A DNA stretch of 64,000 nucleotides, taken from Aggregicoccus sp. 17bor-14. Its GTDB lineage: Bacteria > Myxococcota > Myxococcia > Myxococcales > Myxococcaceae. The notes under the pieces were generated by a model. It searched no databases, was not told where the DNA came from, and worked only from the letters and a program-made list of their open reading frames with translations. Of this stretch, positions 1-64,000 are shown piece by piece. The stretch covers positions 124,001 through 188,000 of the forward strand of contig NZ_VJZZ01000002.1 in the NCBI RefSeq assembly GCF_009659535.1. Reading direction: 5' to 3'. How positions within the stretch are numbered: position 1 is the stretch's first letter; each line of letters starts with the position of its first letter. A program made the translations under genes and the position numbers.

Positions 1-296
1 GTGCCGTGAGGGGTTCGGAGAAGCCGATGAGCAGGCCGGACATACTCGCCTGGTCCAGCTCCTCACCGAGGAGGGTGTATGCGCGCCGGGTGTGCTCCTC
101 GCGCCGCTCCCGCAGGCGCTGCTGCCGCTCGCGCCGCTGCCGCCGCCGTTGCTCCGAGTGCATGCCCCGAAGCTGCGCCGATGTTCGCTCCGCTGCACCT
201 GTCCTCGGGGGAACGGCGCGGCCCGAGTGCCCGCTCGCCCGGCAGTGGGCCCTGCGCCGCGCGCACGGCACGCAGGGACATCGCATCTTCCCGGGC
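1..296. other. Window edge, no supported gene
   Basis: No convincing coding sequence is visible in this stretch. The open frames crossing it encode arginine- and proline-rich peptides with no recognisable domain, as expected for chance reading frames in GC-rich DNA. It may hold the promoter of the following SDR gene or the end of a gene lying outside the window. Confidence 0.4.
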
Positions 297-1088
297 ATGC
301 CCCCACCCCCAGGCGTCGCCGGCCTCCGCGTCCTCGTCACCGGGTCCACCGGGGGCCTCGGGCTCGCCATGGCGCGGGCGCTCTACGGCGCCGGCGCGCG
401 GGTGCTGCTCACCGGGCGGGACGTGGCGCGGGTGGAGCGGGCGCGGGGCTCGCTGGGCGCGGGGCCAGGCGAGGCGCACGGCTGCGTGCTGGACGTGCGC
501 GACGAGCGCTCCATCCGGGCGGTCGTCGCGCAGGCCGTGGAGCGCTGGGGTGGGCTGGACGTGCTGGTGAACAACGCAGGCATCGGGATGCGCACGGTGA
601 ACCCGCGCTTCCTCACCGAGCCGCAGCCCTTCTGGGAGGTGAGCGCGCAGGGCTTTCGCGACGTGGTGGACACGAACCTCACCGGCTACTTCCTCGTCGC
701 GCGCGAGGTGGTGCCGCTCTTCCTGCGCCAGGGGGCGGGGCGCATCGTCAACATCAGCATGAACCACGAGACGATGCGGCGCCGGGGCTTCGTCCCCTAC
801 GGCCCCTCGCGCGCCGGCGCCGAGAGCCTCTCGCACATCATGGCGCAGGACCTCGCGCCGCACGGCATCACGGTGAACATGCTGCTGCCCGGCGGGGCCA
901 CCGACACGGGGATGATTCCCGAGAGCCTCCCCGCCGAGGCGCGCGCCGGGCTGCTCTCGCCGGACGTGATGGCCGAGCCCATCCTCTTCCTCTGCTCGGA
1001 GGAGGCGCGCGGGCTGAGCGACGCGCGCCTCGTCGCCCGCGAGTTCGCCGCCTGGCGCGAGCAGTGGCGAAGCGCGCGCCCGCAGTAG
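297..1088 (+). CDS. SDR family oxidoreductase with YxxxR in place of YxxxK
   Basis: A 263-residue classical short-chain dehydrogenase/reductase. The N-terminal Rossmann glycine motif TGSTGGLG lies at residues 15-22, the NNAG motif at 92-95, Asn127 is in TNLTG and the catalytic Ser is at 154. The expected catalytic Tyr-x3-Lys reads Y168-G-P-S-R172, so the active-site lysine is arginine (codon at 810-812). In the family this lysine positions NAD(P)H and lowers the tyrosine pKa, so activity may be altered. The ATG at 297 was chosen because homology begins just after it; the frame is open further upstream but that part is Arg-rich and unlike SDRs. Substrate unknown. The aldehyde dehydrogenase gene follows 91 bp later on the same strand. 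Confidence 0.85.
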   Translation: MPPPPGVAGLRVLVTGSTGGLGLAMARALYGAGARVLLTGRDVARVERARGSLGAGPGEAHGCVLDVRDERSIRAVVAQAVERWGGLDVLVNNAGIGMRTVNPRFLTEPQPFWEVSAQGFRDVVDTNLTGYFLVAREVVPLFLRQGAGRIVNISMNHETMRRRGFVPYGPSRAGAESLSHIMAQDLAPHGITVNMLLPGGATDTGMIPESLPAEARAGLLSPDVMAEPILFLCSEEARGLSDARLVAREFAAWREQWRSARPQ

Positions 1089-1179
1089 GCTCCTCCGCCT
1101 GCCGGGCAGCCGGGCAGGGCGCGGATGACGCCCGCCCCAGCCGCACGCACCTTTGAGCCCCGAACGAGAGGCGACGACC

Positions 1180-2580
1180 ATGGCGATGAAGAGTGTGGAC
1201 CCGCGCAGCGGGAAGGTGCTCGAGACCTTCGAGGAGCACGACGACGCCGAGGTGGAGCGGCGGCTCGCGCTCGCAGCGACGGCCTTCACCCGCCACCGCG
1301 TGACTCCCTTCTCCCAGCGCTCGAAGTGGATGGCGCGCGCGGGCGAGCTGCTCGACACCGAGAAGGCCCAGATCGCTCGGATGATGACCCTGGAGATGGG
1401 CAAGACGCTCGCCAGCGCGGTCGCCGAAGTGGAGAAGTGCGCCTGGGTGTGCCGCTACTACGCGGAGAACGCCGAGCGGCACCTCGCGGACGAGGACGTG
1501 AAGACGAACGCCGAGCGCAGCTACGTGCGCTACGAGCCCCTGGGCCCGGTGCTCGCGGTGATGCCCTGGAACTTCCCCCTCTGGCAGGTGTTCCGCTTCG
1601 CCGCGCCGGCGCTGATGGCGGGCAACGTGGGGCTGCTCAAGCACGCCTCCAACGTGCCGCGCTGCGCGCTCGCCATCGAGGACGTGTTCAAGCGCGCGGG
1701 CTTCCCCGAGGGCTGCTTCCAGACGCTGCTGGTGGGGAGCAAGCGGGTGGAGGCGCTCATCAACGACGGGCGGGTGAAGGCCGTGACGCTCACCGGCAGC
1801 GAGGCTGCGGGGCGCAGCGTGGGCGAGCAGTCGGGGCGCGCGCTGAAGAAGTCGGTGCTGGAGCTGGGCGGCAGCGACCCCTTCATCGTCATGCCGAGCG
1901 CGGACCAGGAGAAGGCGGCCGAGACGGCGGTGAAGGCGCGCATCATCAACAACGGCCAGTCCTGCATCGCGGCCAAGCGCTTCATCGTGGCGGACGCCAT
2001 CTTCGACGCCTTCCGCGACCGCTTCGTGCAGCGCATGCAGCGGCTCGTGATGGGCGACCCGCTCGAGGCGAAGACGGACCTGGGGCCGCTCGCCACCGAG
2101 AGCATCCGCAAGGAGCTGCACGCGCAGGTGGAGCGGATGAAGAAGGCGGGCGGCCGCGTGCTCACCGGCGGTGTGATGCCGGACGGGCCCGGCTACTTCT
2201 ACCCGGGCACCGTGGTGGTGGACCTGCCGCCGGACTCGGACATCGCGAAGGAGGAGGTGTTCGGCCCGGTCGCCGTGCTCTACCGCGTGCGCGACCGCGA
2301 GGAGGCGCTCGCGCGCGCGAACGGCATCCCCTTCGGCCTCGGCTCCAGCGTCTGGACGCGCGATGCGGCCGAGCGCGACTTCTTCGTCGCGGGGCTCGAG
2401 GCGGGCTCGGTGTTCGTCAACGCGATGGTGTCCTCGGATCCGCGATTGCCCTTCGGAGGGGTGAAGGCCTCGGGCTACGGGCGCGAGCTCGCGGCGTTCG
2501 GCATCCGCGAGTTCTGCAACGTGAAGACGGTGTGGTGGGAGGGCTCGCAGGCGGGCCAGCCCCCGGGCCTCTCCGAGTAG
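1180..2580 (+). CDS. NAD(P)-dependent aldehyde dehydrogenase, succinate-semialdehyde type
   Basis: A 466-residue cytoplasmic aldehyde dehydrogenase. The catalytic cysteine lies in NNGQSCIAAKRF, the general-base glutamate in LELGGSDPF, and the cofactor-binding motif in PWNFPLWQ. The overall pattern is that of the GabD/succinate-semialdehyde dehydrogenase branch, which oxidises an aldehyde to its acid using NAD(P)+; the substrate is inferred. The ATG at 1180 is preferred because GAGAGG precedes it at usual spacing; a TTG nine codons upstream is less likely. It lies downstream of the SDR gene and may be co-transcribed, an arrangement that would suit an alcohol-to-aldehyde-to-acid route, though this is only inference. 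Confidence 0.9.
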   Translation: MAMKSVDPRSGKVLETFEEHDDAEVERRLALAATAFTRHRVTPFSQRSKWMARAGELLDTEKAQIARMMTLEMGKTLASAVAEVEKCAWVCRYYAENAERHLADEDVKTNAERSYVRYEPLGPVLAVMPWNFPLWQVFRFAAPALMAGNVGLLKHASNVPRCALAIEDVFKRAGFPEGCFQTLLVGSKRVEALINDGRVKAVTLTGSEAAGRSVGEQSGRALKKSVLELGGSDPFIVMPSADQEKAAETAVKARIINNGQSCIAAKRFIVADAIFDAFRDRFVQRMQRLVMGDPLEAKTDLGPLATESIRKELHAQVERMKKAGGRVLTGGVMPDGPGYFYPGTVVVDLPPDSDIAKEEVFGPVAVLYRVRDREEALARANGIPFGLGSSVWTRDAAERDFFVAGLEAGSVFVNAMVSSDPRLPFGGVKASGYGRELAAFGIREFCNVKTVWWEGSQAGQPPGLSE

Positions 2581-2583
2581 CCG

Positions 2584-2895
2584 CTACTCCGCGGGCTCGA
2601 CGAGATCGAAGAAGGCGTCGATGGACTCGAGCAGCTGGCGGCGCAGCTCCTCGCGCGTGCCGTGCAGCGAGTGCAGCGCGAGCGAGGCCTCCTGGCCGCC
2701 GGGGCCCTGCACCGTCACGTGCGCGTGCGGCAGGCCCGCGCCCTCGGGTGCGCCGCGAAAGAGCTGCAGGCCATAGACGAGCGTCAACTCTTCGCGCACG
2801 AGCTTGAGGGGCATGGTGCTCCCCGCATAGCCCTGCGCGCGGTCACCCGCAACGCGCTGCGACATGTCGAGTAGCGAGCGACGCAGTGCGTCCAC
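2584..2895 (-). CDS. Hypothetical protein, 103 aa
   Basis: A small soluble protein with no signal peptide or membrane segment and no family I recognise. It has a mixed alpha/beta look with an amphipathic C-terminus ending in an acidic tail (DLVEPAE) and a central PHAHVTVQGPGG segment. The longest frame opens at a GTG at 2895; an ATG at 2865 is an alternative and neither has a clear Shine-Dalgarno sequence. It converges on the aldehyde dehydrogenase gene with a three-base gap. Confidence 0.6.
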   Translation of the reverse strand: MDALRRSLLDMSQRVAGDRAQGYAGSTMPLKLVREELTLVYGLQLFRGAPEGAGLPHAHVTVQGPGGQEASLALHSLHGTREELRRQLLESIDAFFDLVEPAE

Positions 2896-2967
2896 GCGTT
2901 GATTGGCGTGTCAACCTTCCAGAAGGCTTCTGCGCGGTTCGTGGCTCCCCCGAAGGAGGCGTCCGCA

Positions 2968-3897
2968 ATGAAGCGACTGGTAGCGATGCTGGCGGTGTCC
3001 GTTTTGTTCGCAGGCTGTGGTGAGCAGCAGGAGCAGGCCCCACAGGAGCAGGTCTCGCCGGAGATCGACGGCGAGCAGGCCGCTCCGGTGAAGGAGGGCA
3101 CGCTCTCGCTGCAGGAGAGCGCGGGCGCGGCCGAGGGGCGCTTCGTCTCCGGCGACGACGTGGTGGCCTTCCGCTCGCGCGAGGTGGAGCCCGGCGTGTT
3201 CAGCGTGGACGTGAGCCTGCACGGGCTCGCGCTCAACGCGCTGATGGACCCGGCCAACGGCGCGGGCTCGCTGGACGGCTTTGCCGAGGCGAACGGCGCG
3301 GACACGCAGATCGTGGACGAGGACCGCGCGGTGCTCGCCGGCTTCTCCGCGGCGCTCAACCGCGACCTGCCGCAGGGTGACGCGGCGAGCCCCGCGGCCA
3401 AGTACCTGCGCCGCTCGGTGAGCCTGTGGGCGGAGCACCCGTCCAGCGTGGAGCTGGAGCGCACGGTGCTCGGCGAGCGCGGCCGCGGCTACACGATGCT
3501 CTGCAGCTACGCGAAGTGCGGCGGCGCCTACACCGGCAGCTGCAGCAGCTGGAACTGGTACTCGTACGCGAAGCACGACTGTCAGCACGGCGGCTTCGAC
3601 GCGACCATCAACCAGCAGATCGCCCAGCTCGGCAACCACGGCACCTGCAGCGGCGACGAGTACTACTACAGCAGCGGCTGGAAGTGCGGCGAGCCGGACC
3701 ACTGGAGCCGCCCCAAGGTGTACGGCAACTGCTTCGGCCGCTGCGGCGGCGGCTGCGGCGGCGACACCCAGTACACCGTGGACGCGACGAACCACGACGG
3801 CTGCGTGCGCAACGGCCACGCCCTGGCGAGCGCGTACTGCGACGACCAGTTCACCTCGGCGAGCGACGACGAGCTCTACGCGGGCAACTGCTACTAG
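2968..3897 (+). CDS. Cysteine-rich lipoprotein with phospholipase A2-like C-terminal motif
   Basis: A 309-residue exported protein. The ATG at 2968 follows a strong GAAGGAGG site. The signal peptide ends in the lipobox LFAGC, so it is probably lipid-anchored. After a Gln/Glu-rich linker comes a Cys-rich C-terminal half with about 15 cysteines. Its end reads CFGRCGGGCGG, then DATNHDGCVRNGH, then CDDQF. This order (Gly-rich CG loop, then HD followed by Cys, then a later CDD) resembles the calcium loop and His-Asp dyad of secreted phospholipase A2 folds. That assignment is inference; no other catalytic signature was seen. The next gene, another lipoprotein, starts 5 bp after the stop. Confidence 0.75.
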   Translation: MKRLVAMLAVSVLFAGCGEQQEQAPQEQVSPEIDGEQAAPVKEGTLSLQESAGAAEGRFVSGDDVVAFRSREVEPGVFSVDVSLHGLALNALMDPANGAGSLDGFAEANGADTQIVDEDRAVLAGFSAALNRDLPQGDAASPAAKYLRRSVSLWAEHPSSVELERTVLGERGRGYTMLCSYAKCGGAYTGSCSSWNWYSYAKHDCQHGGFDATINQQIAQLGNHGTCSGDEYYYSSGWKCGEPDHWSRPKVYGNCFGRCGGGCGGDTQYTVDATNHDGCVRNGHALASAYCDDQFTSASDDELYAGNCY

Positions 3898-3902
3898 TGC
3901 CG

Positions 3903-4277
3903 ATGCGCATGAGCTCTCTTCGTCGTGTCCCGGCGGTGGCGCTGCTCGCCGCCGCCGGGCTGCTCTTCCCGGCCTGCTCCAGCACGAGCGGGCCGGGGGA
4001 GGCAGCCGAGACCGTGGTGCGCCGCTTCTTCACGGCGCTGCCCTCGGGCGACTGCGCCCAGCTCGCGCCCCTGCTGGTGAACGCGGCCGCGTGCGCGGAG
4101 TCGGTGCGCGAGCTCAACGAGCACGCGGTGCGGCTGCAGGAGGTGCTCTCCTCGCAGGTGGACGGGCGCACCCCGGACGCCGTGCTGGTGCGCGCCCGCA
4201 TGCAGTACGGTGAGCACGTGAAGGCCCAGGTGCTGCGCGTGGAGCGTCACGCGGGCAGCTGGAGGTTGCGGCTGTGA
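3903..4277 (+). CDS. Small lipoprotein
   Basis: A 124-residue predicted lipoprotein. The N-terminal basic stretch and hydrophobic core end in LLFPAC, a plausible lipobox. The rest (AAETVVRRFFTALPSGDCAQLAPLL and onward) looks like a small NTF2-like or SnoaL-like alpha+beta fold, similar to domains of unknown role in many exported proteins; this is a weak resemblance. A second ATG two codons in is an alternative start. It appears to be part of a run of exported-protein genes from 2968 to 5964 on the same strand. Confidence 0.7.
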   Translation: MRMSSLRRVPAVALLAAAGLLFPACSSTSGPGEAAETVVRRFFTALPSGDCAQLAPLLVNAAACAESVRELNEHAVRLQEVLSSQVDGRTPDAVLVRARMQYGEHVKAQVLRVERHAGSWRLRL

Positions 4278-4303
4278 GCCCCAGGCACCCCGGAGACTCA
4301 TCC

Positions 4304-4834
4304 ATGACGTCGACCTTGCGCACCCGCCTGCTCCTCGGCGCTGGCCTCTTGCTCCTGCTCGGGCTCGGGCTCGAGTGGGGCCTGCGGCCCGCGCCCGCGG
4401 CCCCCGTGGACCCCGCGGCGCAGGCCGCCTCCGAGGCCGCGCGCGCCGGCGGGGAGGCGGCGGCCTCCGCGGCGCTGCAGGCCGCGCCCCCCGCCGCGAC
4501 CCCCGAGCCCCTCACCTCCCAGCCCCCGGCCCGCGAGCAGAGCGCGGAGGAGGCCGCGCTGCCCACGGACACGGCGGCGCAGAACGATCCCATCGAGCCC
4601 GAGCTGCCGCAGACGCCCGCGTGGAAGCTGGAGAAGACGGCGCACGTGCGCGAGCTGATGGACCGGCAGGTGGCGCGGCTCGAGGCCGAGCGCCAGGCGG
4701 CCGTCGCCGCGGGCAAGCCCGAGGACGCGAAGCGCCTGGAGGTGGCGGTGGCGCGCGCGCAGCGCCGGCTCGGGCACCTGCAGGAGGAGATAGCGAAGCT
4801 GCAGGCCCAGGCGCAGGAGACGGGCGCGCAGTGA
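4304..4834 (+). CDS. Membrane-anchored Ala/Pro-rich coiled-coil protein
   Basis: A 176-residue protein with an N-terminal hydrophobic segment (residues about 6-22) likely to act as a membrane anchor. It continues with an Ala/Pro/Glu-rich low-complexity spacer and ends in a charged helix (about residues 105-170, rich in Ala, Glu, Arg and Gln) that would form a coiled coil. The ATG at 4304 has GGAG eight bases upstream; a GTG at 4274 overlapping the previous stop is a less likely start. Its TGA overlaps the GTG of the downstream protease gene, which suggests translational coupling. No enzymatic domain is seen. Confidence 0.7.
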   Translation: MTSTLRTRLLLGAGLLLLLGLGLEWGLRPAPAAPVDPAAQAASEAARAGGEAAASAALQAAPPAATPEPLTSQPPAREQSAEEAALPTDTAAQNDPIEPELPQTPAWKLEKTAHVRELMDRQVARLEAERQAAVAAGKPEDAKRLEVAVARAQRRLGHLQEEIAKLQAQAQETGAQ

Positions 4835-5964
4835 GGCGTGCGGCAGCGCTGCTGCTGCTGCTGCTGCTCGCCGCCTGCGCTCCCGAGGTGGGGGCGCCCG
4901 TGGGCGAGCGCCGCCAGGCGGTGGTCTCGGGCACGGGCGCGCCCGCGGACGGCGCGGTGGTGGCGCTGGTGGCGCGGCGCACGCACTGCACGGGCGAGGC
5001 GCCGGTGCTGCTCTGCTCCGGCGCGCTCGTCGCCCCGGACGTGGTGCTCACCGCGGCGCACTGCCTCGAGGTGCTGGGCGAGGACGGCCAGTACGAGGTG
5101 TTCGTGGGGGCGCAGCTGCTCCCCACGCCGCAGGGGCGCTTCCTGCGCGTGAAGGAGGTGCGCGTGCACCCGGGCTACGTGCGCGCCACCCACGCGCGCG
5201 ACGTGGCCCTGCTGCGGCTCGCGCTCCCCGCCTCTGAAGCGCCGCTCGCCCTGCCGGAGGCGGACGAGGTGCCCTCCGCGGGGCTCGCCGTGCGGGCGCT
5301 CGGCTTCGGCGACACGCACAGCGCCGAGGAGCCCGCGGGCGTGCGGCGCCAGGGCGCGCTGCAGGTGGCGTCGGTGACGGACGCGGACTTCCTCGCGGGG
5401 CCCGCGCCCTCCATGAGCTGCACGGGCGACAGCGGCGGCCCGGTGCTGGGCAGCCCGCGCGGGCGCGAGGTGCTTCTGGGCGTCACCTCCAGCGGCGACG
5501 TCGCGTGCCGCAGCGAGGCCGTGCAGGTGCGCGTGGACGCGGTGCTGGAGGACTTCGTGCGCCCCTTCCTTGCCCAGGGCCCCGCCCAGGCCGCCCCCGC
5601 CGCGCCCTTCGCGCCCGAGGCGCTGTGCCGCGAGGCCTGTGACTCGGATGCGCGCTGCCCCGCCGGGCTGGCGTGCGTGGCGGACGCGCAGGGGGTGGGG
5701 CGCTGCATGCTGCTCAACCTGCGCGAGGGCCTCTACGCGGGCGCCTGCTCGGAGGATGCGGCCTGTGGCGTGGGCGGCACCTGCGCCCGGCTCGAGTCCG
5801 AGGGCGAGGACGCCTGCCGCTGCTTCAGCGCCTGCGCGCCCGCGGCGGAGGACGGGGGCTGCGCGGTGGGAGCGGGAGGCGCCTCGGGACTCTCCCTGAG
5901 CTGCCTGCTCTCCCTGTTGGCCCGCCGACGCGCCAGAGCAGGCAGGCGGGCGCCGCCCGGCTGA
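4831..5964 (+). CDS. Secreted trypsin-like serine protease with MYXO-CTERM-like tail
   Basis: A 377-residue exported S1-family protease. The GTG start overlaps the preceding stop (GTGA). The signal peptide ends in LLAAC, a possible lipobox. The catalytic triad is visible as His in TAAHC, Asp in ARDVALLRL and Ser in TGDSGGPV. After the protease domain come two Cys-rich stretches (CREACDSDARCPAGLAC and a similar one). The extreme C-terminus has a Gly/Cys stretch, a hydrophobic helix and an RRRAR cluster. This is the layout of MYXO-CTERM sorting tails, which are processed and anchored at the myxobacterial cell surface. The substrate is unknown. Confidence 0.9.
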   Translation: MRRAAALLLLLLLAACAPEVGAPVGERRQAVVSGTGAPADGAVVALVARRTHCTGEAPVLLCSGALVAPDVVLTAAHCLEVLGEDGQYEVFVGAQLLPTPQGRFLRVKEVRVHPGYVRATHARDVALLRLALPASEAPLALPEADEVPSAGLAVRALGFGDTHSAEEPAGVRRQGALQVASVTDADFLAGPAPSMSCTGDSGGPVLGSPRGREVLLGVTSSGDVACRSEAVQVRVDAVLEDFVRPFLAQGPAQAAPAAPFAPEALCREACDSDARCPAGLACVADAQGVGRCMLLNLREGLYAGACSEDAACGVGGTCARLESEGEDACRCFSACAPAAEDGGCAVGAGGASGLSLSCLLSLLARRRARAGRRAPPG

Positions 5965-5997
5965 AGGGCCCGCACGCGGTGTCTAGCTTCGGCGCAT

Positions 5998-6768
5998 ATG
6001 CGCCCTGCGTCCTTCGTCCCCGGAGCCGCACTCCTGGCCGTGCTGCTGCTGCTGCCCTTCACGCCCGCGCTCGCGCAGGGGTCGAAGGAGGAGCGGATGG
6101 AGCAGCACATCCAGAGCTTCCACTTCTCCGACACGGCCTACATCCAGGAGCCGCAGCAACTGCAGCTGCAGCTGGGCGGGCTGTGGTGGAAGCGCACCGG
6201 GGACGACTCCTTCGAGCTGCCGCTGAGCCTCGAGTTCGGCGCCAGCGAGCGCTTCGAGTTCGACGGGGAGGTGGACTTCTCCTTCCCTCAGCCCAATACC
6301 GGCAACCTGCGCGCGGTGGAGCGGGCGTCGGCCGGGGTGATGATGGCGCTGGTGGACAGCCGCGCCTCCGGCGTGGCCGTCACTGCGGGTCTCGCCTTCG
6401 TGGGCAGCCGCGACTCGCTGGACAACAGCTTCGACCCGGGCGCCGCGCCGAGCCTCAGCGCCATTGCGCAGCGCGGGATGTTCATCGCCAACGTGGAGCT
6501 CTCGATGGACATCATCTCGCGCAACAGCAACGTGGACCTCACGCCCGAAGCCGCGCTCGGGCTCGCGCTGGACCTGGGCCGCGTGCAGCCGGTGCTCGAG
6601 GCCGTGTACGAGAACGATGAGTCCGCCACCGGCATCTTCGCCGCGGGCCTGCGCTTCCACCCCACGCAGAGCCTGGAGCTGGGCGCCGCGGTGCCGCTCG
6701 AGGTGAGCGGCGGCGAGACGCACGTGGGCTTCACCACCTCGGTGGTGCTGGAGCTCGGCGGCTCCTGA
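5998..6768 (+). CDS. Probable outer-membrane beta-barrel protein
   Basis: A 256-residue protein with a clear signal peptide (cleavage near FTPALAQG). The mature part is a series of alternating-hydrophobicity strands separated by short turns, with an aromatic pair (LGGLWWKRT) and a C-terminal strand, which is consistent with a small outer-membrane barrel. No ligand or transport role can be read from it. The ATG at 5998 lies 33 bp after the protease gene and may belong to the same transcript. Confidence 0.7.
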   Translation: MRPASFVPGAALLAVLLLLPFTPALAQGSKEERMEQHIQSFHFSDTAYIQEPQQLQLQLGGLWWKRTGDDSFELPLSLEFGASERFEFDGEVDFSFPQPNTGNLRAVERASAGVMMALVDSRASGVAVTAGLAFVGSRDSLDNSFDPGAAPSLSAIAQRGMFIANVELSMDIISRNSNVDLTPEAALGLALDLGRVQPVLEAVYENDESATGIFAAGLRFHPTQSLELGAAVPLEVSGGETHVGFTTSVVLELGGS

Positions 6769-6789
6769 GGCTTAGGGTGAGGGCCTGCC

Positions 6790-7554
6790 ATGCGCTCCCG
6801 CGTGCTCGCCCTCGTCCTGCTGTTCCTCTGGTACCAGGCCCCCGAAGCGCTCGCGCTGCTCGGCCAGCCCTTCCCCGTCTGGGCGGGCGTGATGCTGCTC
6901 TTCCTCCCCGTCGCCTGGCTTGCGGGGCGCGCGCTGCTGGGCTACCGGCCGGGACTCGCGGCGTATGCCCTGGAGTGGCGGCCGGGCGCCCTGCGCGTGC
7001 TCCTCCTGCTGCTCGGGGCCTCCGTCCTGCTGCGGGGCCTCACGCTCTGGGTGGGCGCCTCGCTCGGGGTGCTCACGCTCGCGCCGCTCCCGCAGCCGCC
7101 CACCGCGAGCGCACTCGCGCTCGGCGTGCTCGGGGCACTGCTCACCACGGTGTTCCCCTCGGTGGCCGAGGACATCCTCACGCGCGGCTTCTGGTACCGC
7201 GCCTGGCCGGTGGCGGGCAGGGGCGCCGCCTTCGTGGCCTTCTCCGCGGGGGTGTTCGTGCTCAACCACATCTACCGGCTGGGGCTCGGCCCGCGCGAGT
7301 GGCTGATGCTCGCGTGCGCGGGGCTCGCGTTCGCGGCGGCCACGGTGCGCACGGGCTCGCTGTGGGGCGCCGTCGGGCTGCACTGGGGCTGGAACCTCGC
7401 GAGCAACCTCTTCGACCTGGTGCTCGACGTGCAGGTGCTGCGGCCGCCCGCGCGCACGCTCCTGAGCGCGGGCACGGGCCTCGCGCTGCTCGCGCTGGTG
7501 CTGCTGCTGCCGGCCCGCGTGCTGCGGACGCAGGCCGTCACGCCCTCCCCCTGA
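6790..7554 (+). CDS. CPBP-family intramembrane metalloprotease
   Basis: A 254-residue polytopic membrane protein with about seven hydrophobic helices. The CPBP (CAAX protease/bacteriocin-processing) motifs are present in degenerate form: motif 1 reads VAEDILTRGFWYR (ED instead of the usual EE, followed by the conserved Arg), motif 2 has the conserved His in VLNHIYR, and motif 3 is GLHWGWN. The family acts as prenyl-protein proteases or in self-immunity; the role here is unknown. Another member lies at 29443-30309 and a remnant at 56219-56338. It converges on the gene at 7562. Confidence 0.85.
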   Translation: MRSRVLALVLLFLWYQAPEALALLGQPFPVWAGVMLLFLPVAWLAGRALLGYRPGLAAYALEWRPGALRVLLLLLGASVLLRGLTLWVGASLGVLTLAPLPQPPTASALALGVLGALLTTVFPSVAEDILTRGFWYRAWPVAGRGAAFVAFSAGVFVLNHIYRLGLGPREWLMLACAGLAFAAATVRTGSLWGAVGLHWGWNLASNLFDLVLDVQVLRPPARTLLSAGTGLALLALVLLLPARVLRTQAVTPSP

Positions 7555-7561
7555 GCGGGGC

Positions 7562-8788
7562 CTACTGCCAGAAGCCCACGGAGAGGCCGAGGTTGGTGAA
7601 GCGGCGCGCCACGTCGAAGGAGGCGGTGACGCTCCAGTCCTCCCAGTAGCGCAGCACGAAGACCTCGAAGCCGCCGGTGAGGTGCGGGCGCGGGCTGCTG
7701 TCCTTGAAGGGCGAGGGCTCCACGAAGGTGCCCAGGCGCAGCCGCAGCCGGTTCACCAGCGTCTCGTGCTCCACGCCGAAGCGCGGCTGCAGGAGCAGGC
7801 TCGAGCCCACGGAGTCCTGCGCGCCCGTCTGCGTGAAGGCGCTCAGGCCCAGCGCCTGGTCCACCCCGTCGATGACGTCCAGCTGCGCGCTGAGCATCCA
7901 GCGGCCCGGCGGCTGGGTGGGGTCCGCGTCCTCGGGCGTCTCCTCGCCTTCCGCCGCGAGCTGCCGGCGCGCCGCGGGGGAGAGGCGGTTGTAGCGCTCC
8001 TTGCCCTCGCCCAGCCGCCAGCTCGCGCCGAAGGAGTAGAGGCCCGGAGTGACCACCGCGGAGAACAGCTGCTGCCCGGCGATGAAGGGCACCTGGCCGC
8101 TGCGCGGGCGCCACTTGCCCACCACCTCGGGGCGCACCGCCGCGCCCACGCGGTAGGAGCGCCCGTGCGGGCGGAAGAGGAAGTCGAACGCGAGCCCCGT
8201 GCCGCCGTAGCGCCACGTCTCCCCGAGGTAGCCGAAGCGCGCCTCGGCCGCGTAGATGCCGAAGGCCATGAGGAAGTCGTCCTGGCCCAGCGCGAAGCCG
8301 CCCGCGAGCAGGCTGGTGGTGAGGGACGTGTCGATGCGCCCCTCCGAGCCGCAGCCCTGCACCGCGCAGAAGGCCGCGTGGCTGTTGCGCACCGTGAAGC
8401 CCAGGCCGTAGCCGCGGTACTGCAGCTGCACGCCGCCCAGCAGCTGGCGCTGCTCGAGCGCGTCGTCCGGCTGGCCGTCGTTGTCGAGGTCCTTGTGCTC
8501 GGGGTTGGTGAAGGGGACCGCGAGCCAGGAGAGCGTGAAGCCCCAGTCCCAGTCGCGGTCGAGCTTCGCCGCGCGGTGCGCCACCGAGGCCACGTTGCTG
8601 TTGAAGCCCTCCGCGCCCTCGGCGATGCCCACGTAGGCGCCGCCGAGGCCCACCACGCGGCTGCTGCCCAGCAGCGTGCTGGAGCTCACGTAGAGGCGCT
8701 CGGCGCGGGTCTGGTCGGTCTGCGTCTGGGCGCTCGCGAGCGGGGCCCAGAGCAGGAGGAGGAGGGGGACGGCGCGCTGCAGGTTCAT
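7562..8788 (-). CDS. Outer-membrane protein, OmpP1/UPF0164-like
   Basis: A 408-residue protein with a signal peptide ending near APLASAQT. The early mature sequence VVGLGGAYVGIAEGAEGFNSNVASVAHRA matches the GGAY...NPA-type opening seen in FadL/PorV-like outer-membrane proteins. It continues with repeated beta strands and ends in an aromatic strand (LSVGFWQ), typical of barrel assembly. Its ATG overlaps the stop of the upstream pterin dehydratase gene (ATGA), so the two are translationally coupled although their functions look unrelated. The function is unknown. Confidence 0.75.
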   Translation of the reverse strand: MNLQRAVPLLLLLWAPLASAQTQTDQTRAERLYVSSSTLLGSSRVVGLGGAYVGIAEGAEGFNSNVASVAHRAAKLDRDWDWGFTLSWLAVPFTNPEHKDLDNDGQPDDALEQRQLLGGVQLQYRGYGLGFTVRNSHAAFCAVQGCGSEGRIDTSLTTSLLAGGFALGQDDFLMAFGIYAAEARFGYLGETWRYGGTGLAFDFLFRPHGRSYRVGAAVRPEVVGKWRPRSGQVPFIAGQQLFSAVVTPGLYSFGASWRLGEGKERYNRLSPAARRQLAAEGEETPEDADPTQPPGRWMLSAQLDVIDGVDQALGLSAFTQTGAQDSVGSSLLLQPRFGVEHETLVNRLRLRLGTFVEPSPFKDSSPRPHLTGGFEVFVLRYWEDWSVTASFDVARRFTNLGLSVGFWQ

Positions 8789-9114
8789 CAGGCGCCCTTC
8801 GGCCCCTCGCTGCTGCCCACCTCGGCGAAGAGGCGGTCGGCCTCGGCGGCGAGCTTCGGGTCGCGGAAGGTGATTCCGCCGGCGTCGTGCGTGCTGAGCG
8901 CGAGGCTCACCTTGCGCCAGCGGATGTCGATGTCCGGGTGGTGGTCGTGGGCCTCGGCGACCTGGGCGAGCCGGCGCACGAACTCGATGCCCGCGAGGAA
9001 GGAAGGGGCCTCGTAGGTGCGCCGCAGCATCTCGCCCTCGTGGCGCCACTGGGGGTGGGCAGCGAGGAAGCTCTGCAGCTCCTGGGGGGTGAGCAGGGTG
9101 CGGTCGTAGGCCAT
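8788..9114 (-). CDS. phhB: Pterin-4a-carbinolamine dehydratase
   Basis: A 108-residue cytoplasmic enzyme that dehydrates 4a-hydroxytetrahydrobiopterin, the by-product of aromatic amino acid hydroxylation. The family signature is complete: EAHDHHPDIDIRW holds the catalytic histidines, followed by VSLALSTHDAGGITFRD. The ATG at 9114 fits the usual family length; the frame continues upstream without conserved sequence. No phenylalanine hydroxylase gene is seen in the window. The stop overlaps the start of the outer-membrane protein gene downstream. Confidence 0.93.
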   Translation of the reverse strand: MAYDRTLLTPQELQSFLAAHPQWRHEGEMLRRTYEAPSFLAGIEFVRRLAQVAEAHDHHPDIDIRWRKVSLALSTHDAGGITFRDPKLAAEADRLFAEVGSSEGPKGA

Positions 9115-9269
9115 GGGGGCCCTTGTACCGCTCTTCCCCCGGCAGGGGGCGCCCCTCGGGGTGCAGGGCTCAGCACTGAGCGTACGGAAAGTGCAACCCG
9201 CCCGCACAGTTGCAGCCCCTACGGTCCGCGGATTCGACCTGTGGGGGGCCGCTGGTACGGTGCGGGCCC

Positions 9270-9668
9270 ATGAACGGAATCAACCTGTGGGCCGTGCTGC
9301 TCGCCGCCGTCAGCTCCTTCTTCCTCGGCGGCCTCTGGTACTCGAAGCTGATGTTCCTCGGGCCCTGGTCGCGCGCGGCCGGGCCGCTGCCGCACCAGAC
9401 CGAGCAGAAGCACCCGGCCCGGGTGTTCGGCGTGAGCTTCCTCTTCGCGCTGCTCGCCGCCGTCGCCTTTGCGTTCTGGCTCGGGCCCCAGCCCCCGCTC
9501 GGCGCGGCGCTGCGCCAGGGGCTCATCGCTGGCTTCTGCTTCGTCGCCGCGAGCTTCGGCGTGAACTACCAGTTCGCCAACCGCAGCCCCCTGCTGTGGC
9601 TCATCGACGGCGGCTACCACACCGCCCAGTTCCTGCTCTTCGGGCTGGTGCTGGGGCTCTGGCACTGA
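9270..9668 (+). CDS. DUF1761 family membrane protein
   Basis: A 132-residue protein with four predicted membrane helices. The N-terminal INLWAVLLAAVSSFFLGGLWYSKLMFLGPW is characteristic of DUF1761, a family of unknown function in which the GGLWYS segment is conserved. The ATG at 9270 begins the family sequence exactly. The insertion sequence starts 22 bp downstream of the stop and does not interrupt the gene. Confidence 0.85.
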   Translation: MNGINLWAVLLAAVSSFFLGGLWYSKLMFLGPWSRAAGPLPHQTEQKHPARVFGVSFLFALLAAVAFAFWLGPQPPLGAALRQGLIAGFCFVAASFGVNYQFANRSPLLWLIDGGYHTAQFLLFGLVLGLWH

Positions 9669-9673
9669 GTGCT

Positions 9674-9690
9674 CCCTCTCCCGCTGGGAG
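9674..9690. repeat. Left part of an IS-interrupted dispersed palindrome, including target duplication
   Basis: This 17-bp stretch (CCCTCTCCC followed by GCTGGGAG) is one arm of the dispersed palindromic repeat seen whole at 25420, 29421 and 30335. The other arm follows the insertion sequence at 11198. The last nine bases, CGCTGGGAG (9682-9690), are repeated exactly at 11198-11206 and form the target-site duplication. Confidence 0.85.
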
Positions 9691-9709
9691 CTGAGCATTG
9701 GTGGCATCT
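9691..9709. repeat. IS terminal inverted repeat, end nearest 9.7 kb
   Basis: CTGAGCATTGGTGGCATCT, 19 bp, overlapping the last base of the transposase stop codon. It pairs with 11179-11197 with 18 of 19 matches; the difference is the fifth base. Confidence 0.92.
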
Positions 9710-11175
9710 CAGCCCTTGATTTGCTCCTGGAAGCGGAGGGCTTCGGCGGTAGGGCCGAGTTGCTCGAGGCCGCGGCGCAGCACGACGGAGCCGGGTGGGC
9801 CGCCAGAGGACTTGCCGGTGTAGCCGCCCAGTTCGGCGAGCCAGCGCACCGCCTCGCCCAGGGTGGGCACGGAGCGCTGGGCGTACGCTTTCGCGTTGCG
9901 CGTGAGCAGAAAGAGGGCGCGCAATTCGTAGGGGCTGAATTCGGTGTCAGCTGGCGTGTCGGGGGCCTCGCGTGCGAGGCGTTTGAGTCGCTCGATGCGC
10001 ACGGCCACGCATAGCAGCATGAGGGCCCAGCACTCGAAAGCCCGCAGGTGCAGGGCGCTCGCCTCCACCTGGCACCCGGTGCGCTTCCAGGCGCGGTGCA
10101 CCTCCTCGACGCGCCAGCGCAGGGCGTAGCCGCGCACGACGGCGAGGGCGTCCTTCCAGCGCCGGACGGGCGTGTTGGTGAGCAGAAGCCAGTCGAGCGG
10201 CTCCTCACCCTGCGGGCAGGTGCCCTCCTCCCGCGCGTGCACCGCCCACGCCTGCACCGGCAGCGTGCGGCCTGTGCGCGGGCAGGTGAGGTGCAGCAGC
10301 ACGGAGCAGAAGCGCACCACCATGCGCGCGCGGCGCCCGTGGCGCTTCTCGGAGGGCAGCACGCGCAGGCGGTAGGGGCGGCGCGGGGCTTGGCGCAGCA
10401 GCACGTCCTCGAGGTGGCCCGGCTCGCCCTCGGGTCCCTCGCACAGGCGCGTGCGCTGGGCGCAGCGCACGGTGACGCGCGCGCCCTCGGCACTCCACGC
10501 CATCCACTCCAGCACCTCGCGCGCGTCCGCGCCCGCGTCCAGCTGCAGCCAGGGCGTGCCGGCAAAGCCCGAGGCCTGCCAGCTCTCCACCACGCTTTGC
10601 GCCACCTGCAGCCAGTACCGCGTTTCCTTGTCCTCGAGGGCCAGGCCGTCCGTGCGCGTGCCGCGCGGGCGGGGCGGTGCGCGGCGGCACCACAGCACGT
10701 GGCCCACCAGCCCCAGGGGCACCCCGCGCCCACTCAGCAGCGGCGCATTGAGTGTCTCGGCCCCCAGCACCCGCGCCCGCCCGTTGTCCACCCAGCCAAA
10801 GCCCTTCTTCCAACTCGCCTCAGGCAACGTCAGGGTGCTCTGGTCCAGGGGCACGTACACCAGCGGCGCCGCGCCTGCGCGCTTCCACGCTGCCCTCGCC
10901 GCCGCCTCCCGCAGCGCGCCCGGCGAAACGTCCGGCGACTCCACGAAGTCGTAGCCCGCCTGGCGCGCGGCCGCATCGCGCAGCGCTACCGTCAGCTTGC
11001 CGTGGGGCCGCGTCGCGGCCGCCGCCCCCAGCTGCACCCCGCGCTCCGTGCGCCGCTTGTCCCCAAGCACCGCGCTGCCAAACTCCTGCCTCGCCCACGC
11101 CAGACTGCCTGCCGCCTGCGTCCTCTGAGTCGCCCGTCGCATCCCTGCACGACAGGCGAGCGGCACCCGGTTCAT
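9709..11175 (-). CDS. Tn5-like DDE transposase
   Basis: A 488-residue transposase. Residues about 25-82 match the Tn5 DNA-binding domain (WARQEFGSAVLGDKRR then AGYDFVESPDVS). The catalytic acids are Asp111 in PLDQST, Asp213 in QLDAGAD and Glu357. The YREK signature is exact in spacing: Y350, R353, E357, K364, as in Tn5 (Y319, R322, E326, K333). No frameshift or stop interrupts it. The ATG at 11175 is preferred over a TTG at 11190 that would sit inside the terminal repeat. The stop TGA touches the opposite inverted repeat, so the gene fills the element. Confidence 0.93.
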   Translation of the reverse strand: MNRVPLACRAGMRRATQRTQAAGSLAWARQEFGSAVLGDKRRTERGVQLGAAAATRPHGKLTVALRDAAARQAGYDFVESPDVSPGALREAAARAAWKRAGAAPLVYVPLDQSTLTLPEASWKKGFGWVDNGRARVLGAETLNAPLLSGRGVPLGLVGHVLWCRRAPPRPRGTRTDGLALEDKETRYWLQVAQSVVESWQASGFAGTPWLQLDAGADAREVLEWMAWSAEGARVTVRCAQRTRLCEGPEGEPGHLEDVLLRQAPRRPYRLRVLPSEKRHGRRARMVVRFCSVLLHLTCPRTGRTLPVQAWAVHAREEGTCPQGEEPLDWLLLTNTPVRRWKDALAVVRGYALRWRVEEVHRAWKRTGCQVEASALHLRAFECWALMLLCVAVRIERLKRLAREAPDTPADTEFSPYELRALFLLTRNAKAYAQRSVPTLGEAVRWLAELGGYTGKSSGGPPGSVVLRRGLEQLGPTAEALRFQEQIKG

Positions 11176-11178
11176 CCC

Positions 11179-11197
11179 AGATGCCACCAATGGTCAG
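11179..11197. repeat. IS terminal inverted repeat, end nearest 11.2 kb
   Basis: Read on the minus strand this is CTGACCATTGGTGGCATCT, 19 bp, matching the opposite end at 18 of 19 positions. Confidence 0.92.
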
Positions 11198-11222
11198 CGC
11201 TGGGAGAGGGCCGGGGTGAGGG
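11198..11222. repeat. Right part of the IS-interrupted dispersed palindrome
   Basis: Begins with the 9-bp target duplication CGCTGGGAG and continues AGAGGGCCGGGGTGAGGG. Joined to 9674-9681 it recreates a full copy of the palindromic repeat family found at 25420, 29421 and 30335. Confidence 0.85.
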
Positions 11223-11293
11223 AAGTGCGGCGCCAGGCCTGCCGAGCGGGCGCGGAGGTTGGAAACGGCCTCCGTGCGAATTACCCATACGGT

Positions 11294-11491
11294 ATGGCCA
11301 CGAAGTCTCGTCGCCCCACCACGCCGAAACGTCCGAGCGCGGTTCCTGAGCGGAGCCGCTCGCGACCAGGCGCGCGCAAGCCGACCGTTCGCGGCAGCAT
11401 GAAGCTGCTGCGGCCGCTCGACGAGGCGGAGCTTCAGCGTGACGTAGACGAGTCGCTGGAGAGATCGGCTGCGGAACTTCTTCGCGGTTAG
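11294..11491 (+). CDS. Small basic protein, 65 aa
   Basis: A 65-residue protein with a Lys/Arg/Pro-rich N-terminal half (MATKSRRPTTPKRP) and an acidic amphipathic helix at the C-terminus (PLDEAELQRDVDESLERSAAELL). The two-part charge pattern resembles small nucleic-acid-binding or antitoxin-like proteins, but no family is recognised. It lies 70 bp beyond the insertion sequence, in a stretch with more A+T than its neighbours. Confidence 0.45.
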   Translation: MATKSRRPTTPKRPSAVPERSRSRPGARKPTVRGSMKLLRPLDEAELQRDVDESLERSAAELLRG

Positions 11492-11723
11492 GACCTGAGC
11501 CTTCGCCTCGCGCCCGACGTAGCAGCCACGACATTGGCCTCTGCAACGATGGAACGCGCATCGGCGGCCTTACCTACGCCTACGAAATGCCAGAACCCCA
11601 CTGTCAGCGTTTGTGTGAGGGACACGGATCGGGGCACTCGATTGGGCGGTAGGACGTGGACGCGAGTGGCTCACCTGCGACCTGGCTGGCTCGCCCTACC
11701 AGGCCGGCTGCTAGACTCAGCCG

Positions 11724-12314
11724 GTGCACGCTGCCCAAGGTCCAGCCGCAATCGCTCCACGGCCTCTCGCCTACTGGCTTGGTGTCTCCATCTTGGGTGG
11801 AGGCGCAGCGATCATGCTCGAGGGGCTCCTCTCGGACATGCTCCGTCGGTACGTGCCCGACTACTTCCTCGTCTATCAGCCGATGCATGGCGGGGAAGCC
11901 GTAGGGACTGCGGCGGGCGTCACGGTCGTCCTCGCCCTCTGCATTCTCGCGCTGGCTCGCGCGCTTCGAACGGGCGAGACCTCGCCGCTGTGGACATCCG
12001 TCGTGTTCGTCGAGGTCCTGCGCTACGGAGCCGGGCTCCCCGTGCTCGCGCGGCTGCTCACCGATGACAGGTTTCGCGAGGCGCTTCCGTACTCCGTCTC
12101 CACCTTTCTGCAGTCCGCGTTTTTCTGGTGGCCCGTGCTCCTGCTGGCCAGCCTCGTCGCGTCGTTGATCGTTGTGCGGCGGCTCCCTCGGCCTGCTGCC
12201 CTGTGCGCCGCCTGCGTGGTAGTTGGAGTCACTGCCGCAGTGCTCGTGCTGCACATCGGATTCGAGCGCAGCACCATGCCCCTGTACTACCTGCGTCTGT
12301 TGCGAGGCCTCTAG
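11724..12314 (+). CDS. Hypothetical integral membrane protein
   Basis: A 196-residue protein opening at a GTG, with four strongly hydrophobic segments (about residues 16-34, 62-82, 128-150 and 162-184) and a short basic C-terminus. No family motif is seen. A membrane protein is likely, but the start is uncertain because no clear ribosome site precedes it. It lies between the insertion sequence and a decayed regulator gene, in a region that looks like accumulated insertions. Confidence 0.6.
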   Translation: MHAAQGPAAIAPRPLAYWLGVSILGGGAAIMLEGLLSDMLRRYVPDYFLVYQPMHGGEAVGTAAGVTVVLALCILALARALRTGETSPLWTSVVFVEVLRYGAGLPVLARLLTDDRFREALPYSVSTFLQSAFFWWPVLLLASLVASLIVVRRLPRPAALCAACVVVGVTAAVLVLHIGFERSTMPLYYLRLLRGL

Positions 12315-12349
12315 CAGTGCAAAGGCACTTCGGACTGCCCGGCAAGCCA

Positions 12350-12590
12350 GGTGTGCATGGCGAGCGCGAAGTTCGCGCACGTCGAGACCCGACCGGCCTC
12401 GCGCGACGGAGAGCTCCGTGCGGCCATTGAGCCGCACGCGCGTCCGCGCAGCCGTCGAGCAGCTCGCTCACCCAGTCAAGGTTCACCCGCATGGCGCGGT
12501 GGATGCGCAGCCAGTGGGCAGGGTCCAGCTTTCGCTCCAGCTCCGCGAGCGGGAGGTCGACCGCCAGGCGGCGAAGGAGACGGCTGCGCA
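12350..12590 (-). pseudogene. Decayed LytTR response-regulator fragment
   Basis: Read on the minus strand, about 12588-12436 encodes LPLAELERKLDPAHWLRIHRA, MRVNLDWVSELLDGCADAR, closely matching the LytTR DNA-binding domain of the intact regulator at 21311-22069 (PSLAELERRLDPARWVRIHRA, TLVNLDWVSELLGGYADAR). The frame then shifts and the match continues in another frame as VRLNGRTELSVARGRS against VRLRDGTELSVARDRF. The break fits loss of two bases in a CGCGCG run near 12437. The receiver domain is absent. This is a truncated, frameshifted paralogue. Confidence 0.8.
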
Positions 12591-12613
12591 CGTCCGCCGC
12601 CGCGGGCGGCGCC

Positions 12614-15600
12614 TCAGGACACGGCGTCGTGCGAGCGGTCGGTGCGACGAGGACGGGCCGCGCGCAGGAGCGTCGCGAGCGCCAGGAGCAGGCCGGGCAG
12701 AGCGAGCCCGCCCGGCACGGCCGTGCAGCCGCCCGTAGGCGGCGTGCCGGCGGCGGTCCCTTCGGTGATGACCACCTTGAACTCACACTGAGCTGTGCGC
12801 CCCTGTGCATCCGTCGCGCTCGCCCGCACGCGCGTCGTGCCTACCGGGAAGGTGCCCGAGGGCGGAGCGTAGGTAATGGGCGCCGCTGCACCGGTCGCGG
12901 CGGCTCCGGAGAGGTCTACCCAAGCCCCCTCGGGCGAGCTCGCCTCGCGCTCCACCGCGTCCACGCAGGTGAGCTCGAGCGCTGGCGCGGCGGGCAGGGA
13001 GGTGTCGCGCACGGTGACGGCGAACTCGCAGGTGCTCGCGTTGCCGCTCGCATCCAGGGCGCGCGCCTGCACCCGCGTGGTGCCGAGCGGCAGCGCCTGC
13101 TCCAGATCGGGGCTGTAGCGGATGAGCGGCAGCGGGTCGTGGTCATCCACGGCGGTGGCGGGCGCGTTGGGCACGCGCAGGCCGGTGATTCCCTTCCCCT
13201 CCAGCACCAGCTCCACCGGGCAGCGCAGCGCGGGAGGCTGCGTGTCGGGGACGGCAGCGCGCAGCGGCAACGCCCAGAGTTCCTGTCCGCTGCGGCGGTC
13301 GTCGGCGGCGAAGAAGAGGAAGCGTCCGGCGCGGCCCATCGCGCGCGGGTCCGAGGAGGCGAAGCCCGGTGCCACGTCCCCGACGAGCCGGGTGCCCGCG
13401 GGCGTGCCGTCCGTCAGCCACAGCTCACGTCCGTGCTGCGCGTCCGCTGCGGCAAAGGCGAGGAGACCTTCCTCGGGGAGCAGCAGCGAGTACGGTCGCC
13501 AGTCGACGCCCGGCGGCGAGCCCGGCGCGAGGTCCACGAGGCGCCGCGTGCCCGCGGCCGTCCCGTCGCTCGTCCACAGCTCCCGACCGGCGGCGTCCTC
13601 CGCGCTGAGCAGCATCCGCTCTCCGAGCGCGCCCAGCAGCTGGGGGTCGAGGCGGGGTGTGCCGACCCGGTGCGTTCCCTCCTGCGTACCGTCGCTTGCG
13701 CACAGCTCGCCGTTGCAGTTGTAGAGGAGCCGGTCTCCCAGCGCGCGCAGCGAGTACAGACCGCTGATATTGTCGCCCTGCATCCCGGGGGGCGTCAGCA
13801 GACGGGTACCGGCCGACGTTCCGTCGGTGGCGAAGAGCTCGCGGCCGCCCAGGGAGGCGAGGTGCCCGGCGACGAAGAAGACGGTCTGCCCCACGCGTGT
13901 GAGCTCGCGGGTGGAGTCCAGGCAGGACGCTGCGCAGGGGCGTACGAGCGGCTCGGGCGGGGCGAGCGGCTCCTCGCTCGCCCAGAGCTCGAGGGTGTTC
14001 GTCTCGGAGTTGCGCTGGTAGAGCAGCCGCGAGCCCAGCGTGACGAGCTCGCCGCCTCCGTCCGAGACGAGGGTGAGCTTCCCGGTCGCCGGGTCGAACA
14101 CCTTCATGCCGTCGGAGTCCCCCAGGTACAGCCGCCCCTCGTGCACGTGCGTCACCGTGGGCGGGGTCTCCGGCGGAAGGTCTACGCGGCTGTACTGATG
14201 GAGCACGGCAACGCGCTCCGTTCCGAAGGAGGTGCCATCCGTGCGCCACAGCGCATCGGGTCCCGAGGCGGCGCTCGCGACGAAGTAGAGCCAGTTGCCG
14301 AGCACCTGGAAGCCGTGCGGACGCGAGCTCTCGGGGCCGCGCACGAGGTCGACCACGCGCACCGTGCCGTCCGCGCGGCCGTTGCTGCGCCACAGCTCGC
14401 GGCCTCCCTCGGCATCCTTCGCTGTGAAGAAGAGCGTGCCGCGAAACTCCGTGAAGTCCGTGGGGCTCGAGTCGTTGAGGTCGGGCGCGAGGTCGCGCAC
14501 GGGCCGGGTGCCGGCCACCGTGCCGTCCGTGCGCCACAGCTCACGCCCACTGTCCGGGGTGAGGGCCGCGAAGAGCACCTGCGTGTCGTGGACGTGGAGC
14601 TCGCCCACGGGCGAGGCATCCGGCCACGTCGCGGAGGGCAGCAGCCGCTCCGTGCCAGCGGCCGTGCCATCCGTGCGCCACAGCTCCTGTTGCAGCGCTG
14701 CATCGTACGCGACGAAGTAGAGGTGTGGCCCCAGCGCCACCATCCGCGGCGAGTCCGGGTACTGCAGCGCGGGCGCCTGGACCCGTACGCGCCGGGTGCC
14801 GGCCGCTGTGCCGTCCGTGCAGTACAGCGCCCGCCGCCACTCGCCATCGACCTGGTCGTCCGCGGTGAAGCAGAGCATGGAGCCCAGCACGGTGAAGGAC
14901 TTTGGCGCGAAGCCCGAGAACCCGGGGACGAGGTCCACCAGGCGCCGGGTGCCCGACCCCGTCCCATCGCTCACCCACAGCTCGCTCCGGCCCTCTGCGC
15001 TGGAGGACGCGTAGTAGAGCCGGTCCCCGAGCACCTGCAGCGGGTAGCCACCGGTGGGCGCCACCCGCACGGTGCCCTCGGCCGTGCCGTCGGTGCGCCA
15101 GAGCTCCCCGCCCTCCGTGCCCCACGCGACGAAGTACACCCGGCCGCCCAGTGCGGTGAACAGCCTCGGGTCGCTGCCGTCCAGCACGGTGCCGGGCCGT
15201 AGGTCCTTCACCAGCCAGGTGCCGGCGGCCGTCCCGTCGCTGCGCCACAGCTCGCGGCCATGCAGCCCGTCATCCGCCGAGAAGTAGAGCACGCCGCCGA
15301 TGGCAGTCAGCCCCTCGGGCCGCGAGCCGCGCGAGTCCGGCTGGATGTCGAAGACGCGGCGGGTGCCCTCGGGCGTCCCATCGCTGCGCCACAGCTCGAT
15401 GTCGTCCTCGTAGCCGTAGGGCCCGCTCGGGGCCGCGGCGAAGTAGAGCACCCCGCCCATCTCCGTGAGCCCGGTGGTGCGCGGGTTGAGGGCGGCCGGG
15501 CTCAGGCTCCGGGTGAGCATCACCGTTCCCTCTGCCGTGCCGTCCGTGCGCCAGAGCTGCGAGGCGAAGGTGCCGTCGTGGGCGACGAAGTACAGCGTGC

Positions 15601-15964
15601 CGCGCACGTCCGTGAGCTGCTCGGGCTCTGAGCCACGCGGCCCCGGAAAGAGGTCGCGCACCATCCAGGTGCCGGCGTCGGTGTCGTCCGTGCGCCACAG
15701 CTCGCGGCCCGCCGAGCCGTCGTCCGCCGTGAAGTAGGTGACGCCGCCTGAGCGCGTGAGCGAGGCGGGTTCGGAGCCGGGCGCCATCCCCAGGGTGCGG
15801 TGCACGAACTTCTCCGTGTGGATGTCCAGGACCTGAAAGGGGGCGGCGGAGACGGTGAGCGCGGCCGCATGACGGACGACGGGCTCCTGCGGCGTGCATC
15901 CCGCGAGCGCCCAGAGCAGGCCGCTGCAGGTCCAGGCCGCGGCCATGGAGAAAGACCGGTGCAT
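12614..15964 (-). CDS. Giant ELWxxDGTxxGT-repeat lipoprotein with HYR domain and MYXO-CTERM-like tail
   Basis: A 1116-residue surface protein. The signal peptide ends in the lipobox LWALAGC. From about residue 70 to 870 it is built from repeats carrying ELWRTDGTAEGT-type motifs alternating with GGVLYFSADDG-type strands, the ELWxxDGT repeat known mostly from myxobacteria and thought to form a propeller-like fold. Two HYR/Ig-like modules follow (for example LPLGTTRVQARALDASGN). The end has GGC, a hydrophobic helix and RPRR, a MYXO-CTERM-like sorting tail. A role at the cell surface is inferred. The decayed regulator lies just downstream. Confidence 0.9.
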   Translation of the reverse strand: MHRSFSMAAAWTCSGLLWALAGCTPQEPVVRHAAALTVSAAPFQVLDIHTEKFVHRTLGMAPGSEPASLTRSGGVTYFTADDGSAGRELWRTDDTDAGTWMVRDLFPGPRGSEPEQLTDVRGTLYFVAHDGTFASQLWRTDGTAEGTVMLTRSLSPAALNPRTTGLTEMGGVLYFAAAPSGPYGYEDDIELWRSDGTPEGTRRVFDIQPDSRGSRPEGLTAIGGVLYFSADDGLHGRELWRSDGTAAGTWLVKDLRPGTVLDGSDPRLFTALGGRVYFVAWGTEGGELWRTDGTAEGTVRVAPTGGYPLQVLGDRLYYASSSAEGRSELWVSDGTGSGTRRLVDLVPGFSGFAPKSFTVLGSMLCFTADDQVDGEWRRALYCTDGTAAGTRRVRVQAPALQYPDSPRMVALGPHLYFVAYDAALQQELWRTDGTAAGTERLLPSATWPDASPVGELHVHDTQVLFAALTPDSGRELWRTDGTVAGTRPVRDLAPDLNDSSPTDFTEFRGTLFFTAKDAEGGRELWRSNGRADGTVRVVDLVRGPESSRPHGFQVLGNWLYFVASAASGPDALWRTDGTSFGTERVAVLHQYSRVDLPPETPPTVTHVHEGRLYLGDSDGMKVFDPATGKLTLVSDGGGELVTLGSRLLYQRNSETNTLELWASEEPLAPPEPLVRPCAASCLDSTRELTRVGQTVFFVAGHLASLGGRELFATDGTSAGTRLLTPPGMQGDNISGLYSLRALGDRLLYNCNGELCASDGTQEGTHRVGTPRLDPQLLGALGERMLLSAEDAAGRELWTSDGTAAGTRRLVDLAPGSPPGVDWRPYSLLLPEEGLLAFAAADAQHGRELWLTDGTPAGTRLVGDVAPGFASSDPRAMGRAGRFLFFAADDRRSGQELWALPLRAAVPDTQPPALRCPVELVLEGKGITGLRVPNAPATAVDDHDPLPLIRYSPDLEQALPLGTTRVQARALDASGNASTCEFAVTVRDTSLPAAPALELTCVDAVEREASSPEGAWVDLSGAAATGAAAPITYAPPSGTFPVGTTRVRASATDAQGRTAQCEFKVVITEGTAAGTPPTGGCTAVPGGLALPGLLLALATLLRAARPRRTDRSHDAVS

Positions 15965-16310
15965 GCGAGACCTCGCTGCGTGCAGCTGAGACGAGTGCGT
16001 GAAGGGTGCAGGCCCCTTGCCTGCGCTCGGAGGTAGGGTCCGGGGGTGCGGCTGCCCAGCCTCCGCGCACTCCCGTCGCCTCGGGACTGCTCAACGGTGG
16101 ACGCGCGCTTCGAAGAGAGGGCCCGCCCCGAAGACACTCCGAGCGGCCTCGACGCCTGCGACTTCGCAGCCGTGCAGTCCCCCGGCTTGTGGGCGCGCGC
16201 CGCGGGAAATGCGCTCGCTCAGCTGCCTGCGAGGAAGGGGCCGGCCGCGGAATCGCCATCCCCCACGGGGTGCACGCAGGAGGAGCTACCTGCGGGGCCC
16301 GCGCAGTGGG
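15965..16310. other. Intergenic, 346 bp, no supported gene
   Basis: This stretch lies upstream of the ELWxxDGT gene and downstream of the metallophosphoesterase gene, both on the minus strand. Open frames on the plus strand encode nothing recognisable. It presumably carries the promoter of the ELWxxDGT gene, but no sigma-70 or ECF-type motif could be picked out with confidence. Confidence 0.5.
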
Positions 16311-17207
16311 TCAGCCGGCGCGCGCCATCGCGACGATCCGAGCGGGAGCCGCGGGAACGGTCTCGCCCCACGTCTCGTCCCACCAGGCGCGCAGCGTCTC
16401 ACCCACGGCGGTGCGCAGCTCGCGGGCGCTGGAGGGCGAGGCAACAGGCGCGTCTGTGAAGGTGAGCCAGCGCGGCTCGGGGCTCGCGAGCCCCGCGCGC
16501 AGGCCGTAGGAGACGAGCGGCACGCGGCCGAGCTCCAGGCTCGCGCCCGCGTTGCTCACGTGCAGCGCGCGGCGCGAGAGGTCCAGCGTCTGGCTCTGCG
16601 GCCGGTGGCGGTGGCCGTGCAGCACGCGGTCCACCTTCCCCAGCAGGCGGCTCACCAGCGCGCCGCCCAGCTCCAGCTCCCCCGCGTTGCTCCAGCCCAG
16701 GCGCGCGGCGATGCGCTCCTGCAGGCTCTCCTCGGGCAGGGGCAGCGGGTGGTGGTGCATGAGGACGAACACCGCGTCGCCGGGGCTCGCCGCGTCCACC
16801 GCGCGCTCCACCTCGTCCAGCTGCTCGCGGGTGAGCAGGCCCTGGCTCTCCCAGTAGCTGTGGTTGTGCGGGCCCGTGGTGTCCACGCGCACCAGGTGCA
16901 GGCCCTTGCGCTGCACCACGTCCACCCGGCGCCCGCCCATGAAGCGGCCGCCCACGCCCGGGCCCACGAGATCGTGGTTTCCCGGGACCACCGTCACGCG
17001 GCCCTCGGCGAGCAGCGGCGCGAAGAGCTGCTCGAAGAGCGCGAGCTCCTCGGGGCGGCCGCGGTGCGTCACGTCCCCCGTCACCACCACGTGCTCCACG
17101 CGCTCGGCGCGCAGGCTCGAGACCAGCTGCCGCGCTGCTTCCACGCCCGCCGCGCTGGACCCCAGGTGCAGGTCCGACACGTGCGCCACCACTCCCCCCG
17201 TCAACAT
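16311..17207 (-). CDS. Calcineurin-like metallophosphoesterase
   Basis: A 298-residue cytoplasmic protein with all metal-binding blocks of the calcineurin-like phosphoesterase fold in order: DLHLG near the N-terminus, GDVTHRGRPEE, GNHD, MHHHP and GHRHRP. Such enzymes use a two-metal centre to hydrolyse phosphomonoesters or phosphodiesters; this one resembles the CpdA/Icc branch by layout, but the substrate is not known. The ATG at 17207 is preceded by GGGGGGAA. The C-terminal 50 residues are outside the core fold. Confidence 0.88.
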   Translation of the reverse strand: MLTGGVVAHVSDLHLGSSAAGVEAARQLVSSLRAERVEHVVVTGDVTHRGRPEELALFEQLFAPLLAEGRVTVVPGNHDLVGPGVGGRFMGGRRVDVVQRKGLHLVRVDTTGPHNHSYWESQGLLTREQLDEVERAVDAASPGDAVFVLMHHHPLPLPEESLQERIAARLGWSNAGELELGGALVSRLLGKVDRVLHGHRHRPQSQTLDLSRRALHVSNAGASLELGRVPLVSYGLRAGLASPEPRWLTFTDAPVASPSSARELRTAVGETLRAWWDETWGETVPAAPARIVAMARAG

Positions 17208-17327
17208 CTGGATGTTCCCCCCGAAGATGATCTGACTGACTGCGACTGCCGGCGCCTGAGAGGGCGCGACAGAGTGCTCATTGGTTCTTTGCTGCGGAAG
17301 TGCCGGGTCCGGCCGGACCCTCGGATC

Positions 17328-17945
17328 TCAGGCGTGCACAGGGCCCCGCGAGGCGGTGCGCGCGCGCAGCCGCTCGAGGAGGAACGCCGCCTGGGGCACC
17401 AGGGCCACCAGCCCGAGCATCCCGCGGTAGAGCCCCTCGGCGATGAGGCCGGTCACGCACCAGGCCGGGACGAGGTACCAGGAGGTCATCTTCCCGAGCG
17501 CCCCGGCGTCCGCGTAGTACCAGATGTCGTAGCTGGTCACGGCCCGCAGCCCCCAGCCCGTGGCCCACTCGCCGGCGAGGATGGCCAGGGCGTAGGCGAA
17601 GGCGCGCAGGATCAGCGGCCAGCGCGCGAGCCGGCGGTACAGCGGCTCCACCAGCAGCAGCGAGCAGCCGCCGTACACCAGGAACATCCAGAGGCTGGCC
17701 TGGCCGTACAGCGTCTCGGCCGGGGCGCTCCACACCGCGTCCAGGTTGAGGCGGGGGTCCACCCGCCAGTCGAACTGGAAGGCCCAGCGCAGCACGGGCG
17801 TGCCGCGCGCGAGCTTGCACAGGTTGTAGAAGAAGAGCTCGGAGGCGAGCCCCACGGTGCCGTAGACCATCAGCCGCCCGAGGGCGAACTGGGTGGCGCC
17901 GCGCAGGGGCCAGGGCAGGGAGGCGTTGGAAGTCGTCGTGTTCAT
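17328..17945 (-). CDS. Hypothetical polytopic membrane protein
   Basis: A 205-residue protein with about five hydrophobic segments. The conserved-looking central part reads AGEWATGWGLRAVTSYDIWYYADAG, where GW, the acidic residue and the aromatic cluster resemble uncharacterised membrane families with a GW...WDY motif. No transporter signature is certain. The ATG at 17945 follows a short leader. It lies divergent from the oxidoreductase gene at 18227, with about 280 bp between. Confidence 0.7.
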   Translation of the reverse strand: MNTTTSNASLPWPLRGATQFALGRLMVYGTVGLASELFFYNLCKLARGTPVLRWAFQFDWRVDPRLNLDAVWSAPAETLYGQASLWMFLVYGGCSLLLVEPLYRRLARWPLILRAFAYALAILAGEWATGWGLRAVTSYDIWYYADAGALGKMTSWYLVPAWCVTGLIAEGLYRGMLGLVALVPQAAFLLERLRARTASRGPVHA

Positions 17946-18226
17946 GTGCGCCGTTGTGCCGCCCCCACGGTGACTGTGCCGTGACTTCGTCACGCCTCGC
18001 ACCTCGTCACGCTGCCGTCACGCGAGGGGGTGCAGCGTGCGCGCAGGTCAGTGCTCCAGACCGCTCCTCGGATGACCTCTGGTGGACGCCGTGCGGCTCG
18101 CCCTGTCCTGCGCGTCACAGGCACCGGAACGCGCACGTGCAGGACACGCCGTGCTCCCGTCACCCTCCGTGCTCCATCGGCCGGAGCGCTCCACGCGCCT
18201 GCGGCCTCGCGCGAGGAGCATCACCC

Positions 18227-19510
18227 GTGGAGCAGATCTGGAGTGCAGGCTGGACGCGGCGTCAGGTGCTGGGCACTGCCGGCAGCTTCGTCGCGGCGGG
18301 AGGCGCGGTCACCGACGCGCTCGCAGCGGCGGCCGAGGGGGCGGAGAAGGGCGGTGAAATCAAGCTCGAGGAGCACTCCGCCAAGAGCGAGCGCGAGACC
18401 GGAGGCCCTCCGAAGCTGCAGCCGCCGTCGCAGCGCGTGGGCTACGCGCTGGTGGGGCTCGGGCACCTCACGCTCGAGGAGCTGCTGCCCGCCTTCGCGC
18501 AGTGCACCGCGAGCCGCCCGGTGGCGCTGGTCTCCGGAGACCTCGCCAAGGCGCGCACCGTGGCGCGCCAGTACGGCATCAGCGAGAAGAGCCTCTACGA
18601 CTACAAGACCTTCGACCGCATCCGCGACAACCCCGAGGTGCAGGTGGTCTACGTGGTGCTGCCCAACAGCATGCACGCGGAGTTCACGGTGCGCGCCGCG
18701 CAGGCCGGAAAGCACGTGCTGTGCGAGAAGCCGATGGCCAACACGGTGGCCGAGTGCGAGCAGATGATCGAGGCCTGCCGCAAGGCGCAGCGCAAGCTGA
18801 TGGTCGCGTACCGCATGCAGTACGAGCCGCACCACCGCGCGCTCATCGGCATGGCGCGCTCGGGAGCGCTCGGCGCGCTCAAGCTCTTCACCGCGGACAA
18901 CGGCCAGCACGAGAGCAACCCGCAGCACTGGCGGCTCAAGCGCGCGCTCGCGGGTGGAGGCGCGCTGCCGGACGTGGGGCTCTACTGCCTCAATGCCTCG
19001 CGCTACCTGAGCGGCGAGGAGCCCATCGAGGTGATGGGTACGCAGTACAGCACCCCGGGCGATGCGCGCTTCAAGGAGGTGGAGGAGCAGTTCGCCTTCA
19101 CGCTGCGCTTTCCCTCGGGCCTCATCGCCGCGTGCACCACGGGCTACTCCATCCACGAGTCGCGCCGCCTGCGGCTGATGGGCTCGGAGGCGTGGGCGGA
19201 CATGGACCCGGCCTTCGCCTACCGCGGGCTGCGCCTGCGCATCGCGCGCAAGAGCAAGGACGACCCGAAGGTGGAGGAGGAGACCGAGCGCAAGTACGCG
19301 GAGAAGAGCCAGTTCGCGCGCGAGCTCGACCACTTCTCCACCTGCATCCAGCAGGGCAAGGACCCGCACACGCCGGGCGAGGAGGGCCTGCAGGACCAGC
19401 GCCTCATGGAGGCGCTCTACCAGTCCGCGCGCGAGGGCAAGCCGGTGAAGCTGCCGCCCGTGGCGAAGAAGGATGCGTTCCGCGGGCCACCGCCCGCGCA
19501 GGAGGCCTAG
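18227..19510 (+). CDS. Tat-exported Gfo/Idh/MocA-family oxidoreductase
   Basis: A 427-residue NAD(P)-dependent oxidoreductase. The GTG start has GAGGAG eight bases upstream. The N-terminus WTRRQVLGTAGSFVAAGGA is a twin-arginine signal, so the folded enzyme would be exported with its cofactor, as glucose-fructose oxidoreductase is. The Rossmann motif is GLGHLT, the cofactor-lysine motif CEKPMA is intact, and GGGALPDVGLYCLN supplies the usual catalytic-region aspartate. A sugar or polyol substrate is expected for the family but not shown. Its stop overlaps the stop of the convergent kinase gene within CCTAGG. Confidence 0.88.
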   Translation: MEQIWSAGWTRRQVLGTAGSFVAAGGAVTDALAAAAEGAEKGGEIKLEEHSAKSERETGGPPKLQPPSQRVGYALVGLGHLTLEELLPAFAQCTASRPVALVSGDLAKARTVARQYGISEKSLYDYKTFDRIRDNPEVQVVYVVLPNSMHAEFTVRAAQAGKHVLCEKPMANTVAECEQMIEACRKAQRKLMVAYRMQYEPHHRALIGMARSGALGALKLFTADNGQHESNPQHWRLKRALAGGGALPDVGLYCLNASRYLSGEEPIEVMGTQYSTPGDARFKEVEEQFAFTLRFPSGLIAACTTGYSIHESRRLRLMGSEAWADMDPAFAYRGLRLRIARKSKDDPKVEEETERKYAEKSQFARELDHFSTCIQQGKDPHTPGEEGLQDQRLMEALYQSAREGKPVKLPPVAKKDAFRGPPPAQEA

Positions 19511-21150
19511 GGCCGCTCGCCGCGCGGCAGCTGCACGAGGAAGCGGGTGCCGTCGCCGGGCTCGCTCTGCAGGCCCACGCTGCCGCCGTGGGCGCGGACG
19601 ATCTCCCGCACGATGTAGAGCCCGAGCCCCAGTCCGCTCACGTGGCTCGCGGGGATGAGCCGCTCGAAGCGCTCGAAGACCCGCTCCTGGTTCTCGAGTG
19701 CGATGCCGGGCCCTGCGTCGTGGAAGCGCAGCAGGGCGCCCTGCTCCGTCTCCTCCAGGTCCACCGTGATGGCCACCCCCGGCGCGTAGCGCACCGCGTT
19801 CGTGAGCAGGTTGGTGAGGACCTGCTCGAGGCGCATCCGGTCCGCCCAGAGCACCAGGCTCTGCGGCAGCTGCAGCGTCGCCGCGCTGCCCACCTCCGCG
19901 AGCTGGACGCTGAAGCGCTCGAAGGTGTCGCGCACGACGTGGACGAGGTCCACCGGCTCGCGCTGCAGCTGCAGCCGGCCGCTCTGGATGCGCGAGATGT
20001 CCAGCATGTCCTCCACCAGGCGCGCCATGCGCCCCAGGCCGTGCTCCACTGCCTCGACGAGCCGCTCCACGCGCTCGGGCGGCAGCGGCGCCCCGCCCTG
20101 GCGCGCCAGCGTGCGCCGCGCGGTCTGCACCTGCAGCTTCAGCCCCGTGAGCGGCGTGCGCAGCTCGTGGCTCGCGATGGAGAGGAACTCGTCGCGCGCG
20201 TGCACCGCCGACCGCAGCTCTCCGGTCAGCGCCTCCATCTCCCTGCGCGCGCGCGTCGGCGCCGTCACGTCCTGGATGACCCCGAGCACGCCCAGCGGCT
20301 TGCCGCTGCCGTCGCGGTACGGGTGGTAGCCCACGTCGATGAGGCGCTCGTGCACCACGCCGTCCGGGCCGGGCAGCAGCAGCGGCGCCTCGCGCACGAC
20401 CACCGGCGTGCCCGTCTGGAAGACGCGGTCCAGCAGCGGCCGGTAGAAGCCGGCCTCCTGCTCGGTGAAGGCCTCGCCGAGCGACTTGCCCACCACCTCG
20501 CGGCCCACCAGCTGCACGTAGGGCGCGTTGGCCAGGGTGAACACGTGCTCGGGCCCGGTGAGGATGCACATGGGGATGGGGGCCTGCATGAACACCCCCT
20601 GCAGCTCCTCGCGCGCGAGCTCGGTCTCACGCTGCGCCTGCGCGAGCCGCTGGTGGGCCAACACCGTCCCGGTCGTCTCGGTGCACACCACGAGGGTGCC
20701 CGCCACCCGGCCGTCCTCGCCGAACACCGGCGAGTAGCTGTAGGTCCAGTAGATGTCCTCGATGCGCCCGTTGCGGAAGAAGGGGACGAGCTGGTTCTCG
20801 TTCCAGCAGGGCTGAGCGCGCTCCATCACGTCGCGGATCTGCGGGCCGATGAGGTCCCAGATCTCCGGCCAGCACTCGGGGCCGCGCTGGCCCATCGCCC
20901 GGGGATGCTTGCCCTCGCCGAAGCTGGGGCGGAACGCGTCGTTGTAGAACTGCACCAGCTCCGGGCCCCAGAAGAGGAACATCGGGTGCCGGGTGTTGAA
21001 GAGGATGCCCAGCGTCGTGGTGAGGCTGAGCGGCCAGCGCTCTGGCGGTCCGAGCGCCGTGCGCGCCCAGTCCACGGCCCGCATCAGCGCTCCCGTCTCG
21101 CTGCCCTCCGGCACGAACCAGAAGGGGTCCGTGTTTCGCTCTGCTCTCAC
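19507..21150 (-). CDS. PAS-domain hybrid sensor histidine kinase
   Basis: A protein of about 547 residues without membrane segments, so a cytoplasmic sensor. An N-terminal PAS-type domain (WARTALGPPERWP, then HPMFLFWGPELVQFYNDAF) is followed by a second PAS domain (IPMCILTGPEHVFTLANAPYVQLVG), a HisKA dimerisation helix with the phospho-acceptor in SHELRTPL, and an HATPase domain with the N box in NLLTNAVRYA and DAGPGI. No receiver domain is attached and no response regulator gene is adjacent on the strand side, so the partner is unknown. The GTG at 21150 was chosen; a GTG at 21201 is possible. Confidence 0.88.
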   Translation of the reverse strand: MRAERNTDPFWFVPEGSETGALMRAVDWARTALGPPERWPLSLTTTLGILFNTRHPMFLFWGPELVQFYNDAFRPSFGEGKHPRAMGQRGPECWPEIWDLIGPQIRDVMERAQPCWNENQLVPFFRNGRIEDIYWTYSYSPVFGEDGRVAGTLVVCTETTGTVLAHQRLAQAQRETELAREELQGVFMQAPIPMCILTGPEHVFTLANAPYVQLVGREVVGKSLGEAFTEQEAGFYRPLLDRVFQTGTPVVVREAPLLLPGPDGVVHERLIDVGYHPYRDGSGKPLGVLGVIQDVTAPTRARREMEALTGELRSAVHARDEFLSIASHELRTPLTGLKLQVQTARRTLARQGGAPLPPERVERLVEAVEHGLGRMARLVEDMLDISRIQSGRLQLQREPVDLVHVVRDTFERFSVQLAEVGSAATLQLPQSLVLWADRMRLEQVLTNLLTNAVRYAPGVAITVDLEETEQGALLRFHDAGPGIALENQERVFERFERLIPASHVSGLGLGLYIVREIVRAHGGSVGLQSEPGDGTRFLVQLPRGERP

Positions 21151-21310
21151 GTCGTCTCGGCCCTCGGAGCCGGCACAGGGGGCCCGCCCGGCGCGGCGCA
21201 CTCTACGGTGAGCAGGGACTCCACGTCCTTCCCGCCGCGCCCCGCCGCCCGCCCTGGGTCCTGGCTGTCGAGCGGTGGACCGAGGGGTGTCCCATCTTGG
21301 CGCTCGAGGC

Positions 21311-22069
21311 TCAGAGCCCGAGCCGCTCGCTCAGGTGGCGGAAGCGGTCGCGCGCGACGGAGAGCTCCGTGCCGTCCCTCAGCCGCACGCGCGCATCCGC
21401 GTAGCCGCCGAGCAGCTCGCTCACCCAGTCCAGGTTCACCAGCGTCGCGCGGTGGATGCGCACCCAGCGTGCGGGGTCCAGGCGGCGCTCCAGCTCCGCG
21501 AGCGAGGGGTCCACGACCAGGCTCTTGCCTCCGCAGGCCGCGTAGGTGAGCCGGTCCTCGGCGTACAGGTGCGTCACCTGCGAGAGCTCGAGCACGCGCA
21601 CCCGTGCGCCCATGCGGGAGGCGAGCCGGGTGAGCGGCTCCGGCGGCCGCAGGGCCTGGGTGAGCGCCTGCAGCGCCTCGGCCGGGAGCGCCGCGCCTGC
21701 GGGGTAGAGGCGCTGCAGCTTGTCCAGCGCGCGCTCGAGCCGCCGCGCCTCCACGGGCTTGAGCAGGTAGTCCACCGAGCTCACCTCGAAGGCCTGCAGC
21801 GCGTAGGCATCGAAGGCGGTGGTGAAGATGACGGGCGGGCAGGGGGAGAGCGCCTGCGCGAGCTCGAGCCCGCTCATGCCGGGCATCTGCACGTCGAGGA
21901 AGAGCACGTCACACGGCGCGCCCGAGCGCAGCGCCGCGAGCGCCTCCTGCGGATCCGTGTGCTGCGCCACCACCTGCACGCGCCCCGTCTCCGCGAGCTG
22001 CCGCGCGAGCCTGCGCAGCGCGAGCGGCTCGTCGTCCACCAGCACCGCTCGCAGCAGGGGCGCCGTCAC
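21311..22069 (-). CDS. LytTR-family response regulator
   Basis: A 252-residue regulator. The receiver domain carries the acidic pocket VDDEPL, the phospho-acceptor Asp in LFLDVQMPGMSG and the conserved lysine in LLKPVEARRL. A LytTR DNA-binding domain follows (VRIHRATLVNLDWVSELLGG, then DGTELSVARDRF). Its ATG overlaps the stop of the upstream kinase gene (ATGA), so it is the cognate partner. A truncated, frameshifted relative of its C-terminal domain lies at 12350-12590. Confidence 0.93.
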   Translation of the reverse strand: MTAPLLRAVLVDDEPLALRRLARQLAETGRVQVVAQHTDPQEALAALRSGAPCDVLFLDVQMPGMSGLELAQALSPCPPVIFTTAFDAYALQAFEVSSVDYLLKPVEARRLERALDKLQRLYPAGAALPAEALQALTQALRPPEPLTRLASRMGARVRVLELSQVTHLYAEDRLTYAACGGKSLVVDPSLAELERRLDPARWVRIHRATLVNLDWVSELLGGYADARVRLRDGTELSVARDRFRHLSERLGL

Positions 22070-23109
22070 TCAGCACGCTCCGCCGGCAACCGCACGCACA
22101 CGCGCGCGCCGCCCTCGGCCCGGCGCTCCACGCGCACGCTGGCCGCCTCTCCGTACGCCGTGTCCAGCCGCTGCGCGAGCATGTCCAGCCCGTGTCCCGA
22201 GGGCGGCGGCCCCCCGAAGCCCGGCCCGTCGTCCACCACCTCGAGCTGCAGGGCGCCCCTCTCCTGCCGCGCGCGCACCTGCACCTCTCCGCCCTCGCGC
22301 CGCGGCGCCACCGCGTACTTCACCGCGTTCTCCACCAGCGTCTGCAGCGTGAAGGGCGGCACGCGCAGCGCCTCGCACCCGGGCTCCACCTCCACGCGCG
22401 AGCGCAGGCGCGCGCCCAGGCGCACCTGCTCGATGTCGAGGTAGTCCTGCACCAGGTCCAGCTCGCGCTGCAGCGGCACGGGTCCCGCGTGGCTCGCGTC
22501 CAGCGCCCCGCGCAAGAGCGCGCTCAGGCGCTCCACCAGGTGCTCCGCCGCGCGCGGATCCTCGCGCACCAGCGCCGCGATGGAGTTGAGCGTGTTGAAG
22601 AGGAAGTGCGGCTGCAGCCGCGCGGAGAGCGAGCTGAAGCGCGCCTCCAGCGTGAGGGCCTCTGCGCGCGCCCTGCGCCGCTGCGCCTCCTGCAGCCGGC
22701 CCACCATGCGCGAGTAGGCGAAGGCGCCCACGCTCATGGGCAAGGCGAGCAGCACGCTGAGGAGCCCGTCGTTGAGCAGTCGCTGGCTCACCTGTGCGCG
22801 CGGGATGACGCCGAGCCCCGCGAGCGTCCCCGTGGCCACGAGCATGGAGAGCGCGGCGAGCCCCACGCACGCCGCCATCATGGTGAAGAGCCCGCGCGCA
22901 GGCGCCATCCGCCCCACGCGCTGCCCCACCGCGGGCAAGAGCCCCATCATCGGAAAGCCGATGAAGGCGCCGTAGAAGATGCTGAGTGCGAACACGGGGG
23001 CGGCAGCGGCGAGCGGCGCCGTGGAGCCCAGCACCATCGTGCCGGTGACGGCCGCCGCCACCAGCAGCGTGAGCCCCGCGAACACCGCCCAGCGCTGCCC
23101 TCGCCCCAT
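22066..23109 (-). CDS. LytS/YehU-type membrane sensor histidine kinase
   Basis: A 347-residue kinase with four hydrophobic segments in the first 130 residues, then a coiled linker (EAQRRRARAEALTLEARFSSL). The His_kinase domain has the phospho-acceptor in LQPHFLFNTLNSIAALVRED, and the ATPase has TLVENAVKYA and DDGPGFGG. This is the LytS class that pairs with LytTR regulators, and the regulator gene overlaps its end by four bases. The start lies six bases after the stop of an exported-protein gene whose end contains GAGGG, a likely ribosome site. Confidence 0.92.
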   Translation of the reverse strand: MGRGQRWAVFAGLTLLVAAAVTGTMVLGSTAPLAAAAPVFALSIFYGAFIGFPMMGLLPAVGQRVGRMAPARGLFTMMAACVGLAALSMLVATGTLAGLGVIPRAQVSQRLLNDGLLSVLLALPMSVGAFAYSRMVGRLQEAQRRRARAEALTLEARFSSLSARLQPHFLFNTLNSIAALVREDPRAAEHLVERLSALLRGALDASHAGPVPLQRELDLVQDYLDIEQVRLGARLRSRVEVEPGCEALRVPPFTLQTLVENAVKYAVAPRREGGEVQVRARQERGALQLEVVDDGPGFGGPPPSGHGLDMLAQRLDTAYGEAASVRVERRAEGGARVCVRLPAERAE

Positions 23110-23115
23110 CGCGCG

Positions 23116-23688
23116 CTAGCCCTCGGTCCGCTTGAGCTTCATCTCGAAGAAGGGCGTGAAGGTCTTGCCGTCCGCCGAGCGCTCGCCGCTCTCCACCCAC
23201 TGCCCGTCCGCGATGCGGATGGTGAAGCGCACCTGCCCGTGCGGCATGCTGAAGCCCCACTGGAAGCTGCCGTCCGGAAGCGCCTTCATCTCGGTGTCCA
23301 CCTTCTCCCCGCCGAGCCGGTACGCGACGAAGCCGTAGCGGTCCGCCTGCGCATCATACGAGAGCACGCCCAGCGCCTGGTGCACCGGCACCTCGGGGCC
23401 CTGCGGCTGGATGCGGCCCTTGCCCAGGCCCTCCACCAGCAGCACCGTGCCGTCCAGCCGCGGCTGGATGCTCTCCTTCACGTTGAAGGTCTTGCGGCCC
23501 TGCGGCCCCATGTCGATCCACCCGTCCCCCTGCCACTGGCCCACCATCACCGCGAGGCGCTTCATCTTCTCGCGCGCGATGGCCGGCGCGGCCTGCGGAG
23601 GGGCGGACGGGGGCGCAGCGGCGAAGCTGCTGCCGGCAACGGTGAGCATCAGGACGGCGAGGGACAGGCGGATGGTGCGTGCGGGCAT
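23116..23688 (-). CDS. Secreted DUF1579-like protein
   Basis: A 190-residue exported protein with a signal peptide ending near AGSSFAAAP. The mature part is a beta-rich lipocalin-like fold in the manner of DUF1579 proteins (MVGQWQGDGWIDMGPQ, then a central strand series and DGKTFTPFFEMKLKR). It is the first gene of a three-gene operon with the LytS-type kinase and LytTR regulator, six bases from the kinase start. That placing suggests it could bind or report the signal the kinase senses; this is inference. Confidence 0.72.
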   Translation of the reverse strand: MPARTIRLSLAVLMLTVAGSSFAAAPPSAPPQAAPAIAREKMKRLAVMVGQWQGDGWIDMGPQGRKTFNVKESIQPRLDGTVLLVEGLGKGRIQPQGPEVPVHQALGVLSYDAQADRYGFVAYRLGGEKVDTEMKALPDGSFQWGFSMPHGQVRFTIRIADGQWVESGERSADGKTFTPFFEMKLKRTEG

Positions 23689-23797
23689 CGGAGGCCTCCA
23701 GGGAGTGTGCCCTGGATGTACGCCGCCGCTCGCTGCTCGGCTGCCACCTTCCGACCAGAGGTCGTAGCGGCGGGATGAAGGGTCGTCGGAGGGGGCC

Positions 23798-24169
23798 CTA
23801 CCGCGCCAGCATCCCCGGCTTGAACAGCCGCACCGGGCGCACCTCGTAGGTGGCGCCTGTGTTGATCTCCTGGAGCTCGCGGGCCACCTCGTTCGCCTCC
23901 TCCTGCGAGGCGCAGTCCACGATGTAGAAGCCGAGGATCTGCTCCTTCGTCTCGGCGAAGGGCCCGTCGGTGACCGTGTGACCCCGGCCCGTGCGGCGCA
24001 CCGTGCTGGCGCTCGTGGTGGGCCCCAGCCGCGCCGCGGGCCCCAGCCGCCCCTGCGCCGCGAGCTTCTGGTGCACCACCTCCAGGCGCTCCATCAGGGC
24101 GTCATCCTCCTGCTTGGACCAGCCGAAGACGGTCTGCTCGTCGTGCACGCAGAGGATGGCGTAGAGCAT
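23798..24169 (-). CDS. YciI/DGPF-domain protein
   Basis: A 123-residue protein of the YCII-related/DGPFAETKE family. The signature DGPFAETKEQILGFYIVDC is intact. These small ferredoxin-like-fold proteins are often encoded next to ECF sigma factors in actinobacteria and myxobacteria and may carry a His-Asp dyad; the biochemical role is not established. Here no sigma factor lies next to it. The ATG at 24169 is the only sensible start. Confidence 0.85.
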   Translation of the reverse strand: MLYAILCVHDEQTVFGWSKQEDDALMERLEVVHQKLAAQGRLGPAARLGPTTSASTVRRTGRGHTVTDGPFAETKEQILGFYIVDCASQEEANEVARELQEINTGATYEVRPVRLFKPGMLAR

Positions 24170-24223
24170 GTGCGGGACTCCAGAATCGGGGAGAGGCCTG
24201 CAGTATGCCCTGCCCCGCTGACG

Positions 24224-24586
24224 TCAGGAGGCCTCGCGCCAGGCGCGCGCGAAGCCTCCGGAGAGCACGAAGCGGGGGAAGGTCACCCACTGCTCCACGA
24301 AAAGCCGCGCCACCACGTCGCCGGGCCCCCGGAAGGGCGCCGGGCGTGCGGGCTCTCCCGCGTGCCCCCGCCCCTGCGCCGCCGCCGCACCTACCACCCC
24401 GAGCAGGCCGCCCGCCGCGGCTCCCACGCCGAGGAAGGGCGAGAGGGCGAGCGCGCTGGTTCCCGCGATGAAGAGTGGCGCGGTGAGCGCGTGCAGCACG
24501 AGGTTTCGGCGCGTGCGGTGCGCCTCCGGGTACAGCGACCACTGCCAGGACAGCAGGTTTCCTTCGCGCATGACCGTGTTCTCCAT
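24224..24586 (-). CDS. Small two-helix membrane protein, Mpo1-like
   Basis: A 120-residue protein. The segment YPEAHRTRRNLVLHALTAPLFIAG, with spaced H, N and H residues before a hydrophobic helix, resembles the DUF962/Mpo1-like fold, and two membrane helices follow (about residues 34-50 and 56-70). The C-terminal third is soluble and aromatic. The resemblance is modest. A second ATG five codons in is an alternative start. Confidence 0.55.
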   Translation of the reverse strand: MENTVMREGNLLSWQWSLYPEAHRTRRNLVLHALTAPLFIAGTSALALSPFLGVGAAAGGLLGVVGAAAAQGRGHAGEPARPAPFRGPGDVVARLFVEQWVTFPRFVLSGGFARAWREAS

Positions 24587-24634
24587 GCGTGAGGAGATAG
24601 CCCTGCCCTCGGCCCGGGCGCTTGAACGAACTGG

Positions 24635-25405
24635 CTACGGCAGAAGGGGGCGCTGCAGCGCGGAGGGCGCCATGCCCAGCATGCGCCGGAAGGTGCGGCT
24701 CATGTGCGCGCCGTCCGAGAAGCCTGCGGCGTGTGCAGCTTCGGAGAGCGGCATCCCGCCCACGATGCCTGCCGCGGCCCGCTGAAGCCGCAGCCATGCG
24801 AGGTAGGGCCGCAGGGGAAGCCCGATGGACGCGGTGAAGGCGTGCATGAGGCGGCCGGAGGAGAGGCCGACTTGCGCGGCGAGCGCCTCGAGCGAGGTGT
24901 CCGCCTCGGGAGGGAGCTCGCGCAGCAGGCGCAGCAGCTTGCGCACGCGCGGGTGGGGTGGGGCGCGCTCGGGCAGCGGCTGCGCACCGAGTGTCTCGAC
25001 GAGCGCGCGCGTCCACGCAGCTCCGCCCTCTTGCATCAAGGAGAGGGGGTCTGCGTCCCTCGCGACGGCGTCCGCCTCCGCGCGGGTGAGCAGGCGCACC
25101 GGGCCCGGCAGCGTCGGGAGCAGGCTCGCGCCAGCCTCTCCCTGCGGGTCGAGGAATACGAGGAGGATCTCCGTGCCCCGCGCGTCCAGGGCGTGGGGGA
25201 CGTCTGGCGCGGTGAGGACCCCCGCGGCGCGCTGCGCGGGGCCGCCCTCGACCTGCACCGCGAGCGTGCCCTTCAGGGTGACGACGAGGTGCATCGCGTG
25301 GTGCGCGTGGCCCTCACTGCGTGCCCCGGGCCCCCGCGTCGCGAGCAGCGGGGGCCAGAGGGGCAGGGTGCGCGTGTCCAGGTGGGGTGGGGCGGTGAGG
25401 CGCAT
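24635..25405 (-). CDS. AraC-family transcriptional regulator with cupin sensor domain
   Basis: A 256-residue regulator. The N-terminal half carries a cupin-like sensing domain (EGHAHHAMHLVVTLKGTLAV), and the C-terminal half has the two helix-turn-helix motifs of AraC proteins (LEALAAQVGLSSGRLMHAF, then PLSEAAHAAGFSDGAHMSRTFRR). The ATG at 25405 was chosen because everything upstream in this frame is a dispersed palindromic repeat (25420-25452). Target genes are unknown; the gene is flanked by the DUF885 protein gene on the same strand. Confidence 0.88.
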   Translation of the reverse strand: MRLTAPPHLDTRTLPLWPPLLATRGPGARSEGHAHHAMHLVVTLKGTLAVQVEGGPAQRAAGVLTAPDVPHALDARGTEILLVFLDPQGEAGASLLPTLPGPVRLLTRAEADAVARDADPLSLMQEGGAAWTRALVETLGAQPLPERAPPHPRVRKLLRLLRELPPEADTSLEALAAQVGLSSGRLMHAFTASIGLPLRPYLAWLRLQRAAAGIVGGMPLSEAAHAAGFSDGAHMSRTFRRMLGMAPSALQRPLLP

Positions 25406-25419
25406 ATGGGAACCCGACA

Positions 25420-25452
25420 CCCTCACCCCGACCCTCTCCCAGAGGGAGAGGG
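25420..25452. repeat. Dispersed palindromic repeat, copy 2
   Basis: A 33-bp imperfect palindrome reading CCCTCACCCCG, ACCCTCTCCC, AGAGGGAGAGGG. It belongs to the same family as the repeats at 9674/11198, 29421 and 30335. It lies between two minus-strand genes, so it could act as a transcript-end or REP-like hairpin; this is not shown. Confidence 0.85.
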
Positions 25453-25486
25453 AGGACACGGTTGGGGACAGCTTCGCGCGCTGTTC

Positions 25487-27283
25487 CTACTTGGATTGTG
25501 CGGCGATCCACTGGTCGATGCGGCGCTCGAGCACGTCCATCGGCAGCGAGCCCTCGAGCAGCACGGCGTCGTGGAAGGCGCGCACGTCGAAGCGCTCGCC
25601 CAGGGCCTTCTCCGCGCGGTTGCGCAGTTCGCGGATCTTCAGCTGCCCAATCTTGTACGCGAGCGCCTGGCCAGGCATCGCGATGTAGCGGTCCACCTCG
25701 TTCGTCACGTCGAGCTCCTGGCGCGGCGAGTTCTCCATGAAGAAGGCGATGGCCTGCTGGCGCGTCCAGTGCTTCTGGTGCATGCCCGTGTCCACCACGA
25801 GCCGCACCGCGCGCCACATCTCGTACGCCAGCTGGCCGAACTTGTCGTAGGGGTCGTCGTAGAGGCCGAGCTCGTCGCCGAGCGTCTCGCAGTACAGCGC
25901 CCAGCCCTCGCCGTAGGCCATGTAGTAGCCGTAGCGGCGGAACTCCGGCAGCCCCGTCTGCTCCGCGGCGAGGCTCGTCTGCAGGTGGTGGCCCGGCACG
26001 CTCTCGTGCAGCGTGAGCGGCACCATCTCCCAGCGCGGCCGCGTCTCCGGCTTGTACAGGTTCACCAGGTACGTGCCGGGGCGCGAGCCGTCCGCGCTCG
26101 CCGGGTAGTAGAAGCCCGTGGTCACGTCCGGGGCCATCGCCTCGGGCGTGGGCTCCACGCCATACGGCGCGCGCGGCAGCGTGCGGAAGAGGCGCACGAG
26201 CCGCGGGTCGATGCGCTTGGCCAGGTCGCGGTAGTGCAGCAGCAGCTCCGCGCCGCTCGGGTAGTAGAACTCCTTCGAGGTGCGCAGGAAGGTGAAGAAC
26301 TCGGGAAGCGTCCCCTTGAAGCCCGCGCGCGCCTTCACCGCCTCCATCTCCGCGCGCAGGCGCTTCACCTCGGAGAGGCCCAGCTGGTGGATCTCCTCCG
26401 GGGTGAGCGAGGTCGTGGTGGAGCGGCGCGCGAAGGCGGCGTACATCGCCTCGCCGTCCGGCACCTGCCACACGCCCACCTGCTCGGGCGCGGCCGGGAT
26501 GTACTCCTTCACGAGGAAGGTGTGGAAGCGCTCGAGCGAGGGCAGCACCGTGCGCGCGATCGACGCCTTCGCCTCGTCGGAGAGGCGCTGCTGCTCGGCC
26601 TGCGGGATGCTCGCGGGGAAGCGGGTGAAGGGCGAGTAGAAGCCGCTCTTCGCCGGGTCCTTCACCCGCTGCACCTCCACCTGCCGCGGCACGCGCTGCA
26701 TCACCGCCTTGGGGTGGATGCGCTTCTCCGCCATGCCCTGGCGCATCAGCGCGATGGTCTGGTCCACGTAGGTGCCGAAGCCCTCCATGCGCTGGATCCA
26801 GTCCGCGTAGTCCTTCACGGTAGCGAAGCGCAGCGTGTCCGCGAGCTGGTAGGCCACCTGCACGCCCGGCGCCTGCTTCACGCCCTCGGGCAGGCTGCTC
26901 ATGGAGCTGATGGGCACGAGGAACCAGCGGAAGCGGTGCTCGTCCACCCAGGTCTGGTAGTCGCGGCGCAGCAGCTCGTAGTCCAGCTGCTCCTTCGCGC
27001 TCAGGCGCTTGCCCTTGAACGCATCCAGCTCCTTGAGCACCTGCACGTTGTGCCGGTGGTCGGCCTCGATGGCCTCGAGGCTCAGGTCGTCCCACAGCCC
27101 GTTCCAGCGCCGGTCGCCGAGCACCGAGGCGTAGGTGGGGCTGTGCTCGAGCTGGTACTGCCACTCGCGCGCGATGAGCGTCTGCAGCGCGCTGCTGGAG
27201 CCCGCCGCCTTCTTCTGGGCGACGGCGGCAAAGGGGAGCATCGCGAGGAGACCGAGGACGAGCGGACCTGCCGTGCGCAGCAT
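25487..27283 (-). CDS. Exported DUF885 family protein
   Basis: A 598-residue protein with a signal peptide ending near PFAAVAQKK. The DUF885 hallmark is present: HESVPGHH followed by GYYMAYGEGWALYCETLG, a pattern that suggests a zinc hydrolase or peptidase. The length and order of conserved blocks fit the family, and no truncation is seen. The ATG at 27283 has GGAAGG five bases upstream; a GTG two codons earlier is less likely. Substrate unknown. Confidence 0.87.
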   Translation of the reverse strand: MLRTAGPLVLGLLAMLPFAAVAQKKAAGSSSALQTLIAREWQYQLEHSPTYASVLGDRRWNGLWDDLSLEAIEADHRHNVQVLKELDAFKGKRLSAKEQLDYELLRRDYQTWVDEHRFRWFLVPISSMSSLPEGVKQAPGVQVAYQLADTLRFATVKDYADWIQRMEGFGTYVDQTIALMRQGMAEKRIHPKAVMQRVPRQVEVQRVKDPAKSGFYSPFTRFPASIPQAEQQRLSDEAKASIARTVLPSLERFHTFLVKEYIPAAPEQVGVWQVPDGEAMYAAFARRSTTTSLTPEEIHQLGLSEVKRLRAEMEAVKARAGFKGTLPEFFTFLRTSKEFYYPSGAELLLHYRDLAKRIDPRLVRLFRTLPRAPYGVEPTPEAMAPDVTTGFYYPASADGSRPGTYLVNLYKPETRPRWEMVPLTLHESVPGHHLQTSLAAEQTGLPEFRRYGYYMAYGEGWALYCETLGDELGLYDDPYDKFGQLAYEMWRAVRLVVDTGMHQKHWTRQQAIAFFMENSPRQELDVTNEVDRYIAMPGQALAYKIGQLKIRELRNRAEKALGERFDVRAFHDAVLLEGSLPMDVLERRIDQWIAAQSK

Positions 27284-27324
27284 GGGCACCTTCCGGATGG
27301 GGGCGGCCTGGACTCTACGGGGCT

Positions 27325-28182
27325 TCAGCGCTTCGCGCGCGCGAGGATGGCGTCCGCGAGTCGCTCGGCGGACGCTGGCGCGCTGGCGAAGAAGAGGCGC
27401 GGCTCGATGACCTCGAGCTCCTGCAGCACGGGGTTGCCCTCCGCGCCCGTGGCCACGTCCACCCGCGCGTACAGCGTGCGCGTGGGCGCGGCGCGCAGGG
27501 CCCGGAGCGCGAGCTGCAGCTCGTCCGCGCGTGGCGCGAGCGGGTAGCCGTCCGGCAAGGACTGCGCGCCCATGGTGGGCGGGCGCACCACGGCGTGGCT
27601 GAAGGCGCCGTCGATGAAGACGTAGGAGCGCTCACCCTCCTCGTGCAGCGAGCGCAGGAAGGGCTGCACCAGCGCATCGCCCTCGTCGAGCACCGCCTCC
27701 AGGTGCTCCTGGCCTGCGTGCGCGTGCTCCGCGCGCGAGAAGAGGCGGGTGAGGCGCCCGCCGCCGGAGACCGCGGGCTTCACCACCACCTGCTCCCAGC
27801 CGCGCTCGTCCGCGAGCGCTGCGAGCGAGGCGGGGCGCGAGGCCCCCTTGCGGCAGAGGCGCGTGGGGGTGACGGGCACGTCCGCCTCCGCGAGCTGCTG
27901 CAGGTAGCCCTTGTGCGCGTTCCAGCGCAGCAGCGCGGGCGGGTTGTACAGCTCCACCTGCACCTCGACCTTCTGCAGCCACTGCCCGAAGGCCTGCGGC
28001 TTCACGAAGTAGTCCCAGGTGCCGCGCACCACCGCGAGCCGGAAGCGGCTCCAGTCCACCTCGGGCGCGTCCCACACCACCGCGTGGGGGGTGAGGCCTC
28101 GCGCGCGCAGCGGAGCGAGCAGGTGGTGGTCGTCCGGGGGAAGGGTGGGCGCCTCGGCGTAGGTCAGCAGCGCGATGTCCAT
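27325..28182 (-). CDS. ATP-grasp ligase, DcsG-like
   Basis: A 285-residue ATP-grasp enzyme. The N-terminal segment VDWSRFRLAVVRGTWDYF and the later KPAVSGGGR and QPFLRSL motifs match the family that includes the cycloserine enzyme DcsG, which joins a carboxylate to an amine using ATP. No other cycloserine-type gene is adjacent, so the product is unknown. The end is a DVATGAEGNPVLQELEVIEP block with the metal-binding acidic residues. It lies 41 bp upstream of the DUF885 gene on the same strand. Confidence 0.82.
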   Translation of the reverse strand: MDIALLTYAEAPTLPPDDHHLLAPLRARGLTPHAVVWDAPEVDWSRFRLAVVRGTWDYFVKPQAFGQWLQKVEVQVELYNPPALLRWNAHKGYLQQLAEADVPVTPTRLCRKGASRPASLAALADERGWEQVVVKPAVSGGGRLTRLFSRAEHAHAGQEHLEAVLDEGDALVQPFLRSLHEEGERSYVFIDGAFSHAVVRPPTMGAQSLPDGYPLAPRADELQLALRALRAAPTRTLYARVDVATGAEGNPVLQELEVIEPRLFFASAPASAERLADAILARAKR

Positions 28183-28382
28183 GGAGGCGCCTCTTGTCGC
28201 TCAGGGGCCGGGCGCCGCCAAGCGCCGCGCGAGGGACGCTCGCCCGCCAGGTCGGCGGGTGGAGGAGGGGCACCGACATGCGCGCACGGATTTCGTGGGT
28301 GCGCGTGTCGAAATCGCGGGACCCCGGTCGTCGCCCCTGTGAAGGCGGGCACGACGCCCTGCCGCGATTCCAGGGAGCTCCT

Positions 28383-28838
28383 ATGTACACGGTGACGAAG
28401 GCACAGCGGTGGACGGGCCGTATCCTGAGCGGACTGGTGGTGCTGTTCATGCTCGCGGACGGTGTGGGCAAGCTGGTGCGGCCGCCGCAGGTGGTGGAGG
28501 GCACGCTGCAGCTCGGCTATCCCGAGAGCGCCATCCTCCCCATCGGCGTGCTCGCGCTCGTGGGCGCGCTGCTCTACGCGCTGCCGCGCACCGCGGTGCT
28601 CGGCGCCATCGTGCTCACCGGCTTCTTCGGCGGCGCGGTCGCCACGCACCTGCGCGTGGGCAACCCGCTCTTCAGCCACCTGCTCTTCCCCGTGTATCTC
28701 GGTGCCCTGATGTGGGCGGGGCTGGTGTTGCGCGATGCACGCCTGCGCGCGCTGCTGCCCTTCCGCGCGCCTCGGGCGACGGAGGATGCGCAGGAGCACC
28801 GGACACAACACGCTGCGCCGCAGCTCGGGACGCACTGA
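28383..28838 (+). CDS. DoxX-like membrane protein
   Basis: A 151-residue protein with four membrane helices, of the DoxX-like type by layout: an opening helix LSGLVVLFMLADGVGKL followed by GALLYALPRTAVLGAIVLTG and the FGGAVATHLRVG segment, a pattern typical of the group. The soluble tail is charged. The ATG at 28383 has AGGGAG upstream; the frame is open further up but without conserved sequence. The DHFR-like gene starts 12 bp downstream, so the two are likely co-transcribed. Confidence 0.82.
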   Translation: MYTVTKAQRWTGRILSGLVVLFMLADGVGKLVRPPQVVEGTLQLGYPESAILPIGVLALVGALLYALPRTAVLGAIVLTGFFGGAVATHLRVGNPLFSHLLFPVYLGALMWAGLVLRDARLRALLPFRAPRATEDAQEHRTQHAAPQLGTH

Positions 28839-28850
28839 GGGGGAGCGACC

Positions 28851-29414
28851 ATGAGAAGGCTGATTCTGGGGATGTTCGTCTCGCTCGATGGCTTCGTCGG
28901 TGGCCCGAACGGGGAGAACGATTGGGTCTTCCGCTCCGGGGACGACGCGACGGACGCGTGGGTCATCGAGAACCTGGGCCAGGCGGGGGTGATCGCCATG
29001 GGCAGTGGCGCCTTCCGCGAGATGGCGGACTACTGGCCGACCGCGGACTCGCCCTTCGCGGCGCCGATGAACGCGCTCCCCAAGGTGGTCTTCACGCGGA
29101 AGGGGCTCACCGACCGGCAGGGCGGACAGGGCTCCTGGGCCAGCCCCCTCATCGCGAAGGGTGAGCTCTCCGAAGAGGTGGCGCGCCTCAAGGCGCAGCC
29201 CGGCAAGGACATCCGGGTGCTGGGCGGCGCGGGCCTGGCCCGGTCGCTCGCGGCGGGCGGGCTCGTCGACGAGTACCAGCTGATGGTCTGCCCGGTCGCG
29301 CTCGGCAAGGGGCTCCCCCTGTTCTCCGAGCTGTCCAAGCCCGTCGACCTGAAGCTCGCGAGCACGAAGGTCTTCGGCAGTGGCGCGATCGTGCTGACCT
29401 ATCGCAAGGCCTGA
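28851..29414 (+). CDS. Dihydrofolate reductase-family protein (RibD C-terminal domain)
   Basis: A 187-residue cytoplasmic protein of the RibD-C/DHFR-like family. It has MFVSLDGFVGGPNGENDW at the N-terminus, an MGSGAFREM segment in the middle and a VLGGAGLARSLAAGGLVDEY nucleotide-binding block. Family members are NADPH-dependent reductases; the substrate here is not known. The start is preceded by GGGGGAG. A dispersed palindrome follows the stop by six bases. Confidence 0.88.
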   Translation: MRRLILGMFVSLDGFVGGPNGENDWVFRSGDDATDAWVIENLGQAGVIAMGSGAFREMADYWPTADSPFAAPMNALPKVVFTRKGLTDRQGGQGSWASPLIAKGELSEEVARLKAQPGKDIRVLGGAGLARSLAAGGLVDEYQLMVCPVALGKGLPLFSELSKPVDLKLASTKVFGSGAIVLTYRKA

Positions 29415-29420
29415 GCCCGT

Positions 29421-29454
29421 CCCCTCTCCCTCTGGGGAAGGGTCAGGGTGAGGG
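29421..29454. repeat. Dispersed palindromic repeat, copy 3
   Basis: Runs CCCCTCTCCC, TCTGGGGAAG, GGTCAGGGTGAGGG on the plus strand, the inverse orientation of the copy at 25420. On the minus strand it contributes the codons for the last residues (NPSP) and the TGA stop of the CPBP protease gene that ends at 29443. Confidence 0.85.
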
Positions 29455-30309
29455 ATTGTCAGCCGGAGACGCCCCGCGCCAGCGGAGCACGAGCGCCAGC
29501 AGCGCCGCGACGCACAGGAGGCCCGGAAGGCTCGCCTCGAGGCCGAAGGCGCCGCCGGTGAGCCAGTCAGGCCCCTTCAGCTCGGGCTGCAGCAGCCCTG
29601 CGCCACCGAAGCCGCTCACGCCGAAGCCGAGCACGCTGCCCTGCACCCAGTTCGCCGCGAGGTGCAGGCCGAGCGGCATCGCGAGCGCCCGCGTGCGCAG
29701 GAACGCCGCGCCGAAGAGCAGTGACGCGAGGAAGATGTTCACGCTCGCCCACACGCGCGTGAGGCCCGACATGCCCGGGTTGTTCCAGTGCGTGGCCACG
29801 AAGAGCACCGCGACGAGCAGCTGCGCGGGCCAGCGACCCAGCCCGTGCACGAGGCGCTGGAAGAGGAAGCCGCGGAAGAACACCTCTTCACCGAGCGCCA
29901 CCGCCGCGCAGAGGCCGAGCCCGGGCAGCAGCAGCGCCGCGCCCCCTGCGGGCAGCTGCCAGTGCACCGCGCGCACTGCCGTGAGCAGCAGCGCCGGCGC
30001 GAGCATCAGCGCGGCGCCGAGCGCGAGCCCCACGCAGAGCTCACGCAGCCAGCGCCCATCGAGCCGCAGGCCGAGCTCTGCGAGCGGCCTGCGCCGCAGC
30101 GCCTGACACGCCCACCCTGCCAGGATGAAGAAGCTCGCCGTGAGGGCGTGCCGCTGCGACTCAGTGAGCTCGACACCGCGCGCGTGCAGCACGAAGAGCA
30201 CCGGCAGGCCGAAGGCGCCGGCGCAGAACAGGTAGAGGGGGAACCACCAGCCCGTGCGCAGGCGGCGCTCGGAGTCGAGGAAGAGAGAGCGCAGGGTGGG
30301 CTTCGTCAT
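29443..30309 (-). CDS. CPBP-family intramembrane metalloprotease
   Basis: A 288-residue polytopic protein with about eight hydrophobic segments. All three CPBP motifs are strong: GEEVFFRGFLFQR, ATHWNNPG and GLHLAANW. It is therefore a better-preserved member than the one at 6790. The family includes prenyl-endopeptidases and bacteriocin-immunity proteins; the partner is unknown. The last codons and stop lie inside a dispersed palindromic repeat, so the C-terminus NPSP may have been created when the repeat inserted. Confidence 0.9.
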   Translation of the reverse strand: MTKPTLRSLFLDSERRLRTGWWFPLYLFCAGAFGLPVLFVLHARGVELTESQRHALTASFFILAGWACQALRRRPLAELGLRLDGRWLRELCVGLALGAALMLAPALLLTAVRAVHWQLPAGGAALLLPGLGLCAAVALGEEVFFRGFLFQRLVHGLGRWPAQLLVAVLFVATHWNNPGMSGLTRVWASVNIFLASLLFGAAFLRTRALAMPLGLHLAANWVQGSVLGFGVSGFGGAGLLQPELKGPDWLTGGAFGLEASLPGLLCVAALLALVLRWRGASPADNPSP

Positions 30310-30334
30310 GGGGCGCGAACACGCTCATATCAAT

Positions 30335-30367
30335 CCCTCACCCCGACCCTCTCCCAAAGGGAGAGGG
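30335..30367. repeat. Dispersed palindromic repeat, copy 4
   Basis: A 33-bp copy reading CCCTCACCCCG, ACCCTCTCCC, AAAGGGAGAGGG, in the same orientation as the copy at 25420. It lies between two minus-strand genes, 38 bp beyond the collagen-like gene's stop. Confidence 0.85.
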
Positions 30368-30405
30368 GACCGCTTCGCCCTCGTGTCCAGCAGGAAGGGC
30401 TTCGC

Positions 30406-31308
30406 TCAGCGCAGCACGATCTCCAGCGCGGCGTTGTCCACCCGGCAGGTGCCCTCGGTGGAGTCGGCGGAGCGGGCCACCTGCAGCTGCGGCGTGTACT
30501 GGCCGCCGAACAGGCCCTCTCCCCGCATCGTGGAGAAGTAGAAGGGCTCCGCGTACTGGCCGTTCGCCGGCGCCGTCAGCGTCACCTGCTCCATGAGGTA
30601 CGGGGCGGCGTCGCCCAGCCACAGGCCGCAGGTCACCGGGCCGCCTCCCGGACGCGACACCCGCAGCTGCGCCGTGAGCAGCATGCGCGCCCGGTGCCCC
30701 TCCGCCGCCATGAAGGTGAAGCTCACGCCCGGCACCTCCACGAAGTACGCGGAGGTGCTGTACGCCGGGCTCGAGTACTGCTGCGCGAAGAAGGCCGGAT
30801 CGTGCGCCCCCGCAGGTCCCATCGGTCCCGCAGGCCCCTGGGGACCTGCCGGCCCCATCGGACCGGCGGGCCCCGTCGCACCGGTCGCTCCCGTCGCACC
30901 GGTTGCGCCCGTCGCTCCCGTCGCGCCGGTTGCACCCGTCGCACCGGTCGCCCCCGTCGCGCCCTTGGGGCCCGTCGCCCCCGCAGGCCCCATCGGTCCG
31001 GTGAGCCCCATCGGACCTGCCGGCCCCATCGGACCGGCGGGCCCCGTTGCCCCCGTGGCGCCCTGGGGGCCGGCCGCACCCGGCGCCCCCTGCGGCCCGG
31101 CGGGACCCTGCTCACCCGCGGGCCCCTGGGAACCCACTGCTCCTGCGGGACCCTGCGGACCCTGCGCTCCCGCCGGACCTTGAGGCCCGGCCAGCCCGGG
31201 CTCCCCCTGAGACTGCTCGGGATTCGTGGTCTGCGTGCCGTCGGCGCAGGCGCTCAGGGTGAGCAGCAGGAGCAGCGTGGGCATCGCGGTTCGGAGCGTG
31301 TGGCGCAT
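30406..31308 (-). CDS. Collagen-like lipoprotein
   Basis: A 300-residue exported protein. The signal peptide ends in the lipobox LTLSAC at residue 21, after which about 43 Gly-X-Y triplets run from residue 35 to 165, including nine GAT triplets in a row (codons within 30883-30963). A 135-residue non-collagen C-terminal domain follows ([17 protein letters not shown] and onward), probably the trimer-nucleating or adhesive head. The ATG at 31308 has a GGGGGA ribosome site. It is transcribed divergently from the ECF sigma gene, and its upstream region carries the same promoter motif on the minus strand. Confidence 0.92.
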
Positions 31309-31361
31309 CGTGGGTCCCCCTTCGGAGTGGTGCGCGGCGGGTGCCGCGCGTTCGTCAAGGG

Positions 31362-31390
31362 GACCGGGGAGGGCCCATTTCCTGGGAACC
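31362..31390 (-). promoter_or_regulatory. ECF-type promoter for the collagen-like gene
   Basis: On the minus strand GGTTCCCA (31390-31383), 16 bases, then CGGTC (31366-31362). The same two blocks with exactly 16 bases between occur upstream of three plus-strand genes nearby. The distal block would be the -35 and the proximal one the -10 element. The start codon is 54 bp beyond the proximal block. Confidence 0.8.
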
Positions 31391-31475
31391 CCCTTCCTTT
31401 TCCAGCTCACGAGAAGGGGGGGTGGCTCGTCCCCGCCCCGGCTTCTCCCTATGATCGCGGTCCCGAAAAAATCGA

Positions 31476-31504
31476 GGTTCCCAATTCTTCCCCGCCGCCC
31501 GGTC
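31476..31504 (+). promoter_or_regulatory. ECF-type promoter for the sigma factor operon
   Basis: GGTTCCCA (31476-31483), 16 bases, CGGTC (31500-31504). Located 50 bp before the sigma start codon, it implies that the sigma factor drives its own operon. Confidence 0.8.
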
Positions 31505-31553
31505 TATCGATCGATGACGCCGCGCGACCCACTGCCTGCCTCCGGACGCCGCC

Positions 31554-32075
31554 ATGGATGACGCGCGCCTCAGTGCGCTCTACACGCAGTACGGCTACCT
31601 CGTGCACCGACGCTGCCTCGCGCTGGTGCAGCGCCCCGAGGACGCCGAGGACGCGCTGCAGGAGACCTTCCTGCGCGTGAAGCGCTACGGCGAGCCGCGC
31701 GAGACGGGCGCGAGCCTCGCGTGGCTGTACACCATCGCGCAGCGCTGCTGCTTCGACCTGATGCAGAAGCGCGGCCGCGAGCCCGTGGCGAGCGAGGCGC
31801 AGCTGCAGGCGCACGAGGCGCGCGGCGAGGGCTCGGGCGAGGACGCGGACCGCCGCGCCCTGCTCGGCGGCGCGCTGCGCCAGCTCGACGACAAGACCCG
31901 CACCATCGGCGTGCTGCACTTCCTGGACGGCTACACCCAGGAGGAGGTGGCCGAGCAGACCGGCTACTCGCGCAAGACCGTGGGCAAGAAGCTGCAGCTC
32001 TTCGAGGCGCAGGTCCGCCAGCTCTGGCAGTCCGCGCGCCGCCCCCAGCAGGAAGCGCACAAGGAGATGCGATGA
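31554..32075 (+). CDS. ECF-type RNA polymerase sigma factor
   Basis: A 173-residue sigma-70 family protein with region 2 (ALVQRPEDAEDALQETFLRVKRY and LAWLYTIAQRCCFDLMQKR) and region 4 (FLDGYTQEEVAEQTGYSRKTVGKKLQLFE). It lacks regions 1 and 3, as ECF sigmas do. Its stop overlaps the start of a zinc-finger, membrane-spanning gene, the usual position for an anti-sigma factor. The promoter motif GGTTCCCA-N16-CGGTC precedes it, so autoregulation is likely. I cannot assign it to a numbered ECF group. Confidence 0.92.
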   Translation: MDDARLSALYTQYGYLVHRRCLALVQRPEDAEDALQETFLRVKRYGEPRETGASLAWLYTIAQRCCFDLMQKRGREPVASEAQLQAHEARGEGSGEDADRRALLGGALRQLDDKTRTIGVLHFLDGYTQEEVAEQTGYSRKTVGKKLQLFEAQVRQLWQSARRPQQEAHKEMR

Positions 32076-32836
32076 AGCCCCTGCCTCCCAGTCCCCGCGG
32101 GCCCCAGTGCCCCCCGGCCGCCGTCCTCGAGGCGCTGAGCGCCGGCGAGCGCGTGCCCGAGCCCACCCGTGCCCACGTGCAGGCCTGCCCCGACTGCTCC
32201 GCGCAGCTGCAGGCCCTGCAGAGCGCGCAAGCCGCCTTCCTCCAGGCCCGTCCCCCCGAGCGCTTCCTGCGCCAGGTGGAGCGGCGCGAGGAGGCCCCCA
32301 AGCCCTCGCGCCTGCCGAGGCTGCTTCCACTGATCGGCGGCCTGCTGGTTCCGCTGGTGGCCATCGTCCTCTTCGCGCCGCGCGGCGGGCAGCACCCGCA
32401 CGAGGACCCGGGCGTGACCCTGAAGGGCGGAGGCCTGCGGGTCGCCGTGGCGCGCGGGGGCAGCGGCGCGCCGGAGCTGCTGGAGAACGACGGCGCGGTG
32501 CGCGCAGGTGATGCGCTGCGCTTCTCCTACGAGGCGCCGGGCCCCGGCCACCTGCTCGTGCTGGAGCTGGACGGGCGCGGGGAGGCGAGCGTGTTCCATC
32601 CCTTCAACGGAGCGACGTCGACGCCCCTCGCCGCGGGCCAGCGCGACTTCCTCCCGGGCAGCGTGGTGCTGGATGCGGCGCCCGGTCCCGAGCTGCTCGT
32701 CGCCGTGTTCTCGCCCCGCCCGCTCGAGGCCGCGCCCCTGCTCGAGCAGCTGCGCGCGCAGGCCGGACGTCCCGAGCCCACCCTCACCTGTGATGGCTGC
32801 CGCGTGAGCACGCTGCGGCTGCAGAAGCGTCCATGA
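32072..32836 (+). CDS. Probable zinc-finger anti-sigma factor with DUF4384-like domain
   Basis: A 254-residue protein whose ATG overlaps the sigma stop (ATGA, with AAGGAG just upstream). The N-terminus has HxxxCxxC (His35, Cys39, Cys42 in RAHVQACPDC), the ZAS-type anti-sigma motif. One membrane helix (about residues 88-108) follows, then an extracytoplasmic domain whose GDALRFSYEAPGPGHLLVLEL stretch resembles DUF4384. That domain would sense the signal. It is followed by an overlapping caspase-like gene. Confidence 0.82.
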   Translation: MKPLPPSPRGPQCPPAAVLEALSAGERVPEPTRAHVQACPDCSAQLQALQSAQAAFLQARPPERFLRQVERREEAPKPSRLPRLLPLIGGLLVPLVAIVLFAPRGGQHPHEDPGVTLKGGGLRVAVARGGSGAPELLENDGAVRAGDALRFSYEAPGPGHLLVLELDGRGEASVFHPFNGATSTPLAAGQRDFLPGSVVLDAAPGPELLVAVFSPRPLEAAPLLEQLRAQAGRPEPTLTCDGCRVSTLRLQKRP

Positions 32837-34377
32837 CCCGCCTCCTCGCCGTCCTTCTGCTGCTCCTCCCGCTCGCCGCGCGCGCCGAGACGGTGCGCCT
32901 GCTCGTGGCCATCGGCGCGAACGTGGGCGACCCCGACGACGCGGTGCTGCGCTTCGCGGACGACGACGCGCAGCGCGTGCGCCAGGTCTTCGTGGAGCTG
33001 GGCGGGGTGCGCGCGGACCGCGCGCTGCTCGTGCTCAACCCGCCGGCGGATGCGGTGCGCCAGCGCCTGAGCGAGGTCGCGGGCCGCATCGCCGAGCTCA
33101 AGGCCGCGGGGCACGACCCGGTGCTCACCGTGTACGCGTCCTCGCACGCGGCCGGAGGCGTGCTGCACCTGGGCGGCACGCACCTGCCGCTCGCCGAGCT
33201 GCGCGACCTCGCGCGCGGCGCCGGCGCGCGGCTCACGGTGGTCATCGTGGATGCGTGCGAGAGCGGCACCCTGGCCAAGCCCAAGGGCGGCAGCGCCGCG
33301 CCCGCCTTCGACGTCTCGCTCGAGCGCCTGCCCCTGCACGGCCAGGTGGTCATCTCCTCGAGCGGTCCGGGCGAGAGCAGCGAGGAGTGGGACTCGCTGC
33401 AGGGCTCGCTGTTCACGCACCACCTGCTCACGGGCCTGCGCGGGGACGCGGACGCAGAAGGGGACGGCAAGGTCTCGCTCGCCGAGGCCTACGCCTACGC
33501 GTACCGGCGCACGGTGGCGGGCGCCGCGGGCGCAGGGCAGCACCCGGCCTACGCCTACGATCTCGCGGGCACCGGAGACCTCGTCCTCACCGAGCCCGCC
33601 GGAGCGCGCAGCGCGCTCGTGTTCCCCGCGGAGCTCGCGGGGCGCTACGTGGTGGCGAGCCAGCCGCGCCCGGACGTGGTGGCGGAGGTCGAGAAGCAGC
33701 CGGGCCGCGCCCTGCGGCTCGCCGTACCGCCGGGCCGCTACCTGCTGCGCAAGCGCGCGGGCGCGAGCACCGGCCTCGCGCAGCTGGAGCTGCCCTACGG
33801 CGGCGAGCGCGCGGTGCGCGAGGAGGACCTGGTGTGGCGCCGCTTCACCGAGGTGGCGATGAAGGGCGGCTACCTGGAGCTGCGCAACTCGGCCCTGCTC
33901 GTGCTCGGGCAGGTGGGCACGGGACCGGTGCAGGACACCGGCGCGCGCCTCGGCGCGGCGCTCGGCTACCGGCACACCTGGGGCCCCTGGTGGGGGATGG
34001 GAACCTTCAGCGCAGGGGGCAAGGGCTACCGCGGCGTGGGGCTCGGCGTGCAGGAGCGCGCGCTGGGGCTCGGCGCCTCCGCGGGCTACCGCTGGCTGCG
34101 CTGGACGCTGGTGCCACAGCTGGGCGTGGGCGTGGAGCTGCTCGCGCTCCAGCAGCGCTTCACGCGCGACCGCGAGGAGGCGGCCGCGGCGCCCCTGCCC
34201 TCGCGCCGTGCGCTGGGGCTCGGCGTGGGTCCGGTGGCGGGGCTCGAGGTACCGCTCCCTGCGCAGGCCTTCCTGCTCGCGCAGGCGCAGCTGCTGGTGC
34301 GCCAGCTTCCGGCCGAGTCCGGCCCCTCGCTGCGCCCGGCCGCCTCGGCGCAGCTGGGCGCGGGCTGGCGCTTCTAG
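32833..34377 (+). CDS. Caspase-like (C14) domain fused to an outer-membrane beta-barrel
   Basis: A 514-residue exported protein whose ATG overlaps the anti-sigma stop by four bases. Signal peptide ends near LAARAET. The caspase-like domain spans about residues 20-250: His105 (YASSHAAGG) and Cys142 in VDACESG are in the expected order, though the His motif departs from the usual GHG. From about residue 330 to the end, alternating strands and a C-terminal aromatic strand (AGWRF) suggest an outer-membrane barrel. A protease or protease-like adaptor at the outer membrane is inferred. It completes the sigma/anti-sigma operon. Confidence 0.85.
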   Translation: MTRLLAVLLLLLPLAARAETVRLLVAIGANVGDPDDAVLRFADDDAQRVRQVFVELGGVRADRALLVLNPPADAVRQRLSEVAGRIAELKAAGHDPVLTVYASSHAAGGVLHLGGTHLPLAELRDLARGAGARLTVVIVDACESGTLAKPKGGSAAPAFDVSLERLPLHGQVVISSSGPGESSEEWDSLQGSLFTHHLLTGLRGDADAEGDGKVSLAEAYAYAYRRTVAGAAGAGQHPAYAYDLAGTGDLVLTEPAGARSALVFPAELAGRYVVASQPRPDVVAEVEKQPGRALRLAVPPGRYLLRKRAGASTGLAQLELPYGGERAVREEDLVWRRFTEVAMKGGYLELRNSALLVLGQVGTGPVQDTGARLGAALGYRHTWGPWWGMGTFSAGGKGYRGVGLGVQERALGLGASAGYRWLRWTLVPQLGVGVELLALQQRFTRDREEAAAAPLPSRRALGLGVGPVAGLEVPLPAQAFLLAQAQLLVRQLPAESGPSLRPAASAQLGAGWRF

Positions 34378-34405
34378 GTTCCCACGAAAAGGCCCCACAC
34401 CGGTC
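34377..34405 (+). promoter_or_regulatory. ECF-type promoter for the lipoprotein gene
   Basis: GGTTCCCA (34377-34384), 16 bases, CGGTC (34401-34405). The first base is the last base of the upstream stop codon. The start codon lies 56 bp after the proximal block. Confidence 0.8.
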
Positions 34406-34416
34406 CCACTCAGCGA

Positions 34417-34433
34417 GCGCCCCTGACGGGCGC
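34417..34433 (+). promoter_or_regulatory. Leader hairpin
   Basis: GCGCCC, loop CTGAC, GGGCGC, about 12 bp past the promoter and so near the mRNA 5' end. The paralogous gene at 35837 has a stronger hairpin at the same position, so it may affect mRNA stability or translation. Confidence 0.6.
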
Positions 34434-34460
34434 ACCGAGCACCCCGGAGGGGGAAAAGTC

Positions 34461-35747
34461 ATGACGAAGCACCTGCACCTGTTCTCGCTGTTCCTGCTGT
34501 CCTTGCTCTTCGCGCTCGCGGGCTGTGGCGACCCGGTGGTGGACCCCGGCTACCGCGGCGAGTCGCTGCTCACCGTCACGGGGGAGATGCGCACCGCGCC
34601 GGGCTACCACGCGCAGGGCCCGCTGCACGTGGCGATGGTGTGGTTCCCCACGTCGGTCATCGAGAGCGGGGATGGCGCCGAGGTCCCGGACGCCTTCGCG
34701 ATGGTGGCCGAGGACGCGGCCATCGAGGGCAGCTTCCCGCTCACCTACCGGCTGGACGTGTTCCAGCCGCCGCCCCCCGAGGCGATGGGCGCGTGGGGAC
34801 AGGGCCTGCCGGGCCGGGGCGCCATCGGGCTGGTCATCGCGTACGAGGACCTCAACGGCAACGGCAAGCTGGACCGCATCCCGCGCAACGGCGCGCCGCA
34901 GGACCGCATCGTGGGCGCCTCCACGTACGAGCCCGGCCGCCCGTACATGGTCCTCTACACGGACACGGCGCAGCAGGGCGTGCCCGCGGGCTTCAGCATC
35001 GGCGCTGCGGACGAGAGCGGCGAGCCCGCGGTGCTGCCGGCGTCCACGAAGCTCTCCCTCACCCTCACCCCGGGCGGGGACCTGTACGACGCGCTGGTGT
35101 GCGAGGCGGGCTGGGTCACGTACCTGTTCATCCCCGTGTGCGGCCTCGGTGGGAACGGTGAGGAGCAGCCGCCTCTCTCGGACCTCAACGTGTCGGGCGA
35201 CGTGAAGCTGAACGGCGGCCACCTCGACGTGGACCTGCGGGCCTCCATCGACAACGGCACGGGCTTCGAGGAGCTGCACGACGCGACCCTGAAGCTGGGC
35301 GGCCGGGAGCTCCCCTTCGACGCCACGAGCGGCCACTACGTGCTGAGCGAGGACGCGAGCACGCTGCTCACCCTGGGGCAGAAGATTCGCCTCGAGGTGA
35401 GCGCGCGCGGCCAGAGCACCTTCCGCGACCTGCAGGTGCCCGGCGCCTTCGACATCACGGCGCCCGGCGAGGGCGCGCACGCCTCCAGCACCCAGCCGCT
35501 GGCGGTGCAGTGGACGCAGGCGGCGGGCGCGACGGGCTACTCCGTGGAGCTCGAGACGCCCAACGTCTTCAACAGCGGCCCCGCGGACGAGGGCGCGCTG
35601 TCGAAGACCTACGACGGGCTGCTCGGCGAGGGTGATGCCCGCGTTCGCGTCGCCGCCAGGGGAGGCGTGGTGTCGGGGGCGGTCTTCGAGTCCTTCCTGA
35701 TCGACGTGAGCGTGGTGAAGGAGCAGTCCTTCGTGCTGGACCCGTGA
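34461..35747 (+). CDS. Exported lipoprotein with EF-hand-like loop and Ig-like C-terminal domain
   Basis: A 428-residue protein with a GGAGGGGGA ribosome site and a signal peptide ending in LFALAGC, a lipobox. The N-terminal half includes DLNGNGKLDRI, an EF-hand-like calcium loop. The C-terminal 195 residues (from LNVSGDVKLNGG) form a beta-sandwich with paralogous similarity to the whole of the next protein, sharing the blocks SEDASTLL, VPGAFDITAP and IDVSVVKEQSFVLDP. A regulated surface protein is likely. It is preceded by an ECF promoter motif and leader hairpin. Confidence 0.82.
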   Translation: MTKHLHLFSLFLLSLLFALAGCGDPVVDPGYRGESLLTVTGEMRTAPGYHAQGPLHVAMVWFPTSVIESGDGAEVPDAFAMVAEDAAIEGSFPLTYRLDVFQPPPPEAMGAWGQGLPGRGAIGLVIAYEDLNGNGKLDRIPRNGAPQDRIVGASTYEPGRPYMVLYTDTAQQGVPAGFSIGAADESGEPAVLPASTKLSLTLTPGGDLYDALVCEAGWVTYLFIPVCGLGGNGEEQPPLSDLNVSGDVKLNGGHLDVDLRASIDNGTGFEELHDATLKLGGRELPFDATSGHYVLSEDASTLLTLGQKIRLEVSARGQSTFRDLQVPGAFDITAPGEGAHASSTQPLAVQWTQAAGATGYSVELETPNVFNSGPADEGALSKTYDGLLGEGDARVRVAARGGVVSGAVFESFLIDVSVVKEQSFVLDP

Positions 35748-35756
35748 CAGCGCCCG

Positions 35757-35785
35757 GGTTCCCACGAAAGGGCACCCGGGCGGTC
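35757..35785 (+). promoter_or_regulatory. ECF-type promoter for the small paralogue
   Basis: GGTTCCCA (35757-35764), 16 bases, CGGTC (35781-35785). The stretch after GGTTCCCA begins CGAAA, as at 34385, so promoter and leader were duplicated together with the gene. Confidence 0.8.
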
Positions 35786-35794
35786 TTCCTGAGC

Positions 35795-35815
35795 GAGCGC
35801 CCACGGTGGGCGCTC
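35795..35815 (+). promoter_or_regulatory. Leader hairpin, 9-bp stem
   Basis: GAGCGCCCA, loop CGG, TGGGCGCTC, a perfect nine-base-pair stem about 10 bp past the promoter. The same arrangement at 34417 has a six-pair stem. Confidence 0.65.
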
Positions 35816-35836
35816 CGAGCTCCAGAAGGAAGACCC

Positions 35837-36454
35837 ATGCCGAACCCCTTGCTGGCCCGTGAGCCCCTCCGTCCCCGGGCCTCGCTGCTCCCGCCCTGGC
35901 CCGAGCTGTGTGTGCGAGGCCACGTGACGCTGAAGGCCGGGCGCCTCACGGTCGAGCTGAGTGCCTCGCTCGGCGACGGGGCGCCTCCCGGCGAGCTGGA
36001 GCTCTCGCTCGACCGCCGCATCATCCCCTTCGAGCCCGCGAGTGCGCGCTACACGCTGTGCGAAGACGCGAGCACGCTGCTCGTGCCCGGCGGTACGGTT
36101 CGCCTCGCGGTGCGTGCCCGCAGCCGGTGCACCTTTTGTGAGCTGCGGGTCCCCGGCGCCTTCGACATCACCGCACCGGCGGAGGGCACGCGCCTGTCGA
36201 GCATCGAGCCGCTGCGCTTGCGGTGGTCGCCGTCGGAGAGCGCCGAGCGGTACGCCATCGAGCTCGAGACGGCCGGCAGCCGCTACGGCGCGCCGGCGCC
36301 AGACGGTGCGTGCTCGCAGACCTTCCAGTTCTTCAGCGCGCAGGGGCCCACCGTCGTGCGGGTCACCGCGAGCACCGGGCTCCTCCGCGGCGCCGATTCC
36401 ATCGCGGTCGACGTGAGCGTGGTGAAGGAGCGGTCCTTCGTGCTCGAGCCCTGA
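35837..36454 (+). CDS. Truncated paralogue of the 34461 lipoprotein, no signal peptide
   Basis: A 205-residue protein with GAAGGA upstream. It matches only the C-terminal beta-sandwich of the lipoprotein at 34461: CEDASTLLVPGG, VPGAFDITAPAEG and VDVSVVKERSFVLEP are plainly shared. It lacks the lipobox and the N-terminal calcium-loop domain, so it would stay in the cytoplasm unless exported by another route. It probably arose by a duplication that included the promoter and leader hairpin. Extra cysteines (RSRCTFCELRV) appear that are absent from the parent. Confidence 0.78.
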   Translation: MPNPLLAREPLRPRASLLPPWPELCVRGHVTLKAGRLTVELSASLGDGAPPGELELSLDRRIIPFEPASARYTLCEDASTLLVPGGTVRLAVRARSRCTFCELRVPGAFDITAPAEGTRLSSIEPLRLRWSPSESAERYAIELETAGSRYGAPAPDGACSQTFQFFSAQGPTVVRVTASTGLLRGADSIAVDVSVVKERSFVLEP

Positions 36455-36670
36455 GGCGCGCGCGCATCACGCAAGGCTCGGAAGGAAGACGGGCGGGACG
36501 GCGGTGCCTCGCCTGCGCCGAGCGCGTGAGGGCGTCGGCCTGCGAGGCGCTCCGGGGTGACGCAGGCGAGGCCCCCCTCCGGGCGCGAAGGCGCGCGCTC
36601 CTGTTCTGAGATGTCGGGGGTTTTCCGGAACAATTTTCAGCCCTTGGCGTGCCCTCGGAAGCAGCGGGGT

Positions 36671-36694
36671 CCTGGAATGAAGCTTCATTCCAGG
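36671..36694. repeat. Perfect 24-bp palindrome
   Basis: CCTGGAATGAAG followed directly by its exact complement. It has no loop and a HindIII-like AAGCTT centre, and lies in a gene-free stretch. Confidence 0.85.
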
Positions 36695-36840
36695 CCTCTG
36701 CCGGGGGCTCTGGGGGGCTGGACGGAACGCTTCGTCCACGGCCCGTCGGGCTCGGAGGGGAGGCGCGATGGGCGCCGGGACGGAGTCTTCCGCCCCGGTG
36801 AGCCGACCCCTTCCGGTCGCAGTCCGGTGCGGAGCCAAAG

Positions 36841-36865
36841 CTCGGGACTTCTGAAAACTCCCGAG
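36841..36865. repeat. Inverted repeat, 7-bp stem
   Basis: CTCGGGA, 11-base A-rich loop, TCCCGAG, followed by GTTTGTAG. It could end a transcript from the left but the T run is poor. Confidence 0.5.
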
Positions 36866-37022
36866 GTTTGTAGTTAGCAGCGCACAGCGCCTCGCCCGAC
36901 ACCCCCCGCGCATCCCCCGAGCGAGGCGCAGGGCAACGCCCGCCCGCGCTCGGCGCCGAGGCAACGGGAACGTTCGCTCCGGCTTCCTCCAAGCCAGCAG
37001 TGTGCCGAGCCCACTCCGACGC

Positions 37023-38507
<1,485 letters not shown>

Positions 38508-38588
38508 GGTGCGGGGGTCCTCCGGTGAGGGGGAGGACCACCCTAGTCCAGCCGAGGGGCCGGTCGCCGGGTCGCTGCGGCGCAGGTG

Positions 38589-38822
38589 CTAGTAGGGCGA
38601 CGGACCGCCCGGGGTCTGCTGGCGGCGGCTCGCCATGAAGCGGCGGGCGCCGTACGCCGCGAGGCCGCCCAGGGCCATGCGCCCCAGCGGGCTCGAGAGG
38701 AAGCCGCTGCTCTGGGCGCGGCCGCGCCCGAGGCGCGCGTAGCTGCCGCGCCGCGAGCCGAAGCCGCCGCCGTAGCCGCGACGGCGAGAGTTGCCACCCA
38801 GCAGTGAGCTCAAGAGACCCAT
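38589..38822 (-). CDS. Small Gly/Arg-rich protein, 77 aa
   Basis: A 77-residue basic protein with AAAGGAGC ahead of the ATG at 38822. It starts MGLLSSLLGGNSRRRGYGGG and has an Arg/Gly/Ser-rich middle, then LGRMALGGLAAYGARRFMASRR and a Pro-rich tail. The short hydrophobic stretch might touch a membrane. It is not in a family I recognise. The strong ribosome site supports it being a gene. Confidence 0.65.
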   Translation of the reverse strand: MGLLSSLLGGNSRRRGYGGGFGSRRGSYARLGRGRAQSSGFLSSPLGRMALGGLAAYGARRFMASRRQQTPGGPSPY

Positions 38823-38937
38823 GGTGTTGCTCCTTTTGGTGAGGGGAGGGAGCAAAGCTGCGGATTCACCCGGGACCCGGGCAGCCTTCCCGCTCACCCC
38901 ACGCATGCGCGCCGCACGACCGCAGGGCAGGCGGCCT

Positions 38938-39516
38938 TCAGCCCTCTGCGAGCGTGCGCGCCGCCGGGTCCGAGGCGAGCAGGCCGTACACGTGCTGGTC
39001 CACGAGCCTGCCCGCCTTGAGGCCCCGCCCGCGCAGCGTGCCCTCGCGCACGAAGCCCAGCCGCTCGAGCACCCGCGCGCTGCCGGCGTTCGCCACGGCG
39101 CAGCGGGCCTCCAGCCGGAGCAGGCCCCCCGCGCGCTCGCGCAGCGCCCACCCGGCCAGCGCCCCCGCGGCCTCGGTCGCGTAGCCCTGGCCCCAGTGGG
39201 CGCGGCCCAGCGCGAAGCCGAGCTCGAGCACGTGCGTCTCCTTGCCCCACCAGAAGAGCCCGAGGTGGCCGATGAGGGGCGCATCCGGACTGTCCGCGAG
39301 GGTGATGCCCAGCGGTCGTAAGAGCCCCGCCGCCGCGCCCCGCTCGGCCTCCTCCGCCCAGGCCTCGCTCTGCGCGGGCTCGGTGAAGGGCCCCCAGGAC
39401 ACCCAGCGCGTCACCTCCGGGTCGCTCGCGTAGGCGAAGTGCGCGGTCGCGTCCGCGCGGCGCACGCCGCGGATGAGCAGGCGAGGGGTGCGCAGGGGCG
39501 CGAAGGGCGGGGGCAT
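38938..39516 (-). CDS. GNAT-family N-acetyltransferase, RimJ/RimL type
   Basis: A 192-residue acetyltransferase. The opening FAPLRTPRLLIRGVRRADA and later FALGRAHWGQGYATEAAGALAGWALRE (acetyl-CoA-binding motif A) and NAGSARVLERLGFVREGTLR (motif B) match the RimJ/RimL-like branch, which acetylates protein N-termini or small amines. The ATG at 39516 marks the start of conserved sequence. It is divergent from the sigma-54 activator gene. Confidence 0.9.
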   Translation of the reverse strand: MPPPFAPLRTPRLLIRGVRRADATAHFAYASDPEVTRWVSWGPFTEPAQSEAWAEEAERGAAAGLLRPLGITLADSPDAPLIGHLGLFWWGKETHVLELGFALGRAHWGQGYATEAAGALAGWALRERAGGLLRLEARCAVANAGSARVLERLGFVREGTLRGRGLKAGRLVDQHVYGLLASDPAARTLAEG

Positions 39517-39638
39517 GGGCGCGAGTATGCCTGCACGCGGGGGTCTGGTCCCGGGGGGCAACGTCGCCGCGGGCGCCGCGGCGTTACCTTGCGCCCCGGA
39601 GCGTCGAGGAGGGGAGGGGGAAGGGCGGACGCGCACCG

Positions 39639-41033
39639 ATGAGCGAGTGCTGGGTGCAGACGCTGGACGAGGCGTCGCGGGGCCACGGTGTGCACCTCGC
39701 CGCGGCGCTGCAGCGTGCGGGGCTCCCCGCGGCGCCGCTCGCGGAGGCCGCGGCGCAGGGGCCCGGCGTGCTGCTCGCGCCGGACGCCGGCCCCGCCACG
39801 CTGCAGGCCCTGCGCGAGCTGCGGCAGCGGCCCGGGGCGCGCGTGCTGGTGGTGCTGCTGCCCGGGCAGGCCCCGGGCTGCGAGGCGTACTGGCTGCTCC
39901 TGCGCGGCGGGGCCTCGGACGTGCTCGCGTGGGAACAGCTCGAGCACCCGGTGGAGGAGATCGCCGTGCGGCTCGAGCGCTGGCGGGCGGTGGGGGCGCT
40001 GCTCGACTCGGCCTGCGTGCGCGAGCACCTGGTGGGCACCTCGCCCGCGTGGCTCCCGGTGCTGCAGCAGGTGGTGGAGGTGGCCGCCTTCACGGACGCC
40101 TCGGTGCTGCTGCTGGGGGAGAGCGGCACCGGCAAGGAGGAGGTGGCGCGGCTCATCCACGCGCTGGATGCGCGGCCCGACAAGCGGGAGCTCGTCACCC
40201 TGGACTGCGGGACGGTGATGCCGGAGCTCAGCGGCAGCGAGTTCTTCGGGCACGAGCGCGGCGCCTTCACCGGCGCCGTCACCGCGCGCGACGGCGCCTT
40301 CGCGCTGGCGGACGGCGGCACGCTGTTCCTCGACGAGGTGGGCGAGCTGCCGGCCCCGCTGCAGGCGCAGCTGCTGCGCGCGGTGCAGGAGCACACCTTC
40401 AAGCGCGTGGGCAGCAACGTCTGGCAGCACGCGGACTTCCGGCTCGTGTGCGCGACGAACCGCGACCTGGAGGGGGAGGTGGCGCGCGGGGCCTTCCGCC
40501 GCGACCTCTACCACCGGCTCGCCGCATGGGTGTGCCGCCTGCCGCCGCTGCGCGAGCGCCCCGAGGACATCCTGCCGCTCGCGCGCCACTTCATCGGCGC
40601 GGCGCGTCCCGGCCGCCCGCCCCTGCAGCTGGGCGCCCCGGTGCGCGAGTACCTGCTGCGCCGCAGCTACCCGGGCAACGTGCGCGAGCTGCGCCAGCTG
40701 GTGCTGCGGCTGTGCAAGCGCCACGTGGGAGAGGGGCCCCTGAGCGTGGGAGACATGCCTCCGGAGGAGCTGCCGGCTGCGCAGCGCATCACGGTGGACG
40801 CGGTCGTGAGCCCTGGAGGCGTGGCCGGTGAGCCCTGGCAGGAGGCGTTTCGCGCCTCCATCCGTCGCGCGCTCGGGCTCGGCGTGGGGCTCAAGGAGAT
40901 CGGCCGAATCGCGGCGGACACGGCCATCCAGCTCGCGTTGGGCGAGGAGGAGGGCAACCTGCAGCGCGCCGCGCGAAGGCTCGGAGTGACGGACCGCGCC
41001 CTGCAGCTGCGCCGCGCCCAGCACGGCAACTGA
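39639..41033 (+). CDS. Sigma-54-dependent transcriptional activator
   Basis: A 464-residue activator of RpoN-dependent promoters. An N-terminal degenerate receiver-like domain (about residues 1-120) lacks a clear phospho-acceptor Asp. The AAA+ domain has Walker A GESGTGKE, the sigma-54 contact GAFTGA, Walker B GGTLFLDEVGELP and the RDLYHRL region. The C-terminus has a Fis-like helix-turn-helix (GNLQRAARRLGVTDRALQLRRAQHG). Its target genes are not known. The stop is four bases from the end of a convergent operon. Confidence 0.92.
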   Translation: MSECWVQTLDEASRGHGVHLAAALQRAGLPAAPLAEAAAQGPGVLLAPDAGPATLQALRELRQRPGARVLVVLLPGQAPGCEAYWLLLRGGASDVLAWEQLEHPVEEIAVRLERWRAVGALLDSACVREHLVGTSPAWLPVLQQVVEVAAFTDASVLLLGESGTGKEEVARLIHALDARPDKRELVTLDCGTVMPELSGSEFFGHERGAFTGAVTARDGAFALADGGTLFLDEVGELPAPLQAQLLRAVQEHTFKRVGSNVWQHADFRLVCATNRDLEGEVARGAFRRDLYHRLAAWVCRLPPLRERPEDILPLARHFIGAARPGRPPLQLGAPVREYLLRRSYPGNVRELRQLVLRLCKRHVGEGPLSVGDMPPEELPAAQRITVDAVVSPGGVAGEPWQEAFRASIRRALGLGVGLKEIGRIAADTAIQLALGEEEGNLQRAARRLGVTDRALQLRRAQHGN

Positions 41034-41037
41034 GCCC

Positions 41038-41862
41038 CTAGCAGCTGCCCATCCCTGCCGCCCTCCACGGATCCCTCACCTCGTCCTCCGGCGCCGCCGC
41101 GCTCACCCGGGGAGGCCTTCCCCGCGGGCTGCGCCTCACCCGCGCCAGCAGCCGCAGCAGGTTCCCGCCCAGCACCTGCCGCTCGTCCTCCGCGCTCAGG
41201 CCCAGCAGCCGCACCTTGGCCAGCTCCACCCCGGGGTGCAGCCACGGCCCATCCGAGCCGAACAGGACCTTGTGGGCCCCCGCCCGCTGCACCGCCTCCT
41301 CGAGCAGGTCGAAGCGCCGCACCCCCGAGGTGTCCACGTACACCTGCTCGTGGCGCGCGAGCACGTCCAGCATCCCGCGCTGCGCCCCCCAGTCGTCCGC
41401 GAAGCTGCCCAGGTGGGGGATGATGAAGGCGACCTCGGGGTACTCGGTGGCGAGCAGCTCCACCTGGGAGACCTCGCCCATCACGTCGTAGAGCACGGGG
41501 AGGGAGAAGGCGCGCGCCGCCTCGCACACCTCGCGGGTGATGCGCGCGTCGTGGCGGTGCACCTTGAGGCCGCACAGCCCCAGCTCCTGCACGGCCTCGC
41601 GCACGTGCGCGAGCACCTGCCCGCGCTCGCGGGCGGCGTTCACGCACGCGAAGCCGAGGAAGCGCCCGGGCTGCGCGGCCACCCGGCGCGCCACCCCGCG
41701 GTTCGCCGCGGGGTAGTCGGAGTGGAAGGCGGAGAAGAGCACGGTGCGCGCGATGCCCGCGGCCTGCGCGCGGCGCAGGTAGGCCTCGAGCGGCGCGCCC
41801 GTGTCCCAGGGGCCGGTGAGCCCGTCTCCCTGACCTGCGTGGCAGTGGCAGTCGATGACCAT
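41038..41862 (-). CDS. Amidohydrolase-superfamily metal hydrolase
   Basis: A 274-residue TIM-barrel hydrolase of the amidohydrolase-2 kind. Metal ligands are visible as IDCHCHAG at the N-terminus, CGLKVHRHD, the His in IIPHLGSF and the Asp in GSDGPW. The C-terminal 30 residues are a basic, Pro-rich tail ending WRAAGMGSC. Substrate unknown. It is the last gene of a six-gene minus-strand operon, with only one base between its start and the stop of the GIY-YIG-like gene. Confidence 0.85.
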   Translation of the reverse strand: MVIDCHCHAGQGDGLTGPWDTGAPLEAYLRRAQAAGIARTVLFSAFHSDYPAANRGVARRVAAQPGRFLGFACVNAARERGQVLAHVREAVQELGLCGLKVHRHDARITREVCEAARAFSLPVLYDVMGEVSQVELLATEYPEVAFIIPHLGSFADDWGAQRGMLDVLARHEQVYVDTSGVRRFDLLEEAVQRAGAHKVLFGSDGPWLHPGVELAKVRLLGLSAEDERQVLGGNLLRLLARVRRSPRGRPPRVSAAAPEDEVRDPWRAAGMGSC

Positions 41863-41863
41863 G

Positions 41864-42979
41864 TCAGGGCTGCTGCAGCTCGAAGCGCATGCCGGCGGTG
41901 AGCTGCAGGTGCTGCCCGTCGTAGGCCTGGATGAGGTGCTGCACGGCCTCCAGCTCGCGCCGCTTCGCCGCCGTCTTCGCAGGGCCTGCGCGCTTGAGGG
42001 CCGCGAGGCGGCGGCGCGCGCTGGGCAGCACCTTCGCGGCGAGGGCCGGGGGCAGCAGGTTCTGGATGCTCAGCACGCCGCTCGTCTCGAACGCGAGGAT
42101 GGAGGAGCGGTTGCGCAGGCTGCGGCCCAGCCCGCTGATGAGCAGCACCCGGTTGACGGCGTGCTCCGCCGTCTTGCGCGCCACGTCTCCGCCCTTCAGC
42201 GCTCCGAACCACAGCGTGAGCGGGCGCAGCAGCGGCCCCACGTCCAGCAGGCCCACCTGGTAGACACCCTGCAGCCGCTTCCACCAGCGCCGCTCGAGGT
42301 CGTCCGCCTCGCCCACGTAGGCGGGAGGGGCCCCGGGCGTGGCGGAGTGCACCACGAGGTACAGCCCGCTCCCGTGCGGCAGCCCCGCGAGGGGCCGCTT
42401 GAGCGCGAAGTCCGTGAGTGCGAAGGGCGCCGCGCGCCAGGTGAGGCCGAGCTGGCCGCTGCGCCGGGCGGGGGTCTCGCGCTCGAAGCCGAGCTCGGGC
42501 TCGGACGCGGCATCCGCCGCGGGCTCGCCGGCGGGCTGCGCGGCTCCGTCCGCGGCAGCGGCGTCGGCGCCGTCCGGTGCGCCGGCGTCCGCAGCGGCGT
42601 CGGCCGGCGGCTCGGTGGGCTCGGTGGGCTCGGTGGGCTCGGTGGGCTCCGCAGGCTCCGGGGCGGGCTCGGCCGCGGCAGGCGGCGGCGAGAAGGCGGG
42701 CCAGGCGACGGGCGCACCGCTCACGAGCCAGGGCCGGCGCGCCAGGAGCCAGGCCCAGCGCGGCACGCGCCTGCCGCCGTGGGACGCGGGGCGCGGCGCC
42801 GCTCGCGGGCTGCGCGGAGCGGGCCGTCCCCTGCGCCCACCCCCCGCGCGGAACGAGCCACGGCGGCCTCCGCGCATCTCCTCCTCGAGCTCACCGCCCC
42901 GCTCACCGGGCAGCCCACCCTCGAATGCCTGCTGCAGCGCTCCCTGCAGCTCTCCGTCGTGCTGGTACCATTTCGCCAT
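41864..42979 (-). CDS. GIY-YIG-like protein with low-complexity linker
   Basis: A 371-residue protein. The N-terminal 75 residues are Arg/Gly-rich, then comes an Ala/Pro/Glu spacer with four TEP triplets and a further acidic stretch. From about residue 205 the segment GSGLYLVVHS, then AYVGEADDLERRWWKRL, matches the GIY-YIG nuclease signature (GLY...YVG followed by an Arg). Whether the catalytic Glu is present is not certain. It begins inside the end of the PLP-enzyme gene (77-base overlap) after a strong GGAGG site. Confidence 0.65.
   Translation of the reverse strand: MAKWYQHDGELQGALQQAFEGGLPGERGGELEEEMRGGRRGSFRAGGGRRGRPAPRSPRAAPRPASHGGRRVPRWAWLLARRPWLVSGAPVAWPAFSPPPAAAEPAPEPAEPTEPTEPTEPTEPPADAAADAGAPDGADAAAADGAAQPAGEPAADAASEPELGFERETPARRSGQLGLTWRAAPFALTDFALKRPLAGLPHGSGLYLVVHSATPGAPPAYVGEADDLERRWWKRLQGVYQVGLLDVGPLLRPLTLWFGALKGGDVARKTAEHAVNRVLLISGLGRSLRNRSSILAFETSGVLSIQNLLPPALAAKVLPSARRRLAALKRAGPAKTAAKRRELEAVQHLIQAYDGQHLQLTAGMRFELQQP
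42611..42649. repeat. Tandem 9-bp repeats coding for TEP triplets
   Basis: Four direct copies of CTCGGTGGG plus a partial copy. On the coding strand they give the Thr-Glu-Pro repeats of the GIY-YIG-like protein, and they are a likely site of length change. Confidence 0.85.
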
Positions 42980-44063
42980 CGCGTACCTCCGCTTGCTTCC
43001 GTGTGCCCTGTGCGCCGTCCAGCGCCTCGGCGAGCGCGGCGGCGCCCGCCTCCAGCTCGCTGCGGGTGTGGCGCGCGGTGAGCAGCAGGCTCACCGAGCG
43101 GCGCGGCCCGCAGCGCCCGCGCTGCAGCACCGCGCGCACCCCGCGCCGCCGCAGCCGCCCCTCGAGCGCGGCCGGGTCCACCGCGTCCGGCAGCGCCAGC
43201 CGCTGCACGGGGAAGAGCCCGCCCGAGGCCCGCAGCCCCGCCTCGGCGAGCCGCGCGCGCAGCTCCCGCACGCGCCGCGCGAGCCGCGCGCGCAGGGCCT
43301 CCCCCCGCGCTGCGTTGAGGGCGAGCGCACGCTGCGCGGCCCGCAGCACCGCGAGCGAGGGCGGGCTGCAGTGCACCCGCGTCTCCCCCCGCTCCTCCAT
43401 TTGCGCGAGGCAGGCCTCGCTCCCGGCCGCCACGGCGAGCGGCACCCCGAAGGCCTTGGCGAGCGAGGCGCACCACAGCACCTGCGGCCCGCCCACCCCC
43501 GCGCGGCGCAGCGAGCCTCCGCCCCCCGCGCCGTAGGCGCTGCCCGCGCGGGGCGTCCCCCACACCCCGAGCGCCTGCGTGTCGTCCAGCACGAGCAGCC
43601 CGCCGCAGGGGCGCAGCAGCTCGAGGTAGCGCGCGAGCGGAGCGGCCCTCCCGCAGCCCGCGCAGAAGCCGTCCACGAGCACCAGCGCGCGCCCACCCGC
43701 GGCCTGCTGGAGCTGCCGCTGCAGCGCCTCGGGCCGGTGGTGCGCGAAGCCGCGCGCGGGCACCCCGCGTGCCGCCGCGCGCTCCAGGGCCCAGCGCGCC
43801 ACGGGGTAGCTGCCCTCGTCCCACAGCAGCACCCCGGCCCCTGGGGCGAGCGCTCCGAACACGTCGAAGAACAGGTGCAGCGTGGAGGGGGAGAGCAGCG
43901 CGCGCGGAGCCCCCGCCAGCCGCGCGAGCGCGCGCGCCACCTCGGCGCTCTCCTCGGGCTCGCCCAGCGCCGCGGGCCTCCCCGAGCTCAGGCACTCCCA
44001 GGGAGCGAGGGCCCGGCTCTCGTGGTGCAGGCCCAGGTAGAGCGCGCTGGTGAAGTCGAGCAC
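42903..44063 (-). CDS. PLP-dependent enzyme, alpha-oxoamine synthase-like
   Basis: A 386-residue fold-type I PLP enzyme resembling the AONS/KBL group. The cofactor aspartate is in LVLDDTQALGVWG and the Schiff-base lysine in CASLAKAFGVPLAV; the N-terminal LDFTSALYLGLHH stretch fits the family. Such enzymes join amino acids with acyl-CoA thioesters, but substrate and product are unknown here. Its end overlaps the start of the GIY-YIG-like gene. It lies 18 bp after the low-complexity protein gene in the operon. Confidence 0.8.
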   Translation of the reverse strand: MLDFTSALYLGLHHESRALAPWECLSSGRPAALGEPEESAEVARALARLAGAPRALLSPSTLHLFFDVFGALAPGAGVLLWDEGSYPVARWALERAAARGVPARGFAHHRPEALQRQLQQAAGGRALVLVDGFCAGCGRAAPLARYLELLRPCGGLLVLDDTQALGVWGTPRAGSAYGAGGGGSLRRAGVGGPQVLWCASLAKAFGVPLAVAAGSEACLAQMEERGETRVHCSPPSLAVLRAAQRALALNAARGEALRARLARRVRELRARLAEAGLRASGGLFPVQRLALPDAVDPAALEGRLRRRGVRAVLQRGRCGPRRSVSLLLTARHTRSELEAGAAALAEALDGAQGTRKQAEVRDGEMVPARRRAAGSAAAGIRGWAAR

Positions 44064-44081
44064 GGCCGCCCGCCCCCCGCC

Positions 44082-46328
44082 TCAGTGACGCCGCGTCTGC
44101 GCCTGCAGCGCGAGCCGGTTGCGCAGGTGCACCGAGGGCGGCACGTAGCGCTCCGAGAGGTGGCGCGCGTCGGTGACCTCCGCCGTGAGGTCCACGCCCG
44201 TGGCCGCGCGGTACGCGTGGATGTAGCCCTGGATCTCCGCCCTCCAGTAGCGCGCCCAGTTCGCCGCCTGGTTCGGGTTGCTCGCGAGGCTCCAGCCGCC
44301 GTAGCGCACCGAGAGCAGCAGCTGCTCGCCGAACACCGCGAGGTCGTGGAAGTGCACCACGCTCACGTCCGTCCAGCCCTGCAGGCTCTTCATCGCGTCC
44401 ACGCGGTCCATCCACGCCTCGGGGTAGGGCACCATCACCCTCCCGCCGAAGAACTCGCGCATCTCCGGGCGCGACAGCAGCCACTGCTGCACGAGCATCT
44501 CCTGGCGCGCCGTGGAGGGCAGGTCCCCGAACTGGTTGTGCGCGCCCTGCGCCAGCAGGTAGTGCGTCTCCTTGATGGCGTTGAGCACCGGGAAGCCGTC
44601 CGCCACCACCGTGGTGTCGTCGTCCTGCCGGAAGAACTGCACGCAGCGGTGCAGCAGCGTGTGGAAGGACTCGAGGAACTTCGAGCGGCGCTCCGCGGCG
44701 CGCTGGCCCGCCACCGCGCGCCCGTGCAGCGGGAAGCCGTACTGGTGCGCGTACTCCGAGGCGCGCCGCGCCACGCTGAGGCGGTTCTGCTCGTCCTGGA
44801 TGTAGCCCCACAGCAGGTTGTTCAGGGGGCGCAGCGGGTCGATCTCCATGTTGAGCAGCCCGTTGCCGTCCTCCGCGCCCACGTTCTGGAAGCGCTGGCT
44901 GATGTAGTTGAGCGTCTGCGCCAGCATTCCCTCCTCGTGCCAGTAGTTCCAGATGAGCTCGAGGAAGCAGGGCAGGGCGAGCTTCTCGCGGATGATGCCC
45001 ACGCAGTCGATGCGGCGCCCCTCGTGGTGGTGCGCGGAGGTGAGCGGCACGTCCGGCAGCTTCTCGCGGCAGATGGCCAGGTAGGGCAGCGCCGCGTCCG
45101 GCGTGCCGTTCACGTCCTCCAGGTACTTGCTCCACATGTTGCCGAGGAACTTCAGCGGGTCCTTCGCGCCGCCCAGCGGCAGCTCGAGCCGCGCCTCCTC
45201 CTCCTGGAGGTCGATGTCCTCCATCAGCTCCTCGAGGTCCACCATCACGCCGCAGTTCACCATCATGAAGGCCTCGGTGGCCGACTTGAGGCGCCGGTAC
45301 GCGTCCACGCCGGGGAAGGGCAGGCGCATGCGCGAGTGCTTCACCGCCTTCACCGCGTCACGCACGCCGTGCGGGTGCACCGCGTGCGTGTCCGTGTGCG
45401 AGCCCTCGCGGCACAGCACCTCGTCGATGAAGTTGACGTAGTTGCCGAAGGAGAGCGCATCGGTGCTGCGGCGGATGATCATCCAGAGGATCTCGTCCGT
45501 CGTGGCCGCGTGGCTGGTGCGCCGCAGCGCCACGGGCAGCGGTCCGCCGCGCAGCAGCGTCTCGCCGAAGCCATCGTGGCTCGCGAGCGTCGCGCCGCCC
45601 GCTCCGGGCGCCACCATCGCCCCCGGCAGGGGGGTGCCCGTCTCCGGAGCGGCGTAGCTGCGCAGCGGTGCGGACGCGCCGCTGAAGCCCGGCGGGAACG
45701 CCGTCGGTCCTGCGGGCGCCACCGTCGCGACCGGCGCAGCGGCCGCGCCCGGCGAGGCGCTCGCCGTGGGCGAGCTGAAGCTTCCCGGCGAGGTGCTCGC
45801 GCCGGGCGATGCGGCCCCACCCGGTGCGCTGCTCGTACCCGGAGCCGCGGACGCGGCCGGTGAAGCGCCCGCGCCCGGCGCAGCGCTCGCACCCGGTGCA
45901 GGCCCAGCTGCCGGTGCGCCCGTGGACGGTGACGCGGCGGCTGCGGGGCTTCCCGTGGGTGCACTGCCGCCCGCACCTGCGGACGCGGAGAGCGACGCGC
46001 TGGAGGTCGCGGCCGGCGCGGGCGAGACGCCCGGGCGCGCCTCCACGACGGCGACCTCCTCGCCGGTGTAGCTGTGCAGCAGCTTCGCCTGCGCGTCGAA
46101 CTGCAGGAGCGAGACGCGCACGATGTAGCCGCCGGGGGTGAGCCCGGTGGTGTCCCACTCGGCGCGGTCGCTGGTAGACTGCAGCGGCTCCACCTGGCCG
46201 CGCTCCACGCTCCACGCGTAGATGCTCTGCTTCACCGTGGAGTCCGGCACGGCCGGCGACGCCTGCAGCTTGACTCTGCCTCCCTCGGTGATGGTCTGGG
46301 GTGTGACGGTGATCGTGGCGCCAGGCAT
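44082..46328 (-). CDS. Large protein with Ig-like N-terminus and Ala/Ser/Pro-rich spacer
   Basis: A 748-residue protein with GAGGAG before its ATG and no signal peptide. Residues 1-95 form a PKD/Ig-like beta-sandwich (ITVTPQTITEGGRVKLQASP). Residues 100-225 are a low-complexity Ala/Ser/Pro/Gly spacer. The remaining 500 residues are a folded domain I cannot assign, starting near DEILWMIIRRSTDALSFGNY and rich in His and Trp (HHHEGRR, WNYWHEEG, DVSVVHFHDL). It may be a surface or cargo protein; this is guesswork. It is 19 bp from the HExxH gene. Confidence 0.75.
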   Translation of the reverse strand: MPGATITVTPQTITEGGRVKLQASPAVPDSTVKQSIYAWSVERGQVEPLQSTSDRAEWDTTGLTPGGYIVRVSLLQFDAQAKLLHSYTGEEVAVVEARPGVSPAPAATSSASLSASAGAGGSAPTGSPAAAASPSTGAPAAGPAPGASAAPGAGASPAASAAPGTSSAPGGAASPGASTSPGSFSSPTASASPGAAAAPVATVAPAGPTAFPPGFSGASAPLRSYAAPETGTPLPGAMVAPGAGGATLASHDGFGETLLRGGPLPVALRRTSHAATTDEILWMIIRRSTDALSFGNYVNFIDEVLCREGSHTDTHAVHPHGVRDAVKAVKHSRMRLPFPGVDAYRRLKSATEAFMMVNCGVMVDLEELMEDIDLQEEEARLELPLGGAKDPLKFLGNMWSKYLEDVNGTPDAALPYLAICREKLPDVPLTSAHHHEGRRIDCVGIIREKLALPCFLELIWNYWHEEGMLAQTLNYISQRFQNVGAEDGNGLLNMEIDPLRPLNNLLWGYIQDEQNRLSVARRASEYAHQYGFPLHGRAVAGQRAAERRSKFLESFHTLLHRCVQFFRQDDDTTVVADGFPVLNAIKETHYLLAQGAHNQFGDLPSTARQEMLVQQWLLSRPEMREFFGGRVMVPYPEAWMDRVDAMKSLQGWTDVSVVHFHDLAVFGEQLLLSVRYGGWSLASNPNQAANWARYWRAEIQGYIHAYRAATGVDLTAEVTDARHLSERYVPPSVHLRNRLALQAQTRRH

Positions 46329-46347
46329 GTGCGTTCTCCTCTGTCCT

Positions 46348-47739
46348 CTAGTTCGTCGGGTATTGCCGCGAGCCGATGAAGCTGCGGGCCATCGCGCTCA
46401 GCTGCAGCGCGGCCGCTGCGGCTGGGGCAGTCGGCAGCGGCGCGGGCCGCGGGGCGCTGCGGTGCGCGGCGCAGATCTGCGAGGCATCCAGCGTGCCGCG
46501 CAGCGCCCAGTAGCGGAGCAGGTCGGCGAGCGCGTCTCCCTCCTCCTCGGGCGTGAGGCGCCCCGCGCAGCGCCCCTGGCCGATGACGGCGAAGGCCAGG
46601 GCGGGTGGCGCGCGGCGGATGGAGAGGCGCTGGGCGCGGTAGGCGTCCAGCAGCTCGGCGAGCCGGGCGGGCTGCCGTGCCCCCGTGTCCATCACCTGCG
46701 CGAGCGTGCGCCCGCGCAGGGCCTCGGGCCGGTGCTCCACCAGCAGCTGCACCACGCGCGGCACGCTCGCCTCCAGCGCCGCGATGAGGCTCCGGCGCTC
46801 CGGGTCCAGCCCCTCGAGCGGATAGAGCTGCTCCCACAGCTTCGCGAGCTCCGCCCACTGCGGATGCGGGTAGAGCGCGTCCCCCATCGCGCAGCTCGCC
46901 TTCACGCGCACCCAGGGCATGGGGTGCGGGTCGTCCGCGTTGGGGCGGAACACGAAGGGGCGCGGCAGGCTCACCACCCCGAGCAGCCCGAAGGTGGCCG
47001 CCATGCCCACCCGCGCCACCGACCAGTAGTCCGCCACCACCTCGCTGATCCACCGCTCCCACAGCTGCAGCGCCCGCTGCTCGTCCTCGCCTCGTGCGCG
47101 CATCCCCGCGAAGGCCTGGCGCAGCGAGGGCACCAGGTCCAGCAGCGCCGCGCCCTGGTGGCCCACCTCGTGGATGAGCGAGGAGGCGATGCCGCTGCCG
47201 ATCATCCGCTCGCGCGGCACGCGGATGAGCGCCACCGGGTTCTCCCCGCCGCCCGGCAGCCGCGTGCGCGCCCGGCGGATGGCCGCCCCGGGGCCGCGCG
47301 CGAGGTAGCAGAGCACCGGGGGCGCCGTGCAGTAGCCGGGCAGCTCCAGCGCGTCCTTCGCCACCACGTCCAGCCCGGCGAGCCACACGCCGTTGTCCGC
47401 CTCGCTGCGCTGGCTCATCGCCTCGCTGAAGATGTCGAAGTGGCCGAGCACCACGTTGAAGCGCAGGCGCAGGAAGGTGAAGCGCCGCTGCATCGCGGCC
47501 GGGGGCGCCCACTGCCCGTCCGGCCCCTCCACCCACGCGAGGAAGCGCTGCAGCTGCGCGTTCAGCTCGCGCCGGCCGCGCTGCAGGCAGCCCTCGATGG
47601 CGGCCTGCGCCTCCACGGTGAGCGCCGCGGCGGGCACCATGGTCTCCGACATGGCGAAGGACTTGATGCGCTCGAGCCGCGTGAGCATCGCGCGGGCCTC
47701 CTGCGAGAGCACCCACGAGGCGAAGGAGCCGGCGCGCAT
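46348..47739 (-). CDS. Zinc metalloprotease-like protein (HExxH)
   Basis: A 463-residue protein with no signal peptide. A zinc-binding HExxH occurs as H190-E191-V-G-H194 in SSLIHEVGHQ, and SEVVADYW at 232-239 supplies a third acidic ligand candidate 39 residues on, in the manner of gluzincin-type proteases. The N-terminal third is helical and has EMS-like aromatic segments (FNVVLGHFDIFSEAMSQ). No known family was recognised. It lies five bases after the Gly-rich protein gene and is likely co-expressed with it. Confidence 0.78.
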   Translation of the reverse strand: MRAGSFASWVLSQEARAMLTRLERIKSFAMSETMVPAAALTVEAQAAIEGCLQRGRRELNAQLQRFLAWVEGPDGQWAPPAAMQRRFTFLRLRFNVVLGHFDIFSEAMSQRSEADNGVWLAGLDVVAKDALELPGYCTAPPVLCYLARGPGAAIRRARTRLPGGGENPVALIRVPRERMIGSGIASSLIHEVGHQGAALLDLVPSLRQAFAGMRARGEDEQRALQLWERWISEVVADYWSVARVGMAATFGLLGVVSLPRPFVFRPNADDPHPMPWVRVKASCAMGDALYPHPQWAELAKLWEQLYPLEGLDPERRSLIAALEASVPRVVQLLVEHRPEALRGRTLAQVMDTGARQPARLAELLDAYRAQRLSIRRAPPALAFAVIGQGRCAGRLTPEEEGDALADLLRYWALRGTLDASQICAAHRSAPRPAPLPTAPAAAAALQLSAMARSFIGSRQYPTN

Positions 47740-47744
47740 GGCGG

Positions 47745-48368
47745 CTACAGCCCGTAGAGGACGACCCGGTTGCCCTTGCGCACCCAGCGCCCGGTGTTGT
47801 GGGTGCCGTGGTGCGCGCTCGACTGCGCCGTGAGTCCGGGCGCGAAGCGCTGCAGCGCCTGGGCGACGGCGTTCTGTGCCGCGGCCTGCGGGTTGAGCCC
47901 GCCCTGCGTCAGGGCCGTGCGCGCCGCGTCCGCGGAGAGGCGCACCACCTGCTTCGCTACCTCGAACTCACGGTCCTCGGCGCTCAGGCCCTCGAGCTCC
48001 AGCCCCAGCGCGCTGCCCGCCATGCCGGCCAGCTTGCCGCCCACCACGCCGCCGATGCCCGGCACCACCAGGTTGCCCAGCGCCGCGCCCGCCATGGGCA
48101 GCGCCGTCTTCGCCACCGACTTGAGCACGCCGCCCAGCGCCTGCCCGATGGGCGAGCGCACCACCTTGCCCACCGCGCCGCCCACCTTCTTGATGAGGCT
48201 GCCGAGGAACTGCTCCAGCTCCTGGTCGTTCTGCACCTCGAGCAGCTCGGTGGCGAGCTCGTTCAGCTCGTTCTCCTGGAAGACCTCGCCCCACTCGCCC
48301 TCGGCGTTGAACTCGAACTCGAAAGACTCGCCCTCCATCTGCCGGTAGGTCCGATCCAGGTCGTGCAT
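47745..48368 (-). CDS. Gly-rich amphipathic protein with GRWVRKGNRVVLYGL tail
   Basis: A 207-residue protein with AGGAG before the ATG. It has an acidic N-terminus with alternating Glu and Phe (ESFEFEFNAEGEWGEVF), an acidic helix (QNDQELEQFLGSLIKKVGGAVGKVV), a Gly/Ala-rich hydrophobic middle (PMAGAALGNLVVPGIGGVVGGKLAG) and a basic C-terminal strand GRWVRKGNRVVLYGL. I recall this combination from uncharacterised proteins of myxobacteria and some other bacteria; no function is established. The pattern suggests membrane-active or self-assembling behaviour. It is the first gene of a six-gene operon. Confidence 0.75.
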   Translation of the reverse strand: MHDLDRTYRQMEGESFEFEFNAEGEWGEVFQENELNELATELLEVQNDQELEQFLGSLIKKVGGAVGKVVRSPIGQALGGVLKSVAKTALPMAGAALGNLVVPGIGGVVGGKLAGMAGSALGLELEGLSAEDREFEVAKQVVRLSADAARTALTQGGLNPQAAAQNAVAQALQRFAPGLTAQSSAHHGTHNTGRWVRKGNRVVLYGL

Positions 48369-48547
48369 GGCCCTGCTCCTGTGCTGGGGTTCGCGGCCGG
48401 TCCCGGCCGTCTAGGTCACCCCTGCCCAGTGCATCGGCGATGCCACGCGCGCGCTCACTCGGGAGCACGGCGCGCAGCGCCCTCAGCGGCCGAAGCGCGC
48501 TTCGCGGCCGGGCCCGCGCCCACCGCGCCCCCGCGAAGCGGGCTTCG

Positions 48548-49579
48548 TCAGCGTCCCCTCGCCCCCTGGACGCTGAGCGGCTCGACCGCGTGCACCTCCC
48601 GCCAGCACTCCAGCGCCTCCTTGCCGAGGCGCAGCACCAGCGGCCCGAGGAACAGACCCGCGGGGCCCAGCCCCAGCGCCCCGCCGAACATCCCGAGGAT
48701 GAGCAGCCCGGAGTCGAGCCGCAGCCGGCCGAGCCGCGCGAAGAGCGGGCCGATGAGGTTCTCCACCACCGCGATGACGCCGCCGCCCACCGCGAGCAGG
48801 ATGAGCGCCCGGGTCGTCGCCCCGACGAGGAAGAGGCCGAGCGCGACCGGAATCCACACGAGCGGGCTGCCCACCACCGGCAGCACCGCGAACACGGCGC
48901 AGATGAAGCCCAGGGTCCCCGGCCGTGGCACGCCGAGCGCGAGGAAGGTGACGCTGCACAGCACGCCCTGGGTGAGGCAGGTGAGCGCCACGTAGGCGAG
49001 CAGCCCCCGGCCCGTCTCCTGGAACGCGGCCGCGAGCCGGTCGAAGTGCTCCCCGCGCAGCGGCTGGTGCGCGCGCGCCCAGCGGTAGAGCTCCTCTCCG
49101 CGCGCGAGCAGCCCGAAGGCCGAGAGCCCGAGGAAGAAGAAGAACAGCACGGTGCCCAGCGCGAAGAGCGCGCCCAGCTTCGCCACGCCCTGCGCGTCCT
49201 CGGCGTGGTCCTTCACCAGCTGCTCCACCTTGCCGGCGCTGGGCTTCTGCTTCCCGGGCTCCACCAGCGAGACGAGCGCCGCCTTGGGGCCCTCGCTCGA
49301 GGAGAGGGCGGTGGCGAGCCCCATCGCCCCGTCCCCGAGGAACTTGTACAGCGTGCCGATGGGCAGCGCCACGCCCAGCACCAGCAGCAGCGTGAGCAGC
49401 CCCGCGCTGACGTTGCGCTTGAAGGGCAGCCGGTCGCGCAGGGGCCGCACGAGGTGCGCGAACCAGGCCCCCAGCACCAGCGGGAGCAGGATGGGGCGCA
49501 CCAGCAGCAGCGTCAGGGCTGCGAAGAGCAGCGAGACCCACGCGATGGCACGGTTCGGACGAGGCGCTGGAGACTCCAT
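48548..49579 (-). CDS. AI-2E family transporter
   Basis: A 343-residue membrane protein with about eight helices, matching the AI-2E/PerM permease family in layout: paired helices near the N-terminus (LFAALTLLLVRPILLPLVLGAWFA), a soluble central section, then LPVVGSPLVWIPVALGLFLVG and PAGLFLGPLVLRLG at the end. Members export autoinducer-2 or other small molecules or act as antiporters; the cargo here is unknown. It has a separate start upstream of the six-gene operon. Confidence 0.87.
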   Translation of the reverse strand: MESPAPRPNRAIAWVSLLFAALTLLLVRPILLPLVLGAWFAHLVRPLRDRLPFKRNVSAGLLTLLLVLGVALPIGTLYKFLGDGAMGLATALSSSEGPKAALVSLVEPGKQKPSAGKVEQLVKDHAEDAQGVAKLGALFALGTVLFFFFLGLSAFGLLARGEELYRWARAHQPLRGEHFDRLAAAFQETGRGLLAYVALTCLTQGVLCSVTFLALGVPRPGTLGFICAVFAVLPVVGSPLVWIPVALGLFLVGATTRALILLAVGGGVIAVVENLIGPLFARLGRLRLDSGLLILGMFGGALGLGPAGLFLGPLVLRLGKEALECWREVHAVEPLSVQGARGR

Positions 49580-49673
49580 GGGCGGGCACGCTGGGGTGCC
49601 CTGGCCCGGGGCGCAACCGCCGCGCCCCGGCAGGTGTCAGCCGGGAGGCAGGCCCGCCCTCCCGGCAGCACGC

Positions 49674-50429
49674 TCAGTGCGACTTCTTCTGCTTCGGCTT
49701 GCGGAACTTGAAGGTGAACTGGTCCGTCTTGCCGCGCACCGAGGGGTCGAACACCTTCACCTTGTGGTCATCCGCCGGATTCTTCAGCAGCGGGCTCTCG
49801 CCCACGAACTCGAAGCCCGCCGCGAGCACCTGCTTCTTCACCAGCGCCGGGTCGATGCGGTGCAGCGTGTCCGTGTCGCGCACGCCCGAGCCCGCCTCGG
49901 CCACGTGGTCGATGACGATGTAGAGGCCGCCGGGCTTGAGCGCCGCGAACACCGCCTTGTTCAGCACCGCGGGGTCGGTGGGGCCCATGAAGGGGTCCGG
50001 GTAGTCGTGGTAGTTCTGCGAGGTGAACACCACGTCCACCGGCGTGGGCACGGCGAGCTGGGCGGCCGGCTGCACGATGACCTCGAGGTTGCCGAAGCCC
50101 GGCTCCTTCGCGAGCGCGCGCATCTTGTCCGAGTCCGGGTGCGACTCCTTGTCGTACTCGCTCGGCCACACGGCGTAGACCTTCCCCTTCGGGCCCACCA
50201 CCTTGCTGAAGAGGCGGGTGAAGTAGCCGCCGCCCGGGATGAGCTCGAGCACGGTGTCCCCCGGCTTCACCCCGGAGAAGGCGAGCAGCTCGGGCCCCTT
50301 GCGGCGCGCGTCGTTCTTCGCGTCCTCGGCGCGCGCCGGGTCCTTGGCGGCCTTGGCGATGGCCGGTGGGGGCGCCGCCCAGGCGGAGGCGGCGAGCAGG
50401 AGGGTGGCGACGGCGGCGGTCCATCTCAT
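49674..50429 (-). CDS. Exported SAM-methyltransferase-like protein
   Basis: A 251-residue protein with a signal peptide ending near LAASAWAAP. The mature part keeps the methyltransferase fold typical of COG4798 predicted methyltransferases: GDTVLELIPGGGYFTRLFSK replaces the usual glycine motif, and IVIDHVAEAGSG and HRIDPALVKKQV follow. An exported SAM enzyme is odd, since SAM is not expected in the periplasm, so it may bind another ligand or act without SAM. The tail is Lys-rich. Confidence 0.8.
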   Translation of the reverse strand: MRWTAAVATLLLAASAWAAPPPAIAKAAKDPARAEDAKNDARRKGPELLAFSGVKPGDTVLELIPGGGYFTRLFSKVVGPKGKVYAVWPSEYDKESHPDSDKMRALAKEPGFGNLEVIVQPAAQLAVPTPVDVVFTSQNYHDYPDPFMGPTDPAVLNKAVFAALKPGGLYIVIDHVAEAGSGVRDTDTLHRIDPALVKKQVLAAGFEFVGESPLLKNPADDHKVKVFDPSVRGKTDQFTFKFRKPKQKKSH

Positions 50430-50495
50430 GGCGGGCGCTCCTTCGGAAGAGGAGCCCCGGACGCTAGCAGCGCCCCCGCGGCCCGCACCTGCCCC

Positions 50496-52370
50496 TTAGG
50501 CCACCTCGGCGACCGGTGCCGCAAACTGGGCGTTGTAGAGCGCCGCGTAGGCGCCGCCGGCCGCGAGCAGCTCGGCGTGGCTGCCCTGCTCCACGATGCG
50601 CCCCGCCTCCATCACCAGGATGGTGTCCGCGTCGCGGATGGTGGAGAGCCGGTGCGCGATGACGAAGCTGGTGCGCTGCTGGCGCAGCGCCGCCATCGCC
50701 TGCTGGATGAGCACCTCGGTGCGCGTGTCCACCGAGCTCGTCGCCTCGTCGAGGATGAGGATGCTGGGGTTCGCGAGGAAGGCGCGCGCGATGGTGAGCA
50801 GCTGCTTCTCGCCGGCGCTCACCGTGCCGCCCTCGTCGTCGATGACCGTGTCGTAGCCCTGCGGCAGCGAGTGCACGAAGCGGTCCACGTACGCCGCGCG
50901 CGCGGCCGCCAATATCTGCTCCTCGGTGGCCTCCAGGTTCCCGAACGCGAGGTTCTCCCGGATGGTGCCGCGAAAGAGCCACGTGTCCTGCAGCACCATG
51001 CCCATGCTCGAGCGCAGCTCGCGCCGCGTCATCCGCGAGATGTCCTGGCCGTCCAGCAGGATGGCGCCCCCGTCCAGCTCGTAGAAGCGCATCAAGAGAT
51101 TCACCAGCGTGGTCTTGCCCGCGCCCGTGGGCCCCACGATGGCGATGGTGTGCCCGGGCTCCGCCACCAGCGAGAGCTGCTGGAGGAGCGGGTGGGCGGG
51201 GTCGTAGGAGAAGGACACGTCGCGCAGCTCGATGCGGCCGCGGCGCGGGGTCGCCGCCGGTCCGGTGGACTCGGGCACATCCGCGCGCTCCTCCTCCGCG
51301 TCCAGCAGCTCGAAGACGCGCTCGGCCGAGGCCATGCCGGACTGCAGCACGTTGGCCATGGCGGCGAGCTGGGCGAGCGGCTGGGTGAACTGCCGCGAGT
51401 ACTGGATGAAGGCCTGCACCTCGCCCAGGGTCATCGTGCCCGAGGCCACCCGCAGCCCGCCCACCACCGCGATGGCCACGTAGTTCAGGTTGCCCAGGAA
51501 CATCATCGCCGGCTGGATGGCGCCGGAGATGAACTGCGCGCCGAAGCTCGCGAGGAACAGCTGCTGGTTCTCCTCGCGGAAGCGCTCCTCCACGTCCTTG
51601 CTGCGGCCGAACACCTTCACCAGCGCGTGGCCCGTGAAGGCCTCCTCCACCAGCGCGTTGAGCGCGCCGGTGTGCTTCCACTGCGCCACGAAGCGCGGCT
51701 TGGAGCGCGCCGCGATGAAGCGCATCACCACCATGGAGAGCGGCACGGTCACCAGCGTCACCAGCGCGAGCACGGGCGAGACGACGAACATCATCGACAC
51801 CACGGCCAGCACCGTGAGCGAGGAGTTGAGCAGCTGCCCGATGGACTGCTGCAGGCTCTGCGCCACGTTGTCGATGTCGTTGGTCACCCGGCTGAGCAGG
51901 TCGCCGCGCGGCTGCCGGTCGACATAGCGCAGGGGGAGCCGGTGCAGCTTCGCCTCCACGTCCGCGCGCAAGCCGGCCACCGTGCGCTGCACGATGCCCG
52001 CGAGCAGCCAGGACTGGAGATAGGCCGCGCCCGCGGACGCCACGTACAGCGCCATCGCGCCCAGCAGCACCCGGCGCAGCGCGGGCGTGTCGATGCCGCC
52101 CGCGCGCAGGCCGCTCAGCACCAGGTCCGTGGCGTGGCCGAGGATGCGCGGCCCCACGGCGGAGAGCGCCACGCTCACCACCGTGAGCACGATGACGGCG
52201 AGCACGCCCCGGCGCTCCGGGCGCAGGCGCACCAGCACGCGGCGCAGCGCACCCTTGAAGTTCTTCGACTTCTCCGTGGGCACGCCCAGCATCGGGCGGC
52301 CGAAGCCGCGGTTCTCTCCCGGGGGCGGCTTGGCGACGGGGCCCGGAGTTGCGGCGGGTGCGGGCCTCAT
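50496..52370 (-). CDS. ABC exporter half-transporter, consensus Walker B partner
   Basis: A 624-residue protein with an N-terminal six-helix membrane domain (about residues 55-340) and a C-terminal ATPase. Walker A is GPTGAGKTT, Walker B with its catalytic Glu is ILILDEATSSVD, and the signature is VSAGEKQ instead of LSGGQ. It pairs with the next protein (start 52370 overlaps its stop as ATGA), which has an intact signature but degenerate Walker B. Together they form the type-IV heterodimeric exporter with one consensus and one degenerate ATP site. The cargo may be a drug or lipid. Confidence 0.9.
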   Translation of the reverse strand: MRPAPAATPGPVAKPPPGENRGFGRPMLGVPTEKSKNFKGALRRVLVRLRPERRGVLAVIVLTVVSVALSAVGPRILGHATDLVLSGLRAGGIDTPALRRVLLGAMALYVASAGAAYLQSWLLAGIVQRTVAGLRADVEAKLHRLPLRYVDRQPRGDLLSRVTNDIDNVAQSLQQSIGQLLNSSLTVLAVVSMMFVVSPVLALVTLVTVPLSMVVMRFIAARSKPRFVAQWKHTGALNALVEEAFTGHALVKVFGRSKDVEERFREENQQLFLASFGAQFISGAIQPAMMFLGNLNYVAIAVVGGLRVASGTMTLGEVQAFIQYSRQFTQPLAQLAAMANVLQSGMASAERVFELLDAEEERADVPESTGPAATPRRGRIELRDVSFSYDPAHPLLQQLSLVAEPGHTIAIVGPTGAGKTTLVNLLMRFYELDGGAILLDGQDISRMTRRELRSSMGMVLQDTWLFRGTIRENLAFGNLEATEEQILAAARAAYVDRFVHSLPQGYDTVIDDEGGTVSAGEKQLLTIARAFLANPSILILDEATSSVDTRTEVLIQQAMAALRQQRTSFVIAHRLSTIRDADTILVMEAGRIVEQGSHAELLAAGGAYAALYNAQFAAPVAEVA

Positions 52371-54100
52371 GCGGCCTCCTCTGCGGTGCGCTGCGACTCG
52401 GCGATCTCGCGGTAGGTGGCGCAGGTCTCGAGCAGCTCGCGGTGCGTGCCCAGCCCCACGGGCCGGCCGTCCTCCAGCACCAGGATCTGGTCCGCGTGCG
52501 CGATGCTGGAGACGCGCTGCGCGACGATGAGCACCGTGGCCTCCGCCGTCACCGGCCGCAGCGCCGCGCGCAGGCGCGCGTCCGTCGCGGTGTCCAGCGC
52601 GCTGAACGCATCGTCGAAGAGGTAGATGCTGGGCCTGCGCACCAGCGCCCGCGCGATGGCGAGCCGCTGGCGCTGGCCGCCGGACACGTTGGTGCCGCCC
52701 TGGGTGATGGGCGCCTCGAGCCCGCCGGGCAGCTGGCGCACGAAGTCCGCCGCCTGGGCCACCTCGAGCGCGCGCCACAGCGCCTCGTCCGTCGCCTGCG
52801 GGTCCGCGTAGCGCAGGTTGCTCGCCACCGTGCCCGAGAAGAGGAAGGGCCGCTGCGGCACCAGCCCGATGCGGCTCCAGAGCAGCTCGGGCTCCAGCGC
52901 GCGCACGTCCACCCCGTCCACCCGCACGCTGCCCTCGGTGGCGTCGAAGAGGCGCGGCACCAGGTTGATGAGCGTGCTCTTGCCCGCGCCCGTGCTGCCG
53001 ATGATCGCCGTCACCTGGCCTGCGTGCGCGGTGAGGCTCACGCCCGCGAGCACCGGCGCCTCGGCGCCCGGGTAGCGGAAGCCCACGCCCTGCAGCTCCA
53101 GCAGCCCGCGGCGCGGCAGCTCGGTGACGGGATTCGGCGCGGTGACCACGGAGGAGCGCGTGTCCAGCACCTCCTGGATGCGCACCGCGCACACCCGGGC
53201 GCGGGGCAGGAACAGCGTGACGAAGGTGGCCATCATCACCGAGATGAGGATCTGCACCAGGTAGCTGAGGAACGCGATGAGCGCGCCCACCTGCATCTGG
53301 CCCGCGCCCAGCCGGAGGGCGCCGAACCACAGCGCCGCCACGCTGGAGGCGTTGAGCACCAGGATGACGATGGGAAAGAGGAAGGCCATGAGGCGCCCGG
53401 CCCGCAGCGCCGTGTCCATGACGGCGTCGTTCGCGCTGCCGAAGCGCGCCATCTCGTGCGGCTCGCGCACGAAGGCGCGCACCACGCGCAGCCCGGTGAG
53501 CTGCTCGCGCAGCACCTGGTTCACCCGGTCGATGCGGACCTGCAGCTGCTGGTACAGCGGCACCATGCGCGCCGTCACCAGGCCGATGGAGCCCGCGAGC
53601 ACCGGGATGCTCACCGCGAGGATGAGCGAGAGCGGCCCGTCCTGCTGCAGCGCCATCACCAGGCCGCCCACCACGGTGATGGGCGCGGGCACCAGCATCG
53701 CGCTGCTCATCACCACCAGCAGCTGCACCTGCTGCACGTCGTTCGTGATGCGCGTGATGAGCGAGGGCGCGCCCAGCTGCGCCACCTCGCGCGCGCTGTA
53801 GCCCGTCACGCGGTGGAAGAGCGCCCCGCGCACGTCCCGCCCGAAGCCCATCGCCGTGCGCGCCGAGAGGTACGTCGCGCCGACCGCGAAGGCCACCTGC
53901 ACCAGCGTCACCGCGAGCATCGCCGCGCCGATGCGCCAGATGTAGCCGGTGTCCCCGGTGGCGATGCCCCGGTCGATGAGGTCCGCGTTGAGCCGCGGCA
54001 GGTACAGCGACGTCATCACCTGCACCGTCTGCAGCGCGGCGACGGCGAGCAGCAGCCCGCGGTAGGGGCGCAGGTAGGTGCGCAGCAGCTGGGTCAGCAT
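52367..54100 (-). CDS. ABC exporter half-transporter, degenerate Walker B partner
   Basis: A 577-residue protein with six membrane helices and a C-terminal ATPase. Walker A is GSTGAGKST and the signature VSGGQRQ is canonical, but Walker B ends YLFDDAFSALD, with Asp in place of the catalytic Glu. This is the pattern of the degenerate partner in heterodimeric exporters such as TM287/288 or LmrCD. Because the partner has a non-canonical signature, the degenerate site would be formed by this Walker B and the partner's signature. Its gene starts seven bases inside the MFS gene end. Confidence 0.9.
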   Translation of the reverse strand: MLTQLLRTYLRPYRGLLLAVAALQTVQVMTSLYLPRLNADLIDRGIATGDTGYIWRIGAAMLAVTLVQVAFAVGATYLSARTAMGFGRDVRGALFHRVTGYSAREVAQLGAPSLITRITNDVQQVQLLVVMSSAMLVPAPITVVGGLVMALQQDGPLSLILAVSIPVLAGSIGLVTARMVPLYQQLQVRIDRVNQVLREQLTGLRVVRAFVREPHEMARFGSANDAVMDTALRAGRLMAFLFPIVILVLNASSVAALWFGALRLGAGQMQVGALIAFLSYLVQILISVMMATFVTLFLPRARVCAVRIQEVLDTRSSVVTAPNPVTELPRRGLLELQGVGFRYPGAEAPVLAGVSLTAHAGQVTAIIGSTGAGKSTLINLVPRLFDATEGSVRVDGVDVRALEPELLWSRIGLVPQRPFLFSGTVASNLRYADPQATDEALWRALEVAQAADFVRQLPGGLEAPITQGGTNVSGGQRQRLAIARALVRRPSIYLFDDAFSALDTATDARLRAALRPVTAEATVLIVAQRVSSIAHADQILVLEDGRPVGLGTHRELLETCATYREIAESQRTAEEAA

Positions 54101-55290
54101 CGGTCCCTCTGGGCGACGAGCCACACGGCGAAGCCTCCGAGCGCGAGCGCGCAGCCCACCCAGCCGGTGGAGCGCCAGCCCCAGCCGGCCGCCACCGCCG
54201 CGCCTCCGAGCCAGGGGCCCAGCGCGTTCGCCGCGTTGAAGGCGCTGTGGTTGAGCGCGGCCGCGAGCGTCTGCGCGTCCCCCGCCACGTCCATCAGCCG
54301 CGTCTGCAGCACCGAGCTCAAGCCGCCGCCACAGGCCACGAGGAAGCCCGCCAGGGTGATGGTGACGAGGTGCCCGGTGGCAAAGGGGTAGAGCGCGAGC
54401 GTGGCGGCGCTCCACAGCAGCAGGCCTCCGGCCGCGCGCATCCCGAAGCGGTCCGCTGCCCAGCCGCCGAACACGTTGCCCGCGGTGAGCCCCGCGCCGA
54501 ACACCGCGAGCACGAAGGGGATGACGGTGGCGCGCACGCCGGTGACGGCGAGCAGCGTGGAGGCAAGGTAGGCGTACACCGCGAACATCCCGCCGAAGCC
54601 CACCGCGCCGATGCCCAGGGTGAGCCACACCTGGCGGCGCTTGAGCGCGCCCAGCTCGCGCAGAGGGCTCGCGTCCGGGTGGGGTGGGTCGCGCGGGGCG
54701 AGCCCGAGGACGAGCGCCATGGTGAGCAGCGCGAGCGCGGCCACGATGCCGAAGGTCCAGCGCCAGCCGAGCAGCAGGCTCACCGTGTTGGCGAAGGGCA
54801 CGCCGATGACCGTGGCGATGGTGAGCCCCAGCAGCACGCGCGACACCGCCTGGCTGCGGCGCTCGCGCGGGGCCACCGAGGCCGCCACGAGCGAGGCCAC
54901 GCCGAAGTAGGCCCCGTGCGGCACGCCGCTGAGGAAGCGGAAGGCGAGCATCCAGCCGTAGGTGGGCGCGAGCGCGCTCAGGCCGTTGCCCACGGCGAAG
55001 AGGGCCATGAGCAGCACCAGCAGCAGCCGGCGCGAGAGGCGCGCGCCGAGCACCGCGAGCACCGGCGCGCCGATGACCACGCCCAGCGCGTAGGCGCTGA
55101 TGACGTGGCCCGCGGTGGGCTCGTCCACGCCGAGCCCTCGCGCGAAGGCGGGCAGGATGCTCATCGCGGCGAACTCGGTGGTGCCGATGGCAAAGCCCCC
55201 CATCGCGAGGGCGAAGAGGGTGAGGCTCGCGTGGGGCGCGCGGGCGACGGTGCGGGAGACGGGTGCGTCGTTGACGAAGAGATCAGCCAC
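54094..55290 (-). CDS. MFS efflux transporter, DHA1 type
   Basis: A 398-residue protein with about twelve membrane helices. The opening LTLFALAMGGFAIGTTEFAAMSILPAFA and the GVPHGAYFG segment in helix 4-5 are typical of the DHA1 (drug:H+ antiporter) sugar/drug efflux group related to AraJ. The GTG at 55290 is chosen; the frame continues upstream without conserved sequence. It overlaps the next ABC gene by seven bases, so the three efflux genes form one operon. Confidence 0.88.
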   Translation of the reverse strand: MADLFVNDAPVSRTVARAPHASLTLFALAMGGFAIGTTEFAAMSILPAFARGLGVDEPTAGHVISAYALGVVIGAPVLAVLGARLSRRLLLVLLMALFAVGNGLSALAPTYGWMLAFRFLSGVPHGAYFGVASLVAASVAPRERRSQAVSRVLLGLTIATVIGVPFANTVSLLLGWRWTFGIVAALALLTMALVLGLAPRDPPHPDASPLRELGALKRRQVWLTLGIGAVGFGGMFAVYAYLASTLLAVTGVRATVIPFVLAVFGAGLTAGNVFGGWAADRFGMRAAGGLLLWSAATLALYPFATGHLVTITLAGFLVACGGGLSSVLQTRLMDVAGDAQTLAAALNHSAFNAANALGPWLGGAAVAAGWGWRSTGWVGCALALGGFAVWLVAQRDRC

Positions 55291-55399
55291 GGGGGGCTTC
55301 CCATAAGGGAGCCGCCCCCGGGAAGCCAGCGCCACTGCGTCCTGGAGTGAGGGTGCCGGGTTCCCCCACCTGCGCCCTGCCGGACCTACCCGGATGGGC

Positions 55400-55711
55400 T
55401 CAGCGCGGGTCGCGCGAGGCAAGCTGCTTCTTGCGGAGCAGGCGCTCCGAGCGCATGACGTGCAGCACGAAGACCCGCTGCCCGTCGTAACGATAGAAGA
55501 CGCGGCAGGGCGGCTCCACCAGCTGCCGGTAGCGGGAGCGCGGGAGCTCTGGAGGCCGGCTTCCGCTCTCCGGATGCGCTGCCAGCTGCTCGACGTGATG
55601 GAGCACGCGCTGGACGAGCTCCGAGGCGGCCACCGGGTTCTCCAGCGCGATGTAGTCGGCGATGGCGTCCAGGTCGCTCAGCGCCGGCTCCGACCAGACT
55701 ATTTCAGCCAT
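55400..55711 (-). CDS. RelE/ParE-type toxin
   Basis: A 103-residue protein of the RelE/ParE superfamily: WSEPALSDLDAIADYIALENPVAA at the N-terminus, SGSRPPELPRSRYRQLVEPPCRVFYRY in the middle and VFVLHVMRSERLL at the end. Such toxins cleave mRNA on ribosomes or attack gyrase. Its start overlaps the antitoxin gene by 13 bases. No truncation is seen. Confidence 0.88.
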   Translation of the reverse strand: MAEIVWSEPALSDLDAIADYIALENPVAASELVQRVLHHVEQLAAHPESGSRPPELPRSRYRQLVEPPCRVFYRYDGQRVFVLHVMRSERLLRKKQLASRDPR

Positions 55712-55956
55712 CGGGAGAGGCGCGCCTTGGCCTGAGCATGGGTCGCCACCCGCCCTTCGGCGACTGCCTGCTCGCCGCGGGCAATGCCCTCGAGCACCGC
55801 CATGCGCTGCTGCATCCGCTCGTAGCTCTCCACGTCCACCAGATAGGCGCTGGGAAGCCCGTGCTGCGTGATGAGGATGGGCTCCTTGTCCTGCTCCAGC
55901 TCCGACAGCAGCTCGGTGGCCCGACGCTTCAGGGTGGTGACGAGCTCGGTGCGCAT
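55699..55956 (-). CDS. Phd/YefM-type antitoxin
   Basis: An 85-residue protein with the Phd/YefM pattern: an N-terminal ribbon-like part (RRATELLSELEQDKEPILITQHGLPSAYLVD) and an acidic-to-basic C-terminal toxin-binding helix (EGIARGEQAVAEGRVATHAQAKARLSRWLK). It precedes the toxin gene, as usual. The start codon lies at the edge of a palindrome that probably is its operator. The start was chosen by fit to family length; the frame is open further upstream. Confidence 0.85.
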   Translation of the reverse strand: MRTELVTTLKRRATELLSELEQDKEPILITQHGLPSAYLVDVESYERMQQRMAVLEGIARGEQAVAEGRVATHAQAKARLSRWLK

Positions 55957-55982
55957 GGAGTGATACTCTAGTGTCACTCCAT
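55955..55982. promoter_or_regulatory. Palindromic operator of the toxin-antitoxin operon
   Basis: ATGGAGTGA, ten bases TACTCTAGTG, TCACTCCAT: nine-base perfect arms, with the fit extending to twelve bases with one mismatch. It covers the antitoxin start codon region, so the antitoxin or the complex would repress its own promoter here. Confidence 0.75.
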
Positions 55983-56014
55983 GGGAGCTGCAAGGCTGGG
56001 TAGGATGCGCGCCC

Positions 56015-56155
56015 ATGCCCTCCTCAGAGCCCTCCCCGGCCGCTGCCGAGACCCCGGTCGTCTTCACCCAGGCCGTCGAGGGCGTGCTCCGCGCGCTCGG
56101 TCGCCTGCCGACCGTACAGGACTGCACCTTCGACGTGAGCTGGCAGGAGGGCTGA
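56015..56155 (+). pseudogene. Short DUF2378-like remnant
   Basis: A 46-codon open frame. It has PVVFTQAVEGVLRALG then VQDCTFDVSWQEG, which resemble the beginning and end of the myxobacterial DUF2378 (TIGR02265) family, as if a long middle part was lost. It may be a remnant or a chance frame. It lies between the toxin-antitoxin operator and another gene fragment. Confidence 0.35.
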
Positions 56156-56218
56156 AGCGCGGGAGGCACCTCCGATGGGTCCCGTCCTCGCCGCGCTCGC
56201 CGTCATCCTCCGCCGGCG

Positions 56219-56338
56219 ATGGCGATGGTGGCCGCGTGGCTCAACGCGCGGCACGCGGGACGCTCCATCGTCCCGGGATGGATCCTCCACGGCGTCGGCA
56301 ACCTGTGGGCGTACAGCCTGGTCGCCTTCGGGAGCTGA
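56219..56338 (+). pseudogene. C-terminal remnant of a CPBP protease gene
   Basis: A 39-codon stretch reading MAMVAAWLNARHAGRSIVPG, WILHGVGNLWAYSLVAFGS. The SIVPGWILHGVGN block corresponds to the third CPBP motif (His-x3-Asn), normally near the C-terminus. The rest of the gene is missing; the sequence upstream in another frame gives LAALAVILRRRW and suggests a frameshift. It is related in type to the intact genes at 6790 and 29443. Confidence 0.6.
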
Positions 56339-56357
56339 GCGCGCCGGGCGCACCCGC

Positions 56358-56504
56358 CTAGAGGAAGGAGAGGAACTCGGCCGCGCTGAGCGTGTCCTGC
56401 CCGGGGGGCGGGGGCTCGAAGGGGAACTGGGCGAAGAAGTCCGAGACGGGCAGCTGGGCCTCGGCCGCGCTGAGGCCGCACACCACGGGCTCAGGGGCGG
56501 GCAC
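56358..56504 (-). CDS. Small acidic protein coupled to the PYP-like gene
   Basis: A 48-residue protein opening at GTG with GGAGG nine bases upstream. It overlaps the end of the PYP-like gene by 14 bases, which points to translational coupling. The sequence is VPAPEPVVCGLSAAEAQ, LPVSDFFAQFPFEPPPPGQ, DTLSAAEFLSFL, with repeated LSAAE segments. No family is recognised. It may be a partner peptide or regulator of the PYP-like protein. Confidence 0.55.
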   Translation of the reverse strand: MPAPEPVVCGLSAAEAQLPVSDFFAQFPFEPPPPGQDTLSAAEFLSFL

Positions 56505-57573
56505 GGGCGGCTCCCTCCAGGGCGCTCAGCGCGCGCGCCAGGTTGCCGTCCGCACCGGTCACCGCGGCCTCCAGCTCCGCCTTGCGCGCCTGGCTCAGCA
56601 CCAGGAAGGTGCAGGGCCCACGCCCCTGCGCGCTGCAGCGCAGCTCGCGCACCACCAGCAGCTTCTGCGCGAGGTGGTTGAAGAGGGCGCGGAAGTAGCC
56701 GCTGAAGAGGTGGCAGCGCGGGCTTGCCGCGGCGCCCACACTCTCGGCCAGCGCGTTGCGCTCCAGGGTGAGCACGATGGCGCCGGTCGTGCGGCTCGCG
56801 CTGAAGTCCACCCCCAGCCGACCCCAGCCCTGGCGCTGCAACGAGCCGGCGATGAGCTCCACGGCCTGCTGGATGGGCAGCTCGCGCAGGCCCTTGAGGT
56901 GTGCCTCCAGCGTCTCCATCTCCAGGTCCACCACGGCGAGCCGCCCCCAGCGCAGTCCCCACTCGCCGCAGAATGGCCCCCAGGCCTGCGGCGCCATGCG
57001 CTCCCAGGTGCCCATCAGGGACGCGAAGAAGAGCGGGGGCGTGTACACCGCGCGGCGCGCGGCCCGGTCTCGTAGGACGCCCTGGCGGGGCTCCGCGGGT
57101 GCGAGCTCCAGCTGCAGCGGGGCCTTTATCTCCAGCGGCACCTGCGGGCGCGGGGCGAGGAAGCGGGTGCGGTTGATGACCAGGTGCACGCGCCGGCCGT
57201 TGGCCGCACGCACCATCTCCACCGACACCTGCTGCGCGCCGAACTTGAAATCGAAGATGTAGTCGAAGCTCACCGTGCGCGCGGTGGCGCCGGGGCGCGT
57301 GAACTCGCGGAAGCACCCCTCGAACTGCGCCGTGGCGGTGCAGGGCGCCACCTCGTGGAAGAAGCTCCTGCCGAGCACCTGGTTGCGGTCCAGGCGCGCG
57401 AGCCGGCTCTCCGCCAGGTTGTACTGCTCGATGGTGCCGTCCAGCGAGAGACCCACGATGCCGTAGGGCAGCAGGTCCAGTTCCGCGTCCGTGCGCTCCC
57501 CGAGCGCGAGCAGGTCCACGGGGGCAGCGAGCTCGGGCTCGGGCAACTCGGTCAGCGGGAGCAGGGGCAGCAT
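56491..57573 (-). CDS. Photoactive-yellow-protein-like PAS domain fused to V4R domain
   Basis: A 360-residue protein without membrane segments. Residues about 30-135 are a PAS domain whose IEQYNLAESR to VAPCTATAQFEG run aligns without gaps to photoactive yellow protein. Tyr51, Glu55 and Cys78 keep the exact spacing of PYP Tyr42, Glu46 and Cys69, the residues that hold and tether p-coumaric acid. PYP Thr50 and Arg52 are replaced by Ala59 and Leu61. The C-terminal 100 residues resemble a V4R domain (CHLFSGYFRALFNHLAQ, ELRCSAQGRGPCTFLVL). A blue-light receptor with a small-molecule or output module is inferred. GGAAGG precedes the start. Confidence 0.85.
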   Translation of the reverse strand: MLPLLPLTELPEPELAAPVDLLALGERTDAELDLLPYGIVGLSLDGTIEQYNLAESRLARLDRNQVLGRSFFHEVAPCTATAQFEGCFREFTRPGATARTVSFDYIFDFKFGAQQVSVEMVRAANGRRVHLVINRTRFLAPRPQVPLEIKAPLQLELAPAEPRQGVLRDRAARRAVYTPPLFFASLMGTWERMAPQAWGPFCGEWGLRWGRLAVVDLEMETLEAHLKGLRELPIQQAVELIAGSLQRQGWGRLGVDFSASRTTGAIVLTLERNALAESVGAAASPRCHLFSGYFRALFNHLAQKLLVVRELRCSAQGRGPCTFLVLSQARKAELEAAVTGADGNLARALSALEGAARARP

Positions 57574-57673
57574 GGGGCCTTCCGGAAGGGGGCGGGACGG
57601 CCCCTGTACGGATGACACCCGGGGTTGGATCTCTCCTCCAGGCGGCCGCTCGGGCCGGTGTATCGTGCGAGGG

Positions 57674-58369
57674 ATGATCCCACTCGCATGGAGCCTGGCG
57701 GCGGTGCTCGCGGCAGCCGGCGTCACCCCGGCGCTGCAGCCCCCGGGGAGCTTTCACGACAAGGAGCCCCGTGCGCGCGACGGCGAGACGTGGCTGGCCC
57801 TGCGGGTCGGTGAGAAGGAGGCGGCGCTGCTGCCTGCGCGCCTGAGCGTGCGGGCGGTGCACGACGAGATGCTCGATGCCGAGGGCGAGAAGAGCGGCCG
57901 CGAGGTGAGCTCACCCGTGGGCGATGCCCTGATGTTCCTGCGGGTCCCCGGCCTGTCCGAGGGCGCCGTCCCGCGCGCGAAGGTGGCCTCGAGCGAGAGC
58001 CGGATGCCACACGACGACCTGCAGCTGGGAGAGCGCGCGTACCGGATCCGCACGACCTGCGTGCCGGCCGGAGTGCGGGAGGGTCAGGCGCAACTCGATT
58101 GCGAGATCCGACTGGAGCAGGGCGGGCGCAGCCAGCGCCTCGTCCGCATGGGCGGGTACGTGCCGCAGGAGGGGGGCATGCAGCTCGGCGACGACGCCAA
58201 CCCGCGCATCCTGTTCGCCGGCGACCTCGACCGCGACGGGCGCCTCGACCTCCTCTTCGAGACGAGCGACCACTACAACGTCTCGCGGCCCGTCCTGTTG
58301 CTCTCGTCGAAGGCGGGAGCCGACGAGCTCGTCCACGAGGTGGCGCGCTTCGAGTCCGTGGGCTGCTGA
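57674..58369 (+). CDS. Exported protein with calcium-binding VCBS-like loop
   Basis: A 231-residue exported protein with a signal peptide ending near AAAGVTPALQ. The C-terminal GDLDRDGRLDLLFETSDHYN contains a DxDxDG calcium loop as found in VCBS/FG-GAP repeats. The remainder is beta-rich and unassigned. It diverges from the PYP-like gene with 100 bp between. The LanC-like gene starts five bases after its stop, which suggests one transcript. Confidence 0.72.
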   Translation: MIPLAWSLAAVLAAAGVTPALQPPGSFHDKEPRARDGETWLALRVGEKEAALLPARLSVRAVHDEMLDAEGEKSGREVSSPVGDALMFLRVPGLSEGAVPRAKVASSESRMPHDDLQLGERAYRIRTTCVPAGVREGQAQLDCEIRLEQGGRSQRLVRMGGYVPQEGGMQLGDDANPRILFAGDLDRDGRLDLLFETSDHYNVSRPVLLLSSKAGADELVHEVARFESVGC

Positions 58370-58374
58370 CCCCG

Positions 58375-59544
58375 ATGAACTGGCTCCCCGAGCGTCACGA
58401 GCCCCTCGCGGGCGCCGCGTGGTCCCCCGAGCAGGTGCGCGACGCCCTGGCCGCGCTCGTCGACGACGTGGAGGCCGCGTGGCGCGGCGTGGACGAAGGA
58501 TGGCCCGCCCACCCGCGCGACGATGGGGAGCGCTCGGCGAGCCAGTACCTCGGGACCGCAGGCATCCTCACCGGCCTGCGCAGGATGTACGACGCGCTCG
58601 GCCGCACGCCGCGCCTTCCGCTCCCGGCCATCGCCGAGCACCTGCAGCACAACGCCCCGCCGGGAGAGCAGCACCCGGGCCTGCTCATCGGTCGCACGGG
58701 GCGGGAGCTCGCGGCCTTCCGGGAGCTGCGCACCGACGCGTCCGCCGAGCGCGTCCTCGAGGCCGTGCGCGCCAACGACGGCGCCCGGGAGCACGAGCTG
58801 TTGTGGGGCCTGCCCGGCACGCTCCTCGCCGCGCGCTGGATGGCCGCGCAGACCGGAGACCCGCGCTTCGCGGACGCCGCCCAGCGCCAGGCGCGCCTGC
58901 TCTGGGACGCGTGGACGCACGAGGTCGATGGCGTGCCCTTCTGGGAGCAGGACCTGTACGGCAGCCGCGTGCACTACCTCGGTGCGGCGCACGGACAGGC
59001 GGGCAACCTGCACGCGCTCTGGCTCGCGGCGCGCACGTGGCCCGGCCTGCTCGACCGCGCCGAGCTCCTCGCGCGCACCGTGGCCTTCGCGCGCGGGATG
59101 GCGGTGGACGGACCCGAGGGCGTCAACTGGCCCCCGCTGCCCGGCCGCGAGGCGGGGCTGCTGCACTGGTGCCACGGCGCGCCCGGCATCGTGGTGGCGC
59201 TGAGCGCCGTGCCGCCCGGACTCAGCCCCGAGCTCGACGCGCTCCTCGTCCGCGGTGCCGGGCTGGTCTGGCACGCGGGTCCGCTCCAGAAGGGCCACGG
59301 CCTCTGCCACGGCACCGCGGGCAACGGCTTCGCCTTCCTCGCGCTGTGGGAGCGCACGGGCGAGGCGGTCTGGCTCGAGCGGGCGCGCGCCTTCGCCCTG
59401 CACGCGCTCGCTCAGCAGGCGCGCATCGCGGCGGAGTTCGGCCAGGGCTGGTACTCGCTCTGGACGGGCGACGTGGGGCTCGGGGTCTACCTGTGCGCCT
59501 GCCTCGAGGGCTCGGCCTGCTGGGACGGCTGGGAGCGCTTCTGA
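58375..59544 (+). CDS. LanC-like cyclase-family protein
   Basis: A 389-residue protein of the lanthionine-synthetase C family, an alpha/alpha-toroid. Zinc ligands fall in the expected order: His206 (GAAHGQ), Cys266 (HWCHGAPG), Cys311 and His312 (GLCHGTAGNG), as in NisC. LanC enzymes add cysteine thiols to dehydrated residues; mammalian relatives act on other proteins. No precursor peptide or dehydratase gene is seen nearby, so the partner is unknown. It follows an exported-protein gene. Confidence 0.87.
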   Translation: MNWLPERHEPLAGAAWSPEQVRDALAALVDDVEAAWRGVDEGWPAHPRDDGERSASQYLGTAGILTGLRRMYDALGRTPRLPLPAIAEHLQHNAPPGEQHPGLLIGRTGRELAAFRELRTDASAERVLEAVRANDGAREHELLWGLPGTLLAARWMAAQTGDPRFADAAQRQARLLWDAWTHEVDGVPFWEQDLYGSRVHYLGAAHGQAGNLHALWLAARTWPGLLDRAELLARTVAFARGMAVDGPEGVNWPPLPGREAGLLHWCHGAPGIVVALSAVPPGLSPELDALLVRGAGLVWHAGPLQKGHGLCHGTAGNGFAFLALWERTGEAVWLERARAFALHALAQQARIAAEFGQGWYSLWTGDVGLGVYLCACLEGSACWDGWERF

Positions 59545-59556
59545 GTCGAGCGCCCG

Positions 59557-60351
59557 CTAGGGCAGCTCTCGCAGGAACGACCGCACCACCTCGCTCAAGC
59601 GCTCGGGCTGCTCGAAGGGGAGGCCGTGCCCTGCGTCCTGCACCTGCGCGACTTGCACGCGCGGGTTGAGCCCGACGAGCTCTGCCGCCATCTCTCGCGT
59701 GACGACGGGGCTGTCTCCGATGACGAGCAGGGTGGGGACTTTGATCGCCCGCGCCACGGCGCGGTACTCGGGGTTGGGCGGCGTGAGCACGTCGAAGGCC
59801 TCGAGGCGGGTCTTCAGCCGGGCCTCGGCCTGCAGCTCGAGCAGCTCGGGCGAGCGGCCCGGGTGCCGGGCGCGTGCCTGCGCGACGAGCTCCCGCTTCG
59901 AGAGCCCCAGCGCCCGACGGTGCTGCTCGGCGACGTCACTCGCGTGCACCTCGCGCTGGCGCTCGGGGCTCAGGAAGGTCGGGTCGACGAGGACGAGGCC
60001 GCGCAGCTCCACGCCCTCCTGGCTCGCCACCACGGCCGCCGTCATGCCGCCCATCGAGTGGCCGAGCAGGACCGGCCGCGAGAGCCGGAGCCCCTGGAGG
60101 AGCCCCACCACGTCGCGCGCGTGGTCCTCGTACCGGTACCCGGAGCGCGGCGCGCTCGAGTCGCCGTGCCCTCTCAGGTCGGGCATGACCACGTCGTACG
60201 CACCCTCGAGCGCGCGCGCCAGCAGCGTCCAGCACGCGCCGCTTCCCATCAGCCCGTGCAGCAGGACGACCGGCGGCTTCGCGCCCCCGGTGCGCAAGAA
60301 GTGCAGGCGCACCCCGTTCGTCTCGCAGCTTCCATTGCTCCACGTGGCCAT
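59557..60351 (-). CDS. Alpha/beta-fold hydrolase
   Basis: A 264-residue cytoplasmic hydrolase. It has the oxyanion region VVLLHGLMGSG, nucleophile elbow GHSMGG, acidic residue near VIGDSPVVT and catalytic His in DAGHGLPFEQPE. It fits the haloperoxidase/esterase-like set; the substrate is unknown. The ATG at 60351 is chosen over a TTG at 60369. It converges on the LanC-like gene with 12 bp between. Confidence 0.88.
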   Translation of the reverse strand: MATWSNGSCETNGVRLHFLRTGGAKPPVVLLHGLMGSGACWTLLARALEGAYDVVMPDLRGHGDSSAPRSGYRYEDHARDVVGLLQGLRLSRPVLLGHSMGGMTAAVVASQEGVELRGLVLVDPTFLSPERQREVHASDVAEQHRRALGLSKRELVAQARARHPGRSPELLELQAEARLKTRLEAFDVLTPPNPEYRAVARAIKVPTLLVIGDSPVVTREMAAELVGLNPRVQVAQVQDAGHGLPFEQPERLSEVVRSFLRELP

Positions 60352-60482
60352 CGCACCGTCCGCGTCCAAAGCTGCTTCAGTCTGCCGCGAGGATGCACCT
60401 GCCGGACGGCGCGCGCTCGGTGAACCTCACGGTCGAAGCGCGCGACGCCCGGACGGTGCGGGACTGAGCGCTGCGAGCCCTG

Positions 60483-61004
60483 TCAGAGCGCTGCCGGAGA
60501 CGCAGACGCGCGGGAGCGGGTGGCCCGATAGCCGGCGAGGATGAGCAGCGCCATGAAGGCCAGGCCTCCCCACGCGAGCCAGCGGTAGAGCGGCGGCGGG
60601 ACGACCTCGATGCGTGCCTGCCCCGGCGCCGACGAGCGGAGGACCCGGTTCAGCTGCGCGGCCGCCGCATTGGCCGTGTCGTAGGCGTCCGAGTCCTCGA
60701 ACTCCGCGGCGAACACGGAGGTCGCCGGCGCCTCCAGGTACAGCAAGACGCGGCTGTGCCCGCGACGGGGCTGCTGCACCCGCACCACGGCCGAGGCCCC
60801 TTCGCCCAGCGGCACGAGGGTCCGGGTGGGGCCCGTGGCCTCGGTCCGCTCGAGTGAGCAGACCACCTGCGAGGTCCGCTCACAGGACACGGCGTAGCCC
60901 CTGACCGGCATCCAATGAAGCATCGCGGCCCCGAGGACGAGCAGGGCCGTGAGAATCAGGAACGGGACGGTCGTCGCATCGGGGCGGGGCATGGGCAGGA
61001 CCAT
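60483..61004 (-). CDS. Hypothetical two-helix membrane protein
   Basis: A 173-residue protein with an N-terminal hydrophobic helix (PFLILTALLVLGAAMLHWM), an extracytoplasmic beta-rich domain of about 105 residues with a Cys pair (SCERTSQVVC), and a second helix near the end (LAWGGLAFMALLILAGY) followed by a short basic tail. It resembles nothing I recognise. The ATG at 61004 is chosen; a second ATG lies four codons on. Confidence 0.65.
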   Translation of the reverse strand: MVLPMPRPDATTVPFLILTALLVLGAAMLHWMPVRGYAVSCERTSQVVCSLERTEATGPTRTLVPLGEGASAVVRVQQPRRGHSRVLLYLEAPATSVFAAEFEDSDAYDTANAAAAQLNRVLRSSAPGQARIEVVPPPLYRWLAWGGLAFMALLILAGYRATRSRASASPAAL

Positions 61005-61269
61005 CGTACGCGAGGCCGCAGCGCCGGGTGAGGCCTCGCTGCCGACTCGAGGGCGATCCCGGTGCGCGGAAGAGGACGCGCGCGCACCGGGCGCATCCGG
61101 AAGCGCACACAGTGGCCCCGGCAGCCGATGGTGCGTCCGCGCTGCGCCCGCCATGAGAGCGGCGACCGCGCGCGGGTCTGCCGAGGGCCGACCCCGTGAG
61201 CCCGTCACGATGGGGGCGTGCACGGACGAGACCGGTCACCCAGCCCACCTCAACAGAGGGAGCGCCATC

Positions 61270-63036
61270 ATGCGCCAATGTGTCGCTGCGTCACGAGTGC
61301 CGGTCCTCGCCGTCCTGCTCACGCTCCTCGCGGGCTGCGACCGGGTCTTCGGCCTGGACGAGGTGAAGCTGGAGGAGACGAACTTCTACACCTGCAACTG
61401 CGACTGCTCCCGGCGCGTCATCGCGCCCTTGGGCGGCAGCGTCTACACGTCCCCGGGCGGCGTGTTCATCAGCGATGTGCTCCTCCATGCGACCGGCGCC
61501 ATCGTGGACGGGCCCGTGGCAGCGCCCTTCAATGGCCAGACGGTGCCGTGGTGGCAGGTGAGCTTCGACTCGGGGCCCTCGGGGTGGATCGTCGAGAGCT
61601 CGTTGAAGAATGCGCCCGAGACGCGGGTGACCAAGGCGTCCAACGTCTGCCTGCCGGCCCCGTACAACCCGTACCTCGGAGGCGGAGGTGCTCCCTCGTT
61701 CGACGACTTGCAGGCCCTGTGCTCGGGCGTCGTCGCGGACGAGGCGCAGGCGGCGATCGACGCGCAGCTCGCCCCGCTCGGCAAGTTCTTCTGCGAGTGC
61801 GGAGCCCGCTCGGCGGTCGTGAGCGATCAGTTCGACGCGAGCTGCACCCAGGCGTGCCCGGACGGCAAGGAGGTCTGCCTGGTTGCGGGCTTCGATCCGC
61901 CGGACCCGACGCCGGCGCTGTTCGAGAACGAGGTGCTGCAGCCGGTCAGTGTCTGCACGGTGAGCGGCGACGTGCAGATCTCGGCGGGGGGGCGCACGCC
62001 GAAGCGCCAGCCGCAGGCGCGCGGCGAGCTGCAGGTGCGCGGCCGGCCCTGCGCGCCGGGCGCCGCGTGTGCGCTCGGCATGTCCTACCAGCTGACGAGC
62101 GACGACATCGAGTTCGACTCCGGCTCCATCTTCGCGAGCGACCCGAAGTTCGTGGACATCGGCCTGTCGGGCGCGACCGAGCCGGATGCGATCAACATGG
62201 GCTCTTTGCTCGGCTTCTACCTGGGCGAGGTGCGGGCGAACACCGCGTTCAGCTCCCTGCGCGCGCGGCGCTCGACGCAGCTGAAGGGGTTCTACGTGGC
62301 GGGCCGCAACACCGAGGGCCTCGCGCTGGCGATGAACTGGCCCTCCCGGGTGTGCCGCGTCTCGGGACAGCTCGTGGGACAGGCGGTGGGAGACGGTGAC
62401 GAGGGGACGCTCGACGCGCAGGTGGACGTGGCGCTCGATGGGCTCATCGTCAACCAGCCGCCCGTGCCGAACGCGGGCCTGGACCGGACGGTGGAGTGCA
62501 CCTCGCCGAGCGGCGCCTCCGTCACGCTCGACGCCTCCGGCAGCACGGACGCGGACGGCAACCTCTCCTTCTACGAGTGGCGGCGCGGCGCGCAGCAGCT
62601 CGCGGCCCCCTCGGCGAGCCCGCTGCTCACGGTGCAGCAGGCGCTCGGCGAGCAGACCTACAACCTGCTCGTCGCCGACCGCGGGCTCTCGGCAGACCGC
62701 GACGCGGTGGTGGTGCGCGTGGCCGACACCACGGCGCCGCAGATTGCGTGCAACGCGCCCGCGACCGTGACGCCCAGTGACGTGCCGGGCAAGGGGTTTC
62801 CGGGCCCGTCCTGGACGGCCACCGCGACGGATGCCTGCACCGGGGTGGCGTCGCTCACGGCGAGCGGCGTGACCTGCACCGGGCCCGGGCAGTGCAAGGC
62901 CGTGCCGAGCGGCGCTACCTTGACGCTCTACCAGACGGGCGGCGTGGGGAACGTGATTCGCTGGACGGTGCAGGCGCGCGACGCGGGCGGCAACACGCGC
63001 CAGCAGACCTGCGAGGTGCGCGTGGTGAAGAAGTAG
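61270..63036 (+). CDS. Cys-rich lipoprotein with PKD/HYR-type modules
   Basis: A 588-residue exported protein with GAGGGAG before the ATG and a signal peptide ending in TLLAGC, a lipobox. Two Cys clusters appear (YTCNCDCSRRV near residue 40 and FFCECGARS near 175). From about residue 400 a PKD-like module (NAGLDRTVECTSPSG, DASGSTDADGN) and a HYR-like module (DTTAPQIACNAPATV) follow, both common in surface proteins of myxobacteria. A cell-surface binding role is inferred. The gene is not interrupted. Confidence 0.83.
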   Translation: MRQCVAASRVPVLAVLLTLLAGCDRVFGLDEVKLEETNFYTCNCDCSRRVIAPLGGSVYTSPGGVFISDVLLHATGAIVDGPVAAPFNGQTVPWWQVSFDSGPSGWIVESSLKNAPETRVTKASNVCLPAPYNPYLGGGGAPSFDDLQALCSGVVADEAQAAIDAQLAPLGKFFCECGARSAVVSDQFDASCTQACPDGKEVCLVAGFDPPDPTPALFENEVLQPVSVCTVSGDVQISAGGRTPKRQPQARGELQVRGRPCAPGAACALGMSYQLTSDDIEFDSGSIFASDPKFVDIGLSGATEPDAINMGSLLGFYLGEVRANTAFSSLRARRSTQLKGFYVAGRNTEGLALAMNWPSRVCRVSGQLVGQAVGDGDEGTLDAQVDVALDGLIVNQPPVPNAGLDRTVECTSPSGASVTLDASGSTDADGNLSFYEWRRGAQQLAAPSASPLLTVQQALGEQTYNLLVADRGLSADRDAVVVRVADTTAPQIACNAPATVTPSDVPGKGFPGPSWTATATDACTGVASLTASGVTCTGPGQCKAVPSGATLTLYQTGGVGNVIRWTVQARDAGGNTRQQTCEVRVVKK

Positions 63037-63228
63037 GAGGGCGCCTCCGTCCTCCTGACGGCCTCGGGCATGGCGCACCAGGGCAGCGCCATCCTGCAGC
63101 GCGTGGTGCTCAGGCGCTTCGGGCAGCCGGAGGAGGTGGCCGAGGCGGTGCTCTTCCTCGCCTCCGCGCGCTCCTCCTTCATGACCGGCGCGGAGCTGTG
63201 CGTGGACGGCGGGATGGCGCAGCTGTAG
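63037..63228 (+). pseudogene. Remnant of a short-chain dehydrogenase
   Basis: Following directly after the stop of the previous gene, the frame reads [20 protein letters not shown] then [37 protein letters not shown]. The first block resembles the middle of an SDR (the strand before the catalytic serine) and the second the C-terminal end. The coenzyme-binding half and the YxxxK active site are missing, so this is a decayed copy with an internal loss. Confidence 0.75.
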
Positions 63229-63280
63229 GGGCCCGTGAGGTGCAGCTGACCGGGCACGGCGGGTGCAATACGCTCCCGCC

Positions 63281-63955
63281 ATGCTCCACCGACTGTGGCC
63301 GCTCGCCCTCGCCCTGTGGACTGGCTGCGCCAGCCCGCGTGCGGTGGTTCCGCCTTCGCCGACGTCCGACGAGAAGCCCCTTCCGCCGCTGCCGCGCGTC
63401 TTCGGGGACCTGAAGTGGACGACGACCGCGGCCGAGCTGCGCGCGCGCTTCCCCAAGGCCGTGGTCGCCGAGGACGAGCCCTTCGAGACCTTCTGGAAGG
63501 ATGAGGTGACGGGGCGCCCCCTGGTGGACGGGGGGTTCACGGTCAACGGCGCCGAGCTCGCACCGCTGGGCAGGGTGGAGGTCGTCTTCGAGGGCTTCCA
63601 GGGACGCGCGTCTGCGGCCATCGCCGTACACCGCAAGGAGACCGTCGAGTGCTGGCCAGACGGTGTGTCCGAGGAGGAGGGCCAGGCGTGCAGCGATCGC
63701 CAGGAGGAAGAGCGCCGCGCCGCCTATGAGCAGCTCGCCGGTCAGCTCACGGCCCTCTACGGCGAGGGGACGCTCCATCACCTCGAGAGCAACGCGGCGG
63801 AGACCGACGCCGACCCCATCGAACCGGGCCAGGCCGAGCGTTGCTGGACGCCCACGGGGCTGAGGGTGTGCCTCGCCCTCGGCATCGACCCGCGCACGGA
63901 CTTCACGCGCACCGTGCGGCTCCTGGTGGTGCGCGACGACCGGATGCGCTGGTAG
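63281..63955 (+). CDS. Hypothetical lipoprotein, 224 aa
   Basis: A 224-residue exported protein. The signal peptide ends in LALWTGC, a lipobox. The mature part begins with a Pro-rich stretch and has an alpha/beta domain (FGDLKWTTTAAELRARFPKAVVAED and RVEVVFEGFQGRASAAIAVHRKETV), with four cysteines in the second half that could form two disulphides. No known family is seen. The ATG at 63281 is preferred over an earlier in-frame start because the signal peptide begins there. Confidence 0.7.
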   Translation: MLHRLWPLALALWTGCASPRAVVPPSPTSDEKPLPPLPRVFGDLKWTTTAAELRARFPKAVVAEDEPFETFWKDEVTGRPLVDGGFTVNGAELAPLGRVEVVFEGFQGRASAAIAVHRKETVECWPDGVSEEEGQACSDRQEEERRAAYEQLAGQLTALYGEGTLHHLESNAAETDADPIEPGQAERCWTPTGLRVCLALGIDPRTDFTRTVRLLVVRDDRMRW

Positions 63956-64000
63956 GCAGGTGGGCAATCAAGCCCACCGCCGTGACGGCCTTGGCTGAGC

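Follow-up and report, generated by a model that had tools for sequence, protein, structure and literature searches.

The insertion sequence examined here, within the 64,000-nucleotide stretch of DNA that was analysed (the window), is very probably an intact Tn5-like element whose transposase picks a dispersed, REP-like palindrome as its target. The element occupies a base-precise position in the palindrome that is shared with a close relative, and we infer its own preference from this one site and from its relatives. The original prediction had suggested that insertion into the palindromes may be targeted. The relatives support this suggestion: all 11 ends of a close relative in one genome (G027) and all seven copies of a more distant one in another (G104) lie in the palindrome, and a second Tn5-like element of the window's own genome (C18) lies in the same one. 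Tn5-like relatives and several unrelated elements hit this palindrome, which looks like a landing pad for them.

The element and its target palindrome

The element is a complete insertion sequence of the IS4 family, related to Tn5/IS50, and spans window positions 9691-11197 (1507 bp; Table 1). Of the 19 bases at each end (the right one read inward), 18 match, and the element lies between two perfect copies of its 9-bp target duplication, CGCTGGGAG; direct reading bore out the original prediction on both points. A single frame of 493 residues encodes the transposase, with Tn5-type DNA-binding, DDE and dimerisation domains. The Y(2)R(3)E(6)K motif of the IS4 family definition (PMC2266710) is present at Y355, R358, E362 and K369, which is the Tn5 YREK spacing that had been claimed, and the catalytic spacing, D116-101-D218-143-E362, is within the D(60~110)D(100~150)E of the family. 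Solved Tn5 transposases align with the protein (best E 6.7e-21) with all of these residues at the expected places, and the NCBIfam model transpos_IS4_3 assigns it to the IS4 family at 201.8 bits (cut-off 160). A transposase in a single frame and a duplication of about one helix turn (9 bp) are further traits of that family. Both the length and the duplication lie within the ranges of the IS50 subgroup (1350-1550 bp and 8-9 bp). The predicted IS50-like character holds at the family level, but both ends fit only 5 of the 7 positions of the published IS50-subgroup end consensus, CW------Y---CA-A--W- (positions 13-14 are GG, not CA); the element of G027 fits at 7 of 7.

Table 1. Features of the insertion and its target in the window
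Feature	Position	Strand
Left part of target palindrome (CCCTCTCCC GCT GGGAG), contains left duplication copy	9674..9690	+
Target duplication, left copy, CGCTGGGAG	9682..9690	+
Terminal inverted repeat, 3' side of transposase gene, CTGAGCATTGGTGGCATCT	9691..9709	+
Transposase gene, 493 aa, IS4 family/Tn5-like; Tnp_DNA_bind, DDE_Tnp_1, Dimer_Tnp_Tn5; D116, D218, E362, YREK	9709..11190	-
Terminal inverted repeat, 5' side of transposase gene, CTGACCATTGGTGGCATCT	11179..11197	-
Target duplication, right copy, CGCTGGGAG	11198..11206	+
Right target part: palindrome arm (..GGGAGAGGG) and 12-base tail CCGGGGTGAGGG	11198..11222	+
Intact palindrome family member with tail	25420..25452	-
Diverged palindrome family member	29422..29454	+
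Intact palindrome family member with tail	30335..30367	-

A count of other copies in the genome, proposed as a check, returned this copy alone: in the 6.92-Mb draft (38 contigs) the end pattern, with up to 3 mismatches, found just these two ends. It is reasonable to regard the insertion as recent, as had been claimed; the perfect duplication, the open frame and the intact target fit this reading, although they give no age. The 195 genomes of the phylum include none of the same genus, hence no empty orthologous site was seen.

Removal of the element regenerates a member of the palindrome family, as predicted. The joined flanks read CCCTCTCCCGCTGGGAGAGGGCCGGGGTGAGGG, a hairpin with a 9-bp stem and a 12-base tail, and the empty target is CCCTCTCCC-GCT-GGGAGAGGG followed by CCGGGGTGAGGG. 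This occupied copy, the one whose location relative to genes was examined, starts 6 bases 3' of the stop of a DUF1761 gene. The bare palindrome has 213 copies in the window's genome (up to 1 mismatch; reversed control, 0), and the palindrome with its tail has 208 (up to 2 mismatches; reversed pattern, 5). The target is thus short, dispersed, palindromic and present in many copies, traits that it has in common with REP sequences. Its 21-bp cores cover 0.065% of the window's genome and 0.065-0.10% of the genomes compared (the window's and those of relatives). Among the 100 exact-tail copies that were read, out of the 208, the partner arm is intact (up to 1 mismatch) in 90. In five of the other ten an IS end interrupts the palindrome (the window's copy and four at contig ends), and the remaining five are apparently diverged or truncated. 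One locus (L128) considered as a broken palindrome was rejected, as it is merely a truncated palindrome.

The window holds three further copies of the palindrome, one of them diverged. Across the phylum the distribution is patchy, with any copies at all in 52 of 195 genomes. Six genomes of a single genus (g8) have 342-661 copies apiece, another four (G003, G011, G107 and G109) have 181-346, and all the others have at most 25. Some genomes of the family have hundreds of copies and others have zero. A RAYT was rejected as the mobiliser of the palindrome, since the window's genome (G000), with ten small contigs read as N, gave 0 matches to Y1_Tnp (PF01797). The window also contains repeats of other kinds. 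A 1116-aa frame (12614-15964, minus strand) has repeated ELWRTDGT..GT units at a spacing of about 144 bases, and a 9-base repeat array lies at 30769-31146. Two 300-base stretches (35294-35593 and 36007-36306), 713 bases apart and 70% alike, are probably a duplicated gene, and two 133-base stretches (12437-12569 and 21390-21522), about 9 kb apart, are 85% alike.

Targets of related and unrelated insertion sequences

Because the window element has no other copies in its own genome, its preference was tested on relatives. The closest multi-copy relative is the element of G027, another genome of the family to which the window's belongs; it is 42% (N-terminal piece) and 53% (C-terminal piece) identical to the window protein, with ends CTGAGCATTAGYCACATTT. 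All 11 of its exact ends adjoin the palindrome with CTCCCNNNG or CNNNGGGAG. This is the register of the window element, whose duplication CGCTGGGAG is CNNNGGGAG. Five of the ends are from one side and six from the other, and therefore at least six insertions are represented. Next to the end that lies upstream of the gene, 4 of 5 cases read CTCCCNNNG, and next to the opposite end 5 of 6 read CNNNGGGAG; the window element is oriented likewise. The end search covered ten genomes and found exact ends in G027 only. Hits with 2 mismatches occurred in all ten and were dropped, because in several of these genomes they were about as frequent as hits of the reversed control.

Two further relatives use the same palindrome in registers of their own. 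The C18 element (L013), in the window's genome, is 42% identical and has one in-frame stop; its 9-bp duplication, GAGAGGGTC, is 6 bp along from that of the window element and spans one arm and the tail. The G104 element (32% identical) has seven copies, all at the exact centre of the palindrome, CCCNNNGGG. The chance of finding seven of seven in the palindrome is about 1e-14, even if just a tenth of the genome tolerated insertions. The duplications are perfect in six of these copies; the seventh (L054) has unlike flanks, as expected if copies had recombined with one another. Single elements in G105, G108 and G031 also lie in the palindrome or a close variant. In a tree of 22 transposases, in which many forks are weak, the window element and C18 are joined (100/99) and the centre-hitting elements of G104 and G105 are far apart. 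Use of the palindrome is thus either an ancient trait or one with more than one origin.

Some relatives are found at other sites. The elements of G055, G132 and G142 each occupy another hairpin (stems of 8, 6 and 7). The L009 element has its duplication on or near the centre of an unrelated hairpin, CCCAGCCT-TC-AGGCTGGG, L087 (the G142 relative) lies in CTGGAAG..CTTCCAG with an imperfect duplication, and L088 lies in CCCGTC-AGCC-GACGGG. The L087 palindrome was rejected as a large family, with 3 hits. In G017 (L006) there is only a weak, off-centre stem, and the site of two G057 copies (L005 and L014), whose ends are uncertain, is a hairpin-free GACCCCGACC tandem repeat. In 20,000 random draws a stem score of at least 6 arose in 13% (at least 9, in 0.7%), so these relatives are suggestive at best. 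The draws were taken from palindrome-rich loci, so the comparison is conservative.

No ends could be placed for L004, L011, L018, L019, L050/L099, L052, L083-L086, L090-L093 and L095-L098. The locus of a third DDE_Tnp_1 hit in the window's genome (L103), likewise without placed ends, contains no palindrome arm. A search of genome contigs for close relatives gave 17 pattern matches, with only 2 distant relatives, neither with resolvable ends, and every one of 491 plasmid records was below 60% identity.

Insertion sequences of other types in the same genomes provide controls. Of the hits in G104 to two transposase families, 43 are other than the IS50-like element; 32 of these were examined, and 11 (L213, L214, L229, L245 and L249-L255) were omitted for want of a second copy or an end pattern by which to place their ends. 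The 32 loci represent five IS types, and in none of their 34 flanks does a palindrome arm lie within about 13 bp of the junction. In the window's genome, contig termini are mostly assembler-collapsed repeats, and 48 of 76 were read (ten small contigs were N, and a few ends were unfetched or unclassified). When they are grouped into types by their end sequence, ends lie in the palindrome in 4 of 6 cases for type A, 7 of 7 for type B and 3 of 3 for type C, compared with 0 of 25 for types D, E, F, F2, G, H and I and 0 of 7 for seven unclassified repeat ends; at one end of type E, an uninterrupted palindrome starts 9 bases past the junction. The pooled Fisher value (3e-9) is descriptive only and overstates the difference, because types A-C were split from D-I after the result was seen. 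The weight is on the perfect or near-perfect scores within types. In types F and F2 (contig ends C2, C7, C14, C18, C19, C24 and C25), a shared TTCGTCCA or TTCCGTCCA precedes the point at which the flanks diverge.

Types A and B are multi-copy, and their duplications were deduced from reverse-complementary flanks, with about 127 bases of each end readable. The flanks imply an 11-bp duplication, CTCCCAGAGGG, for type A (contig ends C5, C6, C13 and C17) and a 5-bp duplication, TCTGG, for type B (C4, C7, C12, C13, C17 and C21). Type C belongs to the ISAs1 family by NCBIfam (L104, 261.7 bits; L105, 309.5 bits; cut-off 70), and the C16 contig end and L104 encode the same C-terminus. The two full-length type C copies, L104:1375-2602 (C16) and L105:1373-2593 (C5), have ends that match at 16 of 16 bases. 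They share with the window element the palindrome and a 9-bp duplication, which in their case is CCCTCTGGG at the exact centre (the dyad), but they are of another family and have unrelated ends. With the Tn5-like elements counted alongside types A, B and C, a single palindrome in this genome serves at least four kinds of element, with different staggers.

How the palindrome might be chosen

We postulate that a dimeric transposase would excise the element by the cut-and-paste route of Tn5 and would dock on the two-fold symmetric target CCCTCTCCCNNNGGGAGAGGG. The two ends would be joined with a 9-bp stagger, displaced by 2 bp from the dyad axis. Next to the end that lies upstream of the transposase gene the duplication would then read CTCCCNNNG, and next to the opposite end CNNNGGGAG. 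The target is probably recognized by the transposase itself, either as a duplex sequence or as a bent or extruded hairpin.

A single genome copy, in an element related to a transposon that is commonly described as weakly target-selective, might indicate only that a low-specificity element happened on a repeat. We find this scarcely credible. The nearest multi-copy relative has the same register at all 11 of its ends, a second element occupies the same palindrome in the same genome, and chance is unreasonable as an account of the position because the 21-bp cores are such a small part of the genome. It is also improbable, if somewhat less so, that the elements insert widely and that selection leaves survivors only in harmless intergenic repeats. 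In favor of this reading, the window insertion breaks no gene, and the palindrome does lie just past the DUF1761 stop. However, selection would not fix a base-exact register, and each element keeps one register, in G027 at 11 of 11 ends and in G104 at seven of seven copies; such constancy makes survival in safe places unlikely as the main cause. Insertion sequences of other types survive elsewhere, with none of 25 ends (G000) and none of 34 flanks (G104) in the palindrome. As these types share the genomes but not the site, no general bias toward intergenic palindromes suffices.

If, as we favor, the transposase itself selects the palindrome, it could do so by structure, accepting any extruded hairpin or any two-fold symmetric, bendable GC-rich site. 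The relatives in unrelated hairpins centered on or near the duplication (L009, L087 and L088) point in this direction, as does the folding of the single-stranded target into a 9-bp stem (-9.2 kcal/mol). Yet the fold only modestly beats shuffled sequences (z -1.4 to -2.8), a stem of 6-8 close to a randomly chosen point is no rarity (2-13% of the draws), the window and G027 registers are off-centre, and the C18 duplication covers one arm and the tail. We therefore consider recognition of structure doubtful, though far from negligible. A constant register cannot tell duplex reading from hairpin reading. Among lineages the register varies (0, 2 or 8 bp from the dyad), and therefore no single contact pattern fits all of them. 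We speculate, tentatively and with rather more doubt than conviction, that one REP-like palindrome is a shared pad for at least four kinds of insertion sequence, each with its own base-precise register, and that the common cue is the hairpin or its symmetry and not protein-specific reading of sequence.

Relation to known systems

Few DDE transposases have been studied as thoroughly as that of Tn5, whose nearly random insertion has made it a laboratory tool. A natural lineage with the Tn5 fold and base-precise specificity could reveal the residues that decide target choice. The use of one palindrome by several IS types is a natural test of whether hairpins attract transposases through structure or through sequence, and this sharing suggests that such repeats may shield genes against IS damage.

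The window element shares with IS50/Tn5 (IS4 family, IS50 subgroup) the Tn5-type N-terminal DNA-binding, DDE and C-terminal dimerisation domains, YREK, a 9-bp duplication, a length of about 1.5 kb and ends that begin CTGA, as Tn5's own ends do. It differs in that its lineage is tightly palindrome-specific and in the fit of its ends to the subgroup consensus (5 of 7 positions).

Association with REPs is known for members of the IS3, IS110, IS4, IS256 and IS5 families, according to the survey of Tobes and Pareja (2006, PMC1525189). In its type 1 of REP targeting, all copies lie at the same REP position; this was found at 11 of 11 ends in G027 and in seven of seven copies in G104, and the window contributes one copy. 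A literature search, with most subscription papers outside its scope, found no paper on palindrome targeting by IS50-type or ISAs1 elements and, among the papers listed, none on myxobacterial palindromic repeats with insertion sequences. Targeting of REP palindromes is thus already known, including in the IS4 family; a Tn5-like lineage with such precision and the use of one palindrome by several IS types look new.

The IS4-family case is ISRm22 of Sinorhizobium meliloti, for which all copies are reported within REP palindromes, at the axis of palindromy (PMC1525189). Like the window element, it is of the IS4 family and lies within a REP-type palindrome. Unlike it, ISRm22 is placed in subgroup IS4Sa, where its strong specificity was noted (De Palmenaer and co-workers 2008, PMC2266710), and it has 6-bp direct repeats and a different REP and host. 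ISPsy8 and IS1397 (both IS3 family) and ISPpu9/10, ISPa11 and IS621 (all IS110 family) are likewise described with every copy, or proven transposition, at a fixed point in dispersed palindromes (PMC1525189), but these elements are of other families, and their direct repeats of 0-3 bp differ from the 9-bp stagger of the window element.

Follow-up and report, generated by a model that had tools for sequence, protein, structure and literature searches.

A conserved bipartite motif and a probable ECF sigma factor regulon of an outer-membrane caspase and surface lipoproteins in myxobacteria

Pattern searches of the window (the whole stretch of 64,000 nucleotides analysed here) and of its genome, together with comparison of related genomes, define computationally a conserved promoter motif, link it to the local extracytoplasmic function (ECF) sigma factor and resolve the anatomy of the operon headed by the gene for that factor. 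Judged from sequence, the two blocks of the motif, GGTTCCCA and CGGTC, are very probably the −35 and −10 elements by which the local ECF sigma factor drives its own operon and a small set of lipoproteins. For one ECF sigma family of the myxobacteria, bacteria with many sigma factors still uncharacterised, this provides a sharply defined and testable promoter code. It also links genes previously without function, namely those encoding an outer-membrane-barrel caspase, a DUF4384-like anti-sigma factor, and FN3/Ig-like, collagen-like and propeller lipoproteins. No description of the motif or of the operon was found in the literature searched.

A pattern search of the window for GGTTCCCA and CGGTC at a spacing of 16 bases returns four exact sites (Table 1). 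They lie at the coordinates and on the strands given for them in the preliminary description, and the spacer is exactly 16 bases in all four, as had been claimed there. The distance from the proximal block to the start codon, previously put at 50–56 bp, is 49 nt for the sigma gene, 53 nt for the collagen-like gene, 55 nt for LP1 and 51 nt for LP2. The sites are oriented as described, and the claim that they occupy gap regions holds as well, although only just at 34377, where the site starts on the final base of the stop codon of the caspase gene. It had also been proposed that the window contains no further partnered site, and we find no other within one mismatch and only one within two. At three mismatches the window count is no different from chance (23 found, 27 expected), and therefore the weight of the window evidence lies in the exactness and position of the sites.

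Table 1. Coordinates of the sigma operon, its predicted targets, the motif sites and the leader hairpins in the window
Feature	Position	Strand	Evidence or remarks
Collagen-like lipoprotein, lipobox LSAC	30406..31308	−	Pfam Collagen 1.2e-21; lipobox
Leader hairpin of collagen-like gene	31332..31349	−	z −3.5
Predicted promoter of collagen-like lipoprotein	31362..31390	−	Exact match; 11.1 bits, second-best window match of relatives' profile
Predicted sigma operon promoter (autoregulation)	31476..31504	+	Exact match; conserved before sigma orthologues; best window match of relatives' profile
ECF sigma factor, 173 aa	31554..32075	+	Sigma70_r2 and Sigma70_r4_2 above Pfam cut-off; TIGR02937 above cut-off
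Membrane anti-sigma factor: Hx3Cx2C, hydrophobic segment, DUF4384-like periplasmic domain	32072..32836	+	4-base overlap with sigma gene
Caspase with signal-like N-terminus and C-terminal OmpA-like 8-strand barrel	32833..34377	+	4-base overlap with anti-sigma gene
Predicted LP1 promoter	34377..34405	+	Exact match; LP1 homologues in relatives carry motif
LP1 leader hairpin	34417..34433	+	z −0.4, alone not significant
LP1, beta-sandwich-domain lipoprotein, last domain FN3-like	34461..35747	+	Structure prediction; lipobox
Predicted LP2 promoter	35757..35785	+	Exact match; duplicate of LP1 promoter
LP2 leader hairpin	35795..35815	+	z −2.8
LP2, copy of LP1 C-terminal part, no lipobox	35837..36454	+	46% identical to LP1

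Genome-wide, the case for the motif is stronger than it seemed in the window. The genome scan suggested in the preliminary description yields six exact sites in 6,922,639 bases, all of them before start codons, against about 0.12 expected by chance (estimated from one-mismatch counts; Poisson P ~4e-9). Across the same whole genome, neither the reversed pattern nor the two blocks at a 17-base spacing gave a single match. The genes that follow the six sites are the sigma gene, four genes with a lipobox, and LP2. The sites at 34377 and 35757 lie before paralogous genes and have their spacers and leaders in common; these two copies are the result of one duplication, not of two independent events, and the remaining spacers differ. 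A near-match at position 100853 of contig C12 (CGTTCCCA...CGGTC) was left out as unlikely, because an ATG follows it by only about 19 nt and the A/T tract is missing. No sigma-70-like promoter was found in 31200–36700, and no known Rfam RNA in 29000–38000.

The two exact sites beyond the window are on contigs C3 (77976–78004, minus strand) and C16 (12425–12453, minus strand), 33 and 53 nt, respectively, before genes for proteins that both carry a lipobox. The C3 target is a lipoprotein of 247 residues that weakly resembles the VV20781 family, and the C16 target is a lipoprotein of 454 residues with beta-propeller repeats. The predicted regulon has at least two members beyond the window, both of them lipoproteins.

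Comparison of the upstream regions of orthologous sigma genes, another check proposed in the preliminary description, shows the motif and its spacing to be kept in most orthologues of 47–80% identity in other genera. Most sigma orthologues, with identities down to about 47%, have the motif starting 41–106 nt before the gene, and across Myxococcota it is conserved before both sigma orthologues and LP1-type lipoprotein genes. Its carriers include Pyxidicoccus, Archangium, a Myxococcus sp. and Myxococcota metagenome genomes. The gene order of sigma factor, anti-sigma factor, caspase and LP1-type lipoprotein is kept in the neighbourhoods of orthologues, and LP1-type genes in relatives often have a motif copy of their own. 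The LP1-type gene that immediately follows the caspase gene in Pyxidicoccus is without the motif, and only the next LP1-type gene has one.

A sequence-only profile was trained on 19 promoters from relatives, with the genome itself left out. Its top three matches in this genome fall at the promoters of the C3 and C16 lipoproteins (E 5.5e-7 and 2.4e-4) and at the sigma promoter (E 0.089), and with filters off the four window sites occupy ranks 1–4 within the window. The LP1, LP2 and collagen-like sites score weakly against the profile (5.6–11 bits) because their spacers start with CGAAA or GGAAA rather than TTTTC. Among 71 family genomes, the motif was found in 16, all of which encode a sigma orthologue, and in none of the 50 without one (Fisher 6e-12, or 8e-6 without the genomes that supplied training sites; as the genomes are related, these P values are guides and not exact). 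The five sigma-bearing family genomes that were unmatched at E 0.02 all carry AC- or GC-TTCCCA variants. One genome (G118) was picked out solely by the motif, and a sigma orthologue of 77% identity was then found about 65 bases downstream. In relatives, too, some predicted members of the regulon lie apart from the sigma gene. In one genome (G013), a homologue of the C3 lipoprotein carries the motif (E 0.009), and in another (G078) so does a distant LP1 homologue on a contig other than that of the sigma gene. In one genus the gene preceded by the motif instead encodes a lipoprotein about 920 residues long that contains seven or eight Big_2 Ig-like domains. Further exact sites that relatives have outside the sigma locus occur mostly near control frequency.

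The second base of the motif varies with the sigma factor itself. Orthologues with the recognition helix GKKL have G at this base in 15 of 16 cases, and those with GVKL have C in six of seven. Base 2 tracks the recognition helix, as is expected if the local sigma factor contacts that base (Fisher 5e-4, with kinship ignored; the covariation comes mainly from one genus and one other lineage, with two exceptions). Given the conservation before orthologues, the co-occurrence with the sigma gene, the blind recovery by the profile and the helix covariation, there is strong support for assigning the sites to one sigma factor as its ECF promoters.

We consider it very unlikely that the sites are instead operators of a DNA-binding repressor or activator for which the sigma gene is merely one target. 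The motif is bipartite and near gene starts, and the leader hairpins could be read as dyad operators, as would suit such a regulator. However, the block is non-palindromic and its orientation toward the gene is fixed, an A/T tract follows its upstream half, and an ECF-like GTC is present in its downstream half. The covariation of base 2 with the recognition helix and the association of the motif with the sigma gene across 71 genomes also argue against operators, and the conserved core shows no regulator gene besides those of the sigma and anti-sigma factors. Some other ECF sigma factor encoded in the genome might read the sites, with the local factor only a target: the genome encodes 16 sequences similar to the local sigma factor, and ECF sigma factors can cross-talk. 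This is most improbable, given that the motif follows orthologues of the local factor, is absent from the 50 family genomes whose best-match ECF sigma factor is more distant, and is lacking in a paralogous module of the same genome. That module (contig C4, 45514–49381), which comprises a paralogous sigma factor (33% identity), a DUF4384-containing protein, a caspase (41% identity) and a lipoprotein, has no copy of the GGTTCCCA motif and presumably constitutes a regulon of its own. The loci of more distant caspase relatives (L142–L144 and L146–L148) also gave zero matches to the relatives' profile. The chance that the sites are a coincidence, or a short repeat element spread by duplication, is next to negligible: within the window, two of the four sites clearly duplicate one another, but the other spacers differ, the six exact sites far exceed expectation and all precede start codons, the motif is conserved in other genera, and the blind profile test contradicts it.

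With the local sigma factor as the preferred reader of the motif, the anatomy of its operon can be described. The sigma factor is a short protein with regions 2 and 4 and without region 3, as is typical of ECF factors; the bipartite promoter of its own, and hence its autoregulation, are predicted on sequence evidence only. The gene adjoining it encodes an apparent class I zinc-motif anti-sigma factor. All homologues of this protein have the Hx3Cx2C zinc motif in the N-terminal domain and a hydrophobic segment (19-residue hydropathy maximum of 1.7–2.9, starting near residue 74–89), which is a putative transmembrane segment. The match to DUF4384 (PF14326) covers the whole domain (E 6.7e-5) at 23.3 bits, below the gathering cut-off of 27, so we use the label “DUF4384-like”. 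In its predicted periplasmic part, the anti-sigma factor has a C-terminal pair of cysteines, Cys240 and Cys243, that is conserved in homologues and is possibly a redox or metal site.

The third gene of the operon encodes a protein with a caspase domain that scores above the Pfam cut-off and has a predicted fold matching caspases, with the His/Cys dyad, His105 and Cys142, invariant in 22 homologues. The AlphaFold2 model (mean pLDDT 84.5, pTM 0.61) combines a caspase fold with a beta region in the middle and an OmpA-like barrel of eight strands. Given the usual topology of such barrels, the caspase would face the periplasm. No close relative of it was found in the plasmid collection. The proposal that the sigma factor drives this caspase-like barrel stands by way of the sigma operon promoter, although the gene has no motif of its own: since each gene in the series sigma, anti-sigma and caspase overlaps the next by 4 bases, the caspase is expected to be expressed from the promoter of the sigma gene.

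The remaining part of that proposal, in which the sigma factor also drives two related proteins and a collagen-like lipoprotein, is likewise supported, except that the second relative, LP2, is a truncated duplicate that has lost the signal sequence and lacks a lipobox. LP2 is perhaps a decaying copy of part of LP1 that was duplicated with its promoter and leader. In the LP1 model, which comprises several beta-sandwich domains, the relative orientation of the domains is unreliable. For the collagen-like gene, no genome other than this one is known to have the motif. The common theme of the predicted regulon output appears to be surface lipoproteins with adhesin-like domains.

In the mechanism that we propose, the sigma factor would read its own promoter, leading to expression of sigma factor, anti-sigma factor and caspase-barrel, and would also act on separately encoded targets, namely LP1, its truncated copy LP2, the collagen-like lipoprotein and the two distant lipoproteins. 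The anti-sigma factor would keep the sigma factor at the inner membrane. On an envelope signal, which the DUF4384-like domain and the outer-membrane caspase perhaps sense, the anti-sigma factor would be lost, whereupon the freed sigma factor would amplify itself and remodel the cell surface with lipoproteins. For inhibition by the anti-sigma factor and subsequent release, the model draws on what is known of the family. The identity of the signal and cleavage of the anti-sigma factor by the caspase are speculative. From the membership of the caspase in the operon, its expected periplasmic face and the fusions of caspase and DUF4384 in cyanobacteria (PMC8283722), we infer that it may take part in the step releasing the sigma factor. 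It is possible, if doubtful, that the outer-membrane caspase is the periplasmic trigger protease, which would reach over the periplasm to contact or cut the DUF4384-like domain of the inner-membrane anti-sigma factor such that envelope disturbance frees the sigma factor and renews the surface lipoproteins. If the caspase does act on the anti-sigma factor, this would be a caspase at work in bacterial envelope signalling.

The Sigma-E/RseA/DegS envelope stress pathway has a membrane anti-sigma factor with a periplasmic domain, and a periplasmic protease. The present system is similar in its membrane anti-sigma factor with a periplasmic domain and in having a periplasmic protease as a candidate trigger; it differs in that the protease is caspase-like and tethered to the outer membrane, with anti-sigma cleavage being speculative. 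The common −35 type of ECF promoters is GGAAC. In the RpoE-ChrR and SigW-RsiW systems, an ECF (group IV) sigma factor is paired with a class I zinc-motif anti-sigma factor (PMC7406223). The system described here is of this type in having a sigma factor with regions 2 and 4 only, an adjacent Hx3Cx2C anti-sigma factor, a bipartite promoter of about 16-base spacing, predicted autoregulation and a small regulon. Unlike that type, it has GGTTCCCA in place of the common −35 type, an anti-sigma factor with a periplasmic DUF4384-like domain and a conserved cysteine pair, and an outer-membrane caspase as the third operon gene.

In EACC2 systems, caspase genes are known to adjoin ECF sigma genes (PMC8195603). 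The EACC1 and EACC2 caspase conflict systems, some of which include an ECF sigma gene and for which proteolytic triggering has been proposed, are characterised by the EACC domain and by a C-terminus that varies, and they often include a DUF1822 TPR protein (PMC8195603). The linkage of a caspase gene to an ECF sigma gene is shared with these systems, whereas the caspase described here combines a signal-like N-terminus with an OmpA-like barrel. Of the EACC1 model, its caspase part alone was matched, at 48 bits against a cut-off of 140, which gives no support for placing the protein in the EACC1 group. A reading as a defence system was rejected, as PADLOC models gave no match. In cyanobacteria, 23 orthocaspases carry DUF4384 (PMC8283722), and so caspase and DUF4384 occur together there as here, although in one polypeptide; here the domains are on two neighbouring proteins, of the predicted outer and inner membrane. 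Genes for CHAT and other proteases occur in the context of ECF54 sigma factors, for which proteolysis is proposed as control and which are described as being without an anti-sigma factor (PMC8999054). A gene for a caspase-clan peptidase adjoins the ECF sigma gene in both cases, but a clear anti-sigma factor is present here.

The leaders of lipoprotein targets tend toward a hairpin that starts about 10–13 nt after CGGTC (Table 1). Folding gave a mean z of −1.5 in 26 lipoprotein leaders versus −0.15 in 10 sigma leaders, the leaders not being independent of one another. The stem sequences vary between lineages, relatives included, and the hairpins could stabilise the messages. Separately, a repeat, CCCTCACCCCGACCCTCTCCC, of which no copies are expected by chance, is present in the window at 11202–11222, 25420–25440, 29434–29454 and 30335–30355, and two inverted copies of it flank a CPBP protease gene at 29443–30309.
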